Assembly (NCBI GenBank): GCA_028874175.1 | Contig: JAPPLN010000001.1 | Location: 26,296-90,295, forward strand | Direction: 5' to 3' | DNA: 64,000 bases | Origin: Chloroflexota bacterium | GTDB taxonomy: Bacteria; Chloroflexota; UBA11872 | Shown: positions 1 to 64,000 of the stretch, piece by piece | Numbering within the stretch: position 1 is the first letter of the stretch | How the letters are laid out: the number at the start of each line of letters is the position of its first letter | Program-made: the position numbers and the translations under genes | Notes under the pieces: generated by a model | Database searches by the model: none | Seen by the model: only the letters and a program-made list of their open reading frames with translations | What the model was told of the DNA's origin: nothing

Positions 1-39
1 TGGCGGGGGCTCTGATTTTTCAAAACCACCCACACGCCG

Positions 40-65
40 CCCCCCCCCCCCCCGGGGGGGGGGGG
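40..65. repeat. C14/G12 homopolymer palindrome
   Basis: Uninterrupted run of 14 C (40-53) followed by 12 G (54-65). Confidence 0.9.
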
Positions 66-221
66 CTGGCCAGAGTCAGCTCCCCCCTTCACCCCCCGCC
101 CGAAATCCGCCCCGCACCCGCCGCCGGACTCGCGCCGGAGGGCCGCGAACCGCACGCCGGTCGTCACGCTGAGCCGAGAGGGGCCGTTGCTAGACTGAAT
201 TTCCAGTCCCCGAGGCACCCC

Positions 222-1247
222 ATGTCCGCGCGTCCCATCCTGTTGGTCACCGGCGGCGCCGGGTTTATTGGCGCCAATTTCGTGCATCACGTGCGGGCCG
301 TGCGTCCCGGCTGGGACGTGCGCGTGCTGGACGCCCTGACCTACGCGGGCGACCGCCGCCGGCTCGAAGGTGTCCACTGCGACCTGATCGTGGGCGACAT
401 TGCCGACACCGAGACCGCGCAGTCGGCGCTGGACGGTGCGACCTGGCTGGTCAACTTCGCCGCCGAGACCCACGTGGACCGCTCGCTGCTCGACGCCGAG
501 CCGTTCCTGCGCACCAACGTCACCGGGACCTACCGGCTGTTCGAGGCGGCGCGGCAGGCGGGGGTGGCCAAGGCCGTGCACGTCAGCACCGACGAGGTCT
601 ACGGCGAGACGCGCGGCGCGGCCTTCCGCGAGACCGACCCGCCGGCCCCCCGCAATCCTTACTCCGCCACCAAGGCCGCGGGCGACCTGATGGTGCTGGC
701 GGCGTGGCAGACCCACCGGTTCCCGGTCTGCATTACCCGAGGCGTCAACACCATCGGCCCCTGGCAGCACCCGGAGAAGGCCGTGCCGCTGTTCACCATC
801 AACGCCATGCGCGGTCAGCCCCTACCCCTGTACGGGCGCGGCGAACAGCAGCGGGACCGGCTGTACGTGGAGGACCACGCCAGCGCCATCCTGGCCGTGC
901 TGGAACGAGGCGAGCCCGGCGAGATCTACAACGTCGCCGCCGGCAACAACCGCGATAACCTTTCGGTTGCGCGTCAAATCTGCGAACGCGTCGGGGCGCC
1001 GCAGGACCTGATCCACTTCGTGGAGGACCGGACCGGCCACGACTGGAACTACGCGCTGGACAGCACCAAGCTCCGCTCGCTGGGCTGGTCGCGCCGCTAT
1101 GACTTCGAAGCGGCGATGGACGCAACAGTGGACTGGTATCTGGAAACGCAGGACTGGTGGGCGCCGATCCTTGACGGCGAGTTCCAGGCCTACTACGAGC
1201 GCCAATACGGCGAACGGCTGGCTGGTGCGGAGGCCTTCCGCGGCTAG
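222..1247 (+). CDS. dTDP-glucose 4,6-dehydratase family (SDR)
   Basis: GGAGFIGANFVHHV Rossmann motif, VSTDEVYGE, NPYSATKAAGD (YxxxK). Confidence 0.9.
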   Translation: MSARPILLVTGGAGFIGANFVHHVRAVRPGWDVRVLDALTYAGDRRRLEGVHCDLIVGDIADTETAQSALDGATWLVNFAAETHVDRSLLDAEPFLRTNVTGTYRLFEAARQAGVAKAVHVSTDEVYGETRGAAFRETDPPAPRNPYSATKAAGDLMVLAAWQTHRFPVCITRGVNTIGPWQHPEKAVPLFTINAMRGQPLPLYGRGEQQRDRLYVEDHASAILAVLERGEPGEIYNVAAGNNRDNLSVARQICERVGAPQDLIHFVEDRTGHDWNYALDSTKLRSLGWSRRYDFEAAMDATVDWYLETQDWWAPILDGEFQAYYERQYGERLAGAEAFRG

Positions 1248-1267
1248 CGAGGTCCGGCAAGCTCACC

Positions 1268-1407
1268 CTGAACGGAGACCCTTGCACAACTCCCCTCGTC
1301 CTCGAAGGTGCCGCGGTTCTTGTTCCCTCTCCTGGGGGAGAGGGTTGGGGTGAGGGGTCCTCCGGGCAACCACCCTTCGGGTTGCGCAAGTGTCTCTGAA
1401 CGGGGAC
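1268..1407. repeat. Dispersed intergenic repeat (MITE-like), flanked by near-direct 12-mers
   Basis: ctgaacggagac (1268) and ctgaacggggac (1396) flank the block; internal perfect palindrome CCCTCTCC-TGGG-GGAGAGGG (1325-1344); a related 23-mer recurs at 62237. Confidence 0.65.
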
Positions 1408-1466
1408 AGCCGTCCTCCGGCCAGGCGCGGCTGCCGCGCTACACCTGGCGGGAGGCCTGGCGCTGG

Positions 1467-2105
1467 ATGCGCTGGGACGTGCCGACCCGGGTCGCATTCC
1501 TGATCGGCGCCCCGCTGATCTGGATCGCGATTGCCGGCATCGACCCTTCGGCCATCGGACTCCAACTGGGCCTGGGCCTGCTGGACTGGGTGCTGATCGG
1601 CCTGTGGTCGATCGGCGTGATGCTGGTCACGCTGACCTATCGCCGCTGGCTCTGGCCGGTGCGGGTCGCGGGCGACCGCTCGGCACTGTTGCTGAACCTG
1701 CCGTTCTTCCTGGTCCTGAATCCGGTCGCCGAAGAACTGTTCTTCCGCGGCGCGGCGCTGTTCGGTCTGGCCAACCTGATCGGGATGCCGTGGTCGATCA
1801 TGGTGACGTCGCTGGTGTTCGGCCTGCACCACGGGCTGGACCGGCAGTTTCCGCGCTCGTTCCTGGTGCTGGGCACGCTGGGCGGCCTGCTGTTCGGGAT
1901 CTCGGCGGCGCACTTCGAGTCGGTGGCGCCGGCCATCGTCCTCCACATCGCCGCCGACGCCGTGATCTTCGTCGCCGCCGCGCCGATCCTGGAACGCCTG
2001 GGTGTGGGTCTACGTCTTCCGCAGCCGCCGGCGCCTACCCCTGCTGCGCCCGCGCCGGCAGATCATGCGTCGCAGTCCCGCCGCGCGGGCCCGTTGCTAG
2101 ACTGA
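1467..2105 (+). CDS. CPBP family intramembrane metalloprotease (CAAX-like)
   Basis: Multiple TM segments, VAEELFFRGALFGL and FGLHHGLD motifs; the ORF upstream of 1467 translates the repeat, so the later ATG is preferred. Confidence 0.8.
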   Translation: MRWDVPTRVAFLIGAPLIWIAIAGIDPSAIGLQLGLGLLDWVLIGLWSIGVMLVTLTYRRWLWPVRVAGDRSALLLNLPFFLVLNPVAEELFFRGAALFGLANLIGMPWSIMVTSLVFGLHHGLDRQFPRSFLVLGTLGGLLFGISAAHFESVAPAIVLHIAADAVIFVAAAPILERLGVGLRLPQPPAPTPAAPAPADHASQSRRAGPLLD

Positions 2106-2112
2106 TTTCCCT

Positions 2113-2186
2113 GACCCCGTAGCTCAGTTGGACAGAGCGTGTGGTTGCGGACCACAAGGCCGGAGGTTCGAGTCCTCTCGGGGTCG
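2113..2186 (+). tRNA. tRNA-Arg (anticodon GCG)
   Basis: Acceptor GACCCCG/CGGGGTC, D-arm GCTC..GAGC, anticodon stem TGTGG-TTGCGGA-CCACA, T-arm GGAGGTTCGAGTCCTCT; CCA not encoded. Confidence 0.9.
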
Positions 2187-2224
2187 CCCAACAACCGGAA
2201 GCCTGAGGGCGTTGCCGAACCCGC

Positions 2225-3211
2225 ATGACTGACGACCGAGTCCCGCGTCGTCGAATCGGAGCTTCGGATCTGGAAGCAGGCGCTGTCGGCGTCGGCACCT
2301 GGCAGTGGGGCGATCGGCGCTACTGGGACGATCACGACGGCCAGGAACCCACCGACATCGACGCGACGTACCACGCGACGATCGAGCGCGGCGCCGACTT
2401 CCTGGACACCGCGGAGCTCTACGGCTTCGGCGAGTCGGAGCGGGTGATCGGCAAGCTGCGCGCGGACGACTCCCGACCGGCCGTGGTGGCGACCAAGTAC
2501 ATGCCCTCGCCCACGCGCTGGCGTGTGCGCTCGGTGGACCACGCCATCGACGGCAGCCTCAGGCGCCTCGGAGTGGATCGCATCGATCACTACCAGGTCC
2601 ATTGGCCCTACAGCTTCGTCCCGCACCGCCGCCTGCTGGGCCAGCTGGCTCGGGCCGTCCATGACGGCCGACTGGCCTACGTCGGTGTCAGCAACTTCAC
2701 GGAACCGCAAATGCGCCGTGCGCACGCGGTGCTGGCCGATGCGGGAGTTCCGTTGGTTTCGAACCAGGTGTCGTACAGCTTGCTGCGACGGGCGCCCGAG
2801 GAGAACGGGGTGCTGGACGCCTGCCACGAACTGGACGTCACGCTCATCGCCTACAGCCCCCTGGCGCAGGGTCTGCTCAGCGGCAAGTACGGGCCGGGTG
2901 GTCGCCAACCGCGCCAGCGACCAATGCGGCGCCTGCTGCGGGCCAAGACACCGGAAACGGTGATGCCACTCTTGGAGAGTCTGCGACGGATTGGGGATTC
3001 CGCCGGGGCTACGGCCGGCCAGGTTGCCGTGGCCTGGACGCTGCGGGACTCGGCCGTGCTACCCATCGTGGGAGCGCGCACGGCCGGGCAGGCGGAATCC
3101 AATGCCGACGCCGCAATGATCGAACTCGACGACGAGGCCCTGCGCGAACTGGACGCCGCATCGCGTGTTTACCGCACGGCCAGCCCGTTGGCGCGCCGAC
3201 TTCGAGGCTGA
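2225..3211 (+). CDS. aldo/keto reductase
   Basis: FLDTAELYGFGESE, DHYQVHWP, GVSNFTEPQM, IAYSPLAQGLLSGKY. Confidence 0.92.
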   Translation: MTDDRVPRRRIGASDLEAGAVGVGTWQWGDRRYWDDHDGQEPTDIDATYHATIERGADFLDTAELYGFGESERVIGKLRADDSRPAVVATKYMPSPTRWRVRSVDHAIDGSLRRLGVDRIDHYQVHWPYSFVPHRRLLGQLARAVHDGRLAYVGVSNFTEPQMRRAHAVLADAGVPLVSNQVSYSLLRRAPEENGVLDACHELDVTLIAYSPLAQGLLSGKYGPGGRQPRQRPMRRLLRAKTPETVMPLLESLRRIGDSAGATAGQVAVAWTLRDSAVLPIVGARTAGQAESNADAAMIELDDEALRELDAASRVYRTASPLARRLRG

Positions 3212-3296
3212 GAGCCTCCCAAAGCAGGAAAACCTACAAACTCGCCGGGCTCTGGGGGCGTATCCTGAGTGCGAGGGCTCAAGGGGGAGCGCAAGC

Positions 3297-4871
3297 ATGT
3301 ACGACGCTCGTAAGGGACTAGGTCCCGTGCTCAGGCGTGAGTCGCGCCCGGCATTGGCCGGCCTGATTGCCGCCGGCGTGTCATTTGGGATCACCGAAAT
3401 CTTCGCCGGACTGATTTCCGGCGGTCCATCGCTCATCATCGCGGTTGGCTCGGGGGTCATCGACCTGTCGCCGAAGTTCGCCAAGGACTTCGCGATCGCG
3501 GTGTTTGGCACCAACGACAAGCTGGCGCTGCTCATCTCGATCGTGGTGATCGGACTGGGCCTGGGCGCGGTGGTCGGCGTGGCCGGGATGCGGAAGTTCT
3601 GGATCGCGCAGGTTGGGTTCGTGGTGTTCGGGATCGTGGCCGCCGCGGCCGGGATCGCCGAGCCCCAGCTCTCGCCCGTGCTGGCCCTGATCGGGGCCCT
3701 CCTGGCCACCTCCGCCGGCATGTGGACGCTGGCGATGCTGCTGAAGCTCGTGCAAGCGCAAGAACTGCCACAACCCGTTCGCGACCCTCGGCTGATGGGA
3801 CTCGGCCGCCGCTCGTTTATGCGGATGGCCGGAGCGTTTGCAGTCCTGGCGGTCGGAACCGCGGCCGGCGGGCGAGTGATGCTGGAGCGGGCGCGCACGA
3901 TCGCCTCGAGCCGTCTGGACGTGATCTTGCCCAAGCCGCGTGACGCCGCTCGGCCGGTACCCGCAGCCGCCATGGTCGACGCCGCGGGCATCGGCCCAAT
4001 CATCACGCCCAACGAGGACTTCTACCGGATCGACACGGCCCTGAGCATTCCGCAGGTCGATCTGTCCAGCTGGACGCTCAAGATCGAGGGCCTGGTGGAC
4101 CGGCCCTACGAACTGACCTACGACGAGCTGCTCGACCTTTCGCGCGTCGAGCGCCACGTCACCTTGTGTTGCGTCTCCAACGAGGTTGGCGGCGACCTGG
4201 TGGACAACGCGAAGTGGCTGGGTGTGCCGCTGACAGAGCTGCTGGATCGCGCCGGTCTGCAAGCGGAGGCGAGCCAAATCGTCGGAATGTCGGTGGACGG
4301 ATTTACCGCGGGGTTCCCGGTGGACACCGTCTACGACGGGCGCCAGGCGCTGGTGGCCGTGGGCATGAACGATGAGCCGCTGCCGCTGAAGCATGGCTTT
4401 CCGGCCCGGCTGGTCGTGGCGGGTCTCTACGGCTACGTCTCGGCCACGAAATGGCTGGACGCGATCGTGGTGAACCGGTGGGAGGAATTCGACGGCTACT
4501 GGATTCCACGCGGCTGGTCCAAGGAAGGACCGATCAAGACGCAGTCGCGCATCGACGTTCCCGGCAACGGCCGCACGCTAAAACCGGGCCTGCAGCCCAT
4601 CGCCGGCGTGGCCTGGGCGCAAGACCGGGGCATCTCCAAAGTCGAAGTCCAGATTGGTGACGGCGGCTGGCAGGAGACGCAGCTCGGCGAGGCGATATCC
4701 AAGGACACCTGGCTCCAGTGGGTGCTGCCCTGGGACGCCACGCCTGGCAGGCACGTCATCGCCGTGCGCGCCACCGACGCGACCGGCGAAACGCAGACCG
4801 CCGCCATCAGCTCATCCGATCCCGACGGCGCCACCGGGCACCACACGATCGTGGTGGACGTCAGCGAGTAG
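3297..4871 (+). CDS. molybdopterin-dependent oxidoreductase (sulfite oxidase family) with N-terminal TM region
   Basis: N-terminal hydrophobic segments; VTLCCVSNEVGGDLVDNAKWLGVPL and W-DGYWIPRGW Moco-domain signatures; start chosen at 3297. Confidence 0.85.
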   Translation: MYDARKGLGPVLRRESRPALAGLIAAGVSFGITEIFAGLISGGPSLIIAVGSGVIDLSPKFAKDFAIAVFGTNDKLALLISIVVIGLGLGAVVGVAGMRKFWIAQVGFVVFGIVAAAAGIAEPQLSPVLALIGALLATSAGMWTLAMLLKLVQAQELPQPVRDPRLMGLGRRSFMRMAGAFAVLAVGTAAGGRVMLERARTIASSRLDVILPKPRDAARPVPAAAMVDAAGIGPIITPNEDFYRIDTALSIPQVDLSSWTLKIEGLVDRPYELTYDELLDLSRVERHVTLCCVSNEVGGDLVDNAKWLGVPLTELLDRAGLQAEASQIVGMSVDGFTAGFPVDTVYDGRQALVAVGMNDEPLPLKHGFPARLVVAGLYGYVSATKWLDAIVVNRWEEFDGYWIPRGWSKEGPIKTQSRIDVPGNGRTLKPGLQPIAGVAWAQDRGISKVEVQIGDGGWQETQLGEAISKDTWLQWVLPWDATPGRHVIAVRATDATGETQTAAISSSDPDGATGHHTIVVDVSE

Positions 4872-4883
4872 CCGGGTTCTGGC

Positions 4884-5753
4884 CTACGCGTAGTCTCCGT
4901 GGGCCCCGGTTCCGCTGGGGTCGGCGAGTTCGTCGGCGCCGCAGAGGTAGCGCCACCAGTCGGCGCGTTCCTGGGCGACGGCCGAAGATTCGCCGGTCAG
5001 GTTGTGGGCGTTCTTGTTCATGCGGAAGAAACGCCGGATTTCCTCGCTGTCCCAGCCGTCGGTGTTGAAGATGCCGCGCTGGGGGACCCGCGGGTTGTAG
5101 CGAATCTTGAACATGAAGCGCCACTGATCGATCTCGTTGGTCTGGGCGCAGTGCCAAAGGGCCTCGTGCATGAAGACGATGCGCCCGGCCTTGCCTGACA
5201 AGCGCTTCTGACCGGTGATGTTCTTGTAGCGGGCCACGTCGGGGCCCAGCACGGAGCGCATGTGCGAGCCGGGGAGCACCAGCGTGGGGCCCATCTCATG
5301 CGGGGTGTCGTGGGCGAAGTAGGCCGTGAGGATGTCGAACGACCAGGGGTGTACGCCCGGGAGCCGCACCTGGCGCCGACCGCCGGCGTCCACGTGCCAC
5401 TGCTGCGCCGTCGCCTGAAGCGGCCCGGTGCAGTGCAGCGCCGAGTGACTGGCCACGTGCCCGGGACCCAGCAAGCTCTGCAGCACGGCCTTCACGCGCG
5501 GAAGATTGTGCACGGCGCGCACGGCCGCGGATCGCTCGTAAAAGCCGTGCGGGTTGTCGGTGATGTGCCAGCGGACCTCGGGTATGGGGCCGTCCTCGTT
5601 GACCGATGCCAGTTCATCGGCATAGACGGCTTCGCTTAGTTCGTCCGGCACGAGGTCATCGAACTCGATGAAGCCATCGATGACGAAACGCGCCATCTGG
5701 TGCACGTCCAGGAGATCGCTTTGCGCCATGACTTCGGTCTCTGCGATGGCCAT
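4884..5753 (-). CDS. phytanoyl-CoA dioxygenase (PhyH) family protein A
   Basis: WHVDAGG (HxD), GPTLVLPGSH, distal ALWHC; start taken at MAIAETEV. Confidence 0.85.
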   Translation of the reverse strand: MAIAETEVMAQSDLLDVHQMARFVIDGFIEFDDLVPDELSEAVYADELASVNEDGPIPEVRWHITDNPHGFYERSAAVRAVHNLPRVKAVLQSLLGPGHVASHSALHCTGPLQATAQQWHVDAGGRRQVRLPGVHPWSFDILTAYFAHDTPHEMGPTLVLPGSHMRSVLGPDVARYKNITGQKRLSGKAGRIVFMHEALWHCAQTNEIDQWRFMFKIRYNPRVPQRGIFNTDGWDSEEIRRFFRMNKNAHNLTGESSAVAQERADWWRYLCGADELADPSGTGAHGDYA

Positions 5754-5799
5754 GCCTTGGCTCCTTACCGTTGCGGCGCTCAGGCGGCGCCGTCGACGT

Positions 5800-6084
5800 T
5801 TACCCCTCGACTTCGACGATGCGTTCCAGCCAGAACTCGTTCGCCAGTTGTCCCGTCCCGGTGCCCGCGCTGCGCTCGGGTTGGGGGCTGGCCTGGAATA
5901 CGCGCCAGCCGTCGCGCATGGCGTCCAGGACGGACTCGTATGGAACCTCGTACTCGCTGCCCGTCTGCATCTGCACGGCATCCGCCGGCAGCGCCCCGTC
6001 GTAGAGCGCCCAGGCGACGGTGGGCGAACCCAGGTCGCCCGACTGGAGATGCAGGATCAGAATCTGCTGCCGAACTGGCGACAT
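5800..6084 (-). CDS. small conserved protein upstream of PhyH A (94 aa)
   Basis: Shares PY(E/Q)(S/T)VLDA(M/I)xDGWR(V/I)...EFxLE(R/K)I with the 45163..45537 product. Confidence 0.75.
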   Translation of the reverse strand: MSPVRQQILILHLQSGDLGSPTVAWALYDGALPADAVQMQTGSEYEVPYESVLDAMRDGWRVFQASPQPERSAGTGTGQLANEFWLERIVEVEG

Positions 6085-6182
6085 TCCGTCCCCTTGCGGC
6101 GAAGCGCGCGGCTCATGGTACCGAGGCGGCTCGAAACCGCGCCTCGATATAATCGGGTGGCAGGCCGACAGGGGTGGGGCGC

Positions 6183-6953
6183 ATGGCCTTGCACACGCTT
6201 ACGGAGGATCAGGTCGCGTTCTACAACGAGCGCGGGTACCTGCGGCTTCAAGATGTTTTCTCTCCCGACGAGGTCGAATTCCAGTCAGTTGAACTTGAGC
6301 GCCTGATGCTCGAGTGGGCCCAACAGACGCCAGGCTGGCGCGGCCCCTGGCGCAAGGCCTACATGACGGCCGAGGAGGACGAACGCGCCCGGCTCACGGC
6401 CATGCACGAGTTGCAGAACTATTCCGAGGCCTTCGCGCGGGCGGTCGTGAACGACCGGCTTACCGGCGCCGTGGCCGACCTGATCGGCCCGCATGTGGAA
6501 CTGCATCACACGACGCTGCACGCCAAGGCCCCGGACATGGGAACGCCGTTTCCCATGCACCAGGACCACCCGTTTTATGAGCATGAGGGTCCGGCGTACG
6601 TGGACGCGATTGTGCATATCGATACGGCAAGCGAGCAGAACGGCTGCCTACAATTTCTTGAAGGGAGTCACAAGCTGGGGCCGCTCCAGCACATCCGAGG
6701 CCCCGAATCGAGCCCACACTTGCCGACGGACGAGTACCGCCTTGAGGACGCCGTGTCGGTTCCGGCCGACGCCGGGGACGTGGTGTTCTTCAGCTACTAC
6801 ACCATCCACGGCTCGGCGCCCAACCGGACGGACCAATGGCGTCGTCTCGTCCGGTTTGGCTACCGCGACCCTGACAACGTCCAGACGGCGGGCCAGGGAC
6901 TGGGGCGCGACGGGCTGATGGTGCGCGGCCAGAAACGGAATCGGGCGGCGTGA
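6183..6953 (+). CDS. phytanoyl-CoA dioxygenase (PhyH) family protein B
   Basis: FPMHQDHPFY (HxD), GCLQFLEGSHKLGPLQH, TIHGSAPN. Confidence 0.9.
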   Translation: MALHTLTEDQVAFYNERGYLRLQDVFSPDEVEFQSVELERLMLEWAQQTPGWRGPWRKAYMTAEEDERARLTAMHELQNYSEAFARAVVNDRLTGAVADLIGPHVELHHTTLHAKAPDMGTPFPMHQDHPFYEHEGPAYVDAIVHIDTASEQNGCLQFLEGSHKLGPLQHIRGPESSPHLPTDEYRLEDAVSVPADAGDVVFFSYYTIHGSAPNRTDQWRRLVRFGYRDPDNVQTAGQGLGRDGLMVRGQKRNRAA

Positions 6954-7018
6954 TTCATGAGATGTTGTAGTCCCGTTCGCGCGTCGGAGCGATTCATCGG
7001 CTTGGCAAGGACGACCCA

Positions 7019-8389
7019 ATGACGAGCCGGCAGCGCTACGCGGCGCTGGCTCTTGTGGTTGTCGCGGTGATCGGCGCCATCGCATTGATCGAGATCGTGG
7101 TATCGCCGCCCGACCCGACCGTCGGCGTTGGGCTGCCGGGCGCCGATGAGGCCCGGACATCCGCTCCAGCTGCCGAGACCCCTGTGCCTACCCAGGCGAT
7201 CGCGGCGGCGACCGTCGCGGCCACACCTCGCGCGCCAGCCGCCAGCGCGCTTACGCCCGCACCGGTGGCGCCGACGCCGGCCACCAGCGCACCGACGGCC
7301 GCGACCGGTGCGCCTATGGTGGTAACCAGTACGCCGGCACCTGTCACTGGTGAGCCCACACCGGATCCCACGCCGCAGGTGGTCGTCGGCCATCTACCCG
7401 AGTTACCGGTCATTGGCACCGCGCCCGAATTCGCTGGTATTACCGCGTGGCTCAACAGCGAAGTTCTGACGATGGACGAGTTGCGCGGGCGTCCGGTACT
7501 CATCGACTTCTGGACCTTCGGCTGCATCAACTGCGTCCGCACGCTGCCGCACGTTCGCGCCTGGCACGACGCCTATTCACCACACGGGCTGGTAATCGTC
7601 GGCGTGCACACGCCGGAGTTCAGGCACGAGTATGAGGAAGCGAACGTGCGCCAGTCGCTGCCGTCACGCGGCGTGATCTGGCCGGTCGCGATGGACAACG
7701 GCTACAAGACCTGGCGTGCCTACAACAACCGCTTCTGGCCGCACAAGTTCCTCATCGACCAGGAGGGGCAAATCCGCTTTCACCACATCGGCGAGGGTGC
7801 CTACCAGGAGACTGAAAAGGCGATCCGCGCGCTGCTGGCTGAAGCTGGAACCGACCTTTCCCACATCCCGCTTTCGAGCGCGTCCATCCCACACAAGGTG
7901 ACGCCCTCGCCGTCGACGGGACCTCGATCGCTCTTCGCGGGGAGCGGTTTCGCCTTCGGTTCCTACCTCGGCAACCCGGTCGGAACGCCCGAGGATGGGG
8001 CGCGCGTGTTCACCGACAACGTTGAGCACAATGCCGAGCGTCTCTATCTGGACGGACGCTGGGACTGGGTCCCGAATGCCGCCTTGGCGCTGCCCCAGGC
8101 CGAGCAGATTGCGCGCGTCAGCGTTCCGTTCCACGCCCAGAACGTATCCGCGAGCTTCGGCGCCTCCGGCGACGGGCCCGTTCGCGTGGCTGTGACGGTC
8201 GACGGCCAGCCGATTCCGACCGACCGTCAGGGCGGCGACGTACTGACCGGCCCTGACGGCCAGACGCACCTGCTCGTGGACCAGTTCCGTCTGTACGACA
8301 TCCTTCGTAACGGCGCGGAAAGCGTTGGCGAACTGCAATTCACGATTGCCGAACCCGGGTTGGCCATATACGCCATCTCGCTCACGTAG
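7019..8389 (+). CDS. membrane-anchored thioredoxin/redoxin protein, DipZ-like C-terminal domain
   Basis: N-terminal TM, Ala/Pro/Thr-rich linker, DFWTFGCINCVRTLPH (CxxC), C-terminal ARVSVPFHAQNVSASF.. DipZ-type domain. Confidence 0.85.
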   Translation: MTSRQRYAALALVVVAVIGAIALIEIVVSPPDPTVGVGLPGADEARTSAPAAETPVPTQAIAAATVAATPRAPAASALTPAPVAPTPATSAPTAATGAPMVVTSTPAPVTGEPTPDPTPQVVVGHLPELPVIGTAPEFAGITAWLNSEVLTMDELRGRPVLIDFWTFGCINCVRTLPHVRAWHDAYSPHGLVIVGVHTPEFRHEYEEANVRQSLPSRGVIWPVAMDNGYKTWRAYNNRFWPHKFLIDQEGQIRFHHIGEGAYQETEKAIRALLAEAGTDLSHIPLSSASIPHKVTPSPSTGPRSLFAGSGFAFGSYLGNPVGTPEDGARVFTDNVEHNAERLYLDGRWDWVPNAALALPQAEQIARVSVPFHAQNVSASFGASGDGPVRVAVTVDGQPIPTDRQGGDVLTGPDGQTHLLVDQFRLYDILRNGAESVGELQFTIAEPGLAIYAISLT

Positions 8390-8419
8390 GTTTCGGCCCG
8401 CGGGTGTTGGGCGTGTAGC

Positions 8420-9148
8420 GTGGATCAGACACTCAATGTCGGCCTGGCGTTCGTAGCCGGGATCGCTTCATTCATTGCGCCCTGCACGCTGGCGCTGGTG
8501 CCGGCCTACCTCGCCTACCTGGCCGGGTTCACGCTGACCGATCCGCGCAACGCCAGCCCCCGGCGGCAGCAGGCCGCCACCGTCCTGAACGTCGCCCTCT
8601 TCGCCGTGGGATTCACGGCCGTGTTCGTCGTGCTCGGGTCGTCGCTGGGTGCGCTGTCCAGCTTTGCGGGAGACCAGGCGGTCTGGCTCAACCGAATCGG
8701 GGGGCTTCTGATCATCGGCTTTGGCCTGATGACGCTCGGCCTGCTGCGCGTTCCGATCCTGGAGCGGGGATTCACGGTGGACGACCGGTTCGCCCGCCGC
8801 CTGCGTTACGCCGGTTCGCTGATCGTGGGCGGCACGTTTGCGGTGGGCTGGATTCCCTGCGTCGGGCCGATCCTAGGGGCGATCCTGGTGCTGGCGGCGA
8901 CGACGGCCTCCGCCGCTTCCGGCGCCGTGCTCCTCACCGCCTATTCGCTGGGGATCATGCTGCCGTTCGTGCTGGCGGGCGTGTTCTCGGGCTGGACGCG
9001 CGTGCTGCTGCGGCGCTATGGCCGGGCGCTGCAGGTTGCCGGCGCCAGTGGCGGCGTGCTTCTGATCGCGCTAGGCGTGATCGTGTTCACAAACCTCATG
9101 CCGGTCATCGCGTCAGCGGTACCGATGGGCGTTCCGCCAATCAGCTAA
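8420..9148 (+). CDS. ccdA: cytochrome c biogenesis protein CcdA family
   Basis: GIASFIAPCTLALVPAYL and GWIPCVGPILGAIL (paired CP motifs), six TM; GTG start. Confidence 0.88.
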   Translation: MDQTLNVGLAFVAGIASFIAPCTLALVPAYLAYLAGFTLTDPRNASPRRQQAATVLNVALFAVGFTAVFVVLGSSLGALSSFAGDQAVWLNRIGGLLIIGFGLMTLGLLRVPILERGFTVDDRFARRLRYAGSLIVGGTFAVGWIPCVGPILGAILVLAATTASAASGAVLLTAYSLGIMLPFVLAGVFSGWTRVLLRRYGRALQVAGASGGVLLIALGVIVFTNLMPVIASAVPMGVPPIS

Positions 9149-9252
9149 ATGCGCGGTCAAGCCAATTGCGCCGATGGGTCTTGCGCCCTCTTGTCGTACG
9201 ATGAAATCAAGGACACCGTGCGTGCGGTGTGTCGCGCTCTTAACTGAGGTCC

Positions 9253-10479
9253 ATGCCACCGACGAATGACGCGACAGCGGGCGGCGACGCGGGCGCGCGT
9301 CGGCGTCGGGTCCTGGCCGCACTCGCCGAGCTGTTCAACGAAGCGCTGACCGAGGAAGCGGATCGCCTGCCAAAGCTGGCCAACGTGGTGGAAGCGCTGG
9401 CGATGGCTTCCGATGCCCAGCCGCTGGAGCCGCTCGCGCCGGTGGGCGGCCACGTTGAGGGCGCCGTGCGCCTGGAGCGTGTGCGGCGCCGGATTGCGCT
9501 GTGGTTTGACAGCGACGATCACGCGGCGCTCGCCGAGGCCGCGCGCGAGCGCCAAGTCGACATCCTGATCGTCGTCCAGGGCTTCCCACTGCAGATGGCT
9601 GTGGACCCCGAATGGGCCGGCGAACTGGCGCTGCTGGACGGCCGCGACCTGACGCTCCTGCTGGAAGGCCGCTGGACGCTCGGGCAGGCGGTGCGTTTCA
9701 AGCACAGCGAACAGGCCGCGCACGGGCGCTTTATTTCCCTGCGCGTAGCCCCGCCGGCCGATCTGCCCGATCAGTCGGAGTCACAGTTCAGCCCTGATGA
9801 CGGGGAGATTCTGCGCTCCAACGTCGACGACATGCCGCCGGCCCATGACGAGGACGACGCTCGTCGAATCGACGATCCGAACATCTGGGATGTTGAATCC
9901 GGGCGTCAGGGCGATCCCGAGCCAGCCTCGGCCACCATACGTTCGAACATCGAGTCGCACGAGCAGTCATTTGCCGAGTCCGAGGCCTTCGAGCAGGCCG
10001 AGCAGCGACGGCTACGCCTGATTCGCACGGGCTTCATGCTGGCGGCCTTGTTTGCCGTGCTGATCGCGGTCTTCGTGGTGCGCGGACGGCAGGATGCCGA
10101 GGCGGCCAGCCTGGACCAGGCGACCGATACGGCCGTGCGGGCTGCCCGACTGGAGTTCGAGGCCTACCAATCGCTCGACTCAAGTGCACTTCGTTCGGTA
10201 TACGACGAATCCCTGGCGCAGGAGATCGAAGCACGGGTGCAGCAATTGCGCGCCAATGGGGTGTACCTGGAAAGCGATGTTTCGATTCAAGTGCTTGACG
10301 CCAGGCTTGATGGCGAGAGTGCCGGGGTTCTTGTCCGCGAGTCTGGAAACTTGGCTACTCGCCGCAGGGCGGACGGTGAGACCCTTCAGCGCGGACCTCT
10401 GAGCCAGGATGTCGGCTTTTTCCTCGCGCGTACCGCCGATCAAAGATGGCGCGTGGTGCAGCGCGCCCCGGTTGGCTAG
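9253..10479 (+). CDS. hypothetical protein with one central TM segment
   Basis: Long ORF, TM at LIRTGFMLAALFAVLIAVFVV, no motif recognised. Confidence 0.65.
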   Translation: MPPTNDATAGGDAGARRRRVLAALAELFNEALTEEADRLPKLANVVEALAMASDAQPLEPLAPVGGHVEGAVRLERVRRRIALWFDSDDHAALAEAARERQVDILIVVQGFPLQMAVDPEWAGELALLDGRDLTLLLEGRWTLGQAVRFKHSEQAAHGRFISLRVAPPADLPDQSESQFSPDDGEILRSNVDDMPPAHDEDDARRIDDPNIWDVESGRQGDPEPASATIRSNIESHEQSFAESEAFEQAEQRRLRLIRTGFMLAALFAVLIAVFVVRGRQDAEAASLDQATDTAVRAARLEFEAYQSLDSSALRSVYDESLAQEIEARVQQLRANGVYLESDVSIQVLDARLDGESAGVLVRESGNLATRRRADGETLQRGPLSQDVGFFLARTADQRWRVVQRAPVG

Positions 10480-10562
10480 CGGGCTAATTCGGCTCCCGGC
10501 CGCAGTGTGTTGGCCGCGGCGCAGTGCTCTGGATATCCTTTGCCAGGCACTGAACGCGTTTG

Positions 10563-10636
10563 GGCGACGTAGCCAAGTGGTAAGGCGGGGGTCTGCAAAA
10601 CCCCTATCCTGGGTTCGATTCCCAGCGTCGCCTCCA
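10563..10636 (+). tRNA. tRNA-Cys (GCA)
   Basis: Acceptor GGCGACG/CGTCGCC, anticodon loop CTGCAAA, T-arm TGGGTTCGATTCCCA, encoded CCA. Confidence 0.93.
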
Positions 10637-10700
10637 GTACCCGTCCGCTAGGTGCGCTGCCGGCGTTCATCGGCGAATCCCGGCGTGGAGCCGTGGCACT

Positions 10701-12509
10701 TCAGCCGGCGCTGGCCGCCTGACGCACCCGCCGCCACACGCGGTCCACGAATGCGCGAGAGAGGTCCGGATCCCACGCCATCGCGTCCGGATCGTCGGCA
10801 TGGGCGTGCAGCCAGGCCAGCACGATGTGCCGTTCGTAGTCGTCCTCGCGGGAGCCCGGTGGGGTCGCGCTACCAAGGCGCTGCAGGGCGGCGCGCACCG
10901 TGGGACGACGGGGGCGGCTGATGGACTCGATCGCGGCGATAGCGCCATTCTCGATTCGAACGAGCTCCGCATCGCCCGGCGTCGTGCCGGCGGTGATGGC
11001 CAGCATTGGCGCGGCACCCAGGCCGCCGCGCACTGGGTGGCGCAGCACGCGCACGCGCCGGATACGGCGTGCCAGGGCTTCTCGCTCCGATGCTCCTGCC
11101 TCGGCCACGTGTACGATCCGCAGAGCCGCCTCGCGGCTCATACCCAGGAAAGCAACGGCTGCGTCGCGTCGCCAGGCGGGGACCTGCTTGTCGGCCGACC
11201 GTCGCGACGGCAACTCGAAGATCCGGCGCGCCGCTTCGCTCGCCAGCCGTGCGTCCCTTGAGGTCGGAAACGGTCCCAGGTAGTCGGCTCCGTCGTCACG
11301 CGGAACGGCGGCGGCATGGGTTGCGGCGGACTCGGCCGGCCCAACCCGTACGAGTCGCCGACCAATTCGCCAGCGGCGGTTCCGGTTGTACGTGGGGGAG
11401 AGCGCGATGATCAGCTCGGCTTCGCGCACTAGAGCGCGCAGCTCCGAACCTGTCGGTTCCCACTCGATGGCGTCGATCTGCTCCAGCATCCCGTCACGAC
11501 GCCGAACGAACCCGGCCGAGTCCGTGAAATGGCTGCGCACCCGTCGCTGCAGCGAGGTGGACTTGCCGACGTACAGCGGCCGGCCGGCAGTGTCGCGAAA
11601 GATATAGACGCCCGGCGACGGCGGTAGATTGCGCGACGCCCAACGCGCCAGTTCCCGCGCGCGCCGCGGATGGCGGCTTTCCGGCCCACCCCGGGCTGCC
11701 AGCCGCCGCAGATCCTCCAGCGTTTGTGCCTCGCGGTCGGCCGCTTTGCCCAGGAGAAACTGAAACAGCTGGGCCGTGACCCCGGCGTCGTCCAGGGCTC
11801 GGTGGGTAGGTGTGTCTGAGATGCCCGCCGTTTCCAGCACGGTGGCCAGACCGGTCCCGGGCAGGTCGGGCAGCAGCGTGGCGCTCAACTCCATGGTGTC
11901 CAGGCCGTCGCCCGGAAACAGTGCCCGACCCGCCCACACGGCTTCACGGTTCAGGTAGCCGAGGTCCGTGGGCAGGTTGTGCGCCACCAGCACGCCGCCG
12001 GACTGGAACTCGCGGAACTCATCCAGCACCGTTTCGACGGGCGGCGCGTCCACCAGCATCTCGTCCGTGATGCCCGTATACCGCGTCACGAACTTCGACA
12101 CGCGGCCCGGTACGCGCACCAGCGAGGCGTAGCACGAGATTTCCCGACCCGCTCGAAGGCGGAGAGCTCCGACTTCGAGCACGCGATGCCGACCGCCGCG
12201 TCCGCCGTTGGTCTCGATGTCGAACACGACGAACTCGGTCTCGTCGATGGCGTCGGAGCGCTGCGACCAGGCCGCCAGCCCCCAGTGCCCCGCGGCCACG
12301 GTGGCCAAACGGTCGTCGCCTTCCAACAGCGGCGCCAGGATGCGCGCGCCAATGTGGGCGCCGCCGGCCTCCACGTGCAGCACGGCGCGCGCCAACTGCT
12401 GCAAGGTCATGGGGCGGCCCGCCTCCTCGAGCGTGGTGACCGCCGCCTCGACCAGGACGCTGCGCCGGGCTGGCGCGTCACTGTTTGAAGCCGCCGCTTC
12501 CAGGTTCAC
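10701..12509 (-). CDS. DnaQ-like 3'-5' exonuclease fused to GIY-YIG (UvrC-N) nuclease, with N-terminal HTH-like region
   Basis: FVVFDIETNGGR, LVAHNLPTDLGYLN, H-ALDDAGVT; then PPSPGVYIFRDTAGRPLYVGKSTSLQRRV. Confidence 0.85.
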   Translation of the reverse strand: MNLEAAASNSDAPARRSVLVEAAVTTLEEAGRPMTLQQLARAVLHVEAGGAHIGARILAPLLEGDDRLATVAAGHWGLAAWSQRSDAIDETEFVVFDIETNGGRGGRHRVLEVGALRLRAGREISCYASLVRVPGRVSKFVTRYTGITDEMLVDAPPVETVLDEFREFQSGGVLVAHNLPTDLGYLNREAVWAGRALFPGDGLDTMELSATLLPDLPGTGLATVLETAGISDTPTHRALDDAGVTAQLFQFLLGKAADREAQTLEDLRRLAARGGPESRHPRRARELARWASRNLPPSPGVYIFRDTAGRPLYVGKSTSLQRRVRSHFTDSAGFVRRRDGMLEQIDAIEWEPTGSELRALVREAELIIALSPTYNRNRRWRIGRRLVRVGPAESAATHAAAVPRDDGADYLGPFPTSRDARLASEAARRIFELPSRRSADKQVPAWRRDAAVAFLGMSREAALRIVHVAEAGASEREALARRIRRVRVLRHPVRGGLGAAPMLAITAGTTPGDAELVRIENGAIAAIESISRPRRPTVRAALQRLGSATPPGSREDDYERHIVLAWLHAHADDPDAMAWDPDLSRAFVDRVWRRVRQAASAG

Positions 12510-12916
12510 TCGTCCGTTGACCGGCCGCCGAACGCGAGCGACCCGAAGGCGCCCACCGCCGCTACGATCACGGTCCCGAGCAGGGCCGTCCCGATGTCCA
12601 CGATGGTGAAGTCGTCAACCAGCATGGTGGCGCCCCAGAAGACCAGCGCGCTGATCAAAAAGTGCGACAGCCCGAACGTCAGGATTTTCAAGAGGCAGCT
12701 GATCGGCTTCAGGACCAACCCGAGTGCCGGGCGCACATAGGAGTTCAAGACGGCCAGAGCCACCGCCAGGCTGAAGATCGCCAGCCAAAACCTGTCGCTG
12801 CCACGTTCCGGCAGCACGATGCCGTTCTCCAACAGCTGCGTGACAGCCAGCACGGCAAAAAAGTTCGTGACGAGCCGGGCCAGCAGAAAGCTGATTTCGC
12901 GACTAAGCCACCCCAT
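12506..12916 (-). CDS. phage holin family IV-like small membrane protein (4 TM)
   Basis: Hydrophobicity pattern and LNSYVRPALGLVLKPISCLLKILTFGL motif. Confidence 0.75.
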   Translation of the reverse strand: MGWLSREISFLLARLVTNFFAVLAVTQLLENGIVLPERGSDRFWLAIFSLAVALAVLNSYVRPALGLVLKPISCLLKILTFGLSHFLISALVFWGATMLVDDFTIVDIGTALLGTVIVAAVGAFGSLAFGGRSTDE

Positions 12917-13053
12917 GCGTCAGAGGCTGAACCCGGCAATGCCTTCGTGCGTCCTATCAGCAGACGACTGTTTCGCCATGCAGGTGACGGGCGGCAGGGC
13001 GAGGCGCTTCACCCGCAAACCCTTTCCACAGTCCTGGCCCGCGACAGTTAAGG

Positions 13054-13953
13054 CTAGCCCGCCTCCGGTTCCGTGACCTCCACGCCCACGATTTCCTCCA
13101 GGCGCTTGAAGGTGGCAGCCGCGTCCAGGTCACCCCAGCCCATGGCCCGGATCTCCTGGTAGATCGCGTCCGCCTGGGCCGTGGCCACCAACGGCACGCC
13201 GCTCTGGCGACCCACCTCCAGCGCCAGCCCCAGGTCCTTCAGCAACAGGTCGACGGCAAAGTTGGCGCTGTAATCCTGCGGAAGGACCAGGTTCGGGATA
13301 TCCACTTCCATGCAGCGGCTGGCGGCAAAAGCCCCCATCAGCGTGTCGTAGAGCTGGCGCGGGTTCAGGCCGTTCTTGACCGCCAGCACAAAGGCCTCGG
13401 CGTTGGCCTGGCGGACGCTTGCGATGATCATCTGGTTGGTCAGCTTGGCAATGCAGCCGGCGCCAGCCGGACCGAAGTGCTCGATCTTCCCGCCGATGAC
13501 GTCCAGGATCTCGCTGCCCTGCGCAAACGATTCCTCGGTGCCGCCCACGAACACGGCCAGGGTCCCGGCCTGTGCGCCGCCTGGTCCTCCGCTGACCGGC
13601 GCGTCCAGGTAGTTCACGCCCTTCGCCGCCGCGGCCTCGGCGCACGCTTGGGCCGTGTCGGGGCCGTTGGTGCCGAAGTCGATCCACAGCTGGCCCTGGC
13701 GGGCGCTCTCTATCGCGCCGTTCGCGCCCAGTAGCAGCTCCAGGGAGACTTCCGGGGTCGGCACGTTCACGCAGACCACGTCTGACTGCGCCGCCACCTC
13801 GGCCGCCGTGCTGGCGGCCACGCCGCCATCGGCCACGAAGTCGTCGACCTTGCCGCGGCTGCGGTTGTGCACGATCAGGTCGTGGCCCGCCGCGCGCAGG
13901 TTGATCGCCATGGGCATGCCCATCTTCCCGAGCCCGATGTAGCCGATTCGCAT
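13054..13953 (-). CDS. NAD(P)-dependent 3-hydroxyisobutyrate/tartronate semialdehyde dehydrogenase family
   Basis: IGYIGLGKMGMPMAINL, DAPVSGGPGGAQAGTLAVFVGG, KLTNQM. Confidence 0.9.
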   Translation of the reverse strand: MRIGYIGLGKMGMPMAINLRAAGHDLIVHNRSRGKVDDFVADGGVAASTAAEVAAQSDVVCVNVPTPEVSLELLLGANGAIESARQGQLWIDFGTNGPDTAQACAEAAAAKGVNYLDAPVSGGPGGAQAGTLAVFVGGTEESFAQGSEILDVIGGKIEHFGPAGAGCIAKLTNQMIIASVRQANAEAFVLAVKNGLNPRQLYDTLMGAFAASRCMEVDIPNLVLPQDYSANFAVDLLLKDLGLALEVGRQSGVPLVATAQADAIYQEIRAMGWGDLDAAATFKRLEEIVGVEVTEPEAG

Positions 13954-13985
13954 GTCGGTTTGTCCCCTCGCTGCCGTGCCTGGCG

Positions 13986-14888
13986 CTAGACCTGCGCCCA
14001 GGCGAGTTGGAACGTGCGCTTGCAGTTGCCGATTATCGCGTTCGCCGACTGGTCCGGCGCGGGCTTCATCTCAAACGAGACGAGCGGCATTGGCGTCGGT
14101 AGGTCGCGTTCGAAGTACCCGATCTCCATCAACGTCTTAAGGTACGCCGTCAGCTCCGGTACATCGTTCTCACCCGCCGGGTCCCCGAAGACCGGATGCT
14201 GGTCGCCGTATTGCGGATGCTCGCGGTCGCGCATGATGCAATTGCCGATGTGCGCCTGGATCAGGTGCTCGCCGGCCGCACGTAGTGAGGTCGGCGGGTG
14301 TTCGTCCAGTAGCGGCAGGTGGCTCAGGTCCAGGCACAGCCCGAAGTTCGGGGTGGACGCGCGGACCATCTCGCTGACCCGCACGCAGAGGTCGATCGGT
14401 CCCAGCAATGAGTTCTTCTCGATCGCCCGGTCGAACTGCTCCAGCGCGATCCAGATGTTCTGACGGCCGGCGTAGTCGCACAGTTCGGTCAGCGACTCCA
14501 CGACGCTTTCGACTGCGGCTGCTTCGCCGCCCGGCGCGGGCGCCGAATTGGGCCCGTCCAGCAGCGTCACCATCGTGATGCCCAGTTCCGCCGCCTCGTC
14601 GATGGCGCCTTTGACCTGGGAAACCGCGTCTCCTCGCGCTCCCGCATCGGTTGAGGCGAGATTCAGGCCGCCGCTGAGGATCAGCGGGTGCGCGCCGTAG
14701 CCCAGCGTTAGGTGCGCGGCTTCTGCCAGCCGGCGCATGGCGGCGCGCTGCGCCGGATCGTTGATGCGAGCGATCTCCAGCGCGTGGAAGAATCCGTCGG
14801 CCGCCAGCGTCTCGGCAGCTTCCACGGCGGGTCCGTCGCCGCTCTGGAGGTCGGGGTGCAGCATGAACTGCACGATCCCGATGTGCAT
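13986..14888 (-). CDS. sugar phosphate isomerase/epimerase (TIM barrel)
   Basis: IALEQFDR..., NFGLCLDLSHLPLL, HLIQAHIGNC; start at MHIGIVQF. Confidence 0.75.
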   Translation of the reverse strand: MHIGIVQFMLHPDLQSGDGPAVEAAETLAADGFFHALEIARINDPAQRAAMRRLAEAAHLTLGYGAHPLILSGGLNLASTDAGARGDAVSQVKGAIDEAAELGITMVTLLDGPNSAPAPGGEAAAVESVVESLTELCDYAGRQNIWIALEQFDRAIEKNSLLGPIDLCVRVSEMVRASTPNFGLCLDLSHLPLLDEHPPTSLRAAGEHLIQAHIGNCIMRDREHPQYGDQHPVFGDPAGENDVPELTAYLKTLMEIGYFERDLPTPMPLVSFEMKPAPDQSANAIIGNCKRTFQLAWAQV

Positions 14889-15006
14889 GTAGGCCTCGGG
14901 CGGTCGATTCACGTCGGCGAACCTCTCTCAGTCGGTCGGGCGCGCGGCATCCCAATCGTGACGCGAGCCCATCGGGCGTGTCGAACGATTCCGTTGACGA
15001 CGGCGT

Positions 15007-15930
15007 TCAGACGCCAACCGCCACGGGCTCGTATTCCGGCAGGAACTCGCGCACGGCCTCGAATGCCTCGTCGATAGCCGCGTCGTCCAGCGAAGTCTTC
15101 GGCGGCGCCACCCACGGTTCCATGATCCCCAGCCGGCTCAGCACGCCCTTGGCCGTGGCCTGCATGAACGGCGAGGCTCCGCTCAACTCGCGCAGGAAAG
15201 CGTGCTGCCGGTTCTGGGCAGCCGCGGCGGCGGCCAGGTCACCGTCGCACCAGGCGTTGTAGATGGCACAGACCAGCTGGGGCGCCACGTTGGGCGCGGG
15301 GCCGGTGGTGCCGGCGGCGCCCGAGTTGAGCGCGTGCAGCAGCGTCGCGTCCCCGCCCACGATCACTCGAAAGTCGTCGCCGCGCATCGCGTCCAGATAG
15401 TCCAGCAGGTTCTGCGGACTGCCTGAGCTGTCCTTGGTGCCCTGGACTCCCACGTCCCGTAGACGCAGCAGCGTGGCCGCGTCCACCGACACCTTGGTCA
15501 TGCCCGGGATGTTGTACAGCAGCACCGGAACGGGCGATGCGGCCACGAGGTCCTCGAAGTAGCGGACGACCTCGTCATTGCTCATGGGGAAGTAGAACGG
15601 CGGATTGACCAGCAGGCCGTCGGCGCCCAGGTCGCCGGCCTGGACCGCCTGTTGGTGCGTGCGCTCCACGCACGGCTGCCCGCAGGCCACGATGACCGGG
15701 ACCTCGCCGTCGGCTTCCTCGACGCCCGCGCGAATCGCCACCGCGCGCTGGTCGTCGTTGATCGCCGCGAACTCGCCGGTCGTGCCCAGCAGCACGTAGC
15801 CGTGACAGCCGGCGTCCAGAACTCGTCGCGCCAGCCGACGCATCGCGGGGCCGTCCACCGCCAGGTCCGCGGTCAACGGCGTGAGGAGGGCCGGAATCAC
15901 GCCGTGCAGGCGTTCCTGGAACCGAGTCAT
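15007..15930 (-). CDS. dihydrodipicolinate synthase/N-acetylneuraminate lyase family
   Basis: GVIPALLTPL, GYVLLGTTGEFAAI, VPVLLYNIPGMT, GTKDSSG. Confidence 0.92.
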   Translation of the reverse strand: MTRFQERLHGVIPALLTPLTADLAVDGPAMRRLARRVLDAGCHGYVLLGTTGEFAAINDDQRAVAIRAGVEEADGEVPVIVACGQPCVERTHQQAVQAGDLGADGLLVNPPFYFPMSNDEVVRYFEDLVAASPVPVLLYNIPGMTKVSVDAATLLRLRDVGVQGTKDSSGSPQNLLDYLDAMRGDDFRVIVGGDATLLHALNSGAAGTTGPAPNVAPQLVCAIYNAWCDGDLAAAAAAQNRQHAFLRELSGASPFMQATAKGVLSRLGIMEPWVAPPKTSLDDAAIDEAFEAVREFLPEYEPVAVGV

Positions 15931-15981
15931 AGTCTGAGCGCCCCAATCGGGTCGGTGGCTCGAAGTATAGGAGTCGCCGCC

Positions 15982-16755
15982 TCAGACGTTCGCGCGCGTC
16001 TGGCCGCCGTCGACGTTTATGCAGGCGCCTGTTACCAGGCTGGCCAGATCCGAGGTAAGGAACGCCACCACCGCGGCGACCTCCTCGGGCCGGCCGAATC
16101 TCCCCATAGGGAAGTCCTGCCGCAGAAACTCCGCCATGCCTTCCGGATCAGCCTGCATGCGCTGTTCCCAGCCGCCCCCCGGAAAGATGATCGAACCCGG
16201 CGCCACCGCGTTCACCGTGACTCCCTCCGGCGCCAGCTCGCGGGCCATCGTCTTGGACAGGCTGTTCATGGCCGACTTGGCGGCGTTGTACGTCGGCGGA
16301 CCGCCCTGCTCGCGTCCATAGATCGACGTGATGTGGATGATCCGCCCGGCGCCCTGGGCCCGCATGTGGGGCAGGGCCGCACGGCTGGCCCGGATGGCGG
16401 GCCACAGGTTCACGTCCAGCGTCGCGGCCCAGTCGTCATCGGTCGCTTCCCCGAACGTCCGGCCGCCCGTCGATCCGCCCACGTTGTTCACCAGCACGTC
16501 CAGCCGTCCAAAGGCTTCAACGGTCTGCTCGACCGCCTGCGCGGACGCCGCCGCCTCGGCCATGTCCAACTCGAACCCGGCCGCCTGCACCCCCGCCGCT
16601 TCGATCTCGCTAACCGTTTGCTCCAGCCGTTCTCGCCCGCGGGCTGTTATCGCCACATTGCAGCCTTCCGCCGCCAGCGCGAACGCAATTGACCGCCCGA
16701 TCCCCCGACTTCCGCCGGTTACCAGCGCGGCCTTGCCGCTCAGTCCCAGATCCAT
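15982..16755 (-). CDS. SDR family oxidoreductase
   Basis: ALVTGGSRGIGRSIAFALA, NNVGGS, YNAAKSAMNSL, GACINVDGG. Confidence 0.93.
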   Translation of the reverse strand: MDLGLSGKAALVTGGSRGIGRSIAFALAAEGCNVAITARGRERLEQTVSEIEAAGVQAAGFELDMAEAAASAQAVEQTVEAFGRLDVLVNNVGGSTGGRTFGEATDDDWAATLDVNLWPAIRASRAALPHMRAQGAGRIIHITSIYGREQGGPPTYNAAKSAMNSLSKTMARELAPEGVTVNAVAPGSIIFPGGGWEQRMQADPEGMAEFLRQDFPMGRFGRPEEVAAVVAFLTSDLASLVTGACINVDGGQTRANV

Positions 16756-16767
16756 GCGTGCACTCCC

Positions 16768-18522
16768 TTAATCGCTCTTGGCCGTGGGCATCCAGCGCCG
16801 CGGCTTCGGCCGCGCCAGCCAAGCCAGTAACTCGTTCAGTGAAAGCGTGTTTATCACGTCCTCGGCCCGCAGCCAGGCCCTTCGAGCCGTCAGCACGCCA
16901 TAGCGCATGTAGGCCAGGCTGTCGGGATGGTGGGCGTCGCTGTTGATGGAGATGGGCACGCCCAGTTCGGCGGCCCGCCGCGCCGTTGTGTCGTCCAGGT
17001 CCAGCCGCTCCGGCGCGGCGTTGATTTCCAGCGCGGTACCAGTGGCAGCGGCGGCGTTCAGCACGGCCTCCACGTCGAATGTATAGCCGTCCCGCAGCCC
17101 CAGCATGCGCCCCGTGGGATGCCCGATGATGTCCACGTGCGGGTTCTCGATTGCCGCGACGAGCCGCTCCGTCATCTGCTCCGGCGGCTGGTTGAAGTTG
17201 CTGTGAACCGAGGCCACCACCACGTCCAGGGACGCCAGGATCTCGTCGCTGAAGTCCAGGCTGCCGTCGGCCAGGATCTCCACCTCGCTGCCGTGCAGCA
17301 GGCGAACATCAGGGGAAGCCTCCCGTTCCCGCGCAATCTCCTCGGTCTGCTCCGCCAGCCGCTCCGGGCTCAGCCCGTTGGCCACAAGCAGGCTGCCCGA
17401 GTGGTCGGTCACCGCGAAGTAGGCCAGTCCGCGTCGCCTCGCGACATCCACCATCTGGCCGATCGACGCTGCCCCGTCGCTCCACAGCGAGTGCCCGTGC
17501 AACTCGCCCTTGATGTCGCCAAGCTCGATCAGCCTCGGCAGCGCCCCCGCCTCGGCCGCCTCGATCTCTCCCCGGTTCTCGCGCAGCGCCGGATCGATCC
17601 AGGGCAGATCCACCGCCGCGTAGACATCCTCCTCGGTCGCCGCCGGTCGTCGCTGCCCGGTTTCGGCGTCCAGGAACCCGCGCTCGTTCAGCGACAGCCC
17701 GCGCTGCAGCGCCCGCGCCCGGATCTCGATGTTGTGTTCCTTCGACCCCGTGAAGTACGCCAGCGCCGCCCCAAACTCGTCCGGCGCCACCACCAGCAAG
17801 TCCACCTGGAACCCGCCGTTGACCAGCACCGCCGTCTTGGTCCCGCCGGTACCTACCACCTCTTCCACGTCTTCGGCGGCAATGAAGTGCTCCATGACCG
17901 GTCCCGGACTCTCCGCAGCCGCCAGGATGTCCAGGTCGCCGATCGTCTCCCGACCCCGCCGCAGGCTGCCCGCGTACTGCACGGTCTGAACCCCAGGCGC
18001 GCCCTCCACGTGCGCAATCAGCCGCTCGGCGATCGGCAGCACGTCCCCCAATCGCCGCCGGGCAATGCGCTCCCGGAATCGACCCAGCTCCCGCAGCAGC
18101 CGCGCCTGGCGCTTGGCCCCAATCGTCCGGATTCCCGCCAACTCCCCTGCCCGCGCCGCCGCCTCCAGCGCGTCCACGCTGTCGATTCCGTGCTTGTTGT
18201 ACAGCGTGGCGGCCGTCTTCGGACCCAAACCCGGAATCAACAGCATCTCGAAAACGCTGTCGGGAATCTCGGCCCGCATCTCCTCGTACTCGTCCACGCG
18301 GCCCTTTTCGACGAATTCGCCCAGCACCCCCGCGATGCCCTTGCCGATCCCCCGCACCTTGGAAATCTCGCCGCTCTCCACCAATTCCGCTACGTCCGTG
18401 GTCAGCGAATCCACCCGCCGCGCCGCGTTGCGAAACGCCCGTACCCGAAACGTATTCGCCCCACGAATCTCCAGCGCGTCGGCAAAGCCCTCCAGCAATT
18501 CGGCGGCCGCCTTGTTCAGCAT
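16768..18522 (-). CDS. polX: DNA polymerase/3'-5' exonuclease PolX (Pol X plus PHP domain)
   Basis: Helix-hairpin-helix motifs, YAGSLRRGRETIGDLDIL, GELHGHSLWSDGAASI PHP motif, NSDAHHPDSL. Confidence 0.93.
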   Translation of the reverse strand: MLNKAAAELLEGFADALEIRGANTFRVRAFRNAARRVDSLTTDVAELVESGEISKVRGIGKGIAGVLGEFVEKGRVDEYEEMRAEIPDSVFEMLLIPGLGPKTAATLYNKHGIDSVDALEAAARAGELAGIRTIGAKRQARLLRELGRFRERIARRRLGDVLPIAERLIAHVEGAPGVQTVQYAGSLRRGRETIGDLDILAAAESPGPVMEHFIAAEDVEEVVGTGGTKTAVLVNGGFQVDLLVVAPDEFGAALAYFTGSKEHNIEIRARALQRGLSLNERGFLDAETGQRRPAATEEDVYAAVDLPWIDPALRENRGEIEAAEAGALPRLIELGDIKGELHGHSLWSDGAASIGQMVDVARRRGLAYFAVTDHSGSLLVANGLSPERLAEQTEEIAREREASPDVRLLHGSEVEILADGSLDFSDEILASLDVVVASVHSNFNQPPEQMTERLVAAIENPHVDIIGHPTGRMLGLRDGYTFDVEAVLNAAAATGTALEINAAPERLDLDDTTARRAAELGVPISINSDAHHPDSLAYMRYGVLTARRAWLRAEDVINTLSLNELLAWLARPKPRRWMPTAKSD

Positions 18523-18739
18523 CGCTTGAGACTCCCAGGGCGTACAGGCACTCCGCATTGTGTCCCATTCGGCACGACTGCTACGTGCAGTCGTCGGGGC
18601 CGCCCGTACGACCTTCATGCCTCGCGCAGCTCGAGAACCGGCCAGGCTGGCTCGATCAGGATCGCCATACGGAACGATGGCGCGGGAGCGACCGAAGTGC
18701 GGAAGTCGCGCCGCCTCATAGGCGAAGCAGCTTTGCGAC

Positions 18740-18768
18740 CTGACAAAAAACGAACGTGCTGCTAGGAT
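18740..18768 (+). promoter_or_regulatory. Candidate sigma-70 promoter of the zinc-ribbon ORF
   Basis: CTGACA - 17 nt - TAGGAT; expected start site falls on the ATG at 18774. Confidence 0.5.
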
Positions 18769-18773
18769 GCCAT

Positions 18774-18983
18774 ATGAATACCGAACGAACATTTGCCGTA
18801 CGCATGGCGGGGTACGAGGGGAGGCCTTCGCCAGGCGTGGCGACCGCGGAACGTTCGACGCCGCAATGGCGCGGTGAGGGGCGGGTTTGGGCGGCGCAGG
18901 CGTGTCCGGACTGTGGGGTTCCGTTACGGCCTTTGGGTCGGTGCCTGAGCTGCCCGGCCTGCGGTTGGGGGGCGTGCGGCTAG
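18774..18983 (+). CDS. small zinc-ribbon protein resembling the C-terminal tail of B12-dependent ribonucleotide reductase
   Basis: CPDCGVPLRPLGRCLSCPACGWGACG (three CxxC-type elements). Confidence 0.6.
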   Translation: MNTERTFAVRMAGYEGRPSPGVATAERSTPQWRGEGRVWAAQACPDCGVPLRPLGRCLSCPACGWGACG

Positions 18984-19864
18984 AGCGGCCGGTACCAGCG
19001 CCGCGGCTTATTGGATTTTCGCCGGACCGGCCTGGTGCCGAGCTGTTGGCGGACCAGGTGCAGGTCGTTCCGAAAGAGTTGGCGCGGGTCGGCTGGTGGA
19101 TTGGAGTCGCGACCCCAGCTCGAGCCGCCGATGTAGCCGCCTTCGAGAATCGCGAAGAGGTCGAGTTCGCGCCGCGAAACTTCAGCGAGCACCTGCGGCC
19201 AGTCGGTGAAGCCGTCGGTGAGCACGGCCGGCGCTCGGGACCAGCCGTCAGGGCCGGACTCGACGGCGGAATTGGTGATGCTGAGGGCTTGCACGTGCTC
19301 ATCGAGCGCATCGAGATCCAGCTGCCACGCTTCCGTAGCCACGGGGCCGAACTCGCCAGGCGCAAGACACATGCCCACGTAACCGGACAGGCGGCCGTGC
19401 AGCAGGGCGGCGGCATGGCCGGACTGTTCCTGGAAGGATCCGGGAAGTTGGCGCACGAGCGCCCGCAGGTTGTGTCGGCGGCAGAGGGTTTCCAGCCCAC
19501 GCAGGCCGGCTCGGGCGGCTTGCAGGGAATCCAGGTAGGGCACACCGTCGAGTCGCGTCCAAGCGCCATAACGGATGTATGGGACTCGCGCTTCTTCACA
19601 GCCGCGGTGGACATCTTCGGCGTGGTCGTCGAAGGGCGAGGTCAGCTCGGTCGTGACCATGACGACCTGGACGCCGGCGTCCTCGCAGTCGACGGTGACT
19701 TCGATTAGGTCGATGGCTTCCGAGGGGTCAACCTGCCCGCCGGGGGCGACCACGAGGTCGACGGCATCCAGCTCCAGCGCGCGGGCTTCGGCGACGAGGT
19801 CGGCGGAAGAGTGGCCCGGGAACGCAACGCCGGAGAGCAGGTAGCGGGGGAATCTGAGCGCCAT
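18980..19864 (-). CDS. sugar phosphate isomerase/epimerase-like TIM barrel protein
   Basis: Length and motifs: YLLSGVAFPGHSSADLVAEARALELDAVDLVV, YVGMCLAPGEFGP. Confidence 0.65.
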   Translation of the reverse strand: MALRFPRYLLSGVAFPGHSSADLVAEARALELDAVDLVVAPGGQVDPSEAIDLIEVTVDCEDAGVQVVMVTTELTSPFDDHAEDVHRGCEEARVPYIRYGAWTRLDGVPYLDSLQAARAGLRGLETLCRRHNLRALVRQLPGSFQEQSGHAAALLHGRLSGYVGMCLAPGEFGPVATEAWQLDLDALDEHVQALSITNSAVESGPDGWSRAPAVLTDGFTDWPQVLAEVSRRELDLFAILEGGYIGGSSWGRDSNPPADPRQLFRNDLHLVRQQLGTRPVRRKSNKPRRWYRPL

Positions 19865-19895
19865 CTGGCCAACCCGGACGGGACGGGATGCGAGC

Positions 19896-22676
19896 TTACT
19901 GCCAGTCCAGCAAGGGACGGACTGGCATGTCGAAGACGTAGGTCTGACGGAGGGACTGCGCGGCAGTCAATGCGCCTTCCCGCAGGCTGTAGTCCATGAG
20001 CGGGAATGACAGGTCGTCGATCTGGCCGCGCGAGAGGGGGAGGCTCAGCCGGTAGTCGCCGGTAGGCTCCGTCTGGCGGGCTACCTGCAGGGGATAGCTC
20101 CGGCCGTCGACCGTTTCCGTCAAGGTTCGGGCTGTCGGATCGTAGTGAAACTCGATTCGCTGCGCCGGCGCGGTGATGTGCGCGGCGCTCTGCCAGAAGC
20201 CATGTGAGGCGGGCGCATCGTTGCGCGGGCTTTCCTGGTAAGCCAGACCGACGTTGCCTCCCGTGCCGGTAGGGTTGGTGGTGATGATGACGCCACTGAC
20301 GACGCCGTTGTTTGCGCGCACGTCAACTGAGACAACGTGGCGCGTGACGTGCTCGGTGGTTACAAACGCCTCCGCGGCTTCCGGCGTCAACCTCGCCGCA
20401 ACAATCTGAGGCCGGAATCTGCGGCCCACCGCACTGATCTCCAGCACGGAACCGGTGATTGGCGGCGCGGTGATCCAGGTAAGACCACGATCAACGGCGA
20501 CCTCGGCCGAGCTCACTGTAATGACTCCGTGTGTGGCGGCGACAACGCCAAACAGGATGGGCTGACTGGCTGGTTGCAGTTGGGCGCCGGTCGCCAGTCG
20601 GTCATTGCGCAGACCTAGCTGCAAGCCGCCGTCCGACGGGATATCCAGCGAGCCAAGGGCGTTGCCCAGGTCATTGGCCGTGAGCCGACGCTTCAGCGCG
20701 TCCTGGTAGATCGTCCAGTAGGGCGTGATATGGATCGCATCGGATGCCAGCAAGCCGTGAATGCGCGGATCGTCGGTGCTGTTAAGCACCAGATAGTCGC
20801 TGTCCGGGTCGGTTAGCTGGTCGTGGGAAAACGCCAGAGCGCTCACAAAGCCGCGCAGCTCGCGTCCAACAAGCAGGCCCATCCACACGCTACGGGTTCG
20901 GCCAGCCCAGGTGGAGGTTTGATGCCTCGGAAAGTGAAATCCCAGCACGTGGTCGCTTAGCCGCCGCCGGGCATCCGGAACGGGGTAGGTTAGGTGAGGA
21001 CCGAAATACACGCGGCTGCCCGGCGGAACCTCGTCGGCCACGGCCCGCGCGTCATGCGCAATGCGGCGCTCGACGTTCCAGCCCACGCCCTGCCAGTTCC
21101 ACCAGACGCTGAGATAGGTGTTGTAGATCATCGCAACGGAAAGGATGGCCAGGATGGTGACGGCGACACGGCTGAGGGCGGGTTCGTAGGGCGCCAGCCG
21201 TGCCTCAAGACGGCGTGTCGCCGCATCGTTCCAAAGCTTGAATTCGCCGTGGTAAATGTTGGCAATGCCCGAGGCCAGGAGAACCGTGACCAGGAACGCT
21301 ACATAGGACAGGTTCTTGAAGTGGCCGTAGTGGTAGCCAGCGCCCGCGGCGACCCAGAGCATGAAACCGGCGAAACCCGCGGCAAGGGCCAGGGTCACGC
21401 GCTGATTGCCGCGGACGGTCAGCGCACCCAGCAGGGCCAGGGCCAGCGCGGGCCAGAACAGGGCGCCAAGGACCGCTTCAAGGGCGTCCGTGCCGCCCGT
21501 GCCCAGCAGCGACTCAAGCGGGCCGTCGCGCGGGATGAGGCGGTAGGCCTCCAAGCCAAAGGCCAGTTCCACGTTGGCGAATTGGCGGTCGCCCCAGGCG
21601 TTGCCGAACTGGCCGTTGAGGTCGCCGGCGATGTCGACAAGCTGTGGCAGAGCCCAGACGAGGAGCCAGACAATTCCGGGGGCGCCCAGGACGGCCGTTC
21701 CAGCGCCCAAGGCCACGGCGCGACGCAGGGTGGTGCGTCGCCGGCCGGCGGTAACCACGAGCACCGCGACCAGCGTTACCGCCACGGCCAGGTAGACGGC
21801 CGAGATGGCCCAGAAGTAGGACACCAGCAGGGCGGCGCTGATCAGCGCCGCCAAGGCCAGGGCCCGCGCGTCGCCGCGCCGAAGAGCCACGATGCCCGTC
21901 GCGGCCGCCAGCGGGAAGAGCGCGAAGGCGACGGTGTGGGGTCCGAAGCCCATGCCGGCGAACCAGAGAGGCAAGCCGTGGATCGCGTAGAGCGTGGCTG
22001 CCAGGCCGGATGGGCGTTCGGACATCTGCAGACCGGCTCGGGCAAAGATGTAGACGGCGGGCACGCTGGCGGCGAGCAGCAGGTACAGCAGCGGCGCGTA
22101 GGCGTGGAACGCGGGCGCATTGGAGAGGATCGAACCGATGGACAGCAGGTACGGGAATCCCCAGCCGCGGGAGTGGTTCCGCAGGCTTTGGAACTCTTCC
22201 TGGAACGGTCCTTCGGTCAGCCCGTGCATGAATACGGTGTTCCACTTGAGGGCTTCGGCCAGGGGTACGTAGAGGTCTTCGTCGATATTGAGTCCCAACA
22301 TCGCACCGGACCGGCCGTGCAGGTGCGGGAGAAAGGCTGTTACCAGCAGAAGTGCGCCCGCGACCAGGGTGATGGCCTGCGGCTTGGTCGGCCGCGGCAG
22401 CCACCAGCCGTCCCGACGTACCGTCCAAGCCGACAGCGCGGTACCAGCGCCTAGCAGAACGGCGGTGGTGATCCGCAGATCCACCAACAGATTGAGCGCA
22501 TAGGCGCCGACGATTAGCGCGGCCGCGCCCATGAGCGGAACCAGGAGGAATCCAGTGGCCCTTAGCTCTGGTGGCGCCACCAGACGGGTGAGCCCGTAGC
22601 CAACGACCAGGCAGGCCGCGGACATGGCCAGCACCACGGTTGCCGCTTCGAGACCGACGGCCAACATCTCAGGCAT
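19896..22676 (-). CDS. large polytopic membrane protein (possible glycosyltransferase-like)
   Basis: Many predicted TM helices in the first half, soluble C-terminal half. Confidence 0.6.
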   Translation of the reverse strand: MPEMLAVGLEAATVVLAMSAACLVVGYGLTRLVAPPELRATGFLLVPLMGAAALIVGAYALNLLVDLRITTAVLLGAGTALSAWTVRRDGWWLPRPTKPQAITLVAGALLLVTAFLPHLHGRSGAMLGLNIDEDLYVPLAEALKWNTVFMHGLTEGPFQEEFQSLRNHSRGWGFPYLLSIGSILSNAPAFHAYAPLLYLLLAASVPAVYIFARAGLQMSERPSGLAATLYAIHGLPLWFAGMGFGPHTVAFALFPLAAATGIVALRRGDARALALAALISAALLVSYFWAISAVYLAVAVTLVAVLVVTAGRRRTTLRRAVALGAGTAVLGAPGIVWLLVWALPQLVDIAGDLNGQFGNAWGDRQFANVELAFGLEAYRLIPRDGPLESLLGTGGTDALEAVLGALFWPALALALLGALTVRGNQRVTLALAAGFAGFMLWVAAGAGYHYGHFKNLSYVAFLVTVLLASGIANIYHGEFKLWNDAATRRLEARLAPYEPALSRVAVTILAILSVAMIYNTYLSVWWNWQGVGWNVERRIAHDARAVADEVPPGSRVYFGPHLTYPVPDARRRLSDHVLGFHFPRHQTSTWAGRTRSVWMGLLVGRELRGFVSALAFSHDQLTDPDSDYLVLNSTDDPRIHGLLASDAIHITPYWTIYQDALKRRLTANDLGNALGSLDIPSDGGLQLGLRNDRLATGAQLQPASQPILFGVVAATHGVITVSSAEVAVDRGLTWITAPPITGSVLEISAVGRRFRPQIVAARLTPEAAEAFVTTEHVTRHVVSVDVRANNGVVSGVIITTNPTGTGGNVGLAYQESPRNDAPASHGFWQSAAHITAPAQRIEFHYDPTARTLTETVDGRSYPLQVARQTEPTGDYRLSLPLSRGQIDDLSFPLMDYSLREGALTAAQSLRQTYVFDMPVRPLLDWQ

Positions 22677-22714
22677 GGCGTGCTAGCCGAGGTCGCTCTG
22701 GGTGCGTGGGTCGT

Positions 22715-23653
22715 TCAGTGCGTGGAATTGGCCGAAGCCCGCAGGAGACCGGTGCCTCCGGCAACTCCAAACATATGGCCGAGGCTCACCGCGGCGCCAA
22801 TCGCGGCGCCCAAGCCGGTGAAGACGATGACCACCGCGACGAAGTCGCCGGCGGACACGGCAAAGGATCCTTGCACCAGCGGTGCCCAGAACCGCAGCAG
22901 GATCAGTTCGGTTGCGCCGGCGAGCTGAGTCGCCGAAACCATGGCCAGTGCTAGGACGACGCCGCCAAGGCCGACGCCGGTCACCATCCCCGCCAATATC
23001 AGCACGCTGGCCATCGACGTTGCGGTCCACGCTGGGCGTTCTCGGAGTCGAGCCAAGACCTCGTTGTACGCCGCGCCGGCGGGACGCCCCGCAACCATTA
23101 CATGGGGGATCACTGTCCAGAGAAAGACGTTCACGCCGGCCAGCACGATGGCATCGATCAGGAACAGGACCACAAAGATCGCGGCGATCAGGGCCACCGG
23201 TCGCTCGGTGGTAATTACAGTGTCAGGCGGACGCGTGAATCCGAAGACGGCGACTTGCACGACGGCCAACGCGCCAACGACTAGGAGAAGCGGCAGCGAG
23301 GCCAGCGCCAATGCGGGAACTTGGCGCCAAGCGTCCTGCAGCGCGCGCCTGGCCGACGTGTCGCGCTCATCGGTGGCACGATCGGCAATCAGTGCGGCGG
23401 CACCCAGCGCACACGGCCACAGAATCAGGACGAGGACCGCCGCCAGAGGGACGACCACCAGAGCTGCGGGCGACCGGATGAACGCCAGTCCCCCGGCGAG
23501 CCCTGCCAGCGCTCCGGCGGTCGCACCGACACCCAGTCCTATCGCCAGCGCTCCCGGCTGCGCCACGGTCGACACGGCGGTACCGAGCGGCTCGAGGAGG
23601 TGTAGCGGATCGTTCAGCCTCGTGGCTGGCTGCAACGGGTCGGGTCGAGACAT
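22715..23653 (-). CDS. polytopic membrane protein of unknown function
   Basis: Repeated long hydrophobic segments. Confidence 0.6.
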   Translation of the reverse strand: MSRPDPLQPATRLNDPLHLLEPLGTAVSTVAQPGALAIGLGVGATAGALAGLAGGLAFIRSPAALVVVPLAAVLVLILWPCALGAAALIADRATDERDTSARRALQDAWRQVPALALASLPLLLVVGALAVVQVAVFGFTRPPDTVITTERPVALIAAIFVVLFLIDAIVLAGVNVFLWTVIPHVMVAGRPAGAAYNEVLARLRERPAWTATSMASVLILAGMVTGVGLGGVVLALAMVSATQLAGATELILLRFWAPLVQGSFAVSAGDFVAVVIVFTGLGAAIGAAVSLGHMFGVAGGTGLLRASANSTH

Positions 23654-23726
23654 TGCTGAGTTACCGGCAGTATATCGGCGGAGCGTGCGGATACGTCGGC
23701 TTCACATTGACCGTAGCTGAGGTGCA

Positions 23727-24689
23727 GTGACCATGAGGGAGAGGCCGTCCGGCGAAGGTTCCCGCGCCGCCGTGATCGGCGCGGGGCGTATGGGGCATGG
23801 CATTGCACTGGAGGCCGCGCGCGGCGGTTTCGCGGTCGCCATCCATGACTCGCAGCCAGGTCGGGCCGAGGTCGCCATTGCAGAGGCCGAGGCCGACGCG
23901 CAGGATCTGGTGGCCGCCGGACTGATTCGGACGTGCGACATTCCAACGATCGTCGGCCGGCTCATGCCCACAGCCAATCTTGAGAGCGCCGCCGCAGGCG
24001 CCGAGGTCGTCTTCGAGGCCGTGGCTGAGGACCTGGAGGTCAAGCGCAGCGTATTTGCCCGGCTTGACCGGGCGGCGCCGCCGGGCGCTCTGTTGCTCTC
24101 AAACACTTCCAGCTTGGGCATCAGCGCGATCGCCTCGGCCTGCCGGAGACCCGAGCGGGTGGCGCTGGCGCACTGGATTCTGCCGCCGCACCTGATTCCC
24201 GCGGTGGAGGTCGCGCCCGGGCCCAAGACCAGCCCGGCCACCATTGAGGCCGTGCGCGACCTGCTGGACCGGTTGGGCAAGTGGCCTGTGGTGTTGGAAC
24301 GCGAAATGCCGGGCTATCTGATCAACCGCCTGCAGTTCGCCCTGCTGCGCGAGGCGATGGACCTGGTCGGGCAGGGGGTGGCTTCGGCCGAGGAGATCGA
24401 CCGCGCGGTGCGCGGGTCCATCGCGCGCCGTATGCCCGTAATGGGCCTCTTTGGGCAGGCCGACTTGGCCGGGCTGGACGTGTATCGGCAAATCTTCCGG
24501 TACCTGGCGGCAGACCTGAGCACGATTGACGGCCCGCCTGCGGCGCTGGATGAGGCAGTGGAGTCGGGGCGTACAGGGGCTGCCGTCGGCCAGGGGTTTT
24601 ATTCGTGGACCACGGACCGGCGCGACGAGGCCCTGCGCCGTCGCAATGCCGAGCTGATCCGGCTACTTCGGGCGGACCGGGGCGGCTGA
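23727..24689 (+). CDS. 3-hydroxyacyl-CoA dehydrogenase family protein
   Basis: AAVIGAGRMGHGIALEAARGGF, LLSNTSSLGIS, GYLINRLQFALLREAMDLV. Confidence 0.9.
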   Translation: MTMRERPSGEGSRAAVIGAGRMGHGIALEAARGGFAVAIHDSQPGRAEVAIAEAEADAQDLVAAGLIRTCDIPTIVGRLMPTANLESAAAGAEVVFEAVAEDLEVKRSVFARLDRAAPPGALLLSNTSSLGISAIASACRRPERVALAHWILPPHLIPAVEVAPGPKTSPATIEAVRDLLDRLGKWPVVLEREMPGYLINRLQFALLREAMDLVGQGVASAEEIDRAVRGSIARRMPVMGLFGQADLAGLDVYRQIFRYLAADLSTIDGPPAALDEAVESGRTGAAVGQGFYSWTTDRRDEALRRRNAELIRLLRADRGG

Positions 24690-26030
24690 GTCGGACTTGC
24701 CGGCGACTGGGCGGGTGGCCGGGTCCATGCCAAAGAAGCGACGACCGACCAGGTAGGCGGCTCCCGCCTCGGTGCCCATGGCTGCGATCCGGGCCACGGC
24801 GCCCACGCCGGCGCCTGTCCAACCGGCCAACGGCGTAATCAGGAACAGGAACGACGCCATCATCAGCAGCCGCGAGAAGGCGGTGAAAGCAACCCGGCGC
24901 GTGCGGCGCTGGTTCATCGTCATCGACTGATAGAACTGGCGCACCGCCATCAGCAGCGGGAAGACCGACAGGATTTTGAGCGCGGTGATGGCGTCGGGCA
25001 CCAGGGCCTCGGGGGCGCCCACCAGTTCGGCGATCACGACGCGATTCAGCGGGGTAAAGGCGATCAAGCCCATGAAGCCGCCCATGCCCAGTCCCACGCC
25101 GTAGACGAAGCGCCGGGCGCGGCGCTGCTGATCGGCATCGCGTCCGAGCACGAGCACGACCTGCCGCAGGGCCGCCATGGCGGTGAGCGGCAACATGCCG
25201 AGGCTGAAGGCGATGCGGAACGCGCCAACCGTGGCCTCCGGATCGGGAAGCCGCAGCAGCCCGGCATTCACCATGGGATGGCCAATGGTCAGGGCGAACT
25301 GGGTGATGATCAGCGGGATCAGGAAGCCGGTCAGGTAGCGGAAGTCCAGGGGCGCTTCGCCCGCGGGGTCGGGGGCGTAGGGCGCTGTTCGGTCCACCTG
25401 GCGGACGAGCAGCACGGCCAGCACGCCCTCGATTACCGCCACGATTACCCAGACCACGGCGGCGCTGTATATACCCGGAACCGGAAGCTGCGGGACGACG
25501 CCCAGGCCGAGCGCGATCAGCACAACCTGGCCCACGGCCGGGGCTACCCAGATCAAGTTGGAGCGACGCCGATGCGCCAGCTGCGCCAGGTTGAACACGC
25601 GCAGCAGATTGAAGAGCGGAATGGCCAGCGAGATGCGCATCATGGTCATCACCTCCGGCAGCAGGCTCTCGGGCGTCCCCATCGCGAAGCGGAAGAAGGT
25701 CTCGCCGATTCCGGGCAGGGCAAACAGCGTGCTGATCCCGGTGATGACCGCCATGTACAGCAACATGTATCGCTGGATGACGGCGAAGGACTGGCGGCCG
25801 CGCACCAGCACCAGGTAGGCGCTCTGAATCGCCGTACCGGACGCGCTGAGGATCTGGACGACACTGGCCACGATCGCGAAGGCCGCGAGCGACGTTTCGG
25901 GGTCGACCGCCCGGGAGATGCCAGCGTCCAGCACGGGATTGCGCAGTGTCTGGAATACCTGGGCGGCCGCCAGCGGCAGGAAAAAGACCGCCATCGCGCG
26001 GTAGGTTGTTGGAGCCGACGTACTGGCCAC
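24663..26030 (-). CDS. MATE/flippase-like multi-TM transporter
   Basis: About 12 hydrophobic segments, PLAAAQVFQTLRNPVLDAGISR start region. Confidence 0.55.
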   Translation of the reverse strand: MASTSAPTTYRAMAVFFLPLAAAQVFQTLRNPVLDAGISRAVDPETSLAAFAIVASVVQILSASGTAIQSAYLVLVRGRQSFAVIQRYMLLYMAVITGISTLFALPGIGETFFRFAMGTPESLLPEVMTMMRISLAIPLFNLLRVFNLAQLAHRRRSNLIWVAPAVGQVVLIALGLGVVPQLPVPGIYSAAVVWVIVAVIEGVLAVLLVRQVDRTAPYAPDPAGEAPLDFRYLTGFLIPLIITQFALTIGHPMVNAGLLRLPDPEATVGAFRIAFSLGMLPLTAMAALRQVVLVLGRDADQQRRARRFVYGVGLGMGGFMGLIAFTPLNRVVIAELVGAPEALVPDAITALKILSVFPLLMAVRQFYQSMTMNQRRTRRVAFTAFSRLLMMASFLFLITPLAGWTGAGVGAVARIAAMGTEAGAAYLVGRRFFGMDPATRPVAGKSDSAAPVRPK

Positions 26031-26299
26031 GCACGAATCCCCTGCAAGCGCCAGCCTGACTATGACGAAGCGCAGGCCATTCGCTCAAACGCCGCGTTCG
26101 TAGACAGGTCACATCCATCGACGCTATGCGTTCGCGGGGCCGGCAGGTCGCCACCATGGGCGGCTTGCAGCAGGAATACCGGGATACGGGGACCTACGCG
26201 ACATGACCGCGGGCGAAGGGCAGACCACGACCCTCCCCACCGGCCCAGCCTCCGTCAGCGCCGGTCTGCGTTGCTGGAGAGGCTGGAAGCTAAGGAACG

Positions 26300-27250
26300 C
26301 TAACCAGCGGCCTGTTCTGCCTGCAACTCCGCCAGCACCGCATCCGTCATGCCCTCCAGATCGAACCTGGGCGCCCAGCCCCAGTCGGCGCGTGCGCTGG
26401 TGTCGTCCATGTTCGAGGCCCAGCTGTCCACGACGCCGGCTGGCACGGGGTCGGGATCGAATGTCAGCCGCACGTACGGTATCCGCCGTTGCACCGCGTC
26501 GGCCATCTCCTGGACCGTCGGGTTGGACCCCATCACCTGGTAGACCCGGCGACTGAGACTGCTGGCTGGCGTGTCGTGCAGTTGCAGCATGGCCCCCACC
26601 ACGTCCTCCACCCATACCAGTGGGATGCGGCTGTGGGGATAGACCTTGAACGTGTACGCGCCCTCGCGCACCGCCCCCATGTAGAGTTCGCACACGAACG
26701 CGCTGGCCGCGCCCGCCGCCGGCGCCGTCGGCGCCACCATCGCCGACAGCCGCACACACCGGAAGTCCACGCCAAACCGCTGGAAGTAGTACACCCCCAG
26801 CCGCTCGCCCAGCACCTTCGTCACGCCGTACAGGCCCGCCGGCCACTGCGGGCTGTCGTCGGTCACCGTGTCGCCCACGCCCAGGCCAAACGTAGCCACC
26901 GAGCTAGGAAACAGCACCCGCCCCACGCCGTGAACCCGCGCCGCTTCCAGCACGTAACGGATGCCGTCCAGGTTCACCCGCCAGGCCAACTCCGAGTCGG
27001 TCTCCGAGCTTCCCGAAAGAAGCGAGGCCAGGTGATACACAGCGTCGGGTCGGGTTTCGGCGACGATGTCGTCAATAAACCCTGGAACCTGCGTTTCCCC
27101 CACCCGGATGTCCGCGCGCTCGAAGGCCGCCGAAGGCGCCACCGGATCCGTCCGCACGTCCACCACGGTCACCTTGTCGCCCCGCTCGATCAGCGCGGCC
27201 GCCAACCGCGAACCAATGCTGCCGGCACCACCGGTAATCAGCGCGTGCAT
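26300..27250 (-). CDS. NAD-dependent epimerase/dehydratase
   Basis: ALITGGAGSIGSRLAAALIERG, VLFPSSVATFG, YGVTKVLGE. Confidence 0.9.
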   Translation of the reverse strand: MHALITGGAGSIGSRLAAALIERGDKVTVVDVRTDPVAPSAAFERADIRVGETQVPGFIDDIVAETRPDAVYHLASLLSGSSETDSELAWRVNLDGIRYVLEAARVHGVGRVLFPSSVATFGLGVGDTVTDDSPQWPAGLYGVTKVLGERLGVYYFQRFGVDFRCVRLSAMVAPTAPAAGAASAFVCELYMGAVREGAYTFKVYPHSRIPLVWVEDVVGAMLQLHDTPASSLSRRVYQVMGSNPTVQEMADAVQRRIPYVRLTFDPDPVPAGVVDSWASNMDDTSARADWGWAPRFDLEGMTDAVLAELQAEQAAG

Positions 27251-27470
27251 GGGTCGCGCGCCTCACGGATGTTCCAGAGCCTGCCTGAAACACCGTCCAT
27301 TGTGCCCTGAATTATGGGCACTTGCCTTGAGTGCTTATAGCGGTTGCCCTATCCGGTGGAAGCGTAGGTTGACGGCTGTTCCCGCCGGGGTCGCTGGAGG
27401 ATCGCGGATTGAAGGACCGTCCTCGGGCTTATTGGAACGAGGTGGGGGACAACCGCGCGTCTGCTCGAGG

Positions 27471-29756
27471 TCACTTGGAACTCTGCAGCGCCAATTCGAG
27501 GTTTCCCTTCGCCGACTGAAGCGTTGGGTCCAGCTCGAGGGCCTGCTCAAAGCTCCGAATGGCCTCGTCCTTCCTCCCCAGATGGATCAGTGCGACTCCC
27601 AGATCGGAGCGGATGGTTGCGTCAGCTGGGAATCGTTCGGCGGCGGCCATGAGAAACCTCACCGCGTCTGCATAGTTCGCCTTCGTGATGCTCAGTTTTC
27701 CCAGGCCGTGCAGCACGATGTTGTCTCCCAGACCCAGACGCATCGCCTGCCGCAAGTGTCGCTCCGCCTCGTCATAGTTTTCGCGTGCCAGTTCGATTAC
27801 TCCCATATCTCGGTGAGGCTCGGCGTAGCCGGGATGCGCGTTCGCGGCTGTCCGATACAGGTCCATCGCTTCGTCGTAGCGCCCGTTATGCCGCAGCATT
27901 CCGGCCAGGTAGGTCAGCGAATCCTTGTTTGCTGGGTCGACTTGTAAGGCGAGACGTTGGTATCGCTCTGCCTCTTCGTGGCGCTCTAGTCGCCACGCCG
28001 CCACGCCCGCGTAGAACAGTGAAGCGGCGTCTCTGGGATTCCGTTCGATGGCGCTGCGGGAAGTGGCCAGTACTTCCTCATAACGATCCTCATGTATCAA
28101 CGCTATGTTGAGGTTAGAAAGAGCCCGCCGGTTATCTGGATTGATCTCCAGCGTGCGACGGTAGAACTCGATCGCCTCTGCAGCCCGGCTTGATCGCTGG
28201 AGCGCAAGGCCGCGATTGAAGTTTGCACTGGCATCGTCGGGCAGGTGCTGCAGCGCCGTGCGGGTCGACACCAGCGCTTCGTCGTATCGGCCTTGATCGA
28301 GCAGCTCTTTGTTCAGGTTGTTGTACGCGCCGTGCCCCTTCGGATTGAGCGACACGATGTGCCTGAAGAGAGTCTCCTCGTTTCGGAAGATCGATGCGTG
28401 CTGCCATGACAGCACGCTCAGGATGGCTAACACGGCCACGGGTACCCCTACCGCAACCATCCGGAGCCGTTCAGGCAGTCTGCGCGCACCCCATACCGCC
28501 ACGCCGATGACCACCGCAATGACGCCGATGCCCGCCAGGTACTGAAACCGGTCGGCTACATATGAGAACTGCATGTAGCCAAAATCGATAAAGCCGAGCG
28601 TTGGCGACAGCGTGACCGCAAAGAACAGGAAGCCCGCCAGCGGTCCCCGCCCGATTCGGTCGCGGAAGCGCCAGAGCAGTGCGGGCACGGCGACGCCGAG
28701 AACGAGATACCCCCAGGCCAATGGATCTGCCGCGTTGACGTCCCAGTGCGGATATATCACCGCCAGGTTGTCCGGCCATAGCAGCTTGGTTGCGTAGAAC
28801 CACAGCGCGCGGGCCGCAAGAAATGGCCGCTCGATGAGCGAGAGATCTGACACAAAAGACTCGCGGGGCCGGTAATACGCGAAGTCACCTAGGGTGATGG
28901 CCAGCCCGACCACAAAGAACGGAACTGTTTGCAGCAGGTCGTTACGGTTCAGTCGCCCTAGTCGCCACCAGCGCAGAATCAGCAGAGCAACCGGAAGCGT
29001 AACCACCACGGACTTGGACAGAAGGCCCACCGCAAACAGCCCTAGGGCCAGTAAGTAATGCCGACCTTTCTTCGTTGCCTCGTATCGCATCCAGGCAAGG
29101 ATGGCAGTTAGATAGAACAGCGCCGAGAGCACGTCCTTGCGTTCGATCACCCACGCTACCGATTCGACGTGGAGCGGATGGACGGCGAAAACGGCCGCAA
29201 CAAGCCACGCTCCGGGCACGGCCAGCCGCGCGAGAATACGCCAGAGCAGAAGAGTGTTGATAATGTGCAGCAGGATGTTGACGATGTGGTAGCCGGCCGG
29301 ATTGAGGCCCCAGATCTTGTGCTCCAGCCAGAAGGTGGTATAGGTGAGAGGCCAGTAATGCCCTTCGTTCTCGATGTAACCCGGATCGAGCCAGATATGC
29401 CATATGTCGCCCCATTCCTGGACCGCTCGGTTCTGGGTGAAGATGATATCGTCCCAGACGAAGCCTGCCTGAAACGCGGGTAAATAGCTTATGATAGTTA
29501 TCATAATAATGGCAGCAAAACCTAGAATCTTTCCGATCCTTATCCCGAATCTAATAGCCTCTGTATTGACCAAATATTCTGGTAGCTGAACCGCTCGCAC
29601 GGGGACGACGGCGTGCGGCTGTTGACTCGTTGGCTTCTCTGATCGTTCTGGCTGCCGCTGCTCGGCGGCTGGATCGGTGGATGCGCCGGTGCGCCTCTGG
29701 GTCGCTGGTTTCCCTGATCGTTTGCCGTGTCGGCGGCGTCGTTTCCTTTCGGCCAT
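27471..29756 (-). CDS. PMT/TMTC-like membrane glycosyltransferase with C-terminal TPR repeats
   Basis: YLPAFQAGFVWDD and HPLHVESVAWVIERKDVLSALF motifs, multiple TM, then TPR array ending in ALELDPTLQSAKGNLELAL. Confidence 0.85.
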   Translation of the reverse strand: MAERKRRRRHGKRSGKPATQRRTGASTDPAAEQRQPERSEKPTSQQPHAVVPVRAVQLPEYLVNTEAIRFGIRIGKILGFAAIIMITIISYLPAFQAGFVWDDIIFTQNRAVQEWGDIWHIWLDPGYIENEGHYWPLTYTTFWLEHKIWGLNPAGYHIVNILLHIINTLLLWRILARLAVPGAWLVAAVFAVHPLHVESVAWVIERKDVLSALFYLTAILAWMRYEATKKGRHYLLALGLFAVGLLSKSVVVTLPVALLILRWWRLGRLNRNDLLQTVPFFVVGLAITLGDFAYYRPRESFVSDLSLIERPFLAARALWFYATKLLWPDNLAVIYPHWDVNAADPLAWGYLVLGVAVPALLWRFRDRIGRGPLAGFLFFAVTLSPTLGFIDFGYMQFSYVADRFQYLAGIGVIAVVIGVAVWGARRLPERLRMVAVGVPVAVLAILSVLSWQHASIFRNEETLFRHIVSLNPKGHGAYNNLNKELLDQGRYDEALVSTRTALQHLPDDASANFNRGLALQRSSRAAEAIEFYRRTLEINPDNRRALSNLNIALIHEDRYEEVLATSRSAIERNPRDAASLFYAGVAAWRLERHEEAERYQRLALQVDPANKDSLTYLAGMLRHNGRYDEAMDLYRTAANAHPGYAEPHRDMGVIELARENYDEAERHLRQAMRLGLGDNIVLHGLGKLSITKANYADAVRFLMAAAERFPADATIRSDLGVALIHLGRKDEAIRSFEQALELDPTLQSAKGNLELALQSSK

Positions 29757-29967
29757 CTTCCGTGCTGGACCTCAGCTAAAGAGGGCTTGGCTTTCCCGGC
29801 GCGTCGTGTCCATGGACGCGCTCAAGGCAAGGCCGTCGGCCGGCTCCCAGTTGGTCCGACCCACTGCGGCTCTCCGCATGCCAACGCCCCGATCTGTGAT
29901 TTCGAGCGGAGGAGGGACCTCAAGCGCCCGCCTGCGATCGACGGTTTCCCACGCCACGTACAAATGG

Positions 29968-31428
29968 TCAGTTGACTCTACTGTGGTCCAGCCCGATCCG
30001 CGCGGCACTCAGGCGTTCAAGAGTCCCCGGCGTTGCGTCGTGGGCAGCCAGCCATGCCAGCATTTCGGCGTGAATTCGCTGTGCTTCATCGCGGGCGCTG
30101 TCAATTAGATTCACCGACTCGCCTGGATCGTCGGCGATCCGATAAAGCTCAGGACCGCCGTCGCCATCGCCTTCATCCACGAGCAGCTTCCACTCGCCAT
30201 CGGTAACGGCCGGCGCGCGGGTATGCACCCAGCCGCCGCCTATATCGGTGGTCGTCGCGGTGATTGCCAGCGCACGAGGCCCGTCCGACGCGCCCTCCAG
30301 CAATGGAACGAGACTGCTGCCTTCCAGGTCCACGTCGTCCGGCACCGAGATGTCGCACAGCTCCAGCACCGTCGGCGCCAGGTCCGGCGCCTGCACCAGG
30401 CCTGCCAGCCGCGATCCCGGCGCGACCGTTGCCCGATTCAGCGACGCCGGCACATGCATCGACCAGCAGATCCGGTTGATCTCACAGTGGAACGGGAACA
30501 CGCTCCGCGCGTCGGCCTGGATGCCCGACTTCCCCGTGCGGCCCCGCTCGCCCAGGTACATCCCGTGGTCCGACATGAACACCACGATCGAGTTCTCCAG
30601 CAGCCCTGCGTCCTCGACCGTGCGCAGCATCCGCCCCACCGCCTTGCTCAGCAGCGTGCACATCGCCTTGTAGCGGGCCTGCATGTTCCCCAGCTCGGCC
30701 GGCGTGTAGACGCTCGCCTCGCGGTAGTTCGGCTGCGCGATCGGCTGTCCGTCGTATGTCGGGTCGTACAGATCCAGCAGGTATCGCGGCGGGAACCACG
30801 GCTCGTGCACGTCAAAGCAGTCCACCCACAGCATGAACGGCTGCGGGCTGGCGTAGCAGTCTTCAAGGAACCGGCACACGTCGTCCGCCATCCGCATCGG
30901 CTGCGACTGGTCCTCGTAGCGCCGCCAGTAGTTCGTATGCGCGTGGATGTCGGGCAGCACTGGCGTATACGAATGGTTCCCAAACTCCACCCGCGTCTTG
31001 CGCGGATCCTCCACTACGTGCTCGATCGGTTCGTTCAGCCGCAGAAACTTGCCGTCGCCTTCATGCCCCCGGTTGAAGTGATGGCGATCGAACCGGTGAA
31101 AGAAGTGCGAGTTCATCAGGTGCGTCGTGTCCGCGATCAGCTGCGTGCGGTACCCATTCGCCCCAAGCACCTCCGGCAGCGTCACCGCCATCGGATCCAG
31201 GTTGCGCCAGCCGTGGCGCGGGTGACCGAATCGCCCCGTAAACCAGTCCGTCCGCATCGGAATTGTCGGAAAACTCGACACCGTCGCCTGCTCAAACGTC
31301 ACGCTCCGCCCCAGCCAGTCGTCCAACTCCGGCGTAACCACGTCCGGATGCCCATTCGCCGCAATGTGGTCGGGCCGGTATGTGTCGCTGACGATGACGA
31401 TGACATTCGGTCGCTCGCGGCTGGACAT
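29968..31428 (-). CDS. sulfatase-like (alkaline phosphatase superfamily) hydrolase
   Basis: NVIVIVSDTYRPDH, FPTIPMRTDWFTGR, VFMSDHGMYLGERG. Confidence 0.88.
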   Translation of the reverse strand: MSSRERPNVIVIVSDTYRPDHIAANGHPDVVTPELDDWLGRSVTFEQATVSSFPTIPMRTDWFTGRFGHPRHGWRNLDPMAVTLPEVLGANGYRTQLIADTTHLMNSHFFHRFDRHHFNRGHEGDGKFLRLNEPIEHVVEDPRKTRVEFGNHSYTPVLPDIHAHTNYWRRYEDQSQPMRMADDVCRFLEDCYASPQPFMLWVDCFDVHEPWFPPRYLLDLYDPTYDGQPIAQPNYREASVYTPAELGNMQARYKAMCTLLSKAVGRMLRTVEDAGLLENSIVVFMSDHGMYLGERGRTGKSGIQADARSVFPFHCEINRICWSMHVPASLNRATVAPGSRLAGLVQAPDLAPTVLELCDISVPDDVDLEGSSLVPLLEGASDGPRALAITATTTDIGGGWVHTRAPAVTDGEWKLLVDEGDGDGGPELYRIADDPGESVNLIDSARDEAQRIHAEMLAWLAAHDATPGTLERLSAARIGLDHSRVN

Positions 31429-31568
31429 GGGAGCGGCTCTCCGGGGCACTTGAGCAGATCGACCGCATTCTTGCGCACGAGCGCTCCGAAGCACCCAATA
31501 GCTGCGTGTTCGTTTCTGGATAGCGCTGCGCTGCTTGACTTTGCCCGCCTTGTGCGCAGGTTCTCGAC

Positions 31569-32732
31569 TTAGACCGGTTCCGTCCCCTCCATCAGGTCGG
31601 ATAGGTAGCGGTCATACGCAAAGAGCCGGTTTCGGCGCCTACCGGTCAATTCACGGGCGACTTCAAGCTCGACGAGCAGGCTCATCGCTGATGAGACGGC
31701 CGGTATCGAGAGGCCGGTCGCGTTTGCAGCGCTGGTGATTGAGTGGATGGGACGACTTTTGAGCGCTTCGTGGACCCGTGAAGCTGAACCCGCACGGCGA
31801 CCTGTCCGCTCAATCGTCATTCGGTCCTTCGTGAACATGGCTTCCAGACGCTCAACATCTGCGACTGCCTCCGTGGCAACGTGCCGCACCCCGTCGAAAA
31901 AGAACTCGAGCCAAGCTTCCCAGTCCCCCTCATGCCGCACGCGATTCAGCAGGTCGTAGTAGGCCGCGCGGTGCTGCTTGAAGTACAGGCTGAGATAGAG
32001 CAGGGGCTCGCGAAGTACCCCGCCGTGATGAAGCAGAAACGTGATCAGGAGACGGCCGACACGTCCATTGCCGTCCAGGAATGGGTGAATGGTCTCGAAC
32101 TGAACGTGCGCCAGTCCAGCTCGAACCAGCAGCGGCAATCCATCTTCCTCCGCGTGAAGAAAGCGCTCGAGCGCCGTCATGCAGTCGGGGACGGCAGTGT
32201 GGGGCGGCGGCACGAAGCGTGCATTGCCTGGCCGCGTTCCTCCGATCCAGTTCTGCGAGCGCCGGAACTCGCCCGGATCCTGTTCACTGCCGCGCCCGCG
32301 TGAGAGCAGTACGCCGTGAATCTCCCGAATCAACCGGTTCGAGAGCGGGAAGTCCGCACGCAGGCGCGTGATGCCATGGTCAAGCGCTGCGACATAGTTA
32401 GACACCTCGGCCACATCGTCGCTTGGCACGCCCGGCGCTTGGTCAAGTTCATGAAGCAGCAGGTCCGAGAGCGAAGACTGCGTGCCCTCGATTTGCGAGG
32501 ACAGCACCGCCTCTTTGCGAACGTAGCTGTAGATGAAGAAGTCGGGATCCGGCAGCAGCGTCGTGATGCTGTCGAGGCGTCCCAGCGCGAGTAGCGCCTG
32601 CTCCAGCTCCTGTTGCAGCTTCCCGTCGAGCGCAAGCGGTGGGGCTGGCGGCAAGGGGAAGGGCACAAACGCGTCAAACTGTTCGCCGACCGTGGCCGAA
32701 CTCTGATATCGGCCAGTGACGCCGCGTTTCAT
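31569..32732 (-). CDS. Fic family protein with N-terminal inhibitory motif and C-terminal winged-helix region
   Basis: HPFLDGNGRVGRLL (HPFx[D/E]GN[G/K]R), SSQIEGT ([S/T]xxxE[G/N]), C-terminal HTH-like segment. Confidence 0.93.
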   Translation of the reverse strand: MKRGVTGRYQSSATVGEQFDAFVPFPLPPAPPLALDGKLQQELEQALLALGRLDSITTLLPDPDFFIYSYVRKEAVLSSQIEGTQSSLSDLLLHELDQAPGVPSDDVAEVSNYVAALDHGITRLRADFPLSNRLIREIHGVLLSRGRGSEQDPGEFRRSQNWIGGTRPGNARFVPPPHTAVPDCMTALERFLHAEEDGLPLLVRAGLAHVQFETIHPFLDGNGRVGRLLITFLLHHGGVLREPLLYLSLYFKQHRAAYYDLLNRVRHEGDWEAWLEFFFDGVRHVATEAVADVERLEAMFTKDRMTIERTGRRAGSASRVHEALKSRPIHSITSAANATGLSIPAVSSAMSLLVELEVARELTGRRRNRLFAYDRYLSDLMEGTEPV

Positions 32733-32763
32733 TTCGCGAGGAGTGATCCGTTGTTACGCAACT

Positions 32764-32813
32764 CTGAATAACGGTTTCCGTTATTCAGACTTAGGCCATG
32801 AAGTCTAAATAAC
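32764..32813. repeat. 50-bp palindrome-bearing repeat, copy A
   Basis: CTGAATAACGG-TTT-CCGTTATTCAG (perfect 11-bp arms) plus downstream acttaggccatgaagtctaaataac; 39/50 identical to copy B. Confidence 0.85.
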
Positions 32814-32870
32814 CATCCCGCGGAGGTCTAGGCCTTCTGCACGTGGATGCTGGTCCATTGCTAAGTAAAA

Positions 32871-32920
32871 CTGAATAACAGGATCAGCTATTCAGACTTC
32901 AGTCAGGAAGTGTGAATAAC
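32871..32920. repeat. 50-bp palindrome-bearing repeat, copy B
   Basis: CTGAATAACAGGATCAGCTATTCAGACTTCAGTCAGGAAGTGTGAATAAC. Confidence 0.85.
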
Positions 32921-33069
32921 AGCGTTTCCGAACCACAAATCTCTCCGGGCCGGCAACGTCCGATCCGGACGGAAAGGCCACTTCTCCATCTGAGCCTTCC
33001 CAAAAGTCGCCAATGGGGCTCGGCGCACCCAGAATACGCTCGTCGCGTTCCAGATCCGGAAGTCCCACC

Positions 33070-34188
33070 ATGACCCCCTTCAACGGCCTCAACCTCCACC
33101 TCGGCAACCTCTCCCGCCTCTCGTCGGCCCAGTCCCGCTCCATCTCCGCCGAAAACCCGCGCGGCGAACGCGGCGGCGGCGCCAGGGCCGAAGCCGATCC
33201 CAACGGCCCCTCCCGCCACCTGGGCCGTGGCTGGAAGTGCCGTCCCGCCGTCTCGATAGACCCGGGCGAGACCCTGGAAATGGCCGACATCCAGGGCCCC
33301 GGCGCCATCCAGAGCATCTGGATCACCGGCTCCGTCTCCCGCAACCTCATCCTGCGCATGTACTGGGACGATCAGCAGCAGCCCGCCGTCGAGGTCCCGC
33401 TACCCGACTTCTTTGCCGTGCCCTGGGCGACCAGGGAGGACGACCTGAAAGACCACTTTGCCCAGGTCTCTGCCCTGCCCATCGTCGTCAATCCGGGCTG
33501 CGGCCTGAACTGCTTCTGGCAGATGCCATTCCGGCGTCACTGCCGCATCACGCTCGAAAACCAGCACCCGGCTCAAGCGCAGCGCTGCTTCTACCAGGTC
33601 AACTACACCCTCACGGACGTCCCCGACGCCGCCGCCTACTTCCACGCCCAGTTCCGCCGCGCCAACCCCGTGCCCTATGGCGAGGAGTACTCCATCGTCG
33701 ACGGCATCCGCGGCCGCGGCCACTACGTCGGCACCTCGCTCGGCTGGGGCGTGCTGGACGACCGCTGGTGGGGCGAAGGCGAAATCAAGTTCTTCATGGA
33801 TGGTGACGCGGAGTTTCCAACCATCTGCGGCACCGGAACCGAGGACTATGTCGGCGGCTCCTACGACTGGAGCGTGGCCGGCGAATACCGCACCTACACC
33901 ACCCCCTTCCTCGGCATGCACCAGGTCATCAAGCCCGACGGCCACATGCTCAACAAGCACCGCCACGCCATGTACCGATTCCACGTCCTCGACCCGATCC
34001 GGTTTCAGCGCGATCTCCGCGTCACCATCCAGGACCTCGGCTTCCATCCCGATCGGGACTTCGACGGCAAGGGCAAGCTGTTTATGGCCCGCCAGGACGA
34101 CATCTGCTCCGTCGCCTACTGGTACCAGGCCCTGCCAACCGCGCCGTTCCCCGAGTTGCCCGACCGCATGTTCCTGACCCTGCCGTGA
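33070..34188 (+). CDS. DUF2961 domain protein (GH172-like)
   Basis: CGTGTEDYVGGSYDW, GPGAIQSIWIT, DGDAEFPTICGTGTEDY. Confidence 0.85.
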   Translation: MTPFNGLNLHLGNLSRLSSAQSRSISAENPRGERGGGARAEADPNGPSRHLGRGWKCRPAVSIDPGETLEMADIQGPGAIQSIWITGSVSRNLILRMYWDDQQQPAVEVPLPDFFAVPWATREDDLKDHFAQVSALPIVVNPGCGLNCFWQMPFRRHCRITLENQHPAQAQRCFYQVNYTLTDVPDAAAYFHAQFRRANPVPYGEEYSIVDGIRGRGHYVGTSLGWGVLDDRWWGEGEIKFFMDGDAEFPTICGTGTEDYVGGSYDWSVAGEYRTYTTPFLGMHQVIKPDGHMLNKHRHAMYRFHVLDPIRFQRDLRVTIQDLGFHPDRDFDGKGKLFMARQDDICSVAYWYQALPTAPFPELPDRMFLTLP

Positions 34189-34380
34189 GAATGCGGAGCG
34201 GCCATCCGCGTTGAAAGCAATTGCGCGAGATCAGCAAGGTGTCCGGTTTTCCGTGGCACACTCGTTGGGTACTGATCTGCGGCCGCTGGAGCCGACCCTC
34301 TGACCGCATCCGATCAACCGATAGATCCCACCGCGCACGATCACGGCCCCGGCTGCCAATGCGCCGGACGCTGCGACGCC

Positions 34381-35658
34381 GTGCTCTTCGACGTGCCCGG
34401 CCTGCGCGTGGCGTCGCGTCGTGGTTTCCTGCGCGCCGCCCTGGCCGGCGCCGCCGTAGCTGGCGCCACCCCGTTGATCGCCCGCGCCGTGACGGAGGAG
34501 GAAATCGAGACGGCGGAGCGCGAGCAGGCGGAGCTCGAACGCCTGGCCCAGGAAGAGCAAACCCTTCTGGCGGCCGCCCAGGCGCGTGAGGGTGCGCTCC
34601 AACAGCAACTCGCCGTCATCGACCGGCAGCGCTTCGCGGCGGTCGAGCGCCTGCGCGACGTCAATCGGCAGCTCGAGACTGTGGAGCTCGAGGTCTTTGA
34701 CATCAACGCGTCCATCGCCAACCTCAATCGGGCCCTGGCTCGCGAGACCGACAACCTGGGCGCCCGCGTTCGGTCGCTCTACAAGGCGGGGCGCACATCC
34801 ATGTTGGAGACGGTGCTCTCGTCCTCGTCATTCTCCGAAGCTCTCGACCGGGCCACCTCGCTTGAGCGCGCCCTGGCCCAGGACCTTGAGGAGATCGATG
34901 CTCTGCGCCGCAGCCGCCAGACCGTCCACCTGCGAACGGCCGACCTGGCGGCCCGCCTCCAGCAGATGGACGAACTACGCCAGGAAGCGGCCGTGATCGA
35001 GTCTGAACTCCAGCGCCGCTCCCAGGAACAGCAGGACCTCATCTTCGGCGTCCAGCAAGAACAAACCTCCCTGGACGCCAACGTCGACGCCTTCCAGGCT
35101 GAAGCCGCCGTCGTCGGAAGCCGCATCCTGGTGCTGCGCGACATTCGCCAGCGAGAACTCGCCCAGCTCGAACGCATCCTGGCATTGCAGCAGGCCCAGG
35201 AGCAGGCGCGCGAACTTGCCCGTCAGGTCGCCGCGACTCAGGGAACCTCGGTGGCTGGCGTCTACACCTGGCCGCTGTGGGGCCTCATCACCACCGAGTT
35301 CGGCGGGTGCACCTTCGGCCAGTGTCCGCACATCGGCATCGACATTGCCGAGGACATGCTGGCGCCCGTCGTGGCCGCCAACGACGGCATCGTGCTGGTG
35401 GCCGACTATGTGGTGCCGGGCAACCGCCAGGCCTCCTACGGGATGATCGTCGTCATTGCCCACAACCAGAACGAGGAGACCCTTTACGCTCACCTGGATG
35501 ACTGGACCTCACCGCCGCCCGTCTCCCCGGGCCAGTTCGTCAGCCGCGGCCAGGTCATCGGCTACGTCGGCCTCACCGGCTGGACCACCGGTCCCCACCT
35601 GCACTTCGAATACCGCGTAAACGGCGTGGCGCAGAATCCCCGCAACGTTCTGGTCTGA
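34381..35658 (+). CDS. M23 family peptidase with coiled-coil domain (EnvC-like), Tat-type signal
   Basis: SRRGFLRAALAGAAVAGATPLIA; long coiled coil; HIGIDIAEDMLAPVVAANDGIV and GPHLHFEYRVNG; GTG start. Confidence 0.85.
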   Translation: MLFDVPGLRVASRRGFLRAALAGAAVAGATPLIARAVTEEEIETAEREQAELERLAQEEQTLLAAAQAREGALQQQLAVIDRQRFAAVERLRDVNRQLETVELEVFDINASIANLNRALARETDNLGARVRSLYKAGRTSMLETVLSSSSFSEALDRATSLERALAQDLEEIDALRRSRQTVHLRTADLAARLQQMDELRQEAAVIESELQRRSQEQQDLIFGVQQEQTSLDANVDAFQAEAAVVGSRILVLRDIRQRELAQLERILALQQAQEQARELARQVAATQGTSVAGVYTWPLWGLITTEFGGCTFGQCPHIGIDIAEDMLAPVVAANDGIVLVADYVVPGNRQASYGMIVVIAHNQNEETLYAHLDDWTSPPPVSPGQFVSRGQVIGYVGLTGWTTGPHLHFEYRVNGVAQNPRNVLV

Positions 35659-35799
35659 CCGACAACGCCGACGTTTACGGTCCTCCTGCCCCCCGCGCGG
35701 CGGGGAGCGCAATCGAAAGGGCTCGTATCATGGCGCCTCACCCCTCGTTTGACCTGGAGAACTCAGCGACCGGCCGCGGCCGCTAAGGAATCGTCACGG

Positions 35800-36141
35800 A
35801 TGGACAGCGCCACCGATACGCCCGTCGCCTTCCAACTGAAATACGACGTGGCCGGCCTCATTCCGGCTATCTGTCAGGACGACGCCAGCGGCGACATCCT
35901 CATGCTCGGCTACATGAACCTCGAGGCCTTTGCGTGCACGCTCGACTCCGGCACGGTCTGGTTCTACAGCCGCAGCCGTCAGGAACTCTGGAACAAGGGT
36001 TCGACCTCCGGGAACTACCTCCACGTCGTCGAGCTTGTGGCTGACTGTGACCGCGATGCCCTGCTGGTCAAGGTCAACCCTGCCGGTCCCACCTGTCACA
36101 CCGGCGCTCGCTCATGCTTCCACAACCCGCTCGACCGCTGA
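35800..36141 (+). CDS. hisI: phosphoribosyl-AMP cyclohydrolase
   Basis: [61 protein letters not shown]. Confidence 0.95.
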
Positions 36142-36181
36142 TGCCGGGCTGGAAGCCACGAATGCCGGCCGGCTGACAGCC

Positions 36182-36751
36182 GTGACCGACCTCGTGGGCG
36201 CCCACTTGCGGGCGCTGAGTCGGCAGGTTTCCGACCTCTCAGCTGCCAAGATTGAACCCTTGGCCTCGGCGATCGAAGCGGCATGGCGCGGCGACCGCAC
36301 GATATTCATTGCCGGCAACGGCGGCAGCGCAGCCACCGCGTCCCACTTCGCCACGGACCTGACCAAGACCACGATCCCGAACGCCCCTGGAGCACGAAGG
36401 ATCCGTGCGGTGGCCCTCACCGACAACGTCGGGTTGCTGACGGCCTGGGCTAACGACTTTTCGTATGAACTCGTCTTTGCCGAGCAACTCCGCAACCTCG
36501 CGCGGCGCGACGACCTTCTCGTCGCCATCAGCACGCGCGGCGAGTCGTCCAACCTCCTTGCGGCCGTCGCGGCCGCTGGCGAGTGCGGCGTTCAAAGCCT
36601 GGCCCTGGCGCCACCGGCCTCCGCGTTGGCGCGGCGCGCTGAAATCGTGGTCCCCATCGAAGCCGAATCCGTCCAGGTTGCCGAGGACCTGCACCACATC
36701 GTCTGCCACGCGGTCACCGTGCACATGGCGGCTGTCCTCGCTGCCGCGTAG
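36182..36751 (+). CDS. SIS domain protein, phosphoheptose isomerase-like
   Basis: IFIAGNGGSAATASHFATDLTK, LVAISTRGESSNLLAAV; GTG start inferred. Confidence 0.85.
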   Translation: MTDLVGAHLRALSRQVSDLSAAKIEPLASAIEAAWRGDRTIFIAGNGGSAATASHFATDLTKTTIPNAPGARRIRAVALTDNVGLLTAWANDFSYELVFAEQLRNLARRDDLLVAISTRGESSNLLAAVAAAGECGVQSLALAPPASALARRAEIVVPIEAESVQVAEDLHHIVCHAVTVHMAAVLAAA

Positions 36752-36812
36752 CCATGACCACGGCCCCCGCTGCGTCCGCACCAGATGTTCCCGGTTCTCC
36801 CGATAGCGCTCG

Positions 36813-37790
36813 ATGATCGTCACCCAGACGCCCCTCCGCCTGAGCTTCTTCGGCGGCGGTACCGACTTCCCCGACTACTACCGAGTGAGCGGTGGTGCCG
36901 TGCTCACGACGGCGATCGACAAGTACGTCTACGTCATCGTCAAGGAACGCTTCGACGACGACATCTACATCAACTACTCAATCAAGGAGATCGTCCAGTC
37001 GGTCGACGCCATCCGGCACGAACTCGTGCGCGAAGCCATGCGAATGACTGGCGTGGAGCGCGGCGTCGAGATTACGACCCTGGCCGACGTGCCCAGCACT
37101 GGGACCGGACTCGGATCCTCCGCCGCCGTCACCGTAGGCCTCCTGCATGCGCTGCACACCTACCGCGGGCGACTGGTGGACGCCCGCACCCTCGCGGAAC
37201 AGGCCTGCCGCATTGAGGTGGAGATCCTGGACCGACCGATTGGCAAACAGGACCAATACATTTCAGCCTTCGGCGGCCTGCGCGCCGTTGACTTCCGTCC
37301 CGACGAAGCAATCGACGTGGAGCGTGTCCAGGCGTCCCCTGCCACTACTCGGCGGCTCCAGGACCGACTGCTGGTGTTCTTCACGGGCCGAACGCGATCG
37401 GCGGCGGCCATCCTCGACCATCAGCAGCAACGTATTGAGCAGTCTCGAACCGACCTCGATCGCCTCAAAGCCTGTGCCCACGAGGCTCGCGACCTGCTCA
37501 TCCGCGGCCGGCTGGACGAATTTGGCCAGTTGCTCGACACCGCCTGGCGCCACAAGAAGGCCCTTGCCGAGGGCGTTTCGGACTCCGCCATCGACGAGCT
37601 GTACACGCGGGCCCGTGCCGCTGGCGCCTTGGGCGGAAAAATCGCTGGCGCGGGCGGCGGCGGGTTCCTCCTTTTCTACGTCCCACCGTCCCGGCAGGAC
37701 GACGTGCGCCGAGCACTTGCACCGCTGCGTGAACTCCCGGTCGCCTTCGATCCGGGCGGCGCCCGAGTCGTGTTCAATATCCACCGCTAG
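36813..37790 (+). CDS. GHMP kinase (heptose 7-phosphate kinase-like)
   Basis: TPLRLSFFGGGTDFPDYY, GTGLGSSAAVTVGLLHAL, GKIAGAGGGGFLLFY. Confidence 0.88.
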   Translation: MIVTQTPLRLSFFGGGTDFPDYYRVSGGAVLTTAIDKYVYVIVKERFDDDIYINYSIKEIVQSVDAIRHELVREAMRMTGVERGVEITTLADVPSTGTGLGSSAAVTVGLLHALHTYRGRLVDARTLAEQACRIEVEILDRPIGKQDQYISAFGGLRAVDFRPDEAIDVERVQASPATTRRLQDRLLVFFTGRTRSAAAILDHQQQRIEQSRTDLDRLKACAHEARDLLIRGRLDEFGQLLDTAWRHKKALAEGVSDSAIDELYTRARAAGALGGKIAGAGGGGFLLFYVPPSRQDDVRRALAPLRELPVAFDPGGARVVFNIHR

Positions 37791-37807
37791 GCGCAGGATT
37801 CCGGGAG

Positions 37808-37823
37808 TTTTTCACGTGAAACA
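37808..37823. promoter_or_regulatory. parS-like ParB binding site
   Basis: TTTTTCACGTGAAACA versus TGTTTCACGTGAAACA, 15/16; intergenic. Confidence 0.7.
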
Positions 37824-37890
37824 TCGTCCGAATTCCCGCGGCGCTCGCCCTCCACCGTGGGACGCCGTGCGCTCATGAGCGACTGAATCG

Positions 37891-39009
37891 ATGCACGTCC
37901 TTGTAACTGGTGGAGCCGGCTTCATCGGCTCGCACGTTGTCGATGCGCTACTGCGGCGTGGTCACACCGTCACCGTCCTGGACAGCCTGGTATCGCGCGT
38001 CCACCCGGACCGGACCTGGCCCGACGGCTTGGCTGCCGTCCGGCGCATTCGCGGCGACGTCACCCAACGCGACGACTGGCGGGTGGCGCTGAATGGCGCC
38101 GACGCCGTCGTGCACCTGGCCGCCTACCAGGACTACCAGGCCGACTTCAGTCGCTTCGCCCTCGTCAACGACGCCGGCACGGCCCTGCTTTACGAGCTAC
38201 TGGTGGAGCGCAAGCAGCCTGTCCAGCGGGTCGTCGTGGCCAGTTCCCAGGCCGTCTACGGCGAAGGCGCCTACCAATGCCCTGACCATGGGCGGCAGTA
38301 CCCCCCGCCTCGCTCGTTGGAGCAGCTGGCCCGTGGCGTCTGGGACCCGGCGTGCGCTGCCTGTGGAGCGCCGCTCGAACCGACCGCATCATCTGAACGA
38401 CATCCGGTGCCCACCAACGCCTACGGCATCTCCAAGCTGGCTGGCGAGTCCTACGCGCTCACCCTGGGCGCCCGACATGGCATCCCTACCTCGGCCCTCA
38501 GATTCAGCATCATCCAGGGACCGCGCCAGAGTCCGGCTAATGCCTATTCAGGCGTGCTGCGGGCCTTCGTGGGCCACATCCGGCATGGCCGGCGTCCCGT
38601 CGTCTATGAGGATGGCCGCCAGCGACGCGACTACACCCACATTCGAGACGCGATATCCGCCGTCGAGCTCGTGCTCGAGCATCCGGATGCGGTCGGACAG
38701 GCCTTCAACGTTGGCGGCGGCCAGGTCACAACCGTCCTCGAATACGCTGAGGCAGTGCTCGCGGCCATGGGTTCCAATGCCGAGCCCGATGTCAGCGGCC
38801 GCTATCGGCTTGGCGACACCCGCCACGTCTGGTCCGACACGGCCCGCATCCGCGCGCTGGGCTGGCGGCCGACCGGAACGCTCCACGAGATCATCCGTGA
38901 CTACCTGGCCTGGATCGACGCCGCACCCGAGGGCGAAGACTGGACCGCCCGGGCCCTCGCGCGCATGGAAGCCGGCGGCGTGGTGCGCCAGATAGCACAG
39001 GGCGACTGA
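37891..39009 (+). CDS. NAD-dependent epimerase/dehydratase with Cys-rich insertion
   Basis: VTGGAGFIGSHVVDALLRRGH, YGISKLAGES, insertion CPDHGRQYPP...CAACGAPL. Confidence 0.9.
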   Translation: MHVLVTGGAGFIGSHVVDALLRRGHTVTVLDSLVSRVHPDRTWPDGLAAVRRIRGDVTQRDDWRVALNGADAVVHLAAYQDYQADFSRFALVNDAGTALLYELLVERKQPVQRVVVASSQAVYGEGAYQCPDHGRQYPPPRSLEQLARGVWDPACAACGAPLEPTASSERHPVPTNAYGISKLAGESYALTLGARHGIPTSALRFSIIQGPRQSPANAYSGVLRAFVGHIRHGRRPVVYEDGRQRRDYTHIRDAISAVELVLEHPDAVGQAFNVGGGQVTTVLEYAEAVLAAMGSNAEPDVSGRYRLGDTRHVWSDTARIRALGWRPTGTLHEIIRDYLAWIDAAPEGEDWTARALARMEAGGVVRQIAQGD

Positions 39010-39071
39010 TCGAGCGTTCCGGCAAGGACGGGCCGGGCAGCCTCGTCTTCTGAACGAAGCAACCCTCGCCG

Positions 39072-40211
39072 CTAGGAGCGAAGGGCCGCCCCGTGCTCCT
39101 CGATCGGCACCGGCAACGCCTGCCCGGCAACCGACGGATACCGCAGAAACAGCTCGCCCCACGGCCCCTGCATCGCCCGCCGAACCCGCCCGCGCCCGAT
39201 CGCGTTGTACCAATAGACGTCGTGATAAAGCCTCGACGCCGCGTACGACCAAGGCGCGATCACCGTCCGTAGCAGCACCTTCTCCAGCCGCTTCAGCGGT
39301 CCCCAGTAGATCGCCTTCTGCCCGCGGCTGGCGAACGTGTCCTGGCGGGCCGCCACCTGCCAGCGCACCTCATCGATGTCGGCGCCCACCACCTCGATTT
39401 CACGCGCATCCGCCGTTCCCAGGCCGTCCTCGTGCGCCATCCGCAGGAACGGAATCTCGAACGGATCCAGGCCCATCAGGCGCGCGCTGGTCGCGTCCAC
39501 GGCCACCTGGTCGGCGCCCGCCAGCATCAGATTCCGCTCGTGCACCCGCAAGCAGCGCGGCCCCGGCCCTTCGCCCGCCAACGTGCCGTCCATCACTGCA
39601 AAGACGCCCGGGTGAATCTCCTTCTGGATCATCAACAGATCCACCAGGGTTTCGTGAATGGTCGCGTGGCAGTAGTGCCGCTTCTCGAACAGCAACCCGC
39701 CAAACGCATTCTTCATCGCACCGGTGATCGTGGTGAACACGTGCGTCTTTACGGTCGGCAAGTGAATGATGTTTGCCCCGATGAGCCGCTGCGGAATCCG
39801 AATGCCCTCCGGGTACACGTCGTGCAGCGTGCGCAGTCGGCCCCTTGGCTCATATCGAACCCACGCGTCGTCCTCGTACAGATGTACGTTGCGGAGGGCG
39901 TGCGCCGTCACCACCGGCAAATGCTTGTTCCGGCGCTCGCCCACGTGCGCGCTCACGGTTACCGTTCGATTGTGCGCGGCGAACAGCGACTCGGGCGCGT
40001 ACGCATCGGCTCGCAGCTTCCGAATTACACCGTCCAGCTGCCAGGGCGTGGTGGAGCAGGCCGGGTACCAGTGGTGCCACGAGACGTTGATCTTCAGCGC
40101 GGTCTCGGCGCTGCGACTCAGCGCCGAGGCGTAGCCTGCGGCGTCCATCGCTCGGTCTATGTCATCCAGCACGCTCTCGGGCGTGGTCTGAATCAGGGCG
40201 ACACGAGACAT
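39072..40211 (-). CDS. DUF362 domain-containing protein
   Basis: ALKINVSWHHWYPACSTTPWQLDGVI, HLPTVKTHVFTTITGAMKNAFGGL. Confidence 0.8.
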   Translation of the reverse strand: MSRVALIQTTPESVLDDIDRAMDAAGYASALSRSAETALKINVSWHHWYPACSTTPWQLDGVIRKLRADAYAPESLFAAHNRTVTVSAHVGERRNKHLPVVTAHALRNVHLYEDDAWVRYEPRGRLRTLHDVYPEGIRIPQRLIGANIIHLPTVKTHVFTTITGAMKNAFGGLLFEKRHYCHATIHETLVDLLMIQKEIHPGVFAVMDGTLAGEGPGPRCLRVHERNLMLAGADQVAVDATSARLMGLDPFEIPFLRMAHEDGLGTADAREIEVVGADIDEVRWQVAARQDTFASRGQKAIYWGPLKRLEKVLLRTVIAPWSYAASRLYHDVYWYNAIGRGRVRRAMQGPWGELFLRYPSVAGQALPVPIEEHGAALRS

Positions 40212-40342
40212 TCACGCGAGTCCTGGCTGGACGGGTCGCGTCCGATCTTACGGTGCGTCCGCCCGCGCCCATGTGGGGCGACCAGGCTCCCCGCGCTCAG
40301 GCATCATGCGCGCATCAGCCGTGTCTCCCGCCGGAGTCCGTC

Positions 40343-41482
40343 ATGCCGACCTACCGCGCCGCTGCCATAGCCGATTCCACGCTCGAACGCGCCTACGGAC
40401 ACGCCATTCACCAGGCGTTCTACGAACTGCCCAACGTCGAGCTGACAGCCCTGGCCGACCCCGTGGCCGAGCCCCGGGCAGAGCGCGCGGCCGAAATCGG
40501 CAACCCCAAGCAGTACGACGACTACCGCGACATGCTCGCTGCCGAGTCTCCCGACCTGGTCTCGATATGCCCGCACCACTTCAAGCACCACGGGCGCTGG
40601 CTCCTCGACGTCATCGAGTCCGGCGTCAGGGGCATCTACATCGAGAAGCCCATCACCGCCAGCCTCGACGAAGCCGACGCCGTCCTGGAGGCGGCCGACG
40701 CCGCCGGAACCAAGATCGCCGTCGCCCACCAGAACCGCTACCGCCCGGGAACGCACCGCGTGGCCGAGCTTGTCCGCGAGGGCGCCATCGGAACCCTTCG
40801 CTACATACACGCCGTCGGCAAGTGCGACCAGCGCGGCGGCACCCACGACCTTCGCGTGCTCGGCACCCACGTGCTGGACGCCCTCCGCTTCATCGCCGGC
40901 GACGTGGCCTGGGCCACCGGCCACATGCAGGTCAACGGACGCGACGTCACGGTCGACGACGTTTTCGACGGCCCCGAGGGCCTCGGCCAGATGGCCGGCG
41001 ACGCGCTCACGGGCTACTTCACATTCGAGTCCGGCGCCATCGCCCGCTTCGACACCTACACGCGCCCAGCTGGCGGTCCGTCCCCGTGGTTCGGCTACGA
41101 ACTCTGGGGCACCGAGGGCGGCATCTCGGTGCGAGATGCGGGCCGCACCATCCTTCGCTATCCCGCGCCCGCCAACCTTCCGGGCGACTCGTCGCTTTCC
41201 TGGGAACCCGTCGATGTTGCAGACCTCGCCTACCCGGACGGCAGGCCGGCCACCGACGCCCAATTGCTCGATGCCCTCAACCGCCACGCCGCCGCCGACA
41301 TCATCGACTGCATTGAAAATGGCGGCGAACCGGTCTCCAGCGCCCGCCAGGCAACCGCCGCCCTCGAAATGGTCATGGCCATCCTCGAAGGCCACCGCAC
41401 CGGCGCCCGCGTCTCGTTCCCCATGCAAACCCGCGCCAACCCCCTGGCGGTCTGGCAGATTGAAGAAAGAGCCGACGGCTGA
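40343..41482 (+). CDS. Gfo/Idh/MocA family oxidoreductase
   Basis: LVSICPHHFKHH, GIYIEKPITASLDEADAVLEAA, IAVAHQNRYRPG. Confidence 0.9.
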   Translation: MPTYRAAAIADSTLERAYGHAIHQAFYELPNVELTALADPVAEPRAERAAEIGNPKQYDDYRDMLAAESPDLVSICPHHFKHHGRWLLDVIESGVRGIYIEKPITASLDEADAVLEAADAAGTKIAVAHQNRYRPGTHRVAELVREGAIGTLRYIHAVGKCDQRGGTHDLRVLGTHVLDALRFIAGDVAWATGHMQVNGRDVTVDDVFDGPEGLGQMAGDALTGYFTFESGAIARFDTYTRPAGGPSPWFGYELWGTEGGISVRDAGRTILRYPAPANLPGDSSLSWEPVDVADLAYPDGRPATDAQLLDALNRHAAADIIDCIENGGEPVSSARQATAALEMVMAILEGHRTGARVSFPMQTRANPLAVWQIEERADG

Positions 41483-41524
41483 ACGGAGTCCAGCGCATAA
41501 GGCGTCGCTGAGGTTCCCGCGCGG

Positions 41525-42559
41525 TTGCATACCATGATCGGCATGCGCTGGTTGGACGCGCTCGACCCCGAACTGGAATACCGCGGCCTCGTCGGCGAAC
41601 GCCGCGCCTTGCTGCATCGTGTACCCGCCGCGTGGCGTGAGCGACTGCCGGCCGACACCTGGATGCGTCTCTGCGCCGCTTCAGGCGTGCGCGTGGCATT
41701 CCGCACGGACAGCCCCACCATCGCCGTGCGCGCCGAATGGGTGTCCCAGCAGACCAACCGGGCGAACGCCGAAATCGACCTCTACCAGAATGGCGAGTTC
41801 TACGGCCAGCTTCGCAGCCAGGGCCTGGGCGCCGCTGAGGGCGTGGTCTACGACGGACCGTCGCGCGCCCGCTGCGTCGAGCTCTACATGCCGCCCTACG
41901 GCGAAGTCAGGTTCGCGGGCGTCGGCGTCGCCCAAGACGCCCATGTCCAGGCACCACCGCCCGTGGCGGGTCCGCGGCTACTGTTCTACGGCGACTCCAT
42001 CACCCACGGCAGCACAACCGTGCGGCCGGGCACGACCTATCCGGCCCGCATAGCCCGCGGTCTTGGGGTGGACTTCGTCAACCTGGGCGTCGGCGGCTCC
42101 GCCCGCGGCGAGCCGGCCATGGCCGAGATTGCCGCTTCCCTGCGAGCCGACGTCATCGTGCTCGCCTACGGCGTCAACACCTTCGGCTCCAGTTACGAGG
42201 AGCCGCGCGCCTTTGAGCGCACCTATGACACGTTCCTGGCCATCCTTCGCTGGCGCCAGCCGGACGTCCCCATCCTGATGGTCACGCCCCTCTTCCACAC
42301 CTGCGAGTTCGAGCAGACCACCCACGGCGGCGCCAAGCTCGAGGAATACCGCCGCGTCATCCGCGAAGTCGTCTACCGCCGCCAGAGCTTCGGCGACGCC
42401 AACCTGATCCTGCTCGAGGGCCACGGCCTCATCGGCCCCGGCCAGGGTGACCTCCTCGCCGACCATGTCCACCCCAACGACGCCGGCTTCGCCGCCATCG
42501 CTGACGGCCTCGGTGCCCAGATCCAGCGCGTGCTCAGCCTCACGGCGAGCACGACCTGA
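41525..42559 (+). CDS. SGNH/GDSL hydrolase
   Basis: LLFYGDSITHGSTTVRPG, GVGGSARGEPAMAE, DHVHPNDAGFAAIADGL. Confidence 0.9.
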   Translation: MHTMIGMRWLDALDPELEYRGLVGERRALLHRVPAAWRERLPADTWMRLCAASGVRVAFRTDSPTIAVRAEWVSQQTNRANAEIDLYQNGEFYGQLRSQGLGAAEGVVYDGPSRARCVELYMPPYGEVRFAGVGVAQDAHVQAPPPVAGPRLLFYGDSITHGSTTVRPGTTYPARIARGLGVDFVNLGVGGSARGEPAMAEIAASLRADVIVLAYGVNTFGSSYEEPRAFERTYDTFLAILRWRQPDVPILMVTPLFHTCEFEQTTHGGAKLEEYRRVIREVVYRRQSFGDANLILLEGHGLIGPGQGDLLADHVHPNDAGFAAIADGLGAQIQRVLSLTASTT

Positions 42560-42714
42560 CCGGGGCACGTCCCGCCCCGCTCCAAATGTGCAACGGGCTG
42601 GCTGCGAGGCCCCTTGAAACGGTGCATTGCTAGAGTTGTCGAGCGGTTCACCCTCAGGGCGCGTGGGAGGTTGTGCCGAGTTCGTGTGGACACTCAGCGA
42701 AAGGTGAGCCTTCA

Positions 42715-42975
42715 GTGGCGACAGGGCACAAGAGCGTGGCGTCCCGAGGCAAGGAGCTCTACGTCACCAGGATCCGCGAACTGACCCGCGCGACGGCGAA
42801 AGGCGACTTCGTCGTGATCGACATTCGCAGCGGGGACTTCGAGGTCGATTCCGACGACTTGGCGGCAACGATGCGGCTGATGGAGCGGCGCCCGGACGCA
42901 ATTACATGGGCGGAGCGTGTCGGCTATCCAGCGGCATACAACTTACAGGGCGGGATATTGGCTCGTACTGAATGA
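42715..42975 (+). CDS. small protein overlapping an aspartic protease gene
   Basis: GDFVVIDIRSGDFEVDSDDLAATMRLMERRPDA; stop overlaps the next start (ATGA). Confidence 0.7.
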   Translation: MATGHKSVASRGKELYVTRIRELTRATAKGDFVVIDIRSGDFEVDSDDLAATMRLMERRPDAITWAERVGYPAAYNLQGGILARTE

Positions 42976-43343
42976 TTCGCGGGCGGGTAAACCAACGCCT
43001 GGAGCCCGTAGTCAGTGTTTCGATTCTCGACGATTACGACACCGAGCACAGCTTCGAATTCATTCTGGATACCGGATTCAGCGGCCACTTGACCCTGCCA
43101 TCGGATGTCATCAGACGGCTTGGTCTCGATTACAGCGGTCAGCGAGCGATAGCTACGGCCGACGGGTTCACACACAACGTCGACGTATTCACAGCCAGGG
43201 TGTTGCTGCACGAGAATGTGAGGCCGGTATTCGTCATTCGGTTGGATAGTCCGCCGCTGCTCGGAATGCGCTCCCTATTGGGATGCAGGCTGTCCATGAA
43301 CGTGCACGCTGGCGGCCGCGTCGTAGTCGAAGAGACGTTCTGA
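42972..43343 (+). CDS. clan AA (retropepsin-like) aspartic protease
   Basis: FEFILDTGFSGHLTLP (DTGxxG) and PPLLGMRSLLGCRL hydrophobic-G motif. Confidence 0.8.
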   Translation: MIRGRVNQRLEPVVSVSILDDYDTEHSFEFILDTGFSGHLTLPSDVIRRLGLDYSGQRAIATADGFTHNVDVFTARVLLHENVRPVFVIRLDSPPLLGMRSLLGCRLSMNVHAGGRVVVEETF

Positions 43344-43473
43344 GCTGCTTTCACAGCGCACGCTTGGCTTGCGAGCGGACAGCCGGTTTCAAGAGCCGGT
43401 GCATTCACCGTTCGACCCGCTCGCCTCGCCGCCCTACGCTTAGTCTGCCGACCCACTACCGGAGACGCGCCCC

Positions 43474-44307
43474 ATGCTGAGGCTCAGCATCCTCACCCTC
43501 TCCTACCGCCAGGCCTTCGACGACGGCCGCATGGACCTGATGCGCTTCCTAGACACCTGTCGCGAACTGAGTGTTGAGGGAGTCGACCTCCACGACTCCG
43601 CGTTCCCGGCGGAAGACCGTGCCTCGCTGCTGGCCGTCAAGCGCGCCTGCCTGGACCGCAGCCTGGACATCCCCTGCATCGCCATCTCAAACAACTTCGC
43701 GCGCCCCGCCGAGGACCTTGCCGCCGACGTCCAGCGCACCAAGACCTGGATCGAACGCGCCGCCCTTTTCGGCGCTCCCCAGGTCCGCGTCTTCAGCGGG
43801 AAACCGTTTACCGAAGACGATCGCGCCGCCTCCTGGGACCGCTGCGCCGACGCCCTGCGCGAGTGCGCCGAGTTCGGCGCCGAGGTTGGCGTGGTCGTTT
43901 CTCTCCAGAACCACAACCACAACCAGATCGCGCCCGACGGCGAAGACGTGCTGCGCCTGATCCGCCAGGTCGACCACCCCAACCTGGGCCATGTGCTGGA
44001 CACGGGCCAATACGCCGGGTCTCCCGGCGCCTCGGGCTTCGCCGACGACGAGCAGCGTGAGGGCCACGATTACCTGAACAGCATTGCCCTCACCGCGCCG
44101 CTGGCCACCGCCGTCCGCGCCAAGCTCTATCGCATCGCCACCGGCCGCGAAGAATCGCTGGACTACGACACCATCTTCCAGACCATCCGCGGCGTCCGCT
44201 ACAACGGCTGGGTCAGCCTCGTCTACGAAGGCCGCGACGATCCCATCGAGGTCATCCCGCTCGGCGTCCGATTTCTTCGGGAATACCTGCCCGCGGCGTC
44301 CACCTAG
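43474..44307 (+). CDS. sugar phosphate isomerase/epimerase
   Basis: VGVVVSLQNHNHNQIA, LGHVLDTGQYAGSPG, GWVSLVYEGRDDP. Confidence 0.85.
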   Translation: MLRLSILTLSYRQAFDDGRMDLMRFLDTCRELSVEGVDLHDSAFPAEDRASLLAVKRACLDRSLDIPCIAISNNFARPAEDLAADVQRTKTWIERAALFGAPQVRVFSGKPFTEDDRAASWDRCADALRECAEFGAEVGVVVSLQNHNHNQIAPDGEDVLRLIRQVDHPNLGHVLDTGQYAGSPGASGFADDEQREGHDYLNSIALTAPLATAVRAKLYRIATGREESLDYDTIFQTIRGVRYNGWVSLVYEGRDDPIEVIPLGVRFLREYLPAAST

Positions 44308-44326
44308 GGCTATCCGCCGGCGCCGC

Positions 44327-45163
44327 TCAGTACCTGGCTGCGGTGGGCTCCCCGGGGAAGCCTCTGGGCGATGCGTTGCGGTGGCCGGGCATGGGCCAGC
44401 CCTGGCCGCCCATGGTCTGGTACTCACCGGACTTGCCGCACAGCCAGAAAAACATCTCGGACGCATCCAGGGCGTCCCGAAACTGCTGCCGCAATCCCCG
44501 CAGGACGAACGCGTAGTCGGCCTGGGCAAAGTCGAAGTCCGGCTCGATCACCCAGTCGCGCGCCGGCGGTGACGTGCGCCAGTAGTTGTACTTGAGGAGA
44601 TTGCGGACTCCCCGCGCCGTCGATACGGAGCGCCGATGCCAGATGGAATAGACGGTGAGAAAGATTGAGCCGGCGGACGCGACGGTCTTGACGGCGTGTC
44701 GGAGGTTTCCGTAATGCCCCATCATGCTGGAGTGCTGGAACAGGAAGTGCGAACCGGGGAGCACCTCGGTAGGCCCCATCTCGGCCGTGCATGCCTCGGG
44801 GTAGTAGAAGACCTGCAAGTAGTGGAGCGCAGGTCCATAGCGTGACCCGCCGTCACGATGCCAGCCTTGCGCCGGCGCCGGCATGTGCACGCGGTGGTTG
44901 CTCATTAGGACGGGCGTCTCGAACCCCACGCCCAGCAGCGAGCGGACGGCGCCGGCGGCCGCGGGATTGAGGATTACGTTCTCGACAAACCAGTCCTCGG
45001 CCAGGATGTCGGTTGGCTCGAGGGAAGTGTTGTGGTCGACGAAGGCGACGGTCTTGCGGTTGATCTCCTCCGGCACCACGCCGTCGAGGAGCAGATAGCC
45101 GTGTTTACAAAACTCCAGGACTTCGGTGTCGGTCAGCGTCGGCGCGATGTGCGAGGTATCCAT
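44327..45163 (-). CDS. phytanoyl-CoA dioxygenase (PhyH) family protein C
   Basis: GWHRDGGSRYGP (HxD), MGPTEVLPGSHFLF, SIWHRRS. Confidence 0.88.
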   Translation of the reverse strand: MDTSHIAPTLTDTEVLEFCKHGYLLLDGVVPEEINRKTVAFVDHNTSLEPTDILAEDWFVENVILNPAAAGAVRSLLGVGFETPVLMSNHRVHMPAPAQGWHRDGGSRYGPALHYLQVFYYPEACTAEMGPTEVLPGSHFLFQHSSMMGHYGNLRHAVKTVASAGSIFLTVYSIWHRRSVSTARGVRNLLKYNYWRTSPPARDWVIEPDFDFAQADYAFVLRGLRQQFRDALDASEMFFWLCGKSGEYQTMGGQGWPMPGHRNASPRGFPGEPTAARY

Positions 45164-45537
45164 CAGGCGCTCCGAATCTTCTCGAGTACAAACTCGGCCC
45201 CGTAGGCATACGTGCGCGACTCGTCGAGCAACAGCGCGAGGTTGGGAAACTCAATGATGCGCCAGCCGTCTTGGATGGCGTCCAGAACGGTCTGATAGGG
45301 CCAGTCGTCGGGATCGTTCGCGCCATCCGAAAGTTCGCCGTCAATCACCGTCCGCATGCCGATCACCTGGGTGTCCAGGGCCGTGCCGGCGGCTTGCAGG
45401 TACAGCAGATCCTGGCGGGCATTGCCAGCGGCAGTCAGTTCGTCCCGAATGGTCGCGAGCCTGGACTCAGTTAAGGTTCCGGCGCGAAGCTCCGCAATTC
45501 CCTGATCGAGCTTCGTTGTAATCGCTTCGAGCCTCAT
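45163..45537 (-). CDS. small conserved protein coupled to PhyH C (124 aa)
   Basis: C-terminal WPYQTVLDAIQDGWRII...EFVLEKI homologous to the 5800..6084 product; TGATG stop/start overlap with PhyH C. Confidence 0.75.
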   Translation of the reverse strand: MRLEAITTKLDQGIAELRAGTLTESRLATIRDELTAAGNARQDLLYLQAAGTALDTQVIGMRTVIDGELSDGANDPDDWPYQTVLDAIQDGWRIIEFPNLALLLDESRTYAYGAEFVLEKIRSA

Positions 45538-45651
45538 TGTTTTGTTCCCGGATCGTGTCGACGGATTGTCTCGCACACGTCGAGGTCTCGGGCGCCCAAC
45601 CCAATCACCGCACGGTGTCAACCTCTGCAGCCGGTCCTCGGCAGCGCCGAA

Positions 45652-45849
45652 TTGTCGCCCGCTGACCAACGCGCTCCGATCGGTGTCCTCGGTGCCGGTC
45701 TCATGGGCCACGGCATTGCCCAGGTATTTGCCCTTGCCGGCCAAAAGGTCGCCGTCCTCGACGCCAACCCCGCTGCCTTCGACGCCGCCCGTGGCAAGGT
45801 CGCCCGCAACCTCGACCTGAGCGTGCGAACTCTGAGGCGCGGGCGCTAG
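45652..45849 (+). pseudogene. 3-hydroxyacyl-CoA dehydrogenase N-terminal fragment
   Basis: IGVLGAGLMGHGIAQVFALAGQKVAVLDANPAAFDAARGKVARNLDL, then terminates against the 3' end of rarA. Confidence 0.65.
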
Positions 45850-47189
45850 GGCAGATCCGGGTCACTACCGGCTGTAGGTGGTCGTGCGCCGCGCTTTTGG
45901 AGGCGCTGCCACAGTTCTCGCTCCTCGCCGCCGCCTCGGCCGTCGTAGAAGCGCTGGCGGCCGGGCATGTATTTCTGCGGCACCCAGTTGCCCGGGAAGT
46001 CGTGCGGGTACCGGTACCCCACGCTCTGGCCGTGCGCCTCCGCCAGCCCCGGATGCGCCGCCCCGCGCAGATGCAGCGGCACCTCCAGGTTCGCGCCCCG
46101 GCGGATCGCCTGCTCCGCCGCCCCCAGCGCTCGCCCCGCCGCGTTGCTCTTGGGCGCCGCGGCTAGGTAGATGGTGGCCTGCGCCAGCGCATAGCGCGCT
46201 TCTGGCAACCCCAGCCGCTCCACCGCGCTGGCCGCCGCCACCGCCAGCGGCAGCGCGTGGGGATCGGCATTCCCGATGTCCTCCGAAGCCAGGATCACGA
46301 TCCGCCGCGCCATGAACTCCGGCGCTTCGCCCCCTTCCAGCATCTTCGCCAGCCAGAACAGCGCCGCGTCCGGGTCGGACCCGCGCACGCTCTTGATGTA
46401 CGCCGAAATCGTGTCGTAATGCTCGTCCGCCGCCCGGTCGTACCGAACCTGACGCGTCAGCGCCGCCTCCGTCGCGACACCGGCCGTCACGCAGTCCAGC
46501 CCGCGTTCCCGCGCAAACGCCGTCGCCGACTCGATCCAGTTCAACGCCACCCGCGCGTCCCCGCCCGATGCCGCCACCGCCTGCTCCACAGCCTCGTCGT
46601 CAAACCTCGGCGCGTTCTCGCCCAGCCCATCCTCCGAGTCAAGCGCCCGTCGCACGATCGCCCGCAGGTCCCCGGCCTCCAGTGGCTGCAACCGCAACAC
46701 CCGCATCCGCGACAGCAGCGGCGCGTTCAGCTCGAAATACGGGTTCTCCGTCGTCGCGCCCCACAGCGCGATCACACCGTCTTCTACGGCCGGAAGCAGC
46801 ACGTCTTGCTGCGCCTTGTTGAACCGGTGAATCTCGTCCAGGAAGACCAATGTCCGCTTGCGGTACATGTCCCGCTCGCTCGCCGCCTGCGCGATCACCC
46901 CGCGCACGTCTCGCACCGTGGCCGACACCGCGCTGAGTTCCACGAACCGTCGTTCGGTCATCGCCGCCGCAATTCGCGCCAGGCTCGTTTTTCCCGTACC
47001 CGGCGAACCCCACAGCACCACCGACCACATCTCGTCGCGTTCCAGCGCAGTTCGCAACGGCGCGCCCGGCCCTACCAGGTCGGAATGCCCGCTGAACTCG
47101 TCCAGCCTCCGGGGTCGCATCCGCGCCGCCAGCGGCATCGCCGCCGCCTGCTCGCGGGCGCCGGCGTGCGCGAACAGATCCTTAGTCAT
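45846..47189 (-). CDS. rarA: replication-associated recombination protein A (AAA ATPase)
   Basis: RPRRLDEFSGHSDLVGPG, LWGSPGTGKTSLARI, FLDEIHRFNKAQQDVLLPAVEDG, LVGYRYPHDF-type C-terminus. Confidence 0.95.
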   Translation of the reverse strand: MTKDLFAHAGAREQAAAMPLAARMRPRRLDEFSGHSDLVGPGAPLRTALERDEMWSVVLWGSPGTGKTSLARIAAAMTERRFVELSAVSATVRDVRGVIAQAASERDMYRKRTLVFLDEIHRFNKAQQDVLLPAVEDGVIALWGATTENPYFELNAPLLSRMRVLRLQPLEAGDLRAIVRRALDSEDGLGENAPRFDDEAVEQAVAASGGDARVALNWIESATAFARERGLDCVTAGVATEAALTRQVRYDRAADEHYDTISAYIKSVRGSDPDAALFWLAKMLEGGEAPEFMARRIVILASEDIGNADPHALPLAVAAASAVERLGLPEARYALAQATIYLAAAPKSNAAGRALGAAEQAIRRGANLEVPLHLRGAAHPGLAEAHGQSVGYRYPHDFPGNWVPQKYMPGRQRFYDGRGGGEERELWQRLQKRGARPPTAGSDPDLP

Positions 47190-48765
47190 CGGGCGGAGCC
47201 TGCAGAGCCCGGCCGACCTCGGCCTGCAGGCGGCGCGCGCGTTCCACTTCGTGGTCCGGCCCAAGCTCCGGCGCATAGCGGGCGGCCATGTACATCTCCG
47301 TCAGACCGCTCACCGCCGCCCTCGCCCCGGTACAGCGCGCGGCCAGCCGCTCCCCGTACTCGCTGGGCGTCGCCGACGGCCCCCGGTGCACCCCACGGGC
47401 CGAGGCCTCGTCCACCGTCTCGGCGTAGATCTCGTGCAACTGCTGCCGAAGCGTCCCGCCGCCCCCTCGCCGCATCGACCCCAGGCCCGCCTGCATAGCC
47501 CGTCGTCGACCCGCCAGCGCCCGCACCGACGCCCCTACCGCCTGCGCCACCGTGCGCGTCCATCCAAACAGTCCAAGGAGCGACGCCAGCAGTGCCTGTA
47601 GGATCAACAACAAGTGGGTCAGCAGCGAGCGGCTGGCTCGTTGCGCCGACACCCGCTGGTAATTTCGCTGCACCGCTCGAAACAGCCAGTACAGCGAGAA
47701 CCCGCCGGCGATCAGCACGATGATCGCCGCGATAAACAGCCCGAAGTCGATGCCTTCGCCCTCCGCCTGCAACAACTCCTCGGGCGGCAGCGGTTCGGTG
47801 AAGCCCCCGCCCTCCGGTCGCATCAGCTCGATCAGCCGCGCAATCAGGCTCAGGATCAGCAGCCCAAACGCCAGCACGATCCGCGCCACCCAGAGCATTC
47901 CGTCCAGGATCAGCAGGCCCAACCCGGCAAACAGGTCCGTGTCCGCCGCCGGTATCAGCAGCGCCACCACCAGCGCTACCACCAGCAGGAATATCGCGGA
48001 GCGAATCCAGGTCCCTGTTAGGCCCGGCGCCTGCGCCGCCAACTCCAGCGACCACTGCGAGGTCCGCCGTACCAGGTTCGCGTAGCTCAGCAACAGCAGC
48101 ACGCTCACGTAGTACAGCACCATGATGATCAGCGCCGTCTGCACCACACCCGCCTGCTGCGTCTCCGACCCGACCGCCACGTTGAACGCCGTCAACCCAA
48201 CCAGGATGCCCCCGGCCGTCGCGGCCAGTTGGGTCAGTTCACCAATCGCCGCCGAGCGGTCCACGTACCGCCCCCGGTCGTTCAGCCACTCGTAGTACTG
48301 CGGCGAGCGCTTCGACGGCGGGATCTCCGAGCTTTGCGGATGCAGGAGTTCGATATTCCGCAGCACCCGCATCCCGGCCATCCAGGTCAGCGACAGGATC
48401 ATGATCAGCATCAACGACGTCAGGTCCAGCAACCCGGCGACGATGCCCAATGCCCCGTCGCGGGCATCGGGCGGCGCCCCAAAAAACGCCGTGATGCGGA
48501 CCAGCAGCAGAATGGGAATGACCAACGCCGCCCAGTGCTTCCAGCTATAGCTCCCTGCCGAGTGCCGCCCCCCGTACGCCGCCACCACCATTGAGACCAC
48601 GAACACGAGCGTCATGATCACCAGGAACGCGTACGCCCGATCCGCGCCGACCGTGATCGTCTGCATCCACAGCGCCAGCCCCGCGCCGAACAGCCCGAAG
48701 CAGAGGGTGGCGATCGCGCCCAGGATGGTCCGGCTAAACGGCCGCTCGGTCGTCTCGCCAGACAC
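47182..48765 (-). CDS. DUF4129-type polytopic membrane protein
   Basis: Multiple TM; C-terminal RQQLHEIYAETVDEASARGVHRGPSATPSEYGERL; adjacent to DUF58 and MoxR. Confidence 0.75.
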   Translation of the reverse strand: MSGETTERPFSRTILGAIATLCFGLFGAGLALWMQTITVGADRAYAFLVIMTLVFVVSMVVAAYGGRHSAGSYSWKHWAALVIPILLLVRITAFFGAPPDARDGALGIVAGLLDLTSLMLIMILSLTWMAGMRVLRNIELLHPQSSEIPPSKRSPQYYEWLNDRGRYVDRSAAIGELTQLAATAGGILVGLTAFNVAVGSETQQAGVVQTALIIMVLYYVSVLLLLSYANLVRRTSQWSLELAAQAPGLTGTWIRSAIFLLVVALVVALLIPAADTDLFAGLGLLILDGMLWVARIVLAFGLLILSLIARLIELMRPEGGGFTEPLPPEELLQAEGEGIDFGLFIAAIIVLIAGGFSLYWLFRAVQRNYQRVSAQRASRSLLTHLLLILQALLASLLGLFGWTRTVAQAVGASVRALAGRRRAMQAGLGSMRRGGGGTLRQQLHEIYAETVDEASARGVHRGPSATPSEYGERLAARCTGARAAVSGLTEMYMAARYAPELGPDHEVERARRLQAEVGRALQAPPDD

Positions 48766-49975
48766 GCACGTGCTCCTTGTCCGTAATCGCAAACGCCGTC
48801 AGGCCGGCGGCCCGCGCGGCCCCGGCGGCCAGCGTGGCTGCCGATCCGTCGGTGAACACGACGATCACTCGGTGGCCCAGTTTGCGCTGCGCCATCAAGC
48901 TCGCCAACAACTCATTTGACCTGAGTCCCGTCAGCACGATCAGCGTCGCTCCCCACGGCATCGACCGGCCCGCCGTCGTCACCGCCTGCGCCGAATTTTC
49001 TCCCGCCAGCAGCTCAACCCGTGCCAGCAGGTCCAGGCACGACATCAGGTGCCCGCGCCCCCGCCCGATGGGCACGTGCGGAACCCGTCCGGCCATTCGC
49101 TCCCGCATATCCTCGTGCGAGCCGCCGCGCACCCCGCCCAGGTAGATCGGATCCAGCCCGTTCACCACGATTCCTACGCTCTGCCGGTTCTCCAGCATGA
49201 ACGTCGCCAGCGACGCCGCCGCCGTCACCGCCATCTCCGAGGCCGGCCCCCGCCACATCCGGCTGTAGCTGGCGTGGTCAAGGTCCACCAGGATCTGCAC
49301 CTCGTGGCTCACCGCCGGCTCCAGGTTCCGAACCATCAGGTGCCCCACCGTTGCGGTCGCCTTCCAGTTGATCAACCGCTGCGAGTCCCCCGGCTCATAG
49401 TCCCGCGATCCCACCACCCGAATCGGATCGTGATAGATCCGCTGATGCGAGCGCATGTCCCCAAACGGCGTATTCGACTCCACGTGAAACGCCTCGATCG
49501 GCACCACTTGCGGGTACACGATCACGAACTCCGCCGTATCGATCAGCAGGTCCTGGCTGGCAAGCCCAAACACGTCCCCAAACCGAACCTGCAACGGCCC
49601 CAGCCGGTGATACCCACGATGCGTGGCCGGCAGCGTGTACTCGATGGTGGTCGACCCTTTTGGCCTCAGCCGCACCACCTGCCGAAGGGCGTCATACGTC
49701 GCGATTCTCGTCGGCAGCGCCTCCCGCACGCTCAGCCACGGCACTGGCAGCAGTGACCCGTTCTCAATGTGAATGGTGACCGCAACCGTCTCGTCCTGGA
49801 ACACCCGCGGCGCAAACTCCCGCCGTACCTGCAACCCTCGCCGCATCCGCCAGACCCACAGGTGCGTCAGCACCAGCACGGCTATCAACAGATATGCGGC
49901 CAGGAACAGAAAGGGCAACCGCGTAAAGAACGCTGCCCCCAGCAGCACCATTGTCAGAATGATCAGGCTAGGCAT
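48734..49975 (-). CDS. DUF58 domain-containing protein
   Basis: VVGSRDYEPGDSQRLINWKATATVGHLMVRNLE. Confidence 0.9.
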   Translation of the reverse strand: MPSLIILTMVLLGAAFFTRLPFLFLAAYLLIAVLVLTHLWVWRMRRGLQVRREFAPRVFQDETVAVTIHIENGSLLPVPWLSVREALPTRIATYDALRQVVRLRPKGSTTIEYTLPATHRGYHRLGPLQVRFGDVFGLASQDLLIDTAEFVIVYPQVVPIEAFHVESNTPFGDMRSHQRIYHDPIRVVGSRDYEPGDSQRLINWKATATVGHLMVRNLEPAVSHEVQILVDLDHASYSRMWRGPASEMAVTAAASLATFMLENRQSVGIVVNGLDPIYLGGVRGGSHEDMRERMAGRVPHVPIGRGRGHLMSCLDLLARVELLAGENSAQAVTTAGRSMPWGATLIVLTGLRSNELLASLMAQRKLGHRVIVVFTDGSAATLAAGAARAAGLTAFAITDKEHVRVWRDDRAAV

Positions 49976-50091
49976 GCCGCAAGCTCACGCAGGTTGGCGC
50001 TCTGAGGCGACCTGGTTTCGGGTGGGACCCGTGGCGATGAGTCTGGGCACACTAACGCACAGCCAAAGCAACGGTAAGTCGGCCAAAGAAA

Positions 50092-51063
50092 TCAGGCCGC
50101 GCCGTCACCCTCGTCAACCAGGCGCAACTCGGTCGATTCCATCAGCGAGCGCACCAGCGCATCCGAGGTAACCCCACGCAGCGAATGCTCGGCCGAGACC
50201 AGCACGCGATGAGCCAGGATTGAAGGCGCCAGTTCCTTCACGTCGTCGGGCAGCACGTAACTGCGGCCCCGAATCGCCGCCAGGGCCTGTGCGGCCCGAT
50301 GCAGCGCCAGCGAGCCTCGCGGGCTTGCCCCCAGCGCCACTTCCGGCCGGTCGCGCGTCGCCCGCACCAGCCGCAAGAGGTACTCGATGACCGTGTCGTC
50401 GACATGCACGTCGCCAACGCCACGTTGCAGGTCGGCCAGCGTTTGCAGGTCGGAGACCTGTCGCAAGTCGTCAATGGGGTGCCCGTGTCGCTGCCCGTCC
50501 AGGACGTTCCGCTCGTCGTCGAAGGTCGGATAGCCCAGCGACAACCGCATCATGAAACGGTCCAGCTGCGCTTCCGGCAGCGGAAACGTGCCCTCAAACT
50601 CCACCGGGTTCTGCGTGGCCAGCACGATGAAGGGGGTCGGTAGCGGCCGGGTAACACCGTCGACGCTGACCTGCGTTTCGCTCATCGCCTCCAGCAGCGC
50701 CGACTGCGTCCGTGGCGTCGCCCTATTGATCTCGTCGGCCAGCAGCACGTTCGCGAACACCGGCCCGGCCCGAAACTCGAACTCGCCGGACCTCTGGTTG
50801 TAAACCGATACGCCCGTCACGTCGTTCGGCAGCAGGTCCGGCGTGAACTGGATGCGCCGGAACTCACCGCCAAGCGAGATGGCAATCGACCGGGCCAGCA
50901 TGGTCTTCCCAGTGCCAGGCACGTCGTCCAGCAGCACGTGGCCGCGACACAGCAGCGCCACCAGGATGTGCTCGATCTCGGCCTCTTTGCCCAGGATGAC
51001 TTTGCCAACGTTCGTGCTCAGGGTCTGCCGCAATTCGGCAAATGGGGCCGGGTCAATGGCCAC
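50092..51063 (-). CDS. MoxR family AAA ATPase (copy 1)
   Basis: [64 protein letters not shown]. Confidence 0.95.
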   Translation of the reverse strand: MAIDPAPFAELRQTLSTNVGKVILGKEAEIEHILVALLCRGHVLLDDVPGTGKTMLARSIAISLGGEFRRIQFTPDLLPNDVTGVSVYNQRSGEFEFRAGPVFANVLLADEINRATPRTQSALLEAMSETQVSVDGVTRPLPTPFIVLATQNPVEFEGTFPLPEAQLDRFMMRLSLGYPTFDDERNVLDGQRHGHPIDDLRQVSDLQTLADLQRGVGDVHVDDTVIEYLLRLVRATRDRPEVALGASPRGSLALHRAAQALAAIRGRSYVLPDDVKELAPSILAHRVLVSAEHSLRGVTSDALVRSLMESTELRLVDEGDGAA

Positions 51064-51081
51064 GCCGGGCCTCCGTTCTAG

Positions 51082-52317
51082 CTATTGATCGGGACGCTGC
51101 CCCAATCTAACCCGAGATTCCTGCGGCTGATCGTCGCCATCCGGCCGGACAAACCGAACCACGACCTCATCGCCCGGGCCGTAATGTGCCAGAACTCGGC
51201 TCAGCGCGCCCGCATCGGGCACTGGTTCTTCGTTGATTGCCAGGAGTATGTCTCGCACGCGAAGCCCAGCCTCGTCGGCGGGACTGTCTGCTGTGATCTG
51301 CACAACGATGATCCCCTCGCTGACCGGGAGATCGAAGTGTCGTGCGAGGCTGCGGGTGATAGTCGCCGGTCCGATGCCCAGGAAGCCGCGCACCACCTGC
51401 CCGCTCTCGATCAACTCGTCGATTACCAACCGAGCGCCGTCGATGGCTATCGCGAACCCAATGCCCGTCGCCGAACCCGCACCGGCGGAATTCACCCCAA
51501 CGACCTCGCCATAGCGGTTCAGCAGGGGCCCGCCGCTGTTGCCTGGATTGATGGACGCGTCAGTCTGGATCAAGTCGCTCAGCGTCAACCGCTGGGGACC
51601 TACATTCGTGATGGTTCGGTCAAGTGCGCTCACGACACCAACCGTGACCGTGGGCCCGCCGGGCAGGTCAAGCGCATGGCCGATCGCGACCACGGACTCA
51701 CCGATCCGAAGATCTGAGGACCGGCCGAGCGCAATCGGCGGCAGGCTGGAGGCCTCCATGCGCAACACCGCCAAGTCGGTCTGCGGATCGCGGCCAACCA
51801 CCGTTGCGTCATACAGATCCCCGGCGTAGGTCGTCACCACAATCTGTTCCGCGCCGGCTACCACGTGGTCGTTCGTGACGATCAAGCCCTCGGTATCGAT
51901 CACGAATCCGGTTCCAACGCCGCCGGCCGGCATAGTTCGACCACTGTTGTCGCGGGCAACCGATTCCGTGGCAACGTGCACAATTGACGGGCGAGCCAGT
52001 TGCACCAAGTCCTCGGTCCGGAGTTCCTGCCGGGAGTCGGACCTCGAAGGCGTCGGTACCGAAGTCTCATCCCTGGTCGACGTTGAAACGTCGAGACTCG
52101 TCGGGGGTAAGACACTCGAGGGAATCTGTACCTGAGCCATCGCGGCCGGATTCGCCTCAAGCTGACTGGCTGGTTCCGGCCCTGTCGCATCAACCGACGA
52201 TAGCCCGATGCCGTCAAGCGTTTGGCATGCGGCGACCAGTGCGATCAGCGCGGCGACCACCCCGCTGACACACAGGAATCGCGTCAGCCGCCACGCGCTA
52301 CCCACACATCGGTCCAT
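51082..52317 (-). CDS. HtrA/DegP-like S1C serine protease, PDZ, predicted lipoprotein
   Basis: Lipobox LVAAC; TNDHVVAGAEQI, NPGNSGGPLLN, C-terminal PDZ. Confidence 0.92.
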   Translation of the reverse strand: MDRCVGSAWRLTRFLCVSGVVAALIALVAACQTLDGIGLSSVDATGPEPASQLEANPAAMAQVQIPSSVLPPTSLDVSTSTRDETSVPTPSRSDSRQELRTEDLVQLARPSIVHVATESVARDNSGRTMPAGGVGTGFVIDTEGLIVTNDHVVAGAEQIVVTTYAGDLYDATVVGRDPQTDLAVLRMEASSLPPIALGRSSDLRIGESVVAIGHALDLPGGPTVTVGVVSALDRTITNVGPQRLTLSDLIQTDASINPGNSGGPLLNRYGEVVGVNSAGAGSATGIGFAIAIDGARLVIDELIESGQVVRGFLGIGPATITRSLARHFDLPVSEGIIVVQITADSPADEAGLRVRDILLAINEEPVPDAGALSRVLAHYGPGDEVVVRFVRPDGDDQPQESRVRLGQRPDQ

Positions 52318-52383
52318 GCCACCAACGTGACCTGCGGCAGGTACGATTTCAGCGAGAACGACCACCGTTCTCACCAAACACTT

Positions 52384-52683
52384 ATGAACGCGAGCCCAAC
52401 CGACCCTGAGGCATTCCTGCAGCCGGCCGCCATCACGCTGCCGAAGGGTGACTGGTACGTGGAACCGCCCGTGGACGGCGACTACGACATCAGCGCCCAG
52501 ACCGACGGCGCGCGCGGCCAGTACATCAGCATGACCTATCCCGAGGGCTTCCAGGCCTGCGTCCACATTGATGACCTGGGCGTCCTGCGCTGCCAGCTCT
52601 ACCGCTACAACGGTGCCTGGCCTTGCGACGTCGACTACGCCAACCTGCGCATCCGCTTCCGCGGCGTCCCGGCGGCCTCGTGA
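52384..52683 (+). CDS. small hypothetical protein upstream of nadC (99 aa)
   Basis: ATG start, stop overlaps the nadC start region. Confidence 0.6.
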   Translation: MNASPTDPEAFLQPAAITLPKGDWYVEPPVDGDYDISAQTDGARGQYISMTYPEGFQACVHIDDLGVLRCQLYRYNGAWPCDVDYANLRIRFRGVPAAS

Positions 52684-53534
52684 AATCGCCCACGCCGGCC
52701 CCGGCAATCGTCGCCCAGGCCGTAGAGCTTGCCCTGGCCGAAGACATCGGCGCCGGCGACCTCACCAGCCAGTCCGTGGTCCCCGAGCACGCACGCTTCC
52801 GCGCCGCCCTCACCGCCCGCGAGCCGCTCACGCTGGCCGGCCTGCCTGTCGTGCACGAGGTCTACCGGCAACTTGGCGACCCCGAGGCCCTCGACGACGC
52901 CAGCCCGGAAGGCGGGCAACTTCAGATCGGCGAGGCCGCCGGAATCGTCGATACCAACGCCCGCCTGGCCCTCACCGGCGAACGCACCGCCCTCAACTTC
53001 CTCCAGCGTCTCAGCGGCATCGCCACGCTCACCCGCACATTCGTCGACGCGGTCGCCGGAACCGGCGCCGCCATCCTCGACACTCGAAAGACCGTCCCCG
53101 GCCTCCGTGCGCTGGACAAGTACGCGGTCGCCCTGGGCGGCGGCGTCAACCACCGCTTCGGACTCTTCGATGCTGTCCTCATCAAGGACAACCACATCGC
53201 CGCCGCCGGCGGCGTCACCGCCGCCCTGCACGCCGTGCACGCGGCCAACCGGAACGGTGTTCGTGTCCAGATTGAGGTGGACACGCTCGACCAGCTCGAC
53301 GAAGCCCTGGCCGCCGGCGCGCAGTTCGTCCTGCTGGACAACATGACGCCGGCCCAGGTTCAGAACGCCGTGGACCGGGCGGCTGGCCGAGCCCGCCTGG
53401 AGGTCAGCGGGCTCGTCAACCTGGGCAACGTCCGTGCCTACGCCGAAACCGGAGTCGACGACATTTCCATCGGCTCGCTCACCCACTCCGCCCGCGCCGT
53501 TGACATCGGGCTGGACGCTACCGAGCTGCCCTAG
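52680..53534 (+). CDS. nadC: nicotinate-nucleotide pyrophosphorylase (carboxylating)
   Basis: AEDIGAGDLTSQSV, ALNFLQRLSGIAT, DTRKTVPGLRALDKYAV, IKDNHI. Confidence 0.95.
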   Translation: MKSPTPAPAIVAQAVELALAEDIGAGDLTSQSVVPEHARFRAALTAREPLTLAGLPVVHEVYRQLGDPEALDDASPEGGQLQIGEAAGIVDTNARLALTGERTALNFLQRLSGIATLTRTFVDAVAGTGAAILDTRKTVPGLRALDKYAVALGGGVNHRFGLFDAVLIKDNHIAAAGGVTAALHAVHAANRNGVRVQIEVDTLDQLDEALAAGAQFVLLDNMTPAQVQNAVDRAAGRARLEVSGLVNLGNVRAYAETGVDDISIGSLTHSARAVDIGLDATELP

Positions 53535-53568
53535 CCGTCCATCTCAATCGGTCGGTAGAACCGCCGGC

Positions 53569-54180
53569 TCACCCGACGAACAACGGCGCCGTTCGTGGCC
53601 ATGAGCGTTCGTGCGCCAGCAGGCGCCGCTTCACGTCCAGACCCCGCGAATAGCCTCCCAGCCCGCGAGCGGCCACGACCCGGTGGCAGGGAACGAACAC
53701 GAGCAGCTCGTTCGCCCCAATCGCCGTCCCCACCGCCCGCGTGGCCCGCGGCTGGGCTAGCTCACTGGCAACCCAGCGGTAGCTTTCGACTTCGCCAAAA
53801 GGAATCTTGCGCAGCACATCCCACGTTCGCTGCTGGAACTCCGTTCCCGCCCGCCGATCCAGCGGAATCTCAAGCCGTTGCCGTCCGGTCGTCAGGTATT
53901 CCCACAGCTGCTCCAGCCCGTTCCCCGCGATTTGATGAGCGCTCCAGCCCGCAGCGGCGACCGGGGATTCCGCCAACCGGCGCGCGTGCAAGCGCTGAGC
54001 GCCCCTGGACCGGTGACGCGCCGCCGTTGACGCCGCCCGCAGTGCATCCATGCAGGCCGCCTCTGAGGCATGCGCCAGCGTGGCACTCACAAGGCCCACC
54101 TCGGTCGCGGCCACCCCGCACCAGTCCCACGACTCAATGCGGCGGGCGACCAGGGCGATTTCCTGGACCTCGCCCGCCAT
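53569..54180 (-). CDS. ogt: methylated-DNA--protein-cysteine S-methyltransferase
   Basis: FQQRTWDVLRKIPFGEVESY, RAVGTAIGANELLVFVPCHRVVAARG. Confidence 0.92.
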   Translation of the reverse strand: MAGEVQEIALVARRIESWDWCGVAATEVGLVSATLAHASEAACMDALRAASTAARHRSRGAQRLHARRLAESPVAAAGWSAHQIAGNGLEQLWEYLTTGRQRLEIPLDRRAGTEFQQRTWDVLRKIPFGEVESYRWVASELAQPRATRAVGTAIGANELLVFVPCHRVVAARGLGGYSRGLDVKRRLLAHERSWPRTAPLFVG

Positions 54181-54183
54181 CGG

Positions 54184-55131
54184 TCAGGCGGCTGACGCGC
54201 CCGGCACCGGAACGAAGTCGAGAATGCCCGCTACGATGGCGCGCGTGTCCACGCTGCGAATGCGCGCCGCCGGACTCACGATCACCCGGTGCGACAGCAC
54301 TGACTCCGCCAGCCGCTTGACGTCGTCCGGAACCACGTAGTCGCGTCCGCCGACGGCCGCCATCGCCTGTCCGGAGCGATACAGGCCCAGGCTGCCGCGC
54401 GGACTGGCGCCCAGGTACACGTCGTTGTGCTCGCGCGTCGCGCGGCTGATGTCCACGATGTAGTTGGATACCAGCGGGTCCACATACACGTCCTTCACCG
54501 CTTCCTGCGCGGCAAAGACCTCCTCCAGCGTGACGACCTGCTGGATGTCGTCGATCGGCTGCTCGCGCTGCCGTGTCGCCAGCACTTGCAACTCGTCCTG
54601 CCGCTCCGGATAGCCCAGATTCACCCGCATCAGAAACCGGTCCAACTGCGCCTCCGGCAACGGAAACGTGCCTTCGTACTCGATCGGGTTCTGCGTCGCC
54701 AGCACCAGAAACGGCTCGGGCAGCACGTAGGTCGCCCCGTCGACGGTGATCTGCCGCTCCTCCATCGCCTCCAGCAACGCCGACTGCGTCTTGGGCGTGG
54801 CCCGGTTCACCTCGTCCGCCAGCACGATCTGGGCCATCACCGGGCCTTCGCGAAACTCGAACTCGCTCGTCTTTTGGTTGAAGATCGTCACGCCGGTCAC
54901 GTCGCTGGGCAGCAGGTCCGGCGTGAACTGGACGCGCTTGAAGCTCAGCCCGACCGAGCGGGCGATGGCCTTAGCCAGCGTCGTCTTGCCCACGCCCGGT
55001 ACGTCCTCGATCAGGATGTGCCCGTCCGAAAGCAGTGCCACGACCACAAGCTCAATGGCGTCGCGCTTACCCACGATGACGGTGGCCACGTTGTCGATGA
55101 TCCGGTTCGCGACCGTGCGAATGTCTTGCAT
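54184..55131 (-). CDS. MoxR family AAA ATPase (copy 2)
   Basis: [62 protein letters not shown]. Confidence 0.95.
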
Positions 55132-55288
55132 GCGGGTTCTCAGCCGAGGCCGCTGGCCCCGGGAGTGACGGTCCGGGAAGGTGCGGCAATATAGCCGACC
55201 GGCGCCGAACGGCTCTCCGGTCGCGACGGCGAATTGACGCCCCGCGCCAACGCCGTCACATTAGTGGCGCCGCGCGCGGCGGCGGCCG

Positions 55289-55359
55289 GCGGGGATAGTT
55301 GAGTGGTACAACATGGGCTTCCCAAGCCTAAAACGCGGGTTCGATTCCCGTTCCCCGCT
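55289..55359 (+). tRNA. tRNA-Gly (CCC)
   Basis: Acceptor GCGGGGA/TCCCCGC, anticodon stem TGGGC-TTCCCAA-GCCTA, T-arm CGGGTTCGATTCCCG; CCA not encoded. Confidence 0.9.
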
Positions 55360-55433
55360 CCGAACACACGGCGCCTACGCCCCGACTATCCGTAGGCCGC
55401 CAAAGGGACGCTGCGCCGCCCTGGCCCAGGCGC

Positions 55434-57857
55434 CTACGCCCCGTCCTGAATCGTCGGCAGCACAAACTGCCGAACCGAATCCTTCCCCAGCACGATCAGC
55501 TTGCCGTCGATCTCGCTCACCCAGATCGACCGGATGTCCGCAAAGAAATCGTCCGACCCGGCGTACTTGAACTGCCGCACGAACTCGCCGGCGGATTCCT
55601 CCCGCTTGTCGATTTCAACAATCCGTTTGTTGGCCGAATCAATCAGGTAGAGGCTGTCGGTTTCGACCTCGGTGAATAGGCGCGTGGCCTTCAGCGTGTC
55701 TCCGTCGAGGCCCTTGATCTCAAACGGCTCGCGCTGCCCGCCCCGCAGTCGCAGCACCGACGCATCCGACATCAGCACGAAAATGTCGCCGTCAATCGCC
55801 ATGTCGATGGCGCTGCTGATGTCGATGTCTGCCGTGGCCAAGACGTAGGGGCTCGGCGCGACTTCGTACCCGCCCGCCGTCGCCTGGTACTTGTGGATCG
55901 TATTGGCGCCTGGGTCCAGGACGTAGAAGTTGTTGTTGAAGTTGTCGAACGCCACCGGCGTCCGCCACGTCTCCGTTCCCGTAATCCGCAACAGCCGTGG
56001 ATTTTGGTCGGGTTGCAGGCTCACCAGGTTGTAGCGGCTGTCCAGCACCAGCACGTTCAGGGCTCGGTTCACCACCGCGATGGGGTCCTGCACCGTGATA
56101 CTGCTCACCACGTCGCCCTTGCGCAGCACCGTGGCGCCTTGCCTGGCCGTTTCGAAGGACACGACCCGACCTGTGGTGGCGTCGATCACGTACTTGGCGT
56201 CGACGCGCACGTCCATCTGCTCCGCCGCGCTGCCCACCCCCGCGCTGTCGAAGTCGCCGATGGTGGCGCTGGTCACCACCGTTCGGACCCGGTTGAGGCG
56301 ATCCTCTTCACGACCGATTTGGCTGAGCAATCGGTTGATGTCTGGCGCCAGCGTGCGCTCCACGTCCGCCGTCAGCGCTTGGTTCGCCAGGTCCTTGGCG
56401 TCGCGAAGGACCAGCAGCGTGGCCGCGCGATTCTCGTCAGGGTCCCGAGCCAGCGCTTCGCGGTAACGGGTTTCGGCGTCGGCGAACAGCGTGGCGGCAC
56501 GCTCCGCGCCCACCAGTGGCGACTCCGCGGTTACGGCGGCAACGCCCGCCTGACCCGCCGACGCGTCCTCGGCCGAGCCGGCGTCCAGCGAACCCGGCGC
56601 CGATTCGCTGTTGCGCAGAAACAGCACGGCGGCCATGACCACCAGCAGCACCAGCGAGACCCCGAAGAGCAGCGTGCCCGGGCCCGGCAGCGATCGCCGT
56701 GGCCGGTATCGATACGCATCCTGGCCGCCCCGGAACGGCTCGCCGACCGCGCTCAGGGCTGGCGCCGCCTCTGGCGGTGTCGCCCTCAAACGCTCGCCGC
56801 CGCCGGGCCCGGCCGCTCGCAGCGAGCGTAGACTCGACCAATCGTCCTCCGCCACGCCGGGCCCGCCCGCGGCGGCCGGGGTCGACGATGGAGCGGGTGA
56901 CGGCATCGTCGGTTGCACCGGATCCGAGCGACCGGTAATCAGGCGCACCAGCCCGCGCACTGCCACGACCGGCAGCACCAGGATCATTAACAGCACTGTG
57001 AGCGGAACCCCGACGATCCGCTGCACCGGCGAGCGCTGTGGCGGGACGCTCGCCGCTCGCTCCTGCGGATAGCCGGCGCCGTCCCAGTCGGCCTCGGGCG
57101 CCGCCGGAGGCTGCGCGCGCCCGGCCCGGCCATTGGTGGACATCGCGCCCGCCGGGCCGGCCGACGTCCAGGCAGGCTCGGCCACCGGTTCCGCGACAGG
57201 CGCCAGCGTCTCGGCGCCAATCCCCAGCACCACCACGCCGCACGTCGTGCCGCCCCGCTGGGCCGCGACCGAACACAAGTCGTGGGCTGCCCGTTGCGCG
57301 CTCCGGCCCTGCAGCAAGCCTTGGATTTCGCGCTCCGTCAGCGCCCGGCCAAACTCTGTTGACGCCAGCACCACTACGTCGTGCGGATCCAACTCCACCC
57401 GGAATATCTCCACATCCTGATCGGGAACCGGATCACGGAAGCTCTCGGGCTGGGGCTCCGCCGGCAGCGCGTTGAGGACGCCGTCGCGCAACACGAACAC
57501 CTGGCTCGGCAGCAACTGGGCCAGGTAAAGCTGGTCGCCTGCGTGCACGGCGCCGGTTGCTCCCAGCGTCTCGCCCGGACTGGCCAGGTCCATGTCGATC
57601 GACACGCTCTGGGCCGCCTGGCGCATGCTCTGCACCAGCGCGCTGGCGATCCCCTCGGATTCGTCCGAGTAGTAGCTCGAGGCCACGGCCTGGCCGAACG
57701 AGGCGGCCTGCCCGTCACTCCCGCCCTGGACCAGCAGATACAGGTCGCCCAGCCCGGGACGATCCGCCGGCTCGCGCTGCGCGTGGATCCGGGGGCTGTC
57801 CTGCCGCGTAATACCGCCGCTGAGAGCGGCCGCCCCTACGTCAACAGCGAGCGCCAT
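55434..57857 (-). CDS. PP2C-like N-terminal domain, TM, beta-propeller-like C-terminal region
   Basis: GDLYLLVQGGSDGQAASFGQAVAS; TM GPGTLLFGVSLVLLVVMAAVLFL; C-terminal repeats resembling blades. Confidence 0.65.
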   Translation of the reverse strand: MALAVDVGAAALSGGITRQDSPRIHAQREPADRPGLGDLYLLVQGGSDGQAASFGQAVASSYYSDESEGIASALVQSMRQAAQSVSIDMDLASPGETLGATGAVHAGDQLYLAQLLPSQVFVLRDGVLNALPAEPQPESFRDPVPDQDVEIFRVELDPHDVVVLASTEFGRALTEREIQGLLQGRSAQRAAHDLCSVAAQRGGTTCGVVVLGIGAETLAPVAEPVAEPAWTSAGPAGAMSTNGRAGRAQPPAAPEADWDGAGYPQERAASVPPQRSPVQRIVGVPLTVLLMILVLPVVAVRGLVRLITGRSDPVQPTMPSPAPSSTPAAAGGPGVAEDDWSSLRSLRAAGPGGGERLRATPPEAAPALSAVGEPFRGGQDAYRYRPRRSLPGPGTLLFGVSLVLLVVMAAVLFLRNSESAPGSLDAGSAEDASAGQAGVAAVTAESPLVGAERAATLFADAETRYREALARDPDENRAATLLVLRDAKDLANQALTADVERTLAPDINRLLSQIGREEDRLNRVRTVVTSATIGDFDSAGVGSAAEQMDVRVDAKYVIDATTGRVVSFETARQGATVLRKGDVVSSITVQDPIAVVNRALNVLVLDSRYNLVSLQPDQNPRLLRITGTETWRTPVAFDNFNNNFYVLDPGANTIHKYQATAGGYEVAPSPYVLATADIDISSAIDMAIDGDIFVLMSDASVLRLRGGQREPFEIKGLDGDTLKATRLFTEVETDSLYLIDSANKRIVEIDKREESAGEFVRQFKYAGSDDFFADIRSIWVSEIDGKLIVLGKDSVRQFVLPTIQDGA

Positions 57858-57982
57858 GGGTTCCGGTGAACTGGGGACGTGACTTGGCTTCGCGAACTAA
57901 TGGATCGAAATACATTGTCCCGCGCATACCCCTATGCTAGCGTGAATCGTTCGGCCGGCTCGTTGCCGACCAGTTCCGGGAG

Positions 57983-58546
57983 TTGCCCCTGCGTTCACCA
58001 TCACCTCGCGCCGACCAGCGGCCGCATCAGCGCGGCCCGCGAATCAATGAGCACATTCGTATTCGCCATGTCCGTCTGATTGACGAAAACGGCGAACAGA
58101 TCGGAATTACCCCCACCCCCGTAGCGTTGGATATGGCGCGTGAGCGCGGCCTTGATCTGGTTGAGATCGCCCCGAACTCGCAACCTCCGGTCGCCAAGAT
58201 CCTCGACTTCGGCAAGTTCCGCTACGAGCAGAATCGGCGCAAGGCCGAAAACAAGCGCCGGCAGAAGGCCGGGACTGTCAAGGAAGTCCGCTTCGGACCC
58301 CGCACTGGCGATCACGACATCCAGTTCAAGATCAAGCGGCTCGAAAAGTTCCTGCGCGAGGGCAACAAGGTGAAAGCCTGGGTCCGCATGCGCGGACGCG
58401 AACTCGCCCACCCGGAAGTCGCCCTGCGCGTCCTGGAACGGGTCAAGGCCAGCCTGGAACCCCACGGGGTAATAGAGCGAGACATCACCCGCGAGCAGGA
58501 TGGCCGCGTCTTGAGCATCATCATGGCCCCGCAAGGGAAGAACTAG
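57983..58546 (+). CDS. infC: translation initiation factor IF-3
   Basis: INEHIRIRHVRLIDENGEQIGI, NSQPPVAKILDFGKFRYEQ, KEVRFGPRTGDHDIQFKIKR. Confidence 0.95.
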   Translation: MPLRSPSPRADQRPHQRGPRINEHIRIRHVRLIDENGEQIGITPTPVALDMARERGLDLVEIAPNSQPPVAKILDFGKFRYEQNRRKAENKRRQKAGTVKEVRFGPRTGDHDIQFKIKRLEKFLREGNKVKAWVRMRGRELAHPEVALRVLERVKASLEPHGVIERDITREQDGRVLSIIMAPQGKN

Positions 58547-58574
58547 CGGCAGCAACCCTGCGGCTGGAGACCGT

Positions 58575-59201
58575 ATGCCCGCGTCGGTGCGATGGCACCC
58601 GGAGGAACAGCGCAATCCTGATGGCAGCGTGCGCCGCGTCCAGGCGGCCTGGCTGGTCGCCGAACCCACCGCTGACGAGCCCCGTCCTCGCTATCTGGCC
58701 TACCTCGGCAACAGTCCCCACGTGACCCAGCAGGTCCGGGAGGAATGCCAGGTTCTGTATCCTGAGATCCGGATTGACTGGACCGCCGTGGCGCGGGCCC
58801 TTGAACACCCCCCGCCCATCGAAGGACTCGACCTTGAGACGCTGGCGCAGCGCTGGGCGCAAATGGCCGCCAACCAGGGGCTCGACCCCATGGAAGTCGA
58901 AATCCGCATCGGCGGCGGCTGGAAACGACCGCTCTCCAACCTTGCGCGCCTCCTCTCGGATTCAGCGGCCGTCGCCCGCATGGAACGCACGTCCGGCTCC
59001 ATCCTGGCCTACATGCTCGAGTTTCATTCCGACTACGCCTACGCCCTCGCCAAGCTGGGCCTGCTCATGACCGGCCAGCACACCGAACTTGAGCAGTTGG
59101 AAGCCGAGGAGGCCACCGTTCTGGAAGGCGCGCCGCGCGCCCGTCAGGTCGAATTCTGGCGAGCCTCGGCTGAGCGGATCGCAACCTCGCTGAATACCTA
59201 G
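58575..59201 (+). CDS. hypothetical protein (208 aa)
   Basis: Open frame between infC and aspS, same strand, short gaps. Confidence 0.65.
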   Translation: MPASVRWHPEEQRNPDGSVRRVQAAWLVAEPTADEPRPRYLAYLGNSPHVTQQVREECQVLYPEIRIDWTAVARALEHPPPIEGLDLETLAQRWAQMAANQGLDPMEVEIRIGGGWKRPLSNLARLLSDSAAVARMERTSGSILAYMLEFHSDYAYALAKLGLLMTGQHTELEQLEAEEATVLEGAPRARQVEFWRASAERIATSLNT

Positions 59202-59270
59202 CCGCGTTCCTGCGGCCGCATCTTCCGATCATTGCCAATGCCGTCGTCACTCGAAAACTCGGAGGTCCCC

Positions 59271-61067
59271 ATGTCCACCCTGCCTGCATCCACCTGGTCA
59301 CGCCGCACCCATACCTGCGGCGCGCTGCGGCGCGCTGACGCCGGCGCCACCGTCGTCCTCAACGGCTGGGTGCACCGCCGCCGCGATCAAGGCGGCCTGA
59401 TCTTCGTCGACCTCCGCGACCGCTACGGCATCACCCAGGTCGTCATCAACCGCGACGACAACGCCCAAGCCCACGAAGCGGCCTCAGGCGTCCGCTCCGA
59501 ATACGTCCTGGCCGTCACCGGCCAGGTCCGCGAACGCCCTGCCGGAACCACCAACCCCGACCTCGCCACCGGCGAAATCGAAGTCGGCCAGATCGAACGC
59601 GTCGAGATATTGGCCGCCTCCCAGCCTCCCCCCTTCGAGATCACGTCCGACCGCGATATCGACGAGTCCGTCCGCCTCACCCACCGTTACCTGGACCTCC
59701 GGCGCATCCGCATGCGCGAGCTCACCGAACTCCGCTTCAACATCTCCCGCGTCATTCGTGAGCATCTTTGGGAGCGCGACTTCCTGGAACTCGAGACTCC
59801 CACCCTGGTCAAGAGCACGCCCGAGGGCGCCCGCGACTTCATCGTGCCCAGCCGTCACTACCCCGGCCAGGCCTACGCCCTCCCCCAGTCGCCCCAGCAG
59901 CTCAAGCAACTGCTCATGGTCGCCGGGCTGGACCGCTACTTTCAGCTCGCCCGCTGCTACCGCGACGAGGACCTCCGCGCCGACCGCACCGCCGAGTTCA
60001 CCCAGCTCGACATCGAGATGGCCTTCGTCGAGCGCGAGGACATCCTCGAGCTCATCGAAACCCTCTACCTGCGGCTCGCCCGCGAACTCTCCACCAAGCG
60101 CCTCTTGCAGGAACCGTTCCCCCGCATCACCTACGCCGACGCCATGGAACGCTACGGCACAGACAAGGCCGACCTGCGCTTCGGCCTGGAGCTCGTGGAT
60201 GTCAGCCACGCCGCCGCCGGCCACGGCTTCCGCGTCTTCGACCAGGTCGTCCAGTCGGGCGGCGTCGTCAAGGCCGTCGTCGCCCCCGGATCCGCCGCCT
60301 TCACCCGCCGCGAGGTCGACCGGCTGCAGGATGTGGTCAAGGCGAACGGTGCCGCCGGACTCGCCACCGTCGCCCTCAACAGCGACGGCACCCTCCGTTC
60401 GCCCCTTGCCCGCTTCTTCGGCGATGACGCCCTGCGCGAACTCGCCCAGGCCGCCGGCGCCGAGCAGGGCGACCTGGTCTGCCTCGTCGCCGACAAGCGC
60501 GAGACCGCCAACGCCGCCCTCGGCGAGCTACGCCTCGCCCTGGGCGAAAAGCTGGACCTGATCGACCCCGACGTCCTGGCCTTCGGCTGGATCATCGACT
60601 TCCCGCTCTTCGAGCCCAACGAGGAAACCGGCGGTCTCACCTTCTCCCACAACCCCTTCTGCTCGCCCGCCGACGATTCCTTCGATCTCCTCTACACCGA
60701 CCCCGCCAAAGCCACCGCCAAGCAATACGACCTCGTCTGCAACGGCCACGAGATCGGCGGCGGCTCCATCCGCGCCCACCGCGCGAAAGACCTGCACCGC
60801 ATCTACCAGGTCATGGGTTTCGACGAGGACAGCATCCAGGAACAGATCGGCCACATGCTCCAGGCCTTCGAATACGGCGCCCCGCCCCACGGCGGCATCG
60901 CCATGGGCCTCGACCGCATCGCCATGATCTTCGGCGACACCGCCAACCTCCGCGATGTCACCGTCTTCCCCAAGAACCAGGCCGGCGTCGACCTCATGCT
61001 CCAATCTCCCTCCCCCATCGACGCCGCGCAGTTGGACGAACTGGGGTTGGCGGCTAAGGAGTCATAG
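59271..61067 (+). CDS. aspS: aspartyl-tRNA synthetase
   Basis: RTHTCGALRRADAG, GWVHRRRDQGGLIFVDLRDR, LPQSPQQLKQLLMVAGLDRYFQ, GLDRIAMI. Confidence 0.97.
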   Translation: MSTLPASTWSRRTHTCGALRRADAGATVVLNGWVHRRRDQGGLIFVDLRDRYGITQVVINRDDNAQAHEAASGVRSEYVLAVTGQVRERPAGTTNPDLATGEIEVGQIERVEILAASQPPPFEITSDRDIDESVRLTHRYLDLRRIRMRELTELRFNISRVIREHLWERDFLELETPTLVKSTPEGARDFIVPSRHYPGQAYALPQSPQQLKQLLMVAGLDRYFQLARCYRDEDLRADRTAEFTQLDIEMAFVEREDILELIETLYLRLARELSTKRLLQEPFPRITYADAMERYGTDKADLRFGLELVDVSHAAAGHGFRVFDQVVQSGGVVKAVVAPGSAAFTRREVDRLQDVVKANGAAGLATVALNSDGTLRSPLARFFGDDALRELAQAAGAEQGDLVCLVADKRETANAALGELRLALGEKLDLIDPDVLAFGWIIDFPLFEPNEETGGLTFSHNPFCSPADDSFDLLYTDPAKATAKQYDLVCNGHEIGGGSIRAHRAKDLHRIYQVMGFDEDSIQEQIGHMLQAFEYGAPPHGGIAMGLDRIAMIFGDTANLRDVTVFPKNQAGVDLMLQSPSPIDAAQLDELGLAAKES

Positions 61068-61797
61068 GCGGAGGAATCGAGTCGAGTAGCCGGTTGAGCC
61101 ACGACCTAGCCTCAGCCATCTCCTCCGCGCTCACCTGGTGCGCCATCGGGTACTCGCGGTAGGTCAGGTCAATCCCATGCCGCTCCAGCAGGTCGCGCGT
61201 CCGCCGCCCGGCCTCCACGGGAATGATGTCGTCATGCACCCCGTGCGCCACGAACGCCGGGGCTCCCACCAGGTTGCCGGCATCGGATTCCACCTCGATC
61301 GGGAAGTAGCCGCTCAGCGCAATCACCCCGGCCACGCTCTCCGGCCGCAACGCCTGCGCCCCCAGCGACATCACCGCCCCCTGGCTGAACCCCAGCAGCA
61401 CGACCCGCTCGGGATCGACCGGGTAGCCCGCCTTCACCGTTTCTAGGAACTCCGCCAGCGCATCCAGGCTGGCCCGCAGCGTGGCTTCGTCCAGGCGCCT
61501 GGGTTCACGCAGCCGGTACCACTCGTACCCACCCGCCATCACCCCACCCAGCTCAAGCGGCGCCTGCACCGAAATCACCAGCAAATCCTCCCGCTCGAAC
61601 TCATAAGCCAGCGGAAGAATCCCCGCCGCGCTATCCCCCCGCCCATGCAGCAACACCAACGTCGGATGGGCATCCGCCCGCGTCGATGGCGCGATGAGTT
61701 CGTGGTGCAGGTTGGCCTGAATCGGCTCAATGCGTTGTGTCACGAATTCGATTCCTCGTTTTTCGGTGAGTCCTTGTGCCCCGCTGTCGCCGGTCAA
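61054..61797 (-). CDS. phospholipase/carboxylesterase family alpha/beta hydrolase
   Basis: LVLLHGRGDSAAGILPL, VVLLGFSQGAVMSLG, HGVHDDIIPVEAGR. Confidence 0.9.
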   Translation of the reverse strand: MTGDSGAQGLTEKRGIEFVTQRIEPIQANLHHELIAPSTRADAHPTLVLLHGRGDSAAGILPLAYEFEREDLLVISVQAPLELGGVMAGGYEWYRLREPRRLDEATLRASLDALAEFLETVKAGYPVDPERVVLLGFSQGAVMSLGAQALRPESVAGVIALSGYFPIEVESDAGNLVGAPAFVAHGVHDDIIPVEAGRRTRDLLERHGIDLTYREYPMAHQVSAEEMAEARSWLNRLLDSIPPPMTP

Positions 61798-61824
61798 TCA
61801 GCTCGGGGTTGCCTGGCCCGACGA

Positions 61825-62070
61825 CTAGACCTGGGGCCACACGCCCTCGCGAGTCCACCCGGCAAGCTCAGCGCCTAGCGCGTCGGCATCGTCGTAGCCC
61901 GCGCGATAACGAAGGGCAATGTCCTCCGCATCCTTCCGTGCCAGGTACGTGGCCGCCGCCTCCCGCAACACCGCCGAACGGCCCCGCTCCCGCACCGCAG
62001 GATCCCGGTCCAGCCGCTCCAGCAGCGCCTCTTCAAACGTCACCTGGATAGCTTTCATGTCCATCAGCAT
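61825..62070 (-). CDS. ribbon-helix-helix (CopG/MazE-like) antitoxin
   Basis: MKAIQVTFEEALLERLDRDPAVRERGRSAVLREAAATYLARK...LAGWTREGVWP. Confidence 0.75.
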   Translation of the reverse strand: MLMDMKAIQVTFEEALLERLDRDPAVRERGRSAVLREAAATYLARKDAEDIALRYRAGYDDADALGAELAGWTREGVWPQV

Positions 62071-62206
62071 CCCATATCGACAATTCACATCCTCATCCTG
62101 TATTGAGTTCCCACGCCTCTCCAATTCCGCCCCCACTCATCCCGACAGCCCGCCTGAATGTGTAAACCATGTATCCGGTCTGGACAGGAAAGGTGGTTGA
62201 AGCCTG

Positions 62207-62259
62207 CCCCGGACGCGATCCGGGGGACGCGATCCCGGGGTGAGGGCTCTTCCGGGCAA
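62207..62259. repeat. Intergenic repeat fragment with GC palindrome
   Basis: CCCCGGA-CGCGA-TCCGGGG (62207-62225) and 23-mer ggggtgagggctcttccgggcaa (62237-62259), 21/23 to 1347-1369. Confidence 0.6.
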
Positions 62260-62300
62260 AGCGCCCCAAGAAACCACTAGGCTGTCGGCGGAGCCCCCGC

Positions 62301-63773
62301 CTACAGCCCACTCACCTTCACCGTCGAGACCCGGCGCTCAGCCAAGTGCACCCGCCGCACCACGTGGTTATTCGTATCCGCCACAAACAGCACCCCGTCC
62401 GCCAGCGACACCCCGCCCGGCTCATGAAACCTGGCCTCCGCCAGCCCGCCGTCCGCGTCCCCGTGCTCCGTATCCCCCGCAAACGACGTAATCAGTCGTC
62501 CAGCCGGATCCACCGCCTTGAGCTTGTTGTTGTACGTATCCGCGATAAACACGCCCTCCGCCCCCGCTGCCACCCCCAGCGGATGCTGCAACCGGATCGA
62601 CGTCCCCTGCCCGTCCACGTCCCCAAAGTCGAATAGCCCCACGCCCGCGATCGTCCGCGCGTCGCCCCGACCGTCCAGCGGCAACGTGCGAATCGCGCTC
62701 GTCTCGCTATCCGCCACCAGCAGACGGTCCCCGTGCACCGCCAGCCCGCTCGGCTGCGCCAGCTGCGCCGTGTCCAGCGGCCCGTCCTGCAAATTCTCGA
62801 TCCCCGAGCCCGCGTACGGCCCAACCATCCCGTCCGCCGGATCCATCGCCCAGACCTGGTGCATCCCCGCCATGGCGATGAACAGCCGCCCGTCGTGCCA
62901 GGCCAGATCCCACGGTGAGGCCAGTTCGGCTGTTGCCGCGGGGTGCGACCCCGGCGCCGGATACCCCCGAGCCCCCGTCCCCGCCACAGTCGACACCTCG
63001 CCCGATCCAAGGTCGATCCGACGAATCCGGTGGTTCTCCGTATCCGCCACATATAGGTCGTCGCCAACCACCGCCAGCCCCTGCGGATACGTAAACCGCG
63101 CCTCGGAGGCCGCCCCGTCCCGGTGCCCCTCCTCCGACGACCCGAACACTCGCCGCACCGCGCCCTCGTGGTCCGTCTCGATAATCCGGTGATGCCCCGA
63201 GTCCGCGATATACAGCGCGTCGCCGGTCGCCAGCACCTTCCCTGGAAACGCCAGCCCCGTCTCCGAGTCCGGCGCCCGCTCCATCACGTCCAGCGGCGCA
63301 TCCGTCACCACGCCATTCGGCCGGTGCTCGTTCAGGATGCGCGTCACTGCCCGGTCCAGCGCCTCGAACGGTGCCTCGCCCGAATGAAACCCGATCACGT
63401 GCCCCAGCGGGTCCACAAACACCATCGTCGGCCACGCCCGCACCCCGTACGTCTGCCAGATCTGGAAATCCCGGTCATTCACCACCGGGTGCTCCAGCCG
63501 GTGACGCCGCGCCGCGTAGCGCACATTGAAGGTCTCGCGCTCCGCCGGGAACTTCGGCGTGTGCACCCCCACCACCGCCAGCGCCGGACCATGCTTCTCT
63601 TCGAGTTTCCGCAACTGCGGAAATAGCTGCAGGCAGTTAATTCAGCAGAACGTCCAGAAGTCCAGGATCACCAGCCGGCCCTGCAGGTCCGCCATGCGAA
63701 CCGGCCGCCGCGTATTGGCCCACTCCAACCCCTCCGGAAACTCCGGCGCCGGAATCGGCGTCTGCGTCGCCAT
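62301..63773 (-). CDS. thioredoxin-like NHL-repeat protein, candidate selenoprotein (UGA at codon 44 read as Sec)
   Basis: ATG at 63773; frame MATQTPIPAPEFPEGLEWANTRRPVRMADLQGRLVILDFWTFC-[TGA]-INCLQLFPQLRKLEEKHGPALAVVGVHTPKF... then NHL repeats (GLAVVGDDLYVADTENHRIRRI). Confidence 0.75.
63606..63623 (-). promoter_or_regulatory. Candidate bacterial SECIS hairpin
   Basis: Minus-strand RNA UUUCCGC-AGUU-GCGGAAA, perfect 7-bp stem starting 19 nt after the UGA, G at second loop position. Confidence 0.6.
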
Positions 63774-64000
63774 CCACCCACCCTCCAATCATCCCTCCCC
63801 AGTCTCCCACGCCCCCGAACATTCATGGCTTGTGGCCCAGGCTGCGCGCAGCCTGGGACCTCCCCAACCCGTTCGTCGTGAGCCGGCCTGAAGTCTGTCG
63901 AAGAGCCTGCTCCGAGCCCGTCGCGGAGCCTGCCCTGAGTTCGCCGAATGGGGCCCGAGTAGAGCCACATCCGTCAACCCACCTGCAACCCAGCGCCGTC

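Follow-up and report, generated by a model that had tools for sequence, protein, structure and literature searches.

The minus-strand frame 62301..63773 of the analysed stretch of 64,000 nt (the window) is very probably a genuine selenoprotein gene, i.e., we assign a probability of about 0.96 to the reading that its UGA at codon 44 is decoded as selenocysteine (Sec). According to this reading, SelB and Sec-tRNA(Sec) would translate UGA44 under the direction of a SECIS hairpin that directly follows it. The product would be a cytosolic protein that joins a thioredoxin-like domain carrying a UxxC centre to an NHL propeller (Trx-NHL), orthologous in architecture to NHLRC2 and SOQ1. The features of the gene are as follows.

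62301..63773, minus strand: CDS of the predicted Trx-NHL selenoprotein, 490 aa, UGA44 = Sec; single frame with one TGA, full-length match to SOQ1 (7djj) and NHLRC2 (6gc1)
63782..63786, minus strand: GGAGG, Shine-Dalgarno-like, 8 nt before the ATG at 63773; read directly from the sequence
63369..63752, minus strand: thioredoxin-like domain, residues about 8-135; Pfam Thioredoxin_8 39.6 bits, AhpC-TSA 33.9 bits
63642..63644, minus strand: TGA codon for the putative Sec44, first redox position of UxxC; the same codon is TGA in 62/62 distinct homologues with an in-frame stop and TGC/TGT in 91 others
63633..63635, minus strand: TGC, Cys47, second (resolving) Cys of UINC; the second CxxC Cys, in every motif listed
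63606..63623, minus strand: bacterial SECIS hairpin UUUCCGC-AGUU-GCGGAAA with its apical loop at 63616..63613, 25 nt after the UGA; assigned from position, energy, covariation, and slid and shuffled controls
63612..63614, minus strand: TTG taken as the start by the ORF track, in fact Leu54, which gives the UU of the SECIS loop; TTG at that codon in 60/62 TGA genes
62304..63257, minus strand: NHL-repeat beta-propeller, residues about 173-490; Pfam NHL 107.4 bits, aligned to the SOQ1 and NHLRC2 propellers

Reading frame and conservation of the TGA

The frame comprises 490 codons and is opened by the ATG at 63773. A previous inspection of the letters (the sequence-only reading) had stated that the ORF track starts the gene at 63614 although the same frame continues up to this ATG. 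Both statements are borne out by the translation, and the TGA at codon 44, located within DFWTFC-U-INCLQLFPQL, is the only stop in the frame, with no further interruption behind it. The placement of the TGA on the first Cys of CINC, made by comparison with the paralogue at 7019..8389, also holds: the paralogue reads LIDFWTFGCINCVRTLPH, such that its Cys is aligned to the TGA. The homology of this paralogue to the window protein is distant and confined to the Trx part (37% over 143 aa). The family motif CCINC, named in the sequence-only reading, is found at the same place in NHLRC2 and SOQ1 and becomes C-U-INC here. Since no signal sequence is evident in the 490-aa product, a cytosolic role is likely.

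We then related the gene to its homologues at several taxonomic levels. Within the class, a match over the full length, either intact or split, occurs in 24 genomes; each of them shows exactly one internal stop, which is a TGA. Among 399 sampled Chloroflexota genomes (as grouped by the search tool), we found the TGA form in 57 and, in 23, a Cys form covering the thioredoxin domain; each of the 57 has exactly one in-frame stop, always TGA. Combining the Chloroflexota genomes with GTDB species genomes and removing duplicates resulted in 153 distinct genes, whose codon-44 column holds TGA in 62 and TGC/TGT in 91 cases, i.e., the TGA/Cys alternation that had been suggested as a check is indeed present in the relatives. 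The 62 TGA genes stem from several phyla, show identities down to about 45-50% and have no second stop. Because all of them share their sole TGA at this codon, its position is not due to chance. In all 91 genes without the TGA, the aligned residue is Cys. Carriers of the TGA form include Sphaerobacter, Thermomicrobiaceae, an Ardenticatenia MAG, a Planctomycetota MAG (L109) and an unassigned MAG (L088); no relative was found among viral contigs.

When the trait residue is masked, a FastTree tree implies at least 9 swaps between Sec and Cys; no direction is assigned to these swaps, and the deep forks of the tree are weakly supported. The residue preceding Sec is C in most Sec forms and G or A in some. 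Given this variation, we consider the UxxC rather than the vicinal pair as the constant centre.

Selection was assessed using 11 species of the genus with 93-95% protein identity. The dN/dS ratios of 0.06 for the 43 codons before the UGA and of 0.11 for the 439 codons after it indicate that purifying selection is acting on both sides of the TGA. Codons +1 to +13 after the UGA are invariant across the 11 species, which holds for only 4 of 477 windows of that length. Close relatives that all carry Cys, together with relaxed selection on this copy, had been named as evidence against Sec; neither is seen, i.e., the TGA is shared and the selection is purifying.

Sec machinery, SECIS hairpin and alternative readings

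The genome of the window (3.3 Mb, 121 contigs) encodes the Sec machinery for which a search had been proposed: a tRNA-Sec with anticodon UCA (71 bits), selA (514 bits), a full-length selB (343 bits) and selD (L017 1429-2559, 376 bits). The latter is itself a selenoprotein gene with an in-frame TGA in GAG-U-ACKL. Elsewhere, TGA is an ordinary stop and ends 21 of 44 long non-overlapping ORFs of the window. When counting tRNA-Sec matches at E up to 1e-10, 48 of the 57 TGA-form Chloroflexota genomes have one. The remaining 9 are all fragmented drafts with either no match or weak ones that are probably tRNA-Ser-like, and all 9 have selA above the cut-off (479-561 bits). Neither tRNA-Sec nor selA is found in the Cys-form genomes G153 and G240. 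The co-occurrence with tRNA-Sec serves as a consistency check of little weight by itself, since 296 of the 399 sampled genomes have a tRNA-Sec.

For the hairpin, we used the published bacterial SECIS model, i.e., a loop of 3-9 nt with a G in its first two positions, an upper stem of 4-16 bp, a spacing of 16-37 nt and an energy of at most -7.5 kcal/mol (PMC13188914). The window gene fits these constraints with loop AGUU, 7 bp, a spacing of 25 nt and -9.3 kcal/mol, and 61 of the 62 TGA genes reach the energy threshold. The mean energy of the best hairpin is -11.9 kcal/mol for TGA genes compared to -6.1 kcal/mol for Cys genes (Mann-Whitney p 7e-16, treating the genes as independent despite their kinship). 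With the stem at its fixed place, 92% of the cells are paired, compared to 84% for column shuffles (maximum of 2000: 87%) and 37-69% when the stem is slid. Compensatory stem pairs among the TGA genes are G-C/C-G, U-A/C-G/G-C and U-A/C-G/U-G.

A stricter test, which demands at least 5 contiguous pairs at the fixed place as well as a loop G, is passed by 57/62 TGA genes and by 0/91 Cys genes, with 3.8/62 expected after synonymous recoding. Among the 5 failures, the hairpin of L109 (GGUC loop) is strong and differently spaced, and that of L088 is only weak. The loop is encoded by CAG-TTG, and its Leu codon is TTG in 60/62 TGA genes versus 10.6% of the other Leu codons there. At the loop codons, Sec forms mostly read PQLR, while the commonest Cys form is PDLK.

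For the window gene alone, plain folding of the 71 nt around the UGA shows no excess stability (z 0.46), its best hairpin is no more stable than in random synonymous recodings, and 32% of such recodings retain the stem at the fixed place. As this single hairpin is unexceptional, the case for a SECIS builds on family-wide position, conservation and covariation. The covarying SECIS adds support beyond the sequence-only reading, which had not looked for one.

These observations also bear on the alternative readings. One might suspect a Cys gene that was hit by a point mutation or misread in sequencing, or else a decaying pseudogene, since one base separates TGA from TGC/TGT and Cys forms are widespread. 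A sequencing error is excluded because the TGA is also present in the separate assemblies of eleven further species of the genus. The TGA is thus common to 12 species of the genus, and it recurs in the 62 distinct genes of several phyla; together with the purifying selection downstream of it and the covarying SECIS, this leaves next to no room for an accidental or decaying TGA. Equally hard to credit is that the TGA acts as a real stop and that the gene starts at TTG 63614, where the ORF track begins it, such that a 437-aa protein without the redox motif would be produced. The 43 upstream codons are conserved (see their dN/dS above) and can be aligned with the N-terminal part of SOQ1 and NHLRC2, while no Shine-Dalgarno-like sequence precedes TTG 63614, which is a Leu codon in the SECIS loop.

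Since more than an in-frame TGA is needed to identify the residue, the UGA might also be read as Trp, Cys or Gly by a suppressor tRNA or within a reassigned code. We consider this very improbable: TGA ends about half of the long ORFs of the window, the Sec machinery is complete, a SECIS is present, and Cys is aligned in all non-TGA homologues. That is, a selenoprotein with a UxxC redox centre, already put forward as the simplest reading, is supported by the machinery, the conserved TGA, the SECIS and the purifying selection.

Relation to NHLRC2, SOQ1 and known selenoproteins

NHLRC2 is essential in mammals and its mutation leads to FINCA disease; to our knowledge, no reaction of it is known. 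The window protein matches SOQ1 of Arabidopsis (7djj, E 3.7e-108) and human NHLRC2 (6gc1, E 1.1e-102) over its full length. All three share a thioredoxin-like domain followed by an NHL beta-propeller and are colinear over ~480 residues. The UGA falls on the second Cys of their CCINC, so the window protein would have Sec in place of Cys90 of NHLRC2. It ends with the propeller at residue 490 and thus lacks the C-terminal beta-stranded domain of NHLRC2 and SOQ1; the HAD domain and the membrane helix of SOQ1 are absent as well. The bacterial Trx-NHL family (L071, L088 and many Cys homologues) comes in two size classes of about 485-540 and 610-660 aa. The larger proteins may include the C-terminal domain of NHLRC2, for which homologues of 620-660 aa have sufficient length.

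Within the proposed UxxC centre, Sec44 would most likely be the attacking nucleophile and form a selenenylsulfide with the resolving Cys47. It is difficult to account for a Sec at exactly this position if the residue takes no part in redox or nucleophilic chemistry. Its presence argues that the CCINC motif is catalytic and suggests that the NHLRC2/SOQ1 family does redox chemistry. Weighing against this, NHLRC2 was inactive in an insulin reduction assay (PMC6107167), such that more than one type of chemistry may come into question. For SOQ1, the introduction of PMC10173003 still lists the redox activity of the thioredoxin-like domain as 'to be determined'. In the NHLRC2 crystal, thioredoxin domain and propeller have a cleft between them in which the motif lies (PMC6107167), pointing to the propeller as the part that presents a substrate or partner. 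In the window protein, this substrate or partner would accordingly be held by the adjoining propeller cleft. Across other genera, no conserved gene neighbours were found outside the gene itself, which likewise holds for other bacterial NHLRC2 homologues (PMC6107167). Because the neighbouring genes are not conserved, a partner is not readable from the operon. Just downstream of the gene, 61825-62136 (minus strand) encodes a small ribbon-helix-helix (CopG-type) protein.

Next, we compared the protein with described selenoproteins. Neither NCBIfam (June 2026), in which no model scores above cut-off for the Trx-NHL selenoprotein, nor Pfam contains a named Sec-containing Trx-NHL family. The same holds for the surveys of 2008, 2021 and 2022, in which 'NHL' is absent, and for a 2026 survey of prokaryotic selenoproteins, which lists 119 families, none of them named NHL, SOQ1 or NHLRC2 (PMC13188914); this search covered few subscription papers and no bioRxiv preprints. 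The closest known cases are Sec thioredoxins and Prx-like thiol:disulfide oxidoreductases (UxxC; PMC13188914 Table 1), which also combine a thioredoxin fold and UxxC with a bacterial SECIS right after the UGA. The window protein differs from them by belonging to another thioredoxin family and by its fused NHL propeller, a fusion not seen among the 119 families. The 'redoxin family protein' (PF08534, HEU0032618.1; PMC13188914) likewise has UxxC in a redoxin-like domain, but the window protein (P0001) scores 24.8 bits against PF08534, i.e., below the gathering cut-off of 26.6 bits. HEU0032618.1, which was compared by description only, may overlap with a truncated Trx-NHL protein. NCBIfam NF041054 (ResA-like WAxxUGC protein) resembles the window protein in having a ResA-like thioredoxin domain with Sec; the motif differs and the score is 17 bits against a cut-off of 300. 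The Trx-NHL selenoprotein family thus looks new, with its distinction from the 'redoxin family protein' given by description and Pfam score only.

On balance, we favor a broader interpretation, for which the odds appear reasonable though clearly below those of the gene assignment. Trx-NHL proteins with Sec at the Cys90 equivalent would form an undescribed selenoprotein family, common in Chloroflexota/Thermomicrobiota and scattered elsewhere. All members of the NHLRC2/SOQ1 family, the essential human protein among them, would be dithiol/selenol redox enzymes whose propeller recognizes the substrate, and the insulin assay would have missed their activity. Sec on the NHLRC2-equivalent Cys, repeatedly on the tree and at the same codon, provides evolutionary evidence for a catalytic redox centre, and the Sec forms make the catalytic question testable as they permit substrate trapping and 75Se labelling. 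With regard to annotation, the Leu TTG in the SECIS loop mimics a start such that a standard ORF track calls a shortened gene; in many genomes, the active site is therefore probably absent from the existing gene models.

Other observations in the window and its class

Searching the window for further frames bridged by a TGA close to a Cys resulted in 12 cases. The one that was followed up (33374) is antisense to a DUF2961 gene, and the remaining ones show no recognizable redox motif. The frame 31569-32732 (minus strand) encodes a Fic/DOC family protein (Fic_N and Fic domains). The paralogue at 7019-8389 (plus strand) is a Cys form with DFWTFGCINC; it has an N-terminal membrane or signal segment, a Pro/Thr/Ala-rich linker and a DipZ-like C-terminal domain (Thioredoxin_10, 51.9 bits).

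In genomes of the same class (G035-G040, family f5), we observed separate thioredoxin-only proteins of 190-230 aa (L204-L209) with a TGA at the same place (WTYG-U-INC). They have an apparent lipoprotein-like or Tat-like N-terminus, show GGUCUGG after the UGA where the SECIS loop would lie, and match no NCBIfam model above cut-off. Judged by these features, L204-L209 probably represent a second new selenoprotein.
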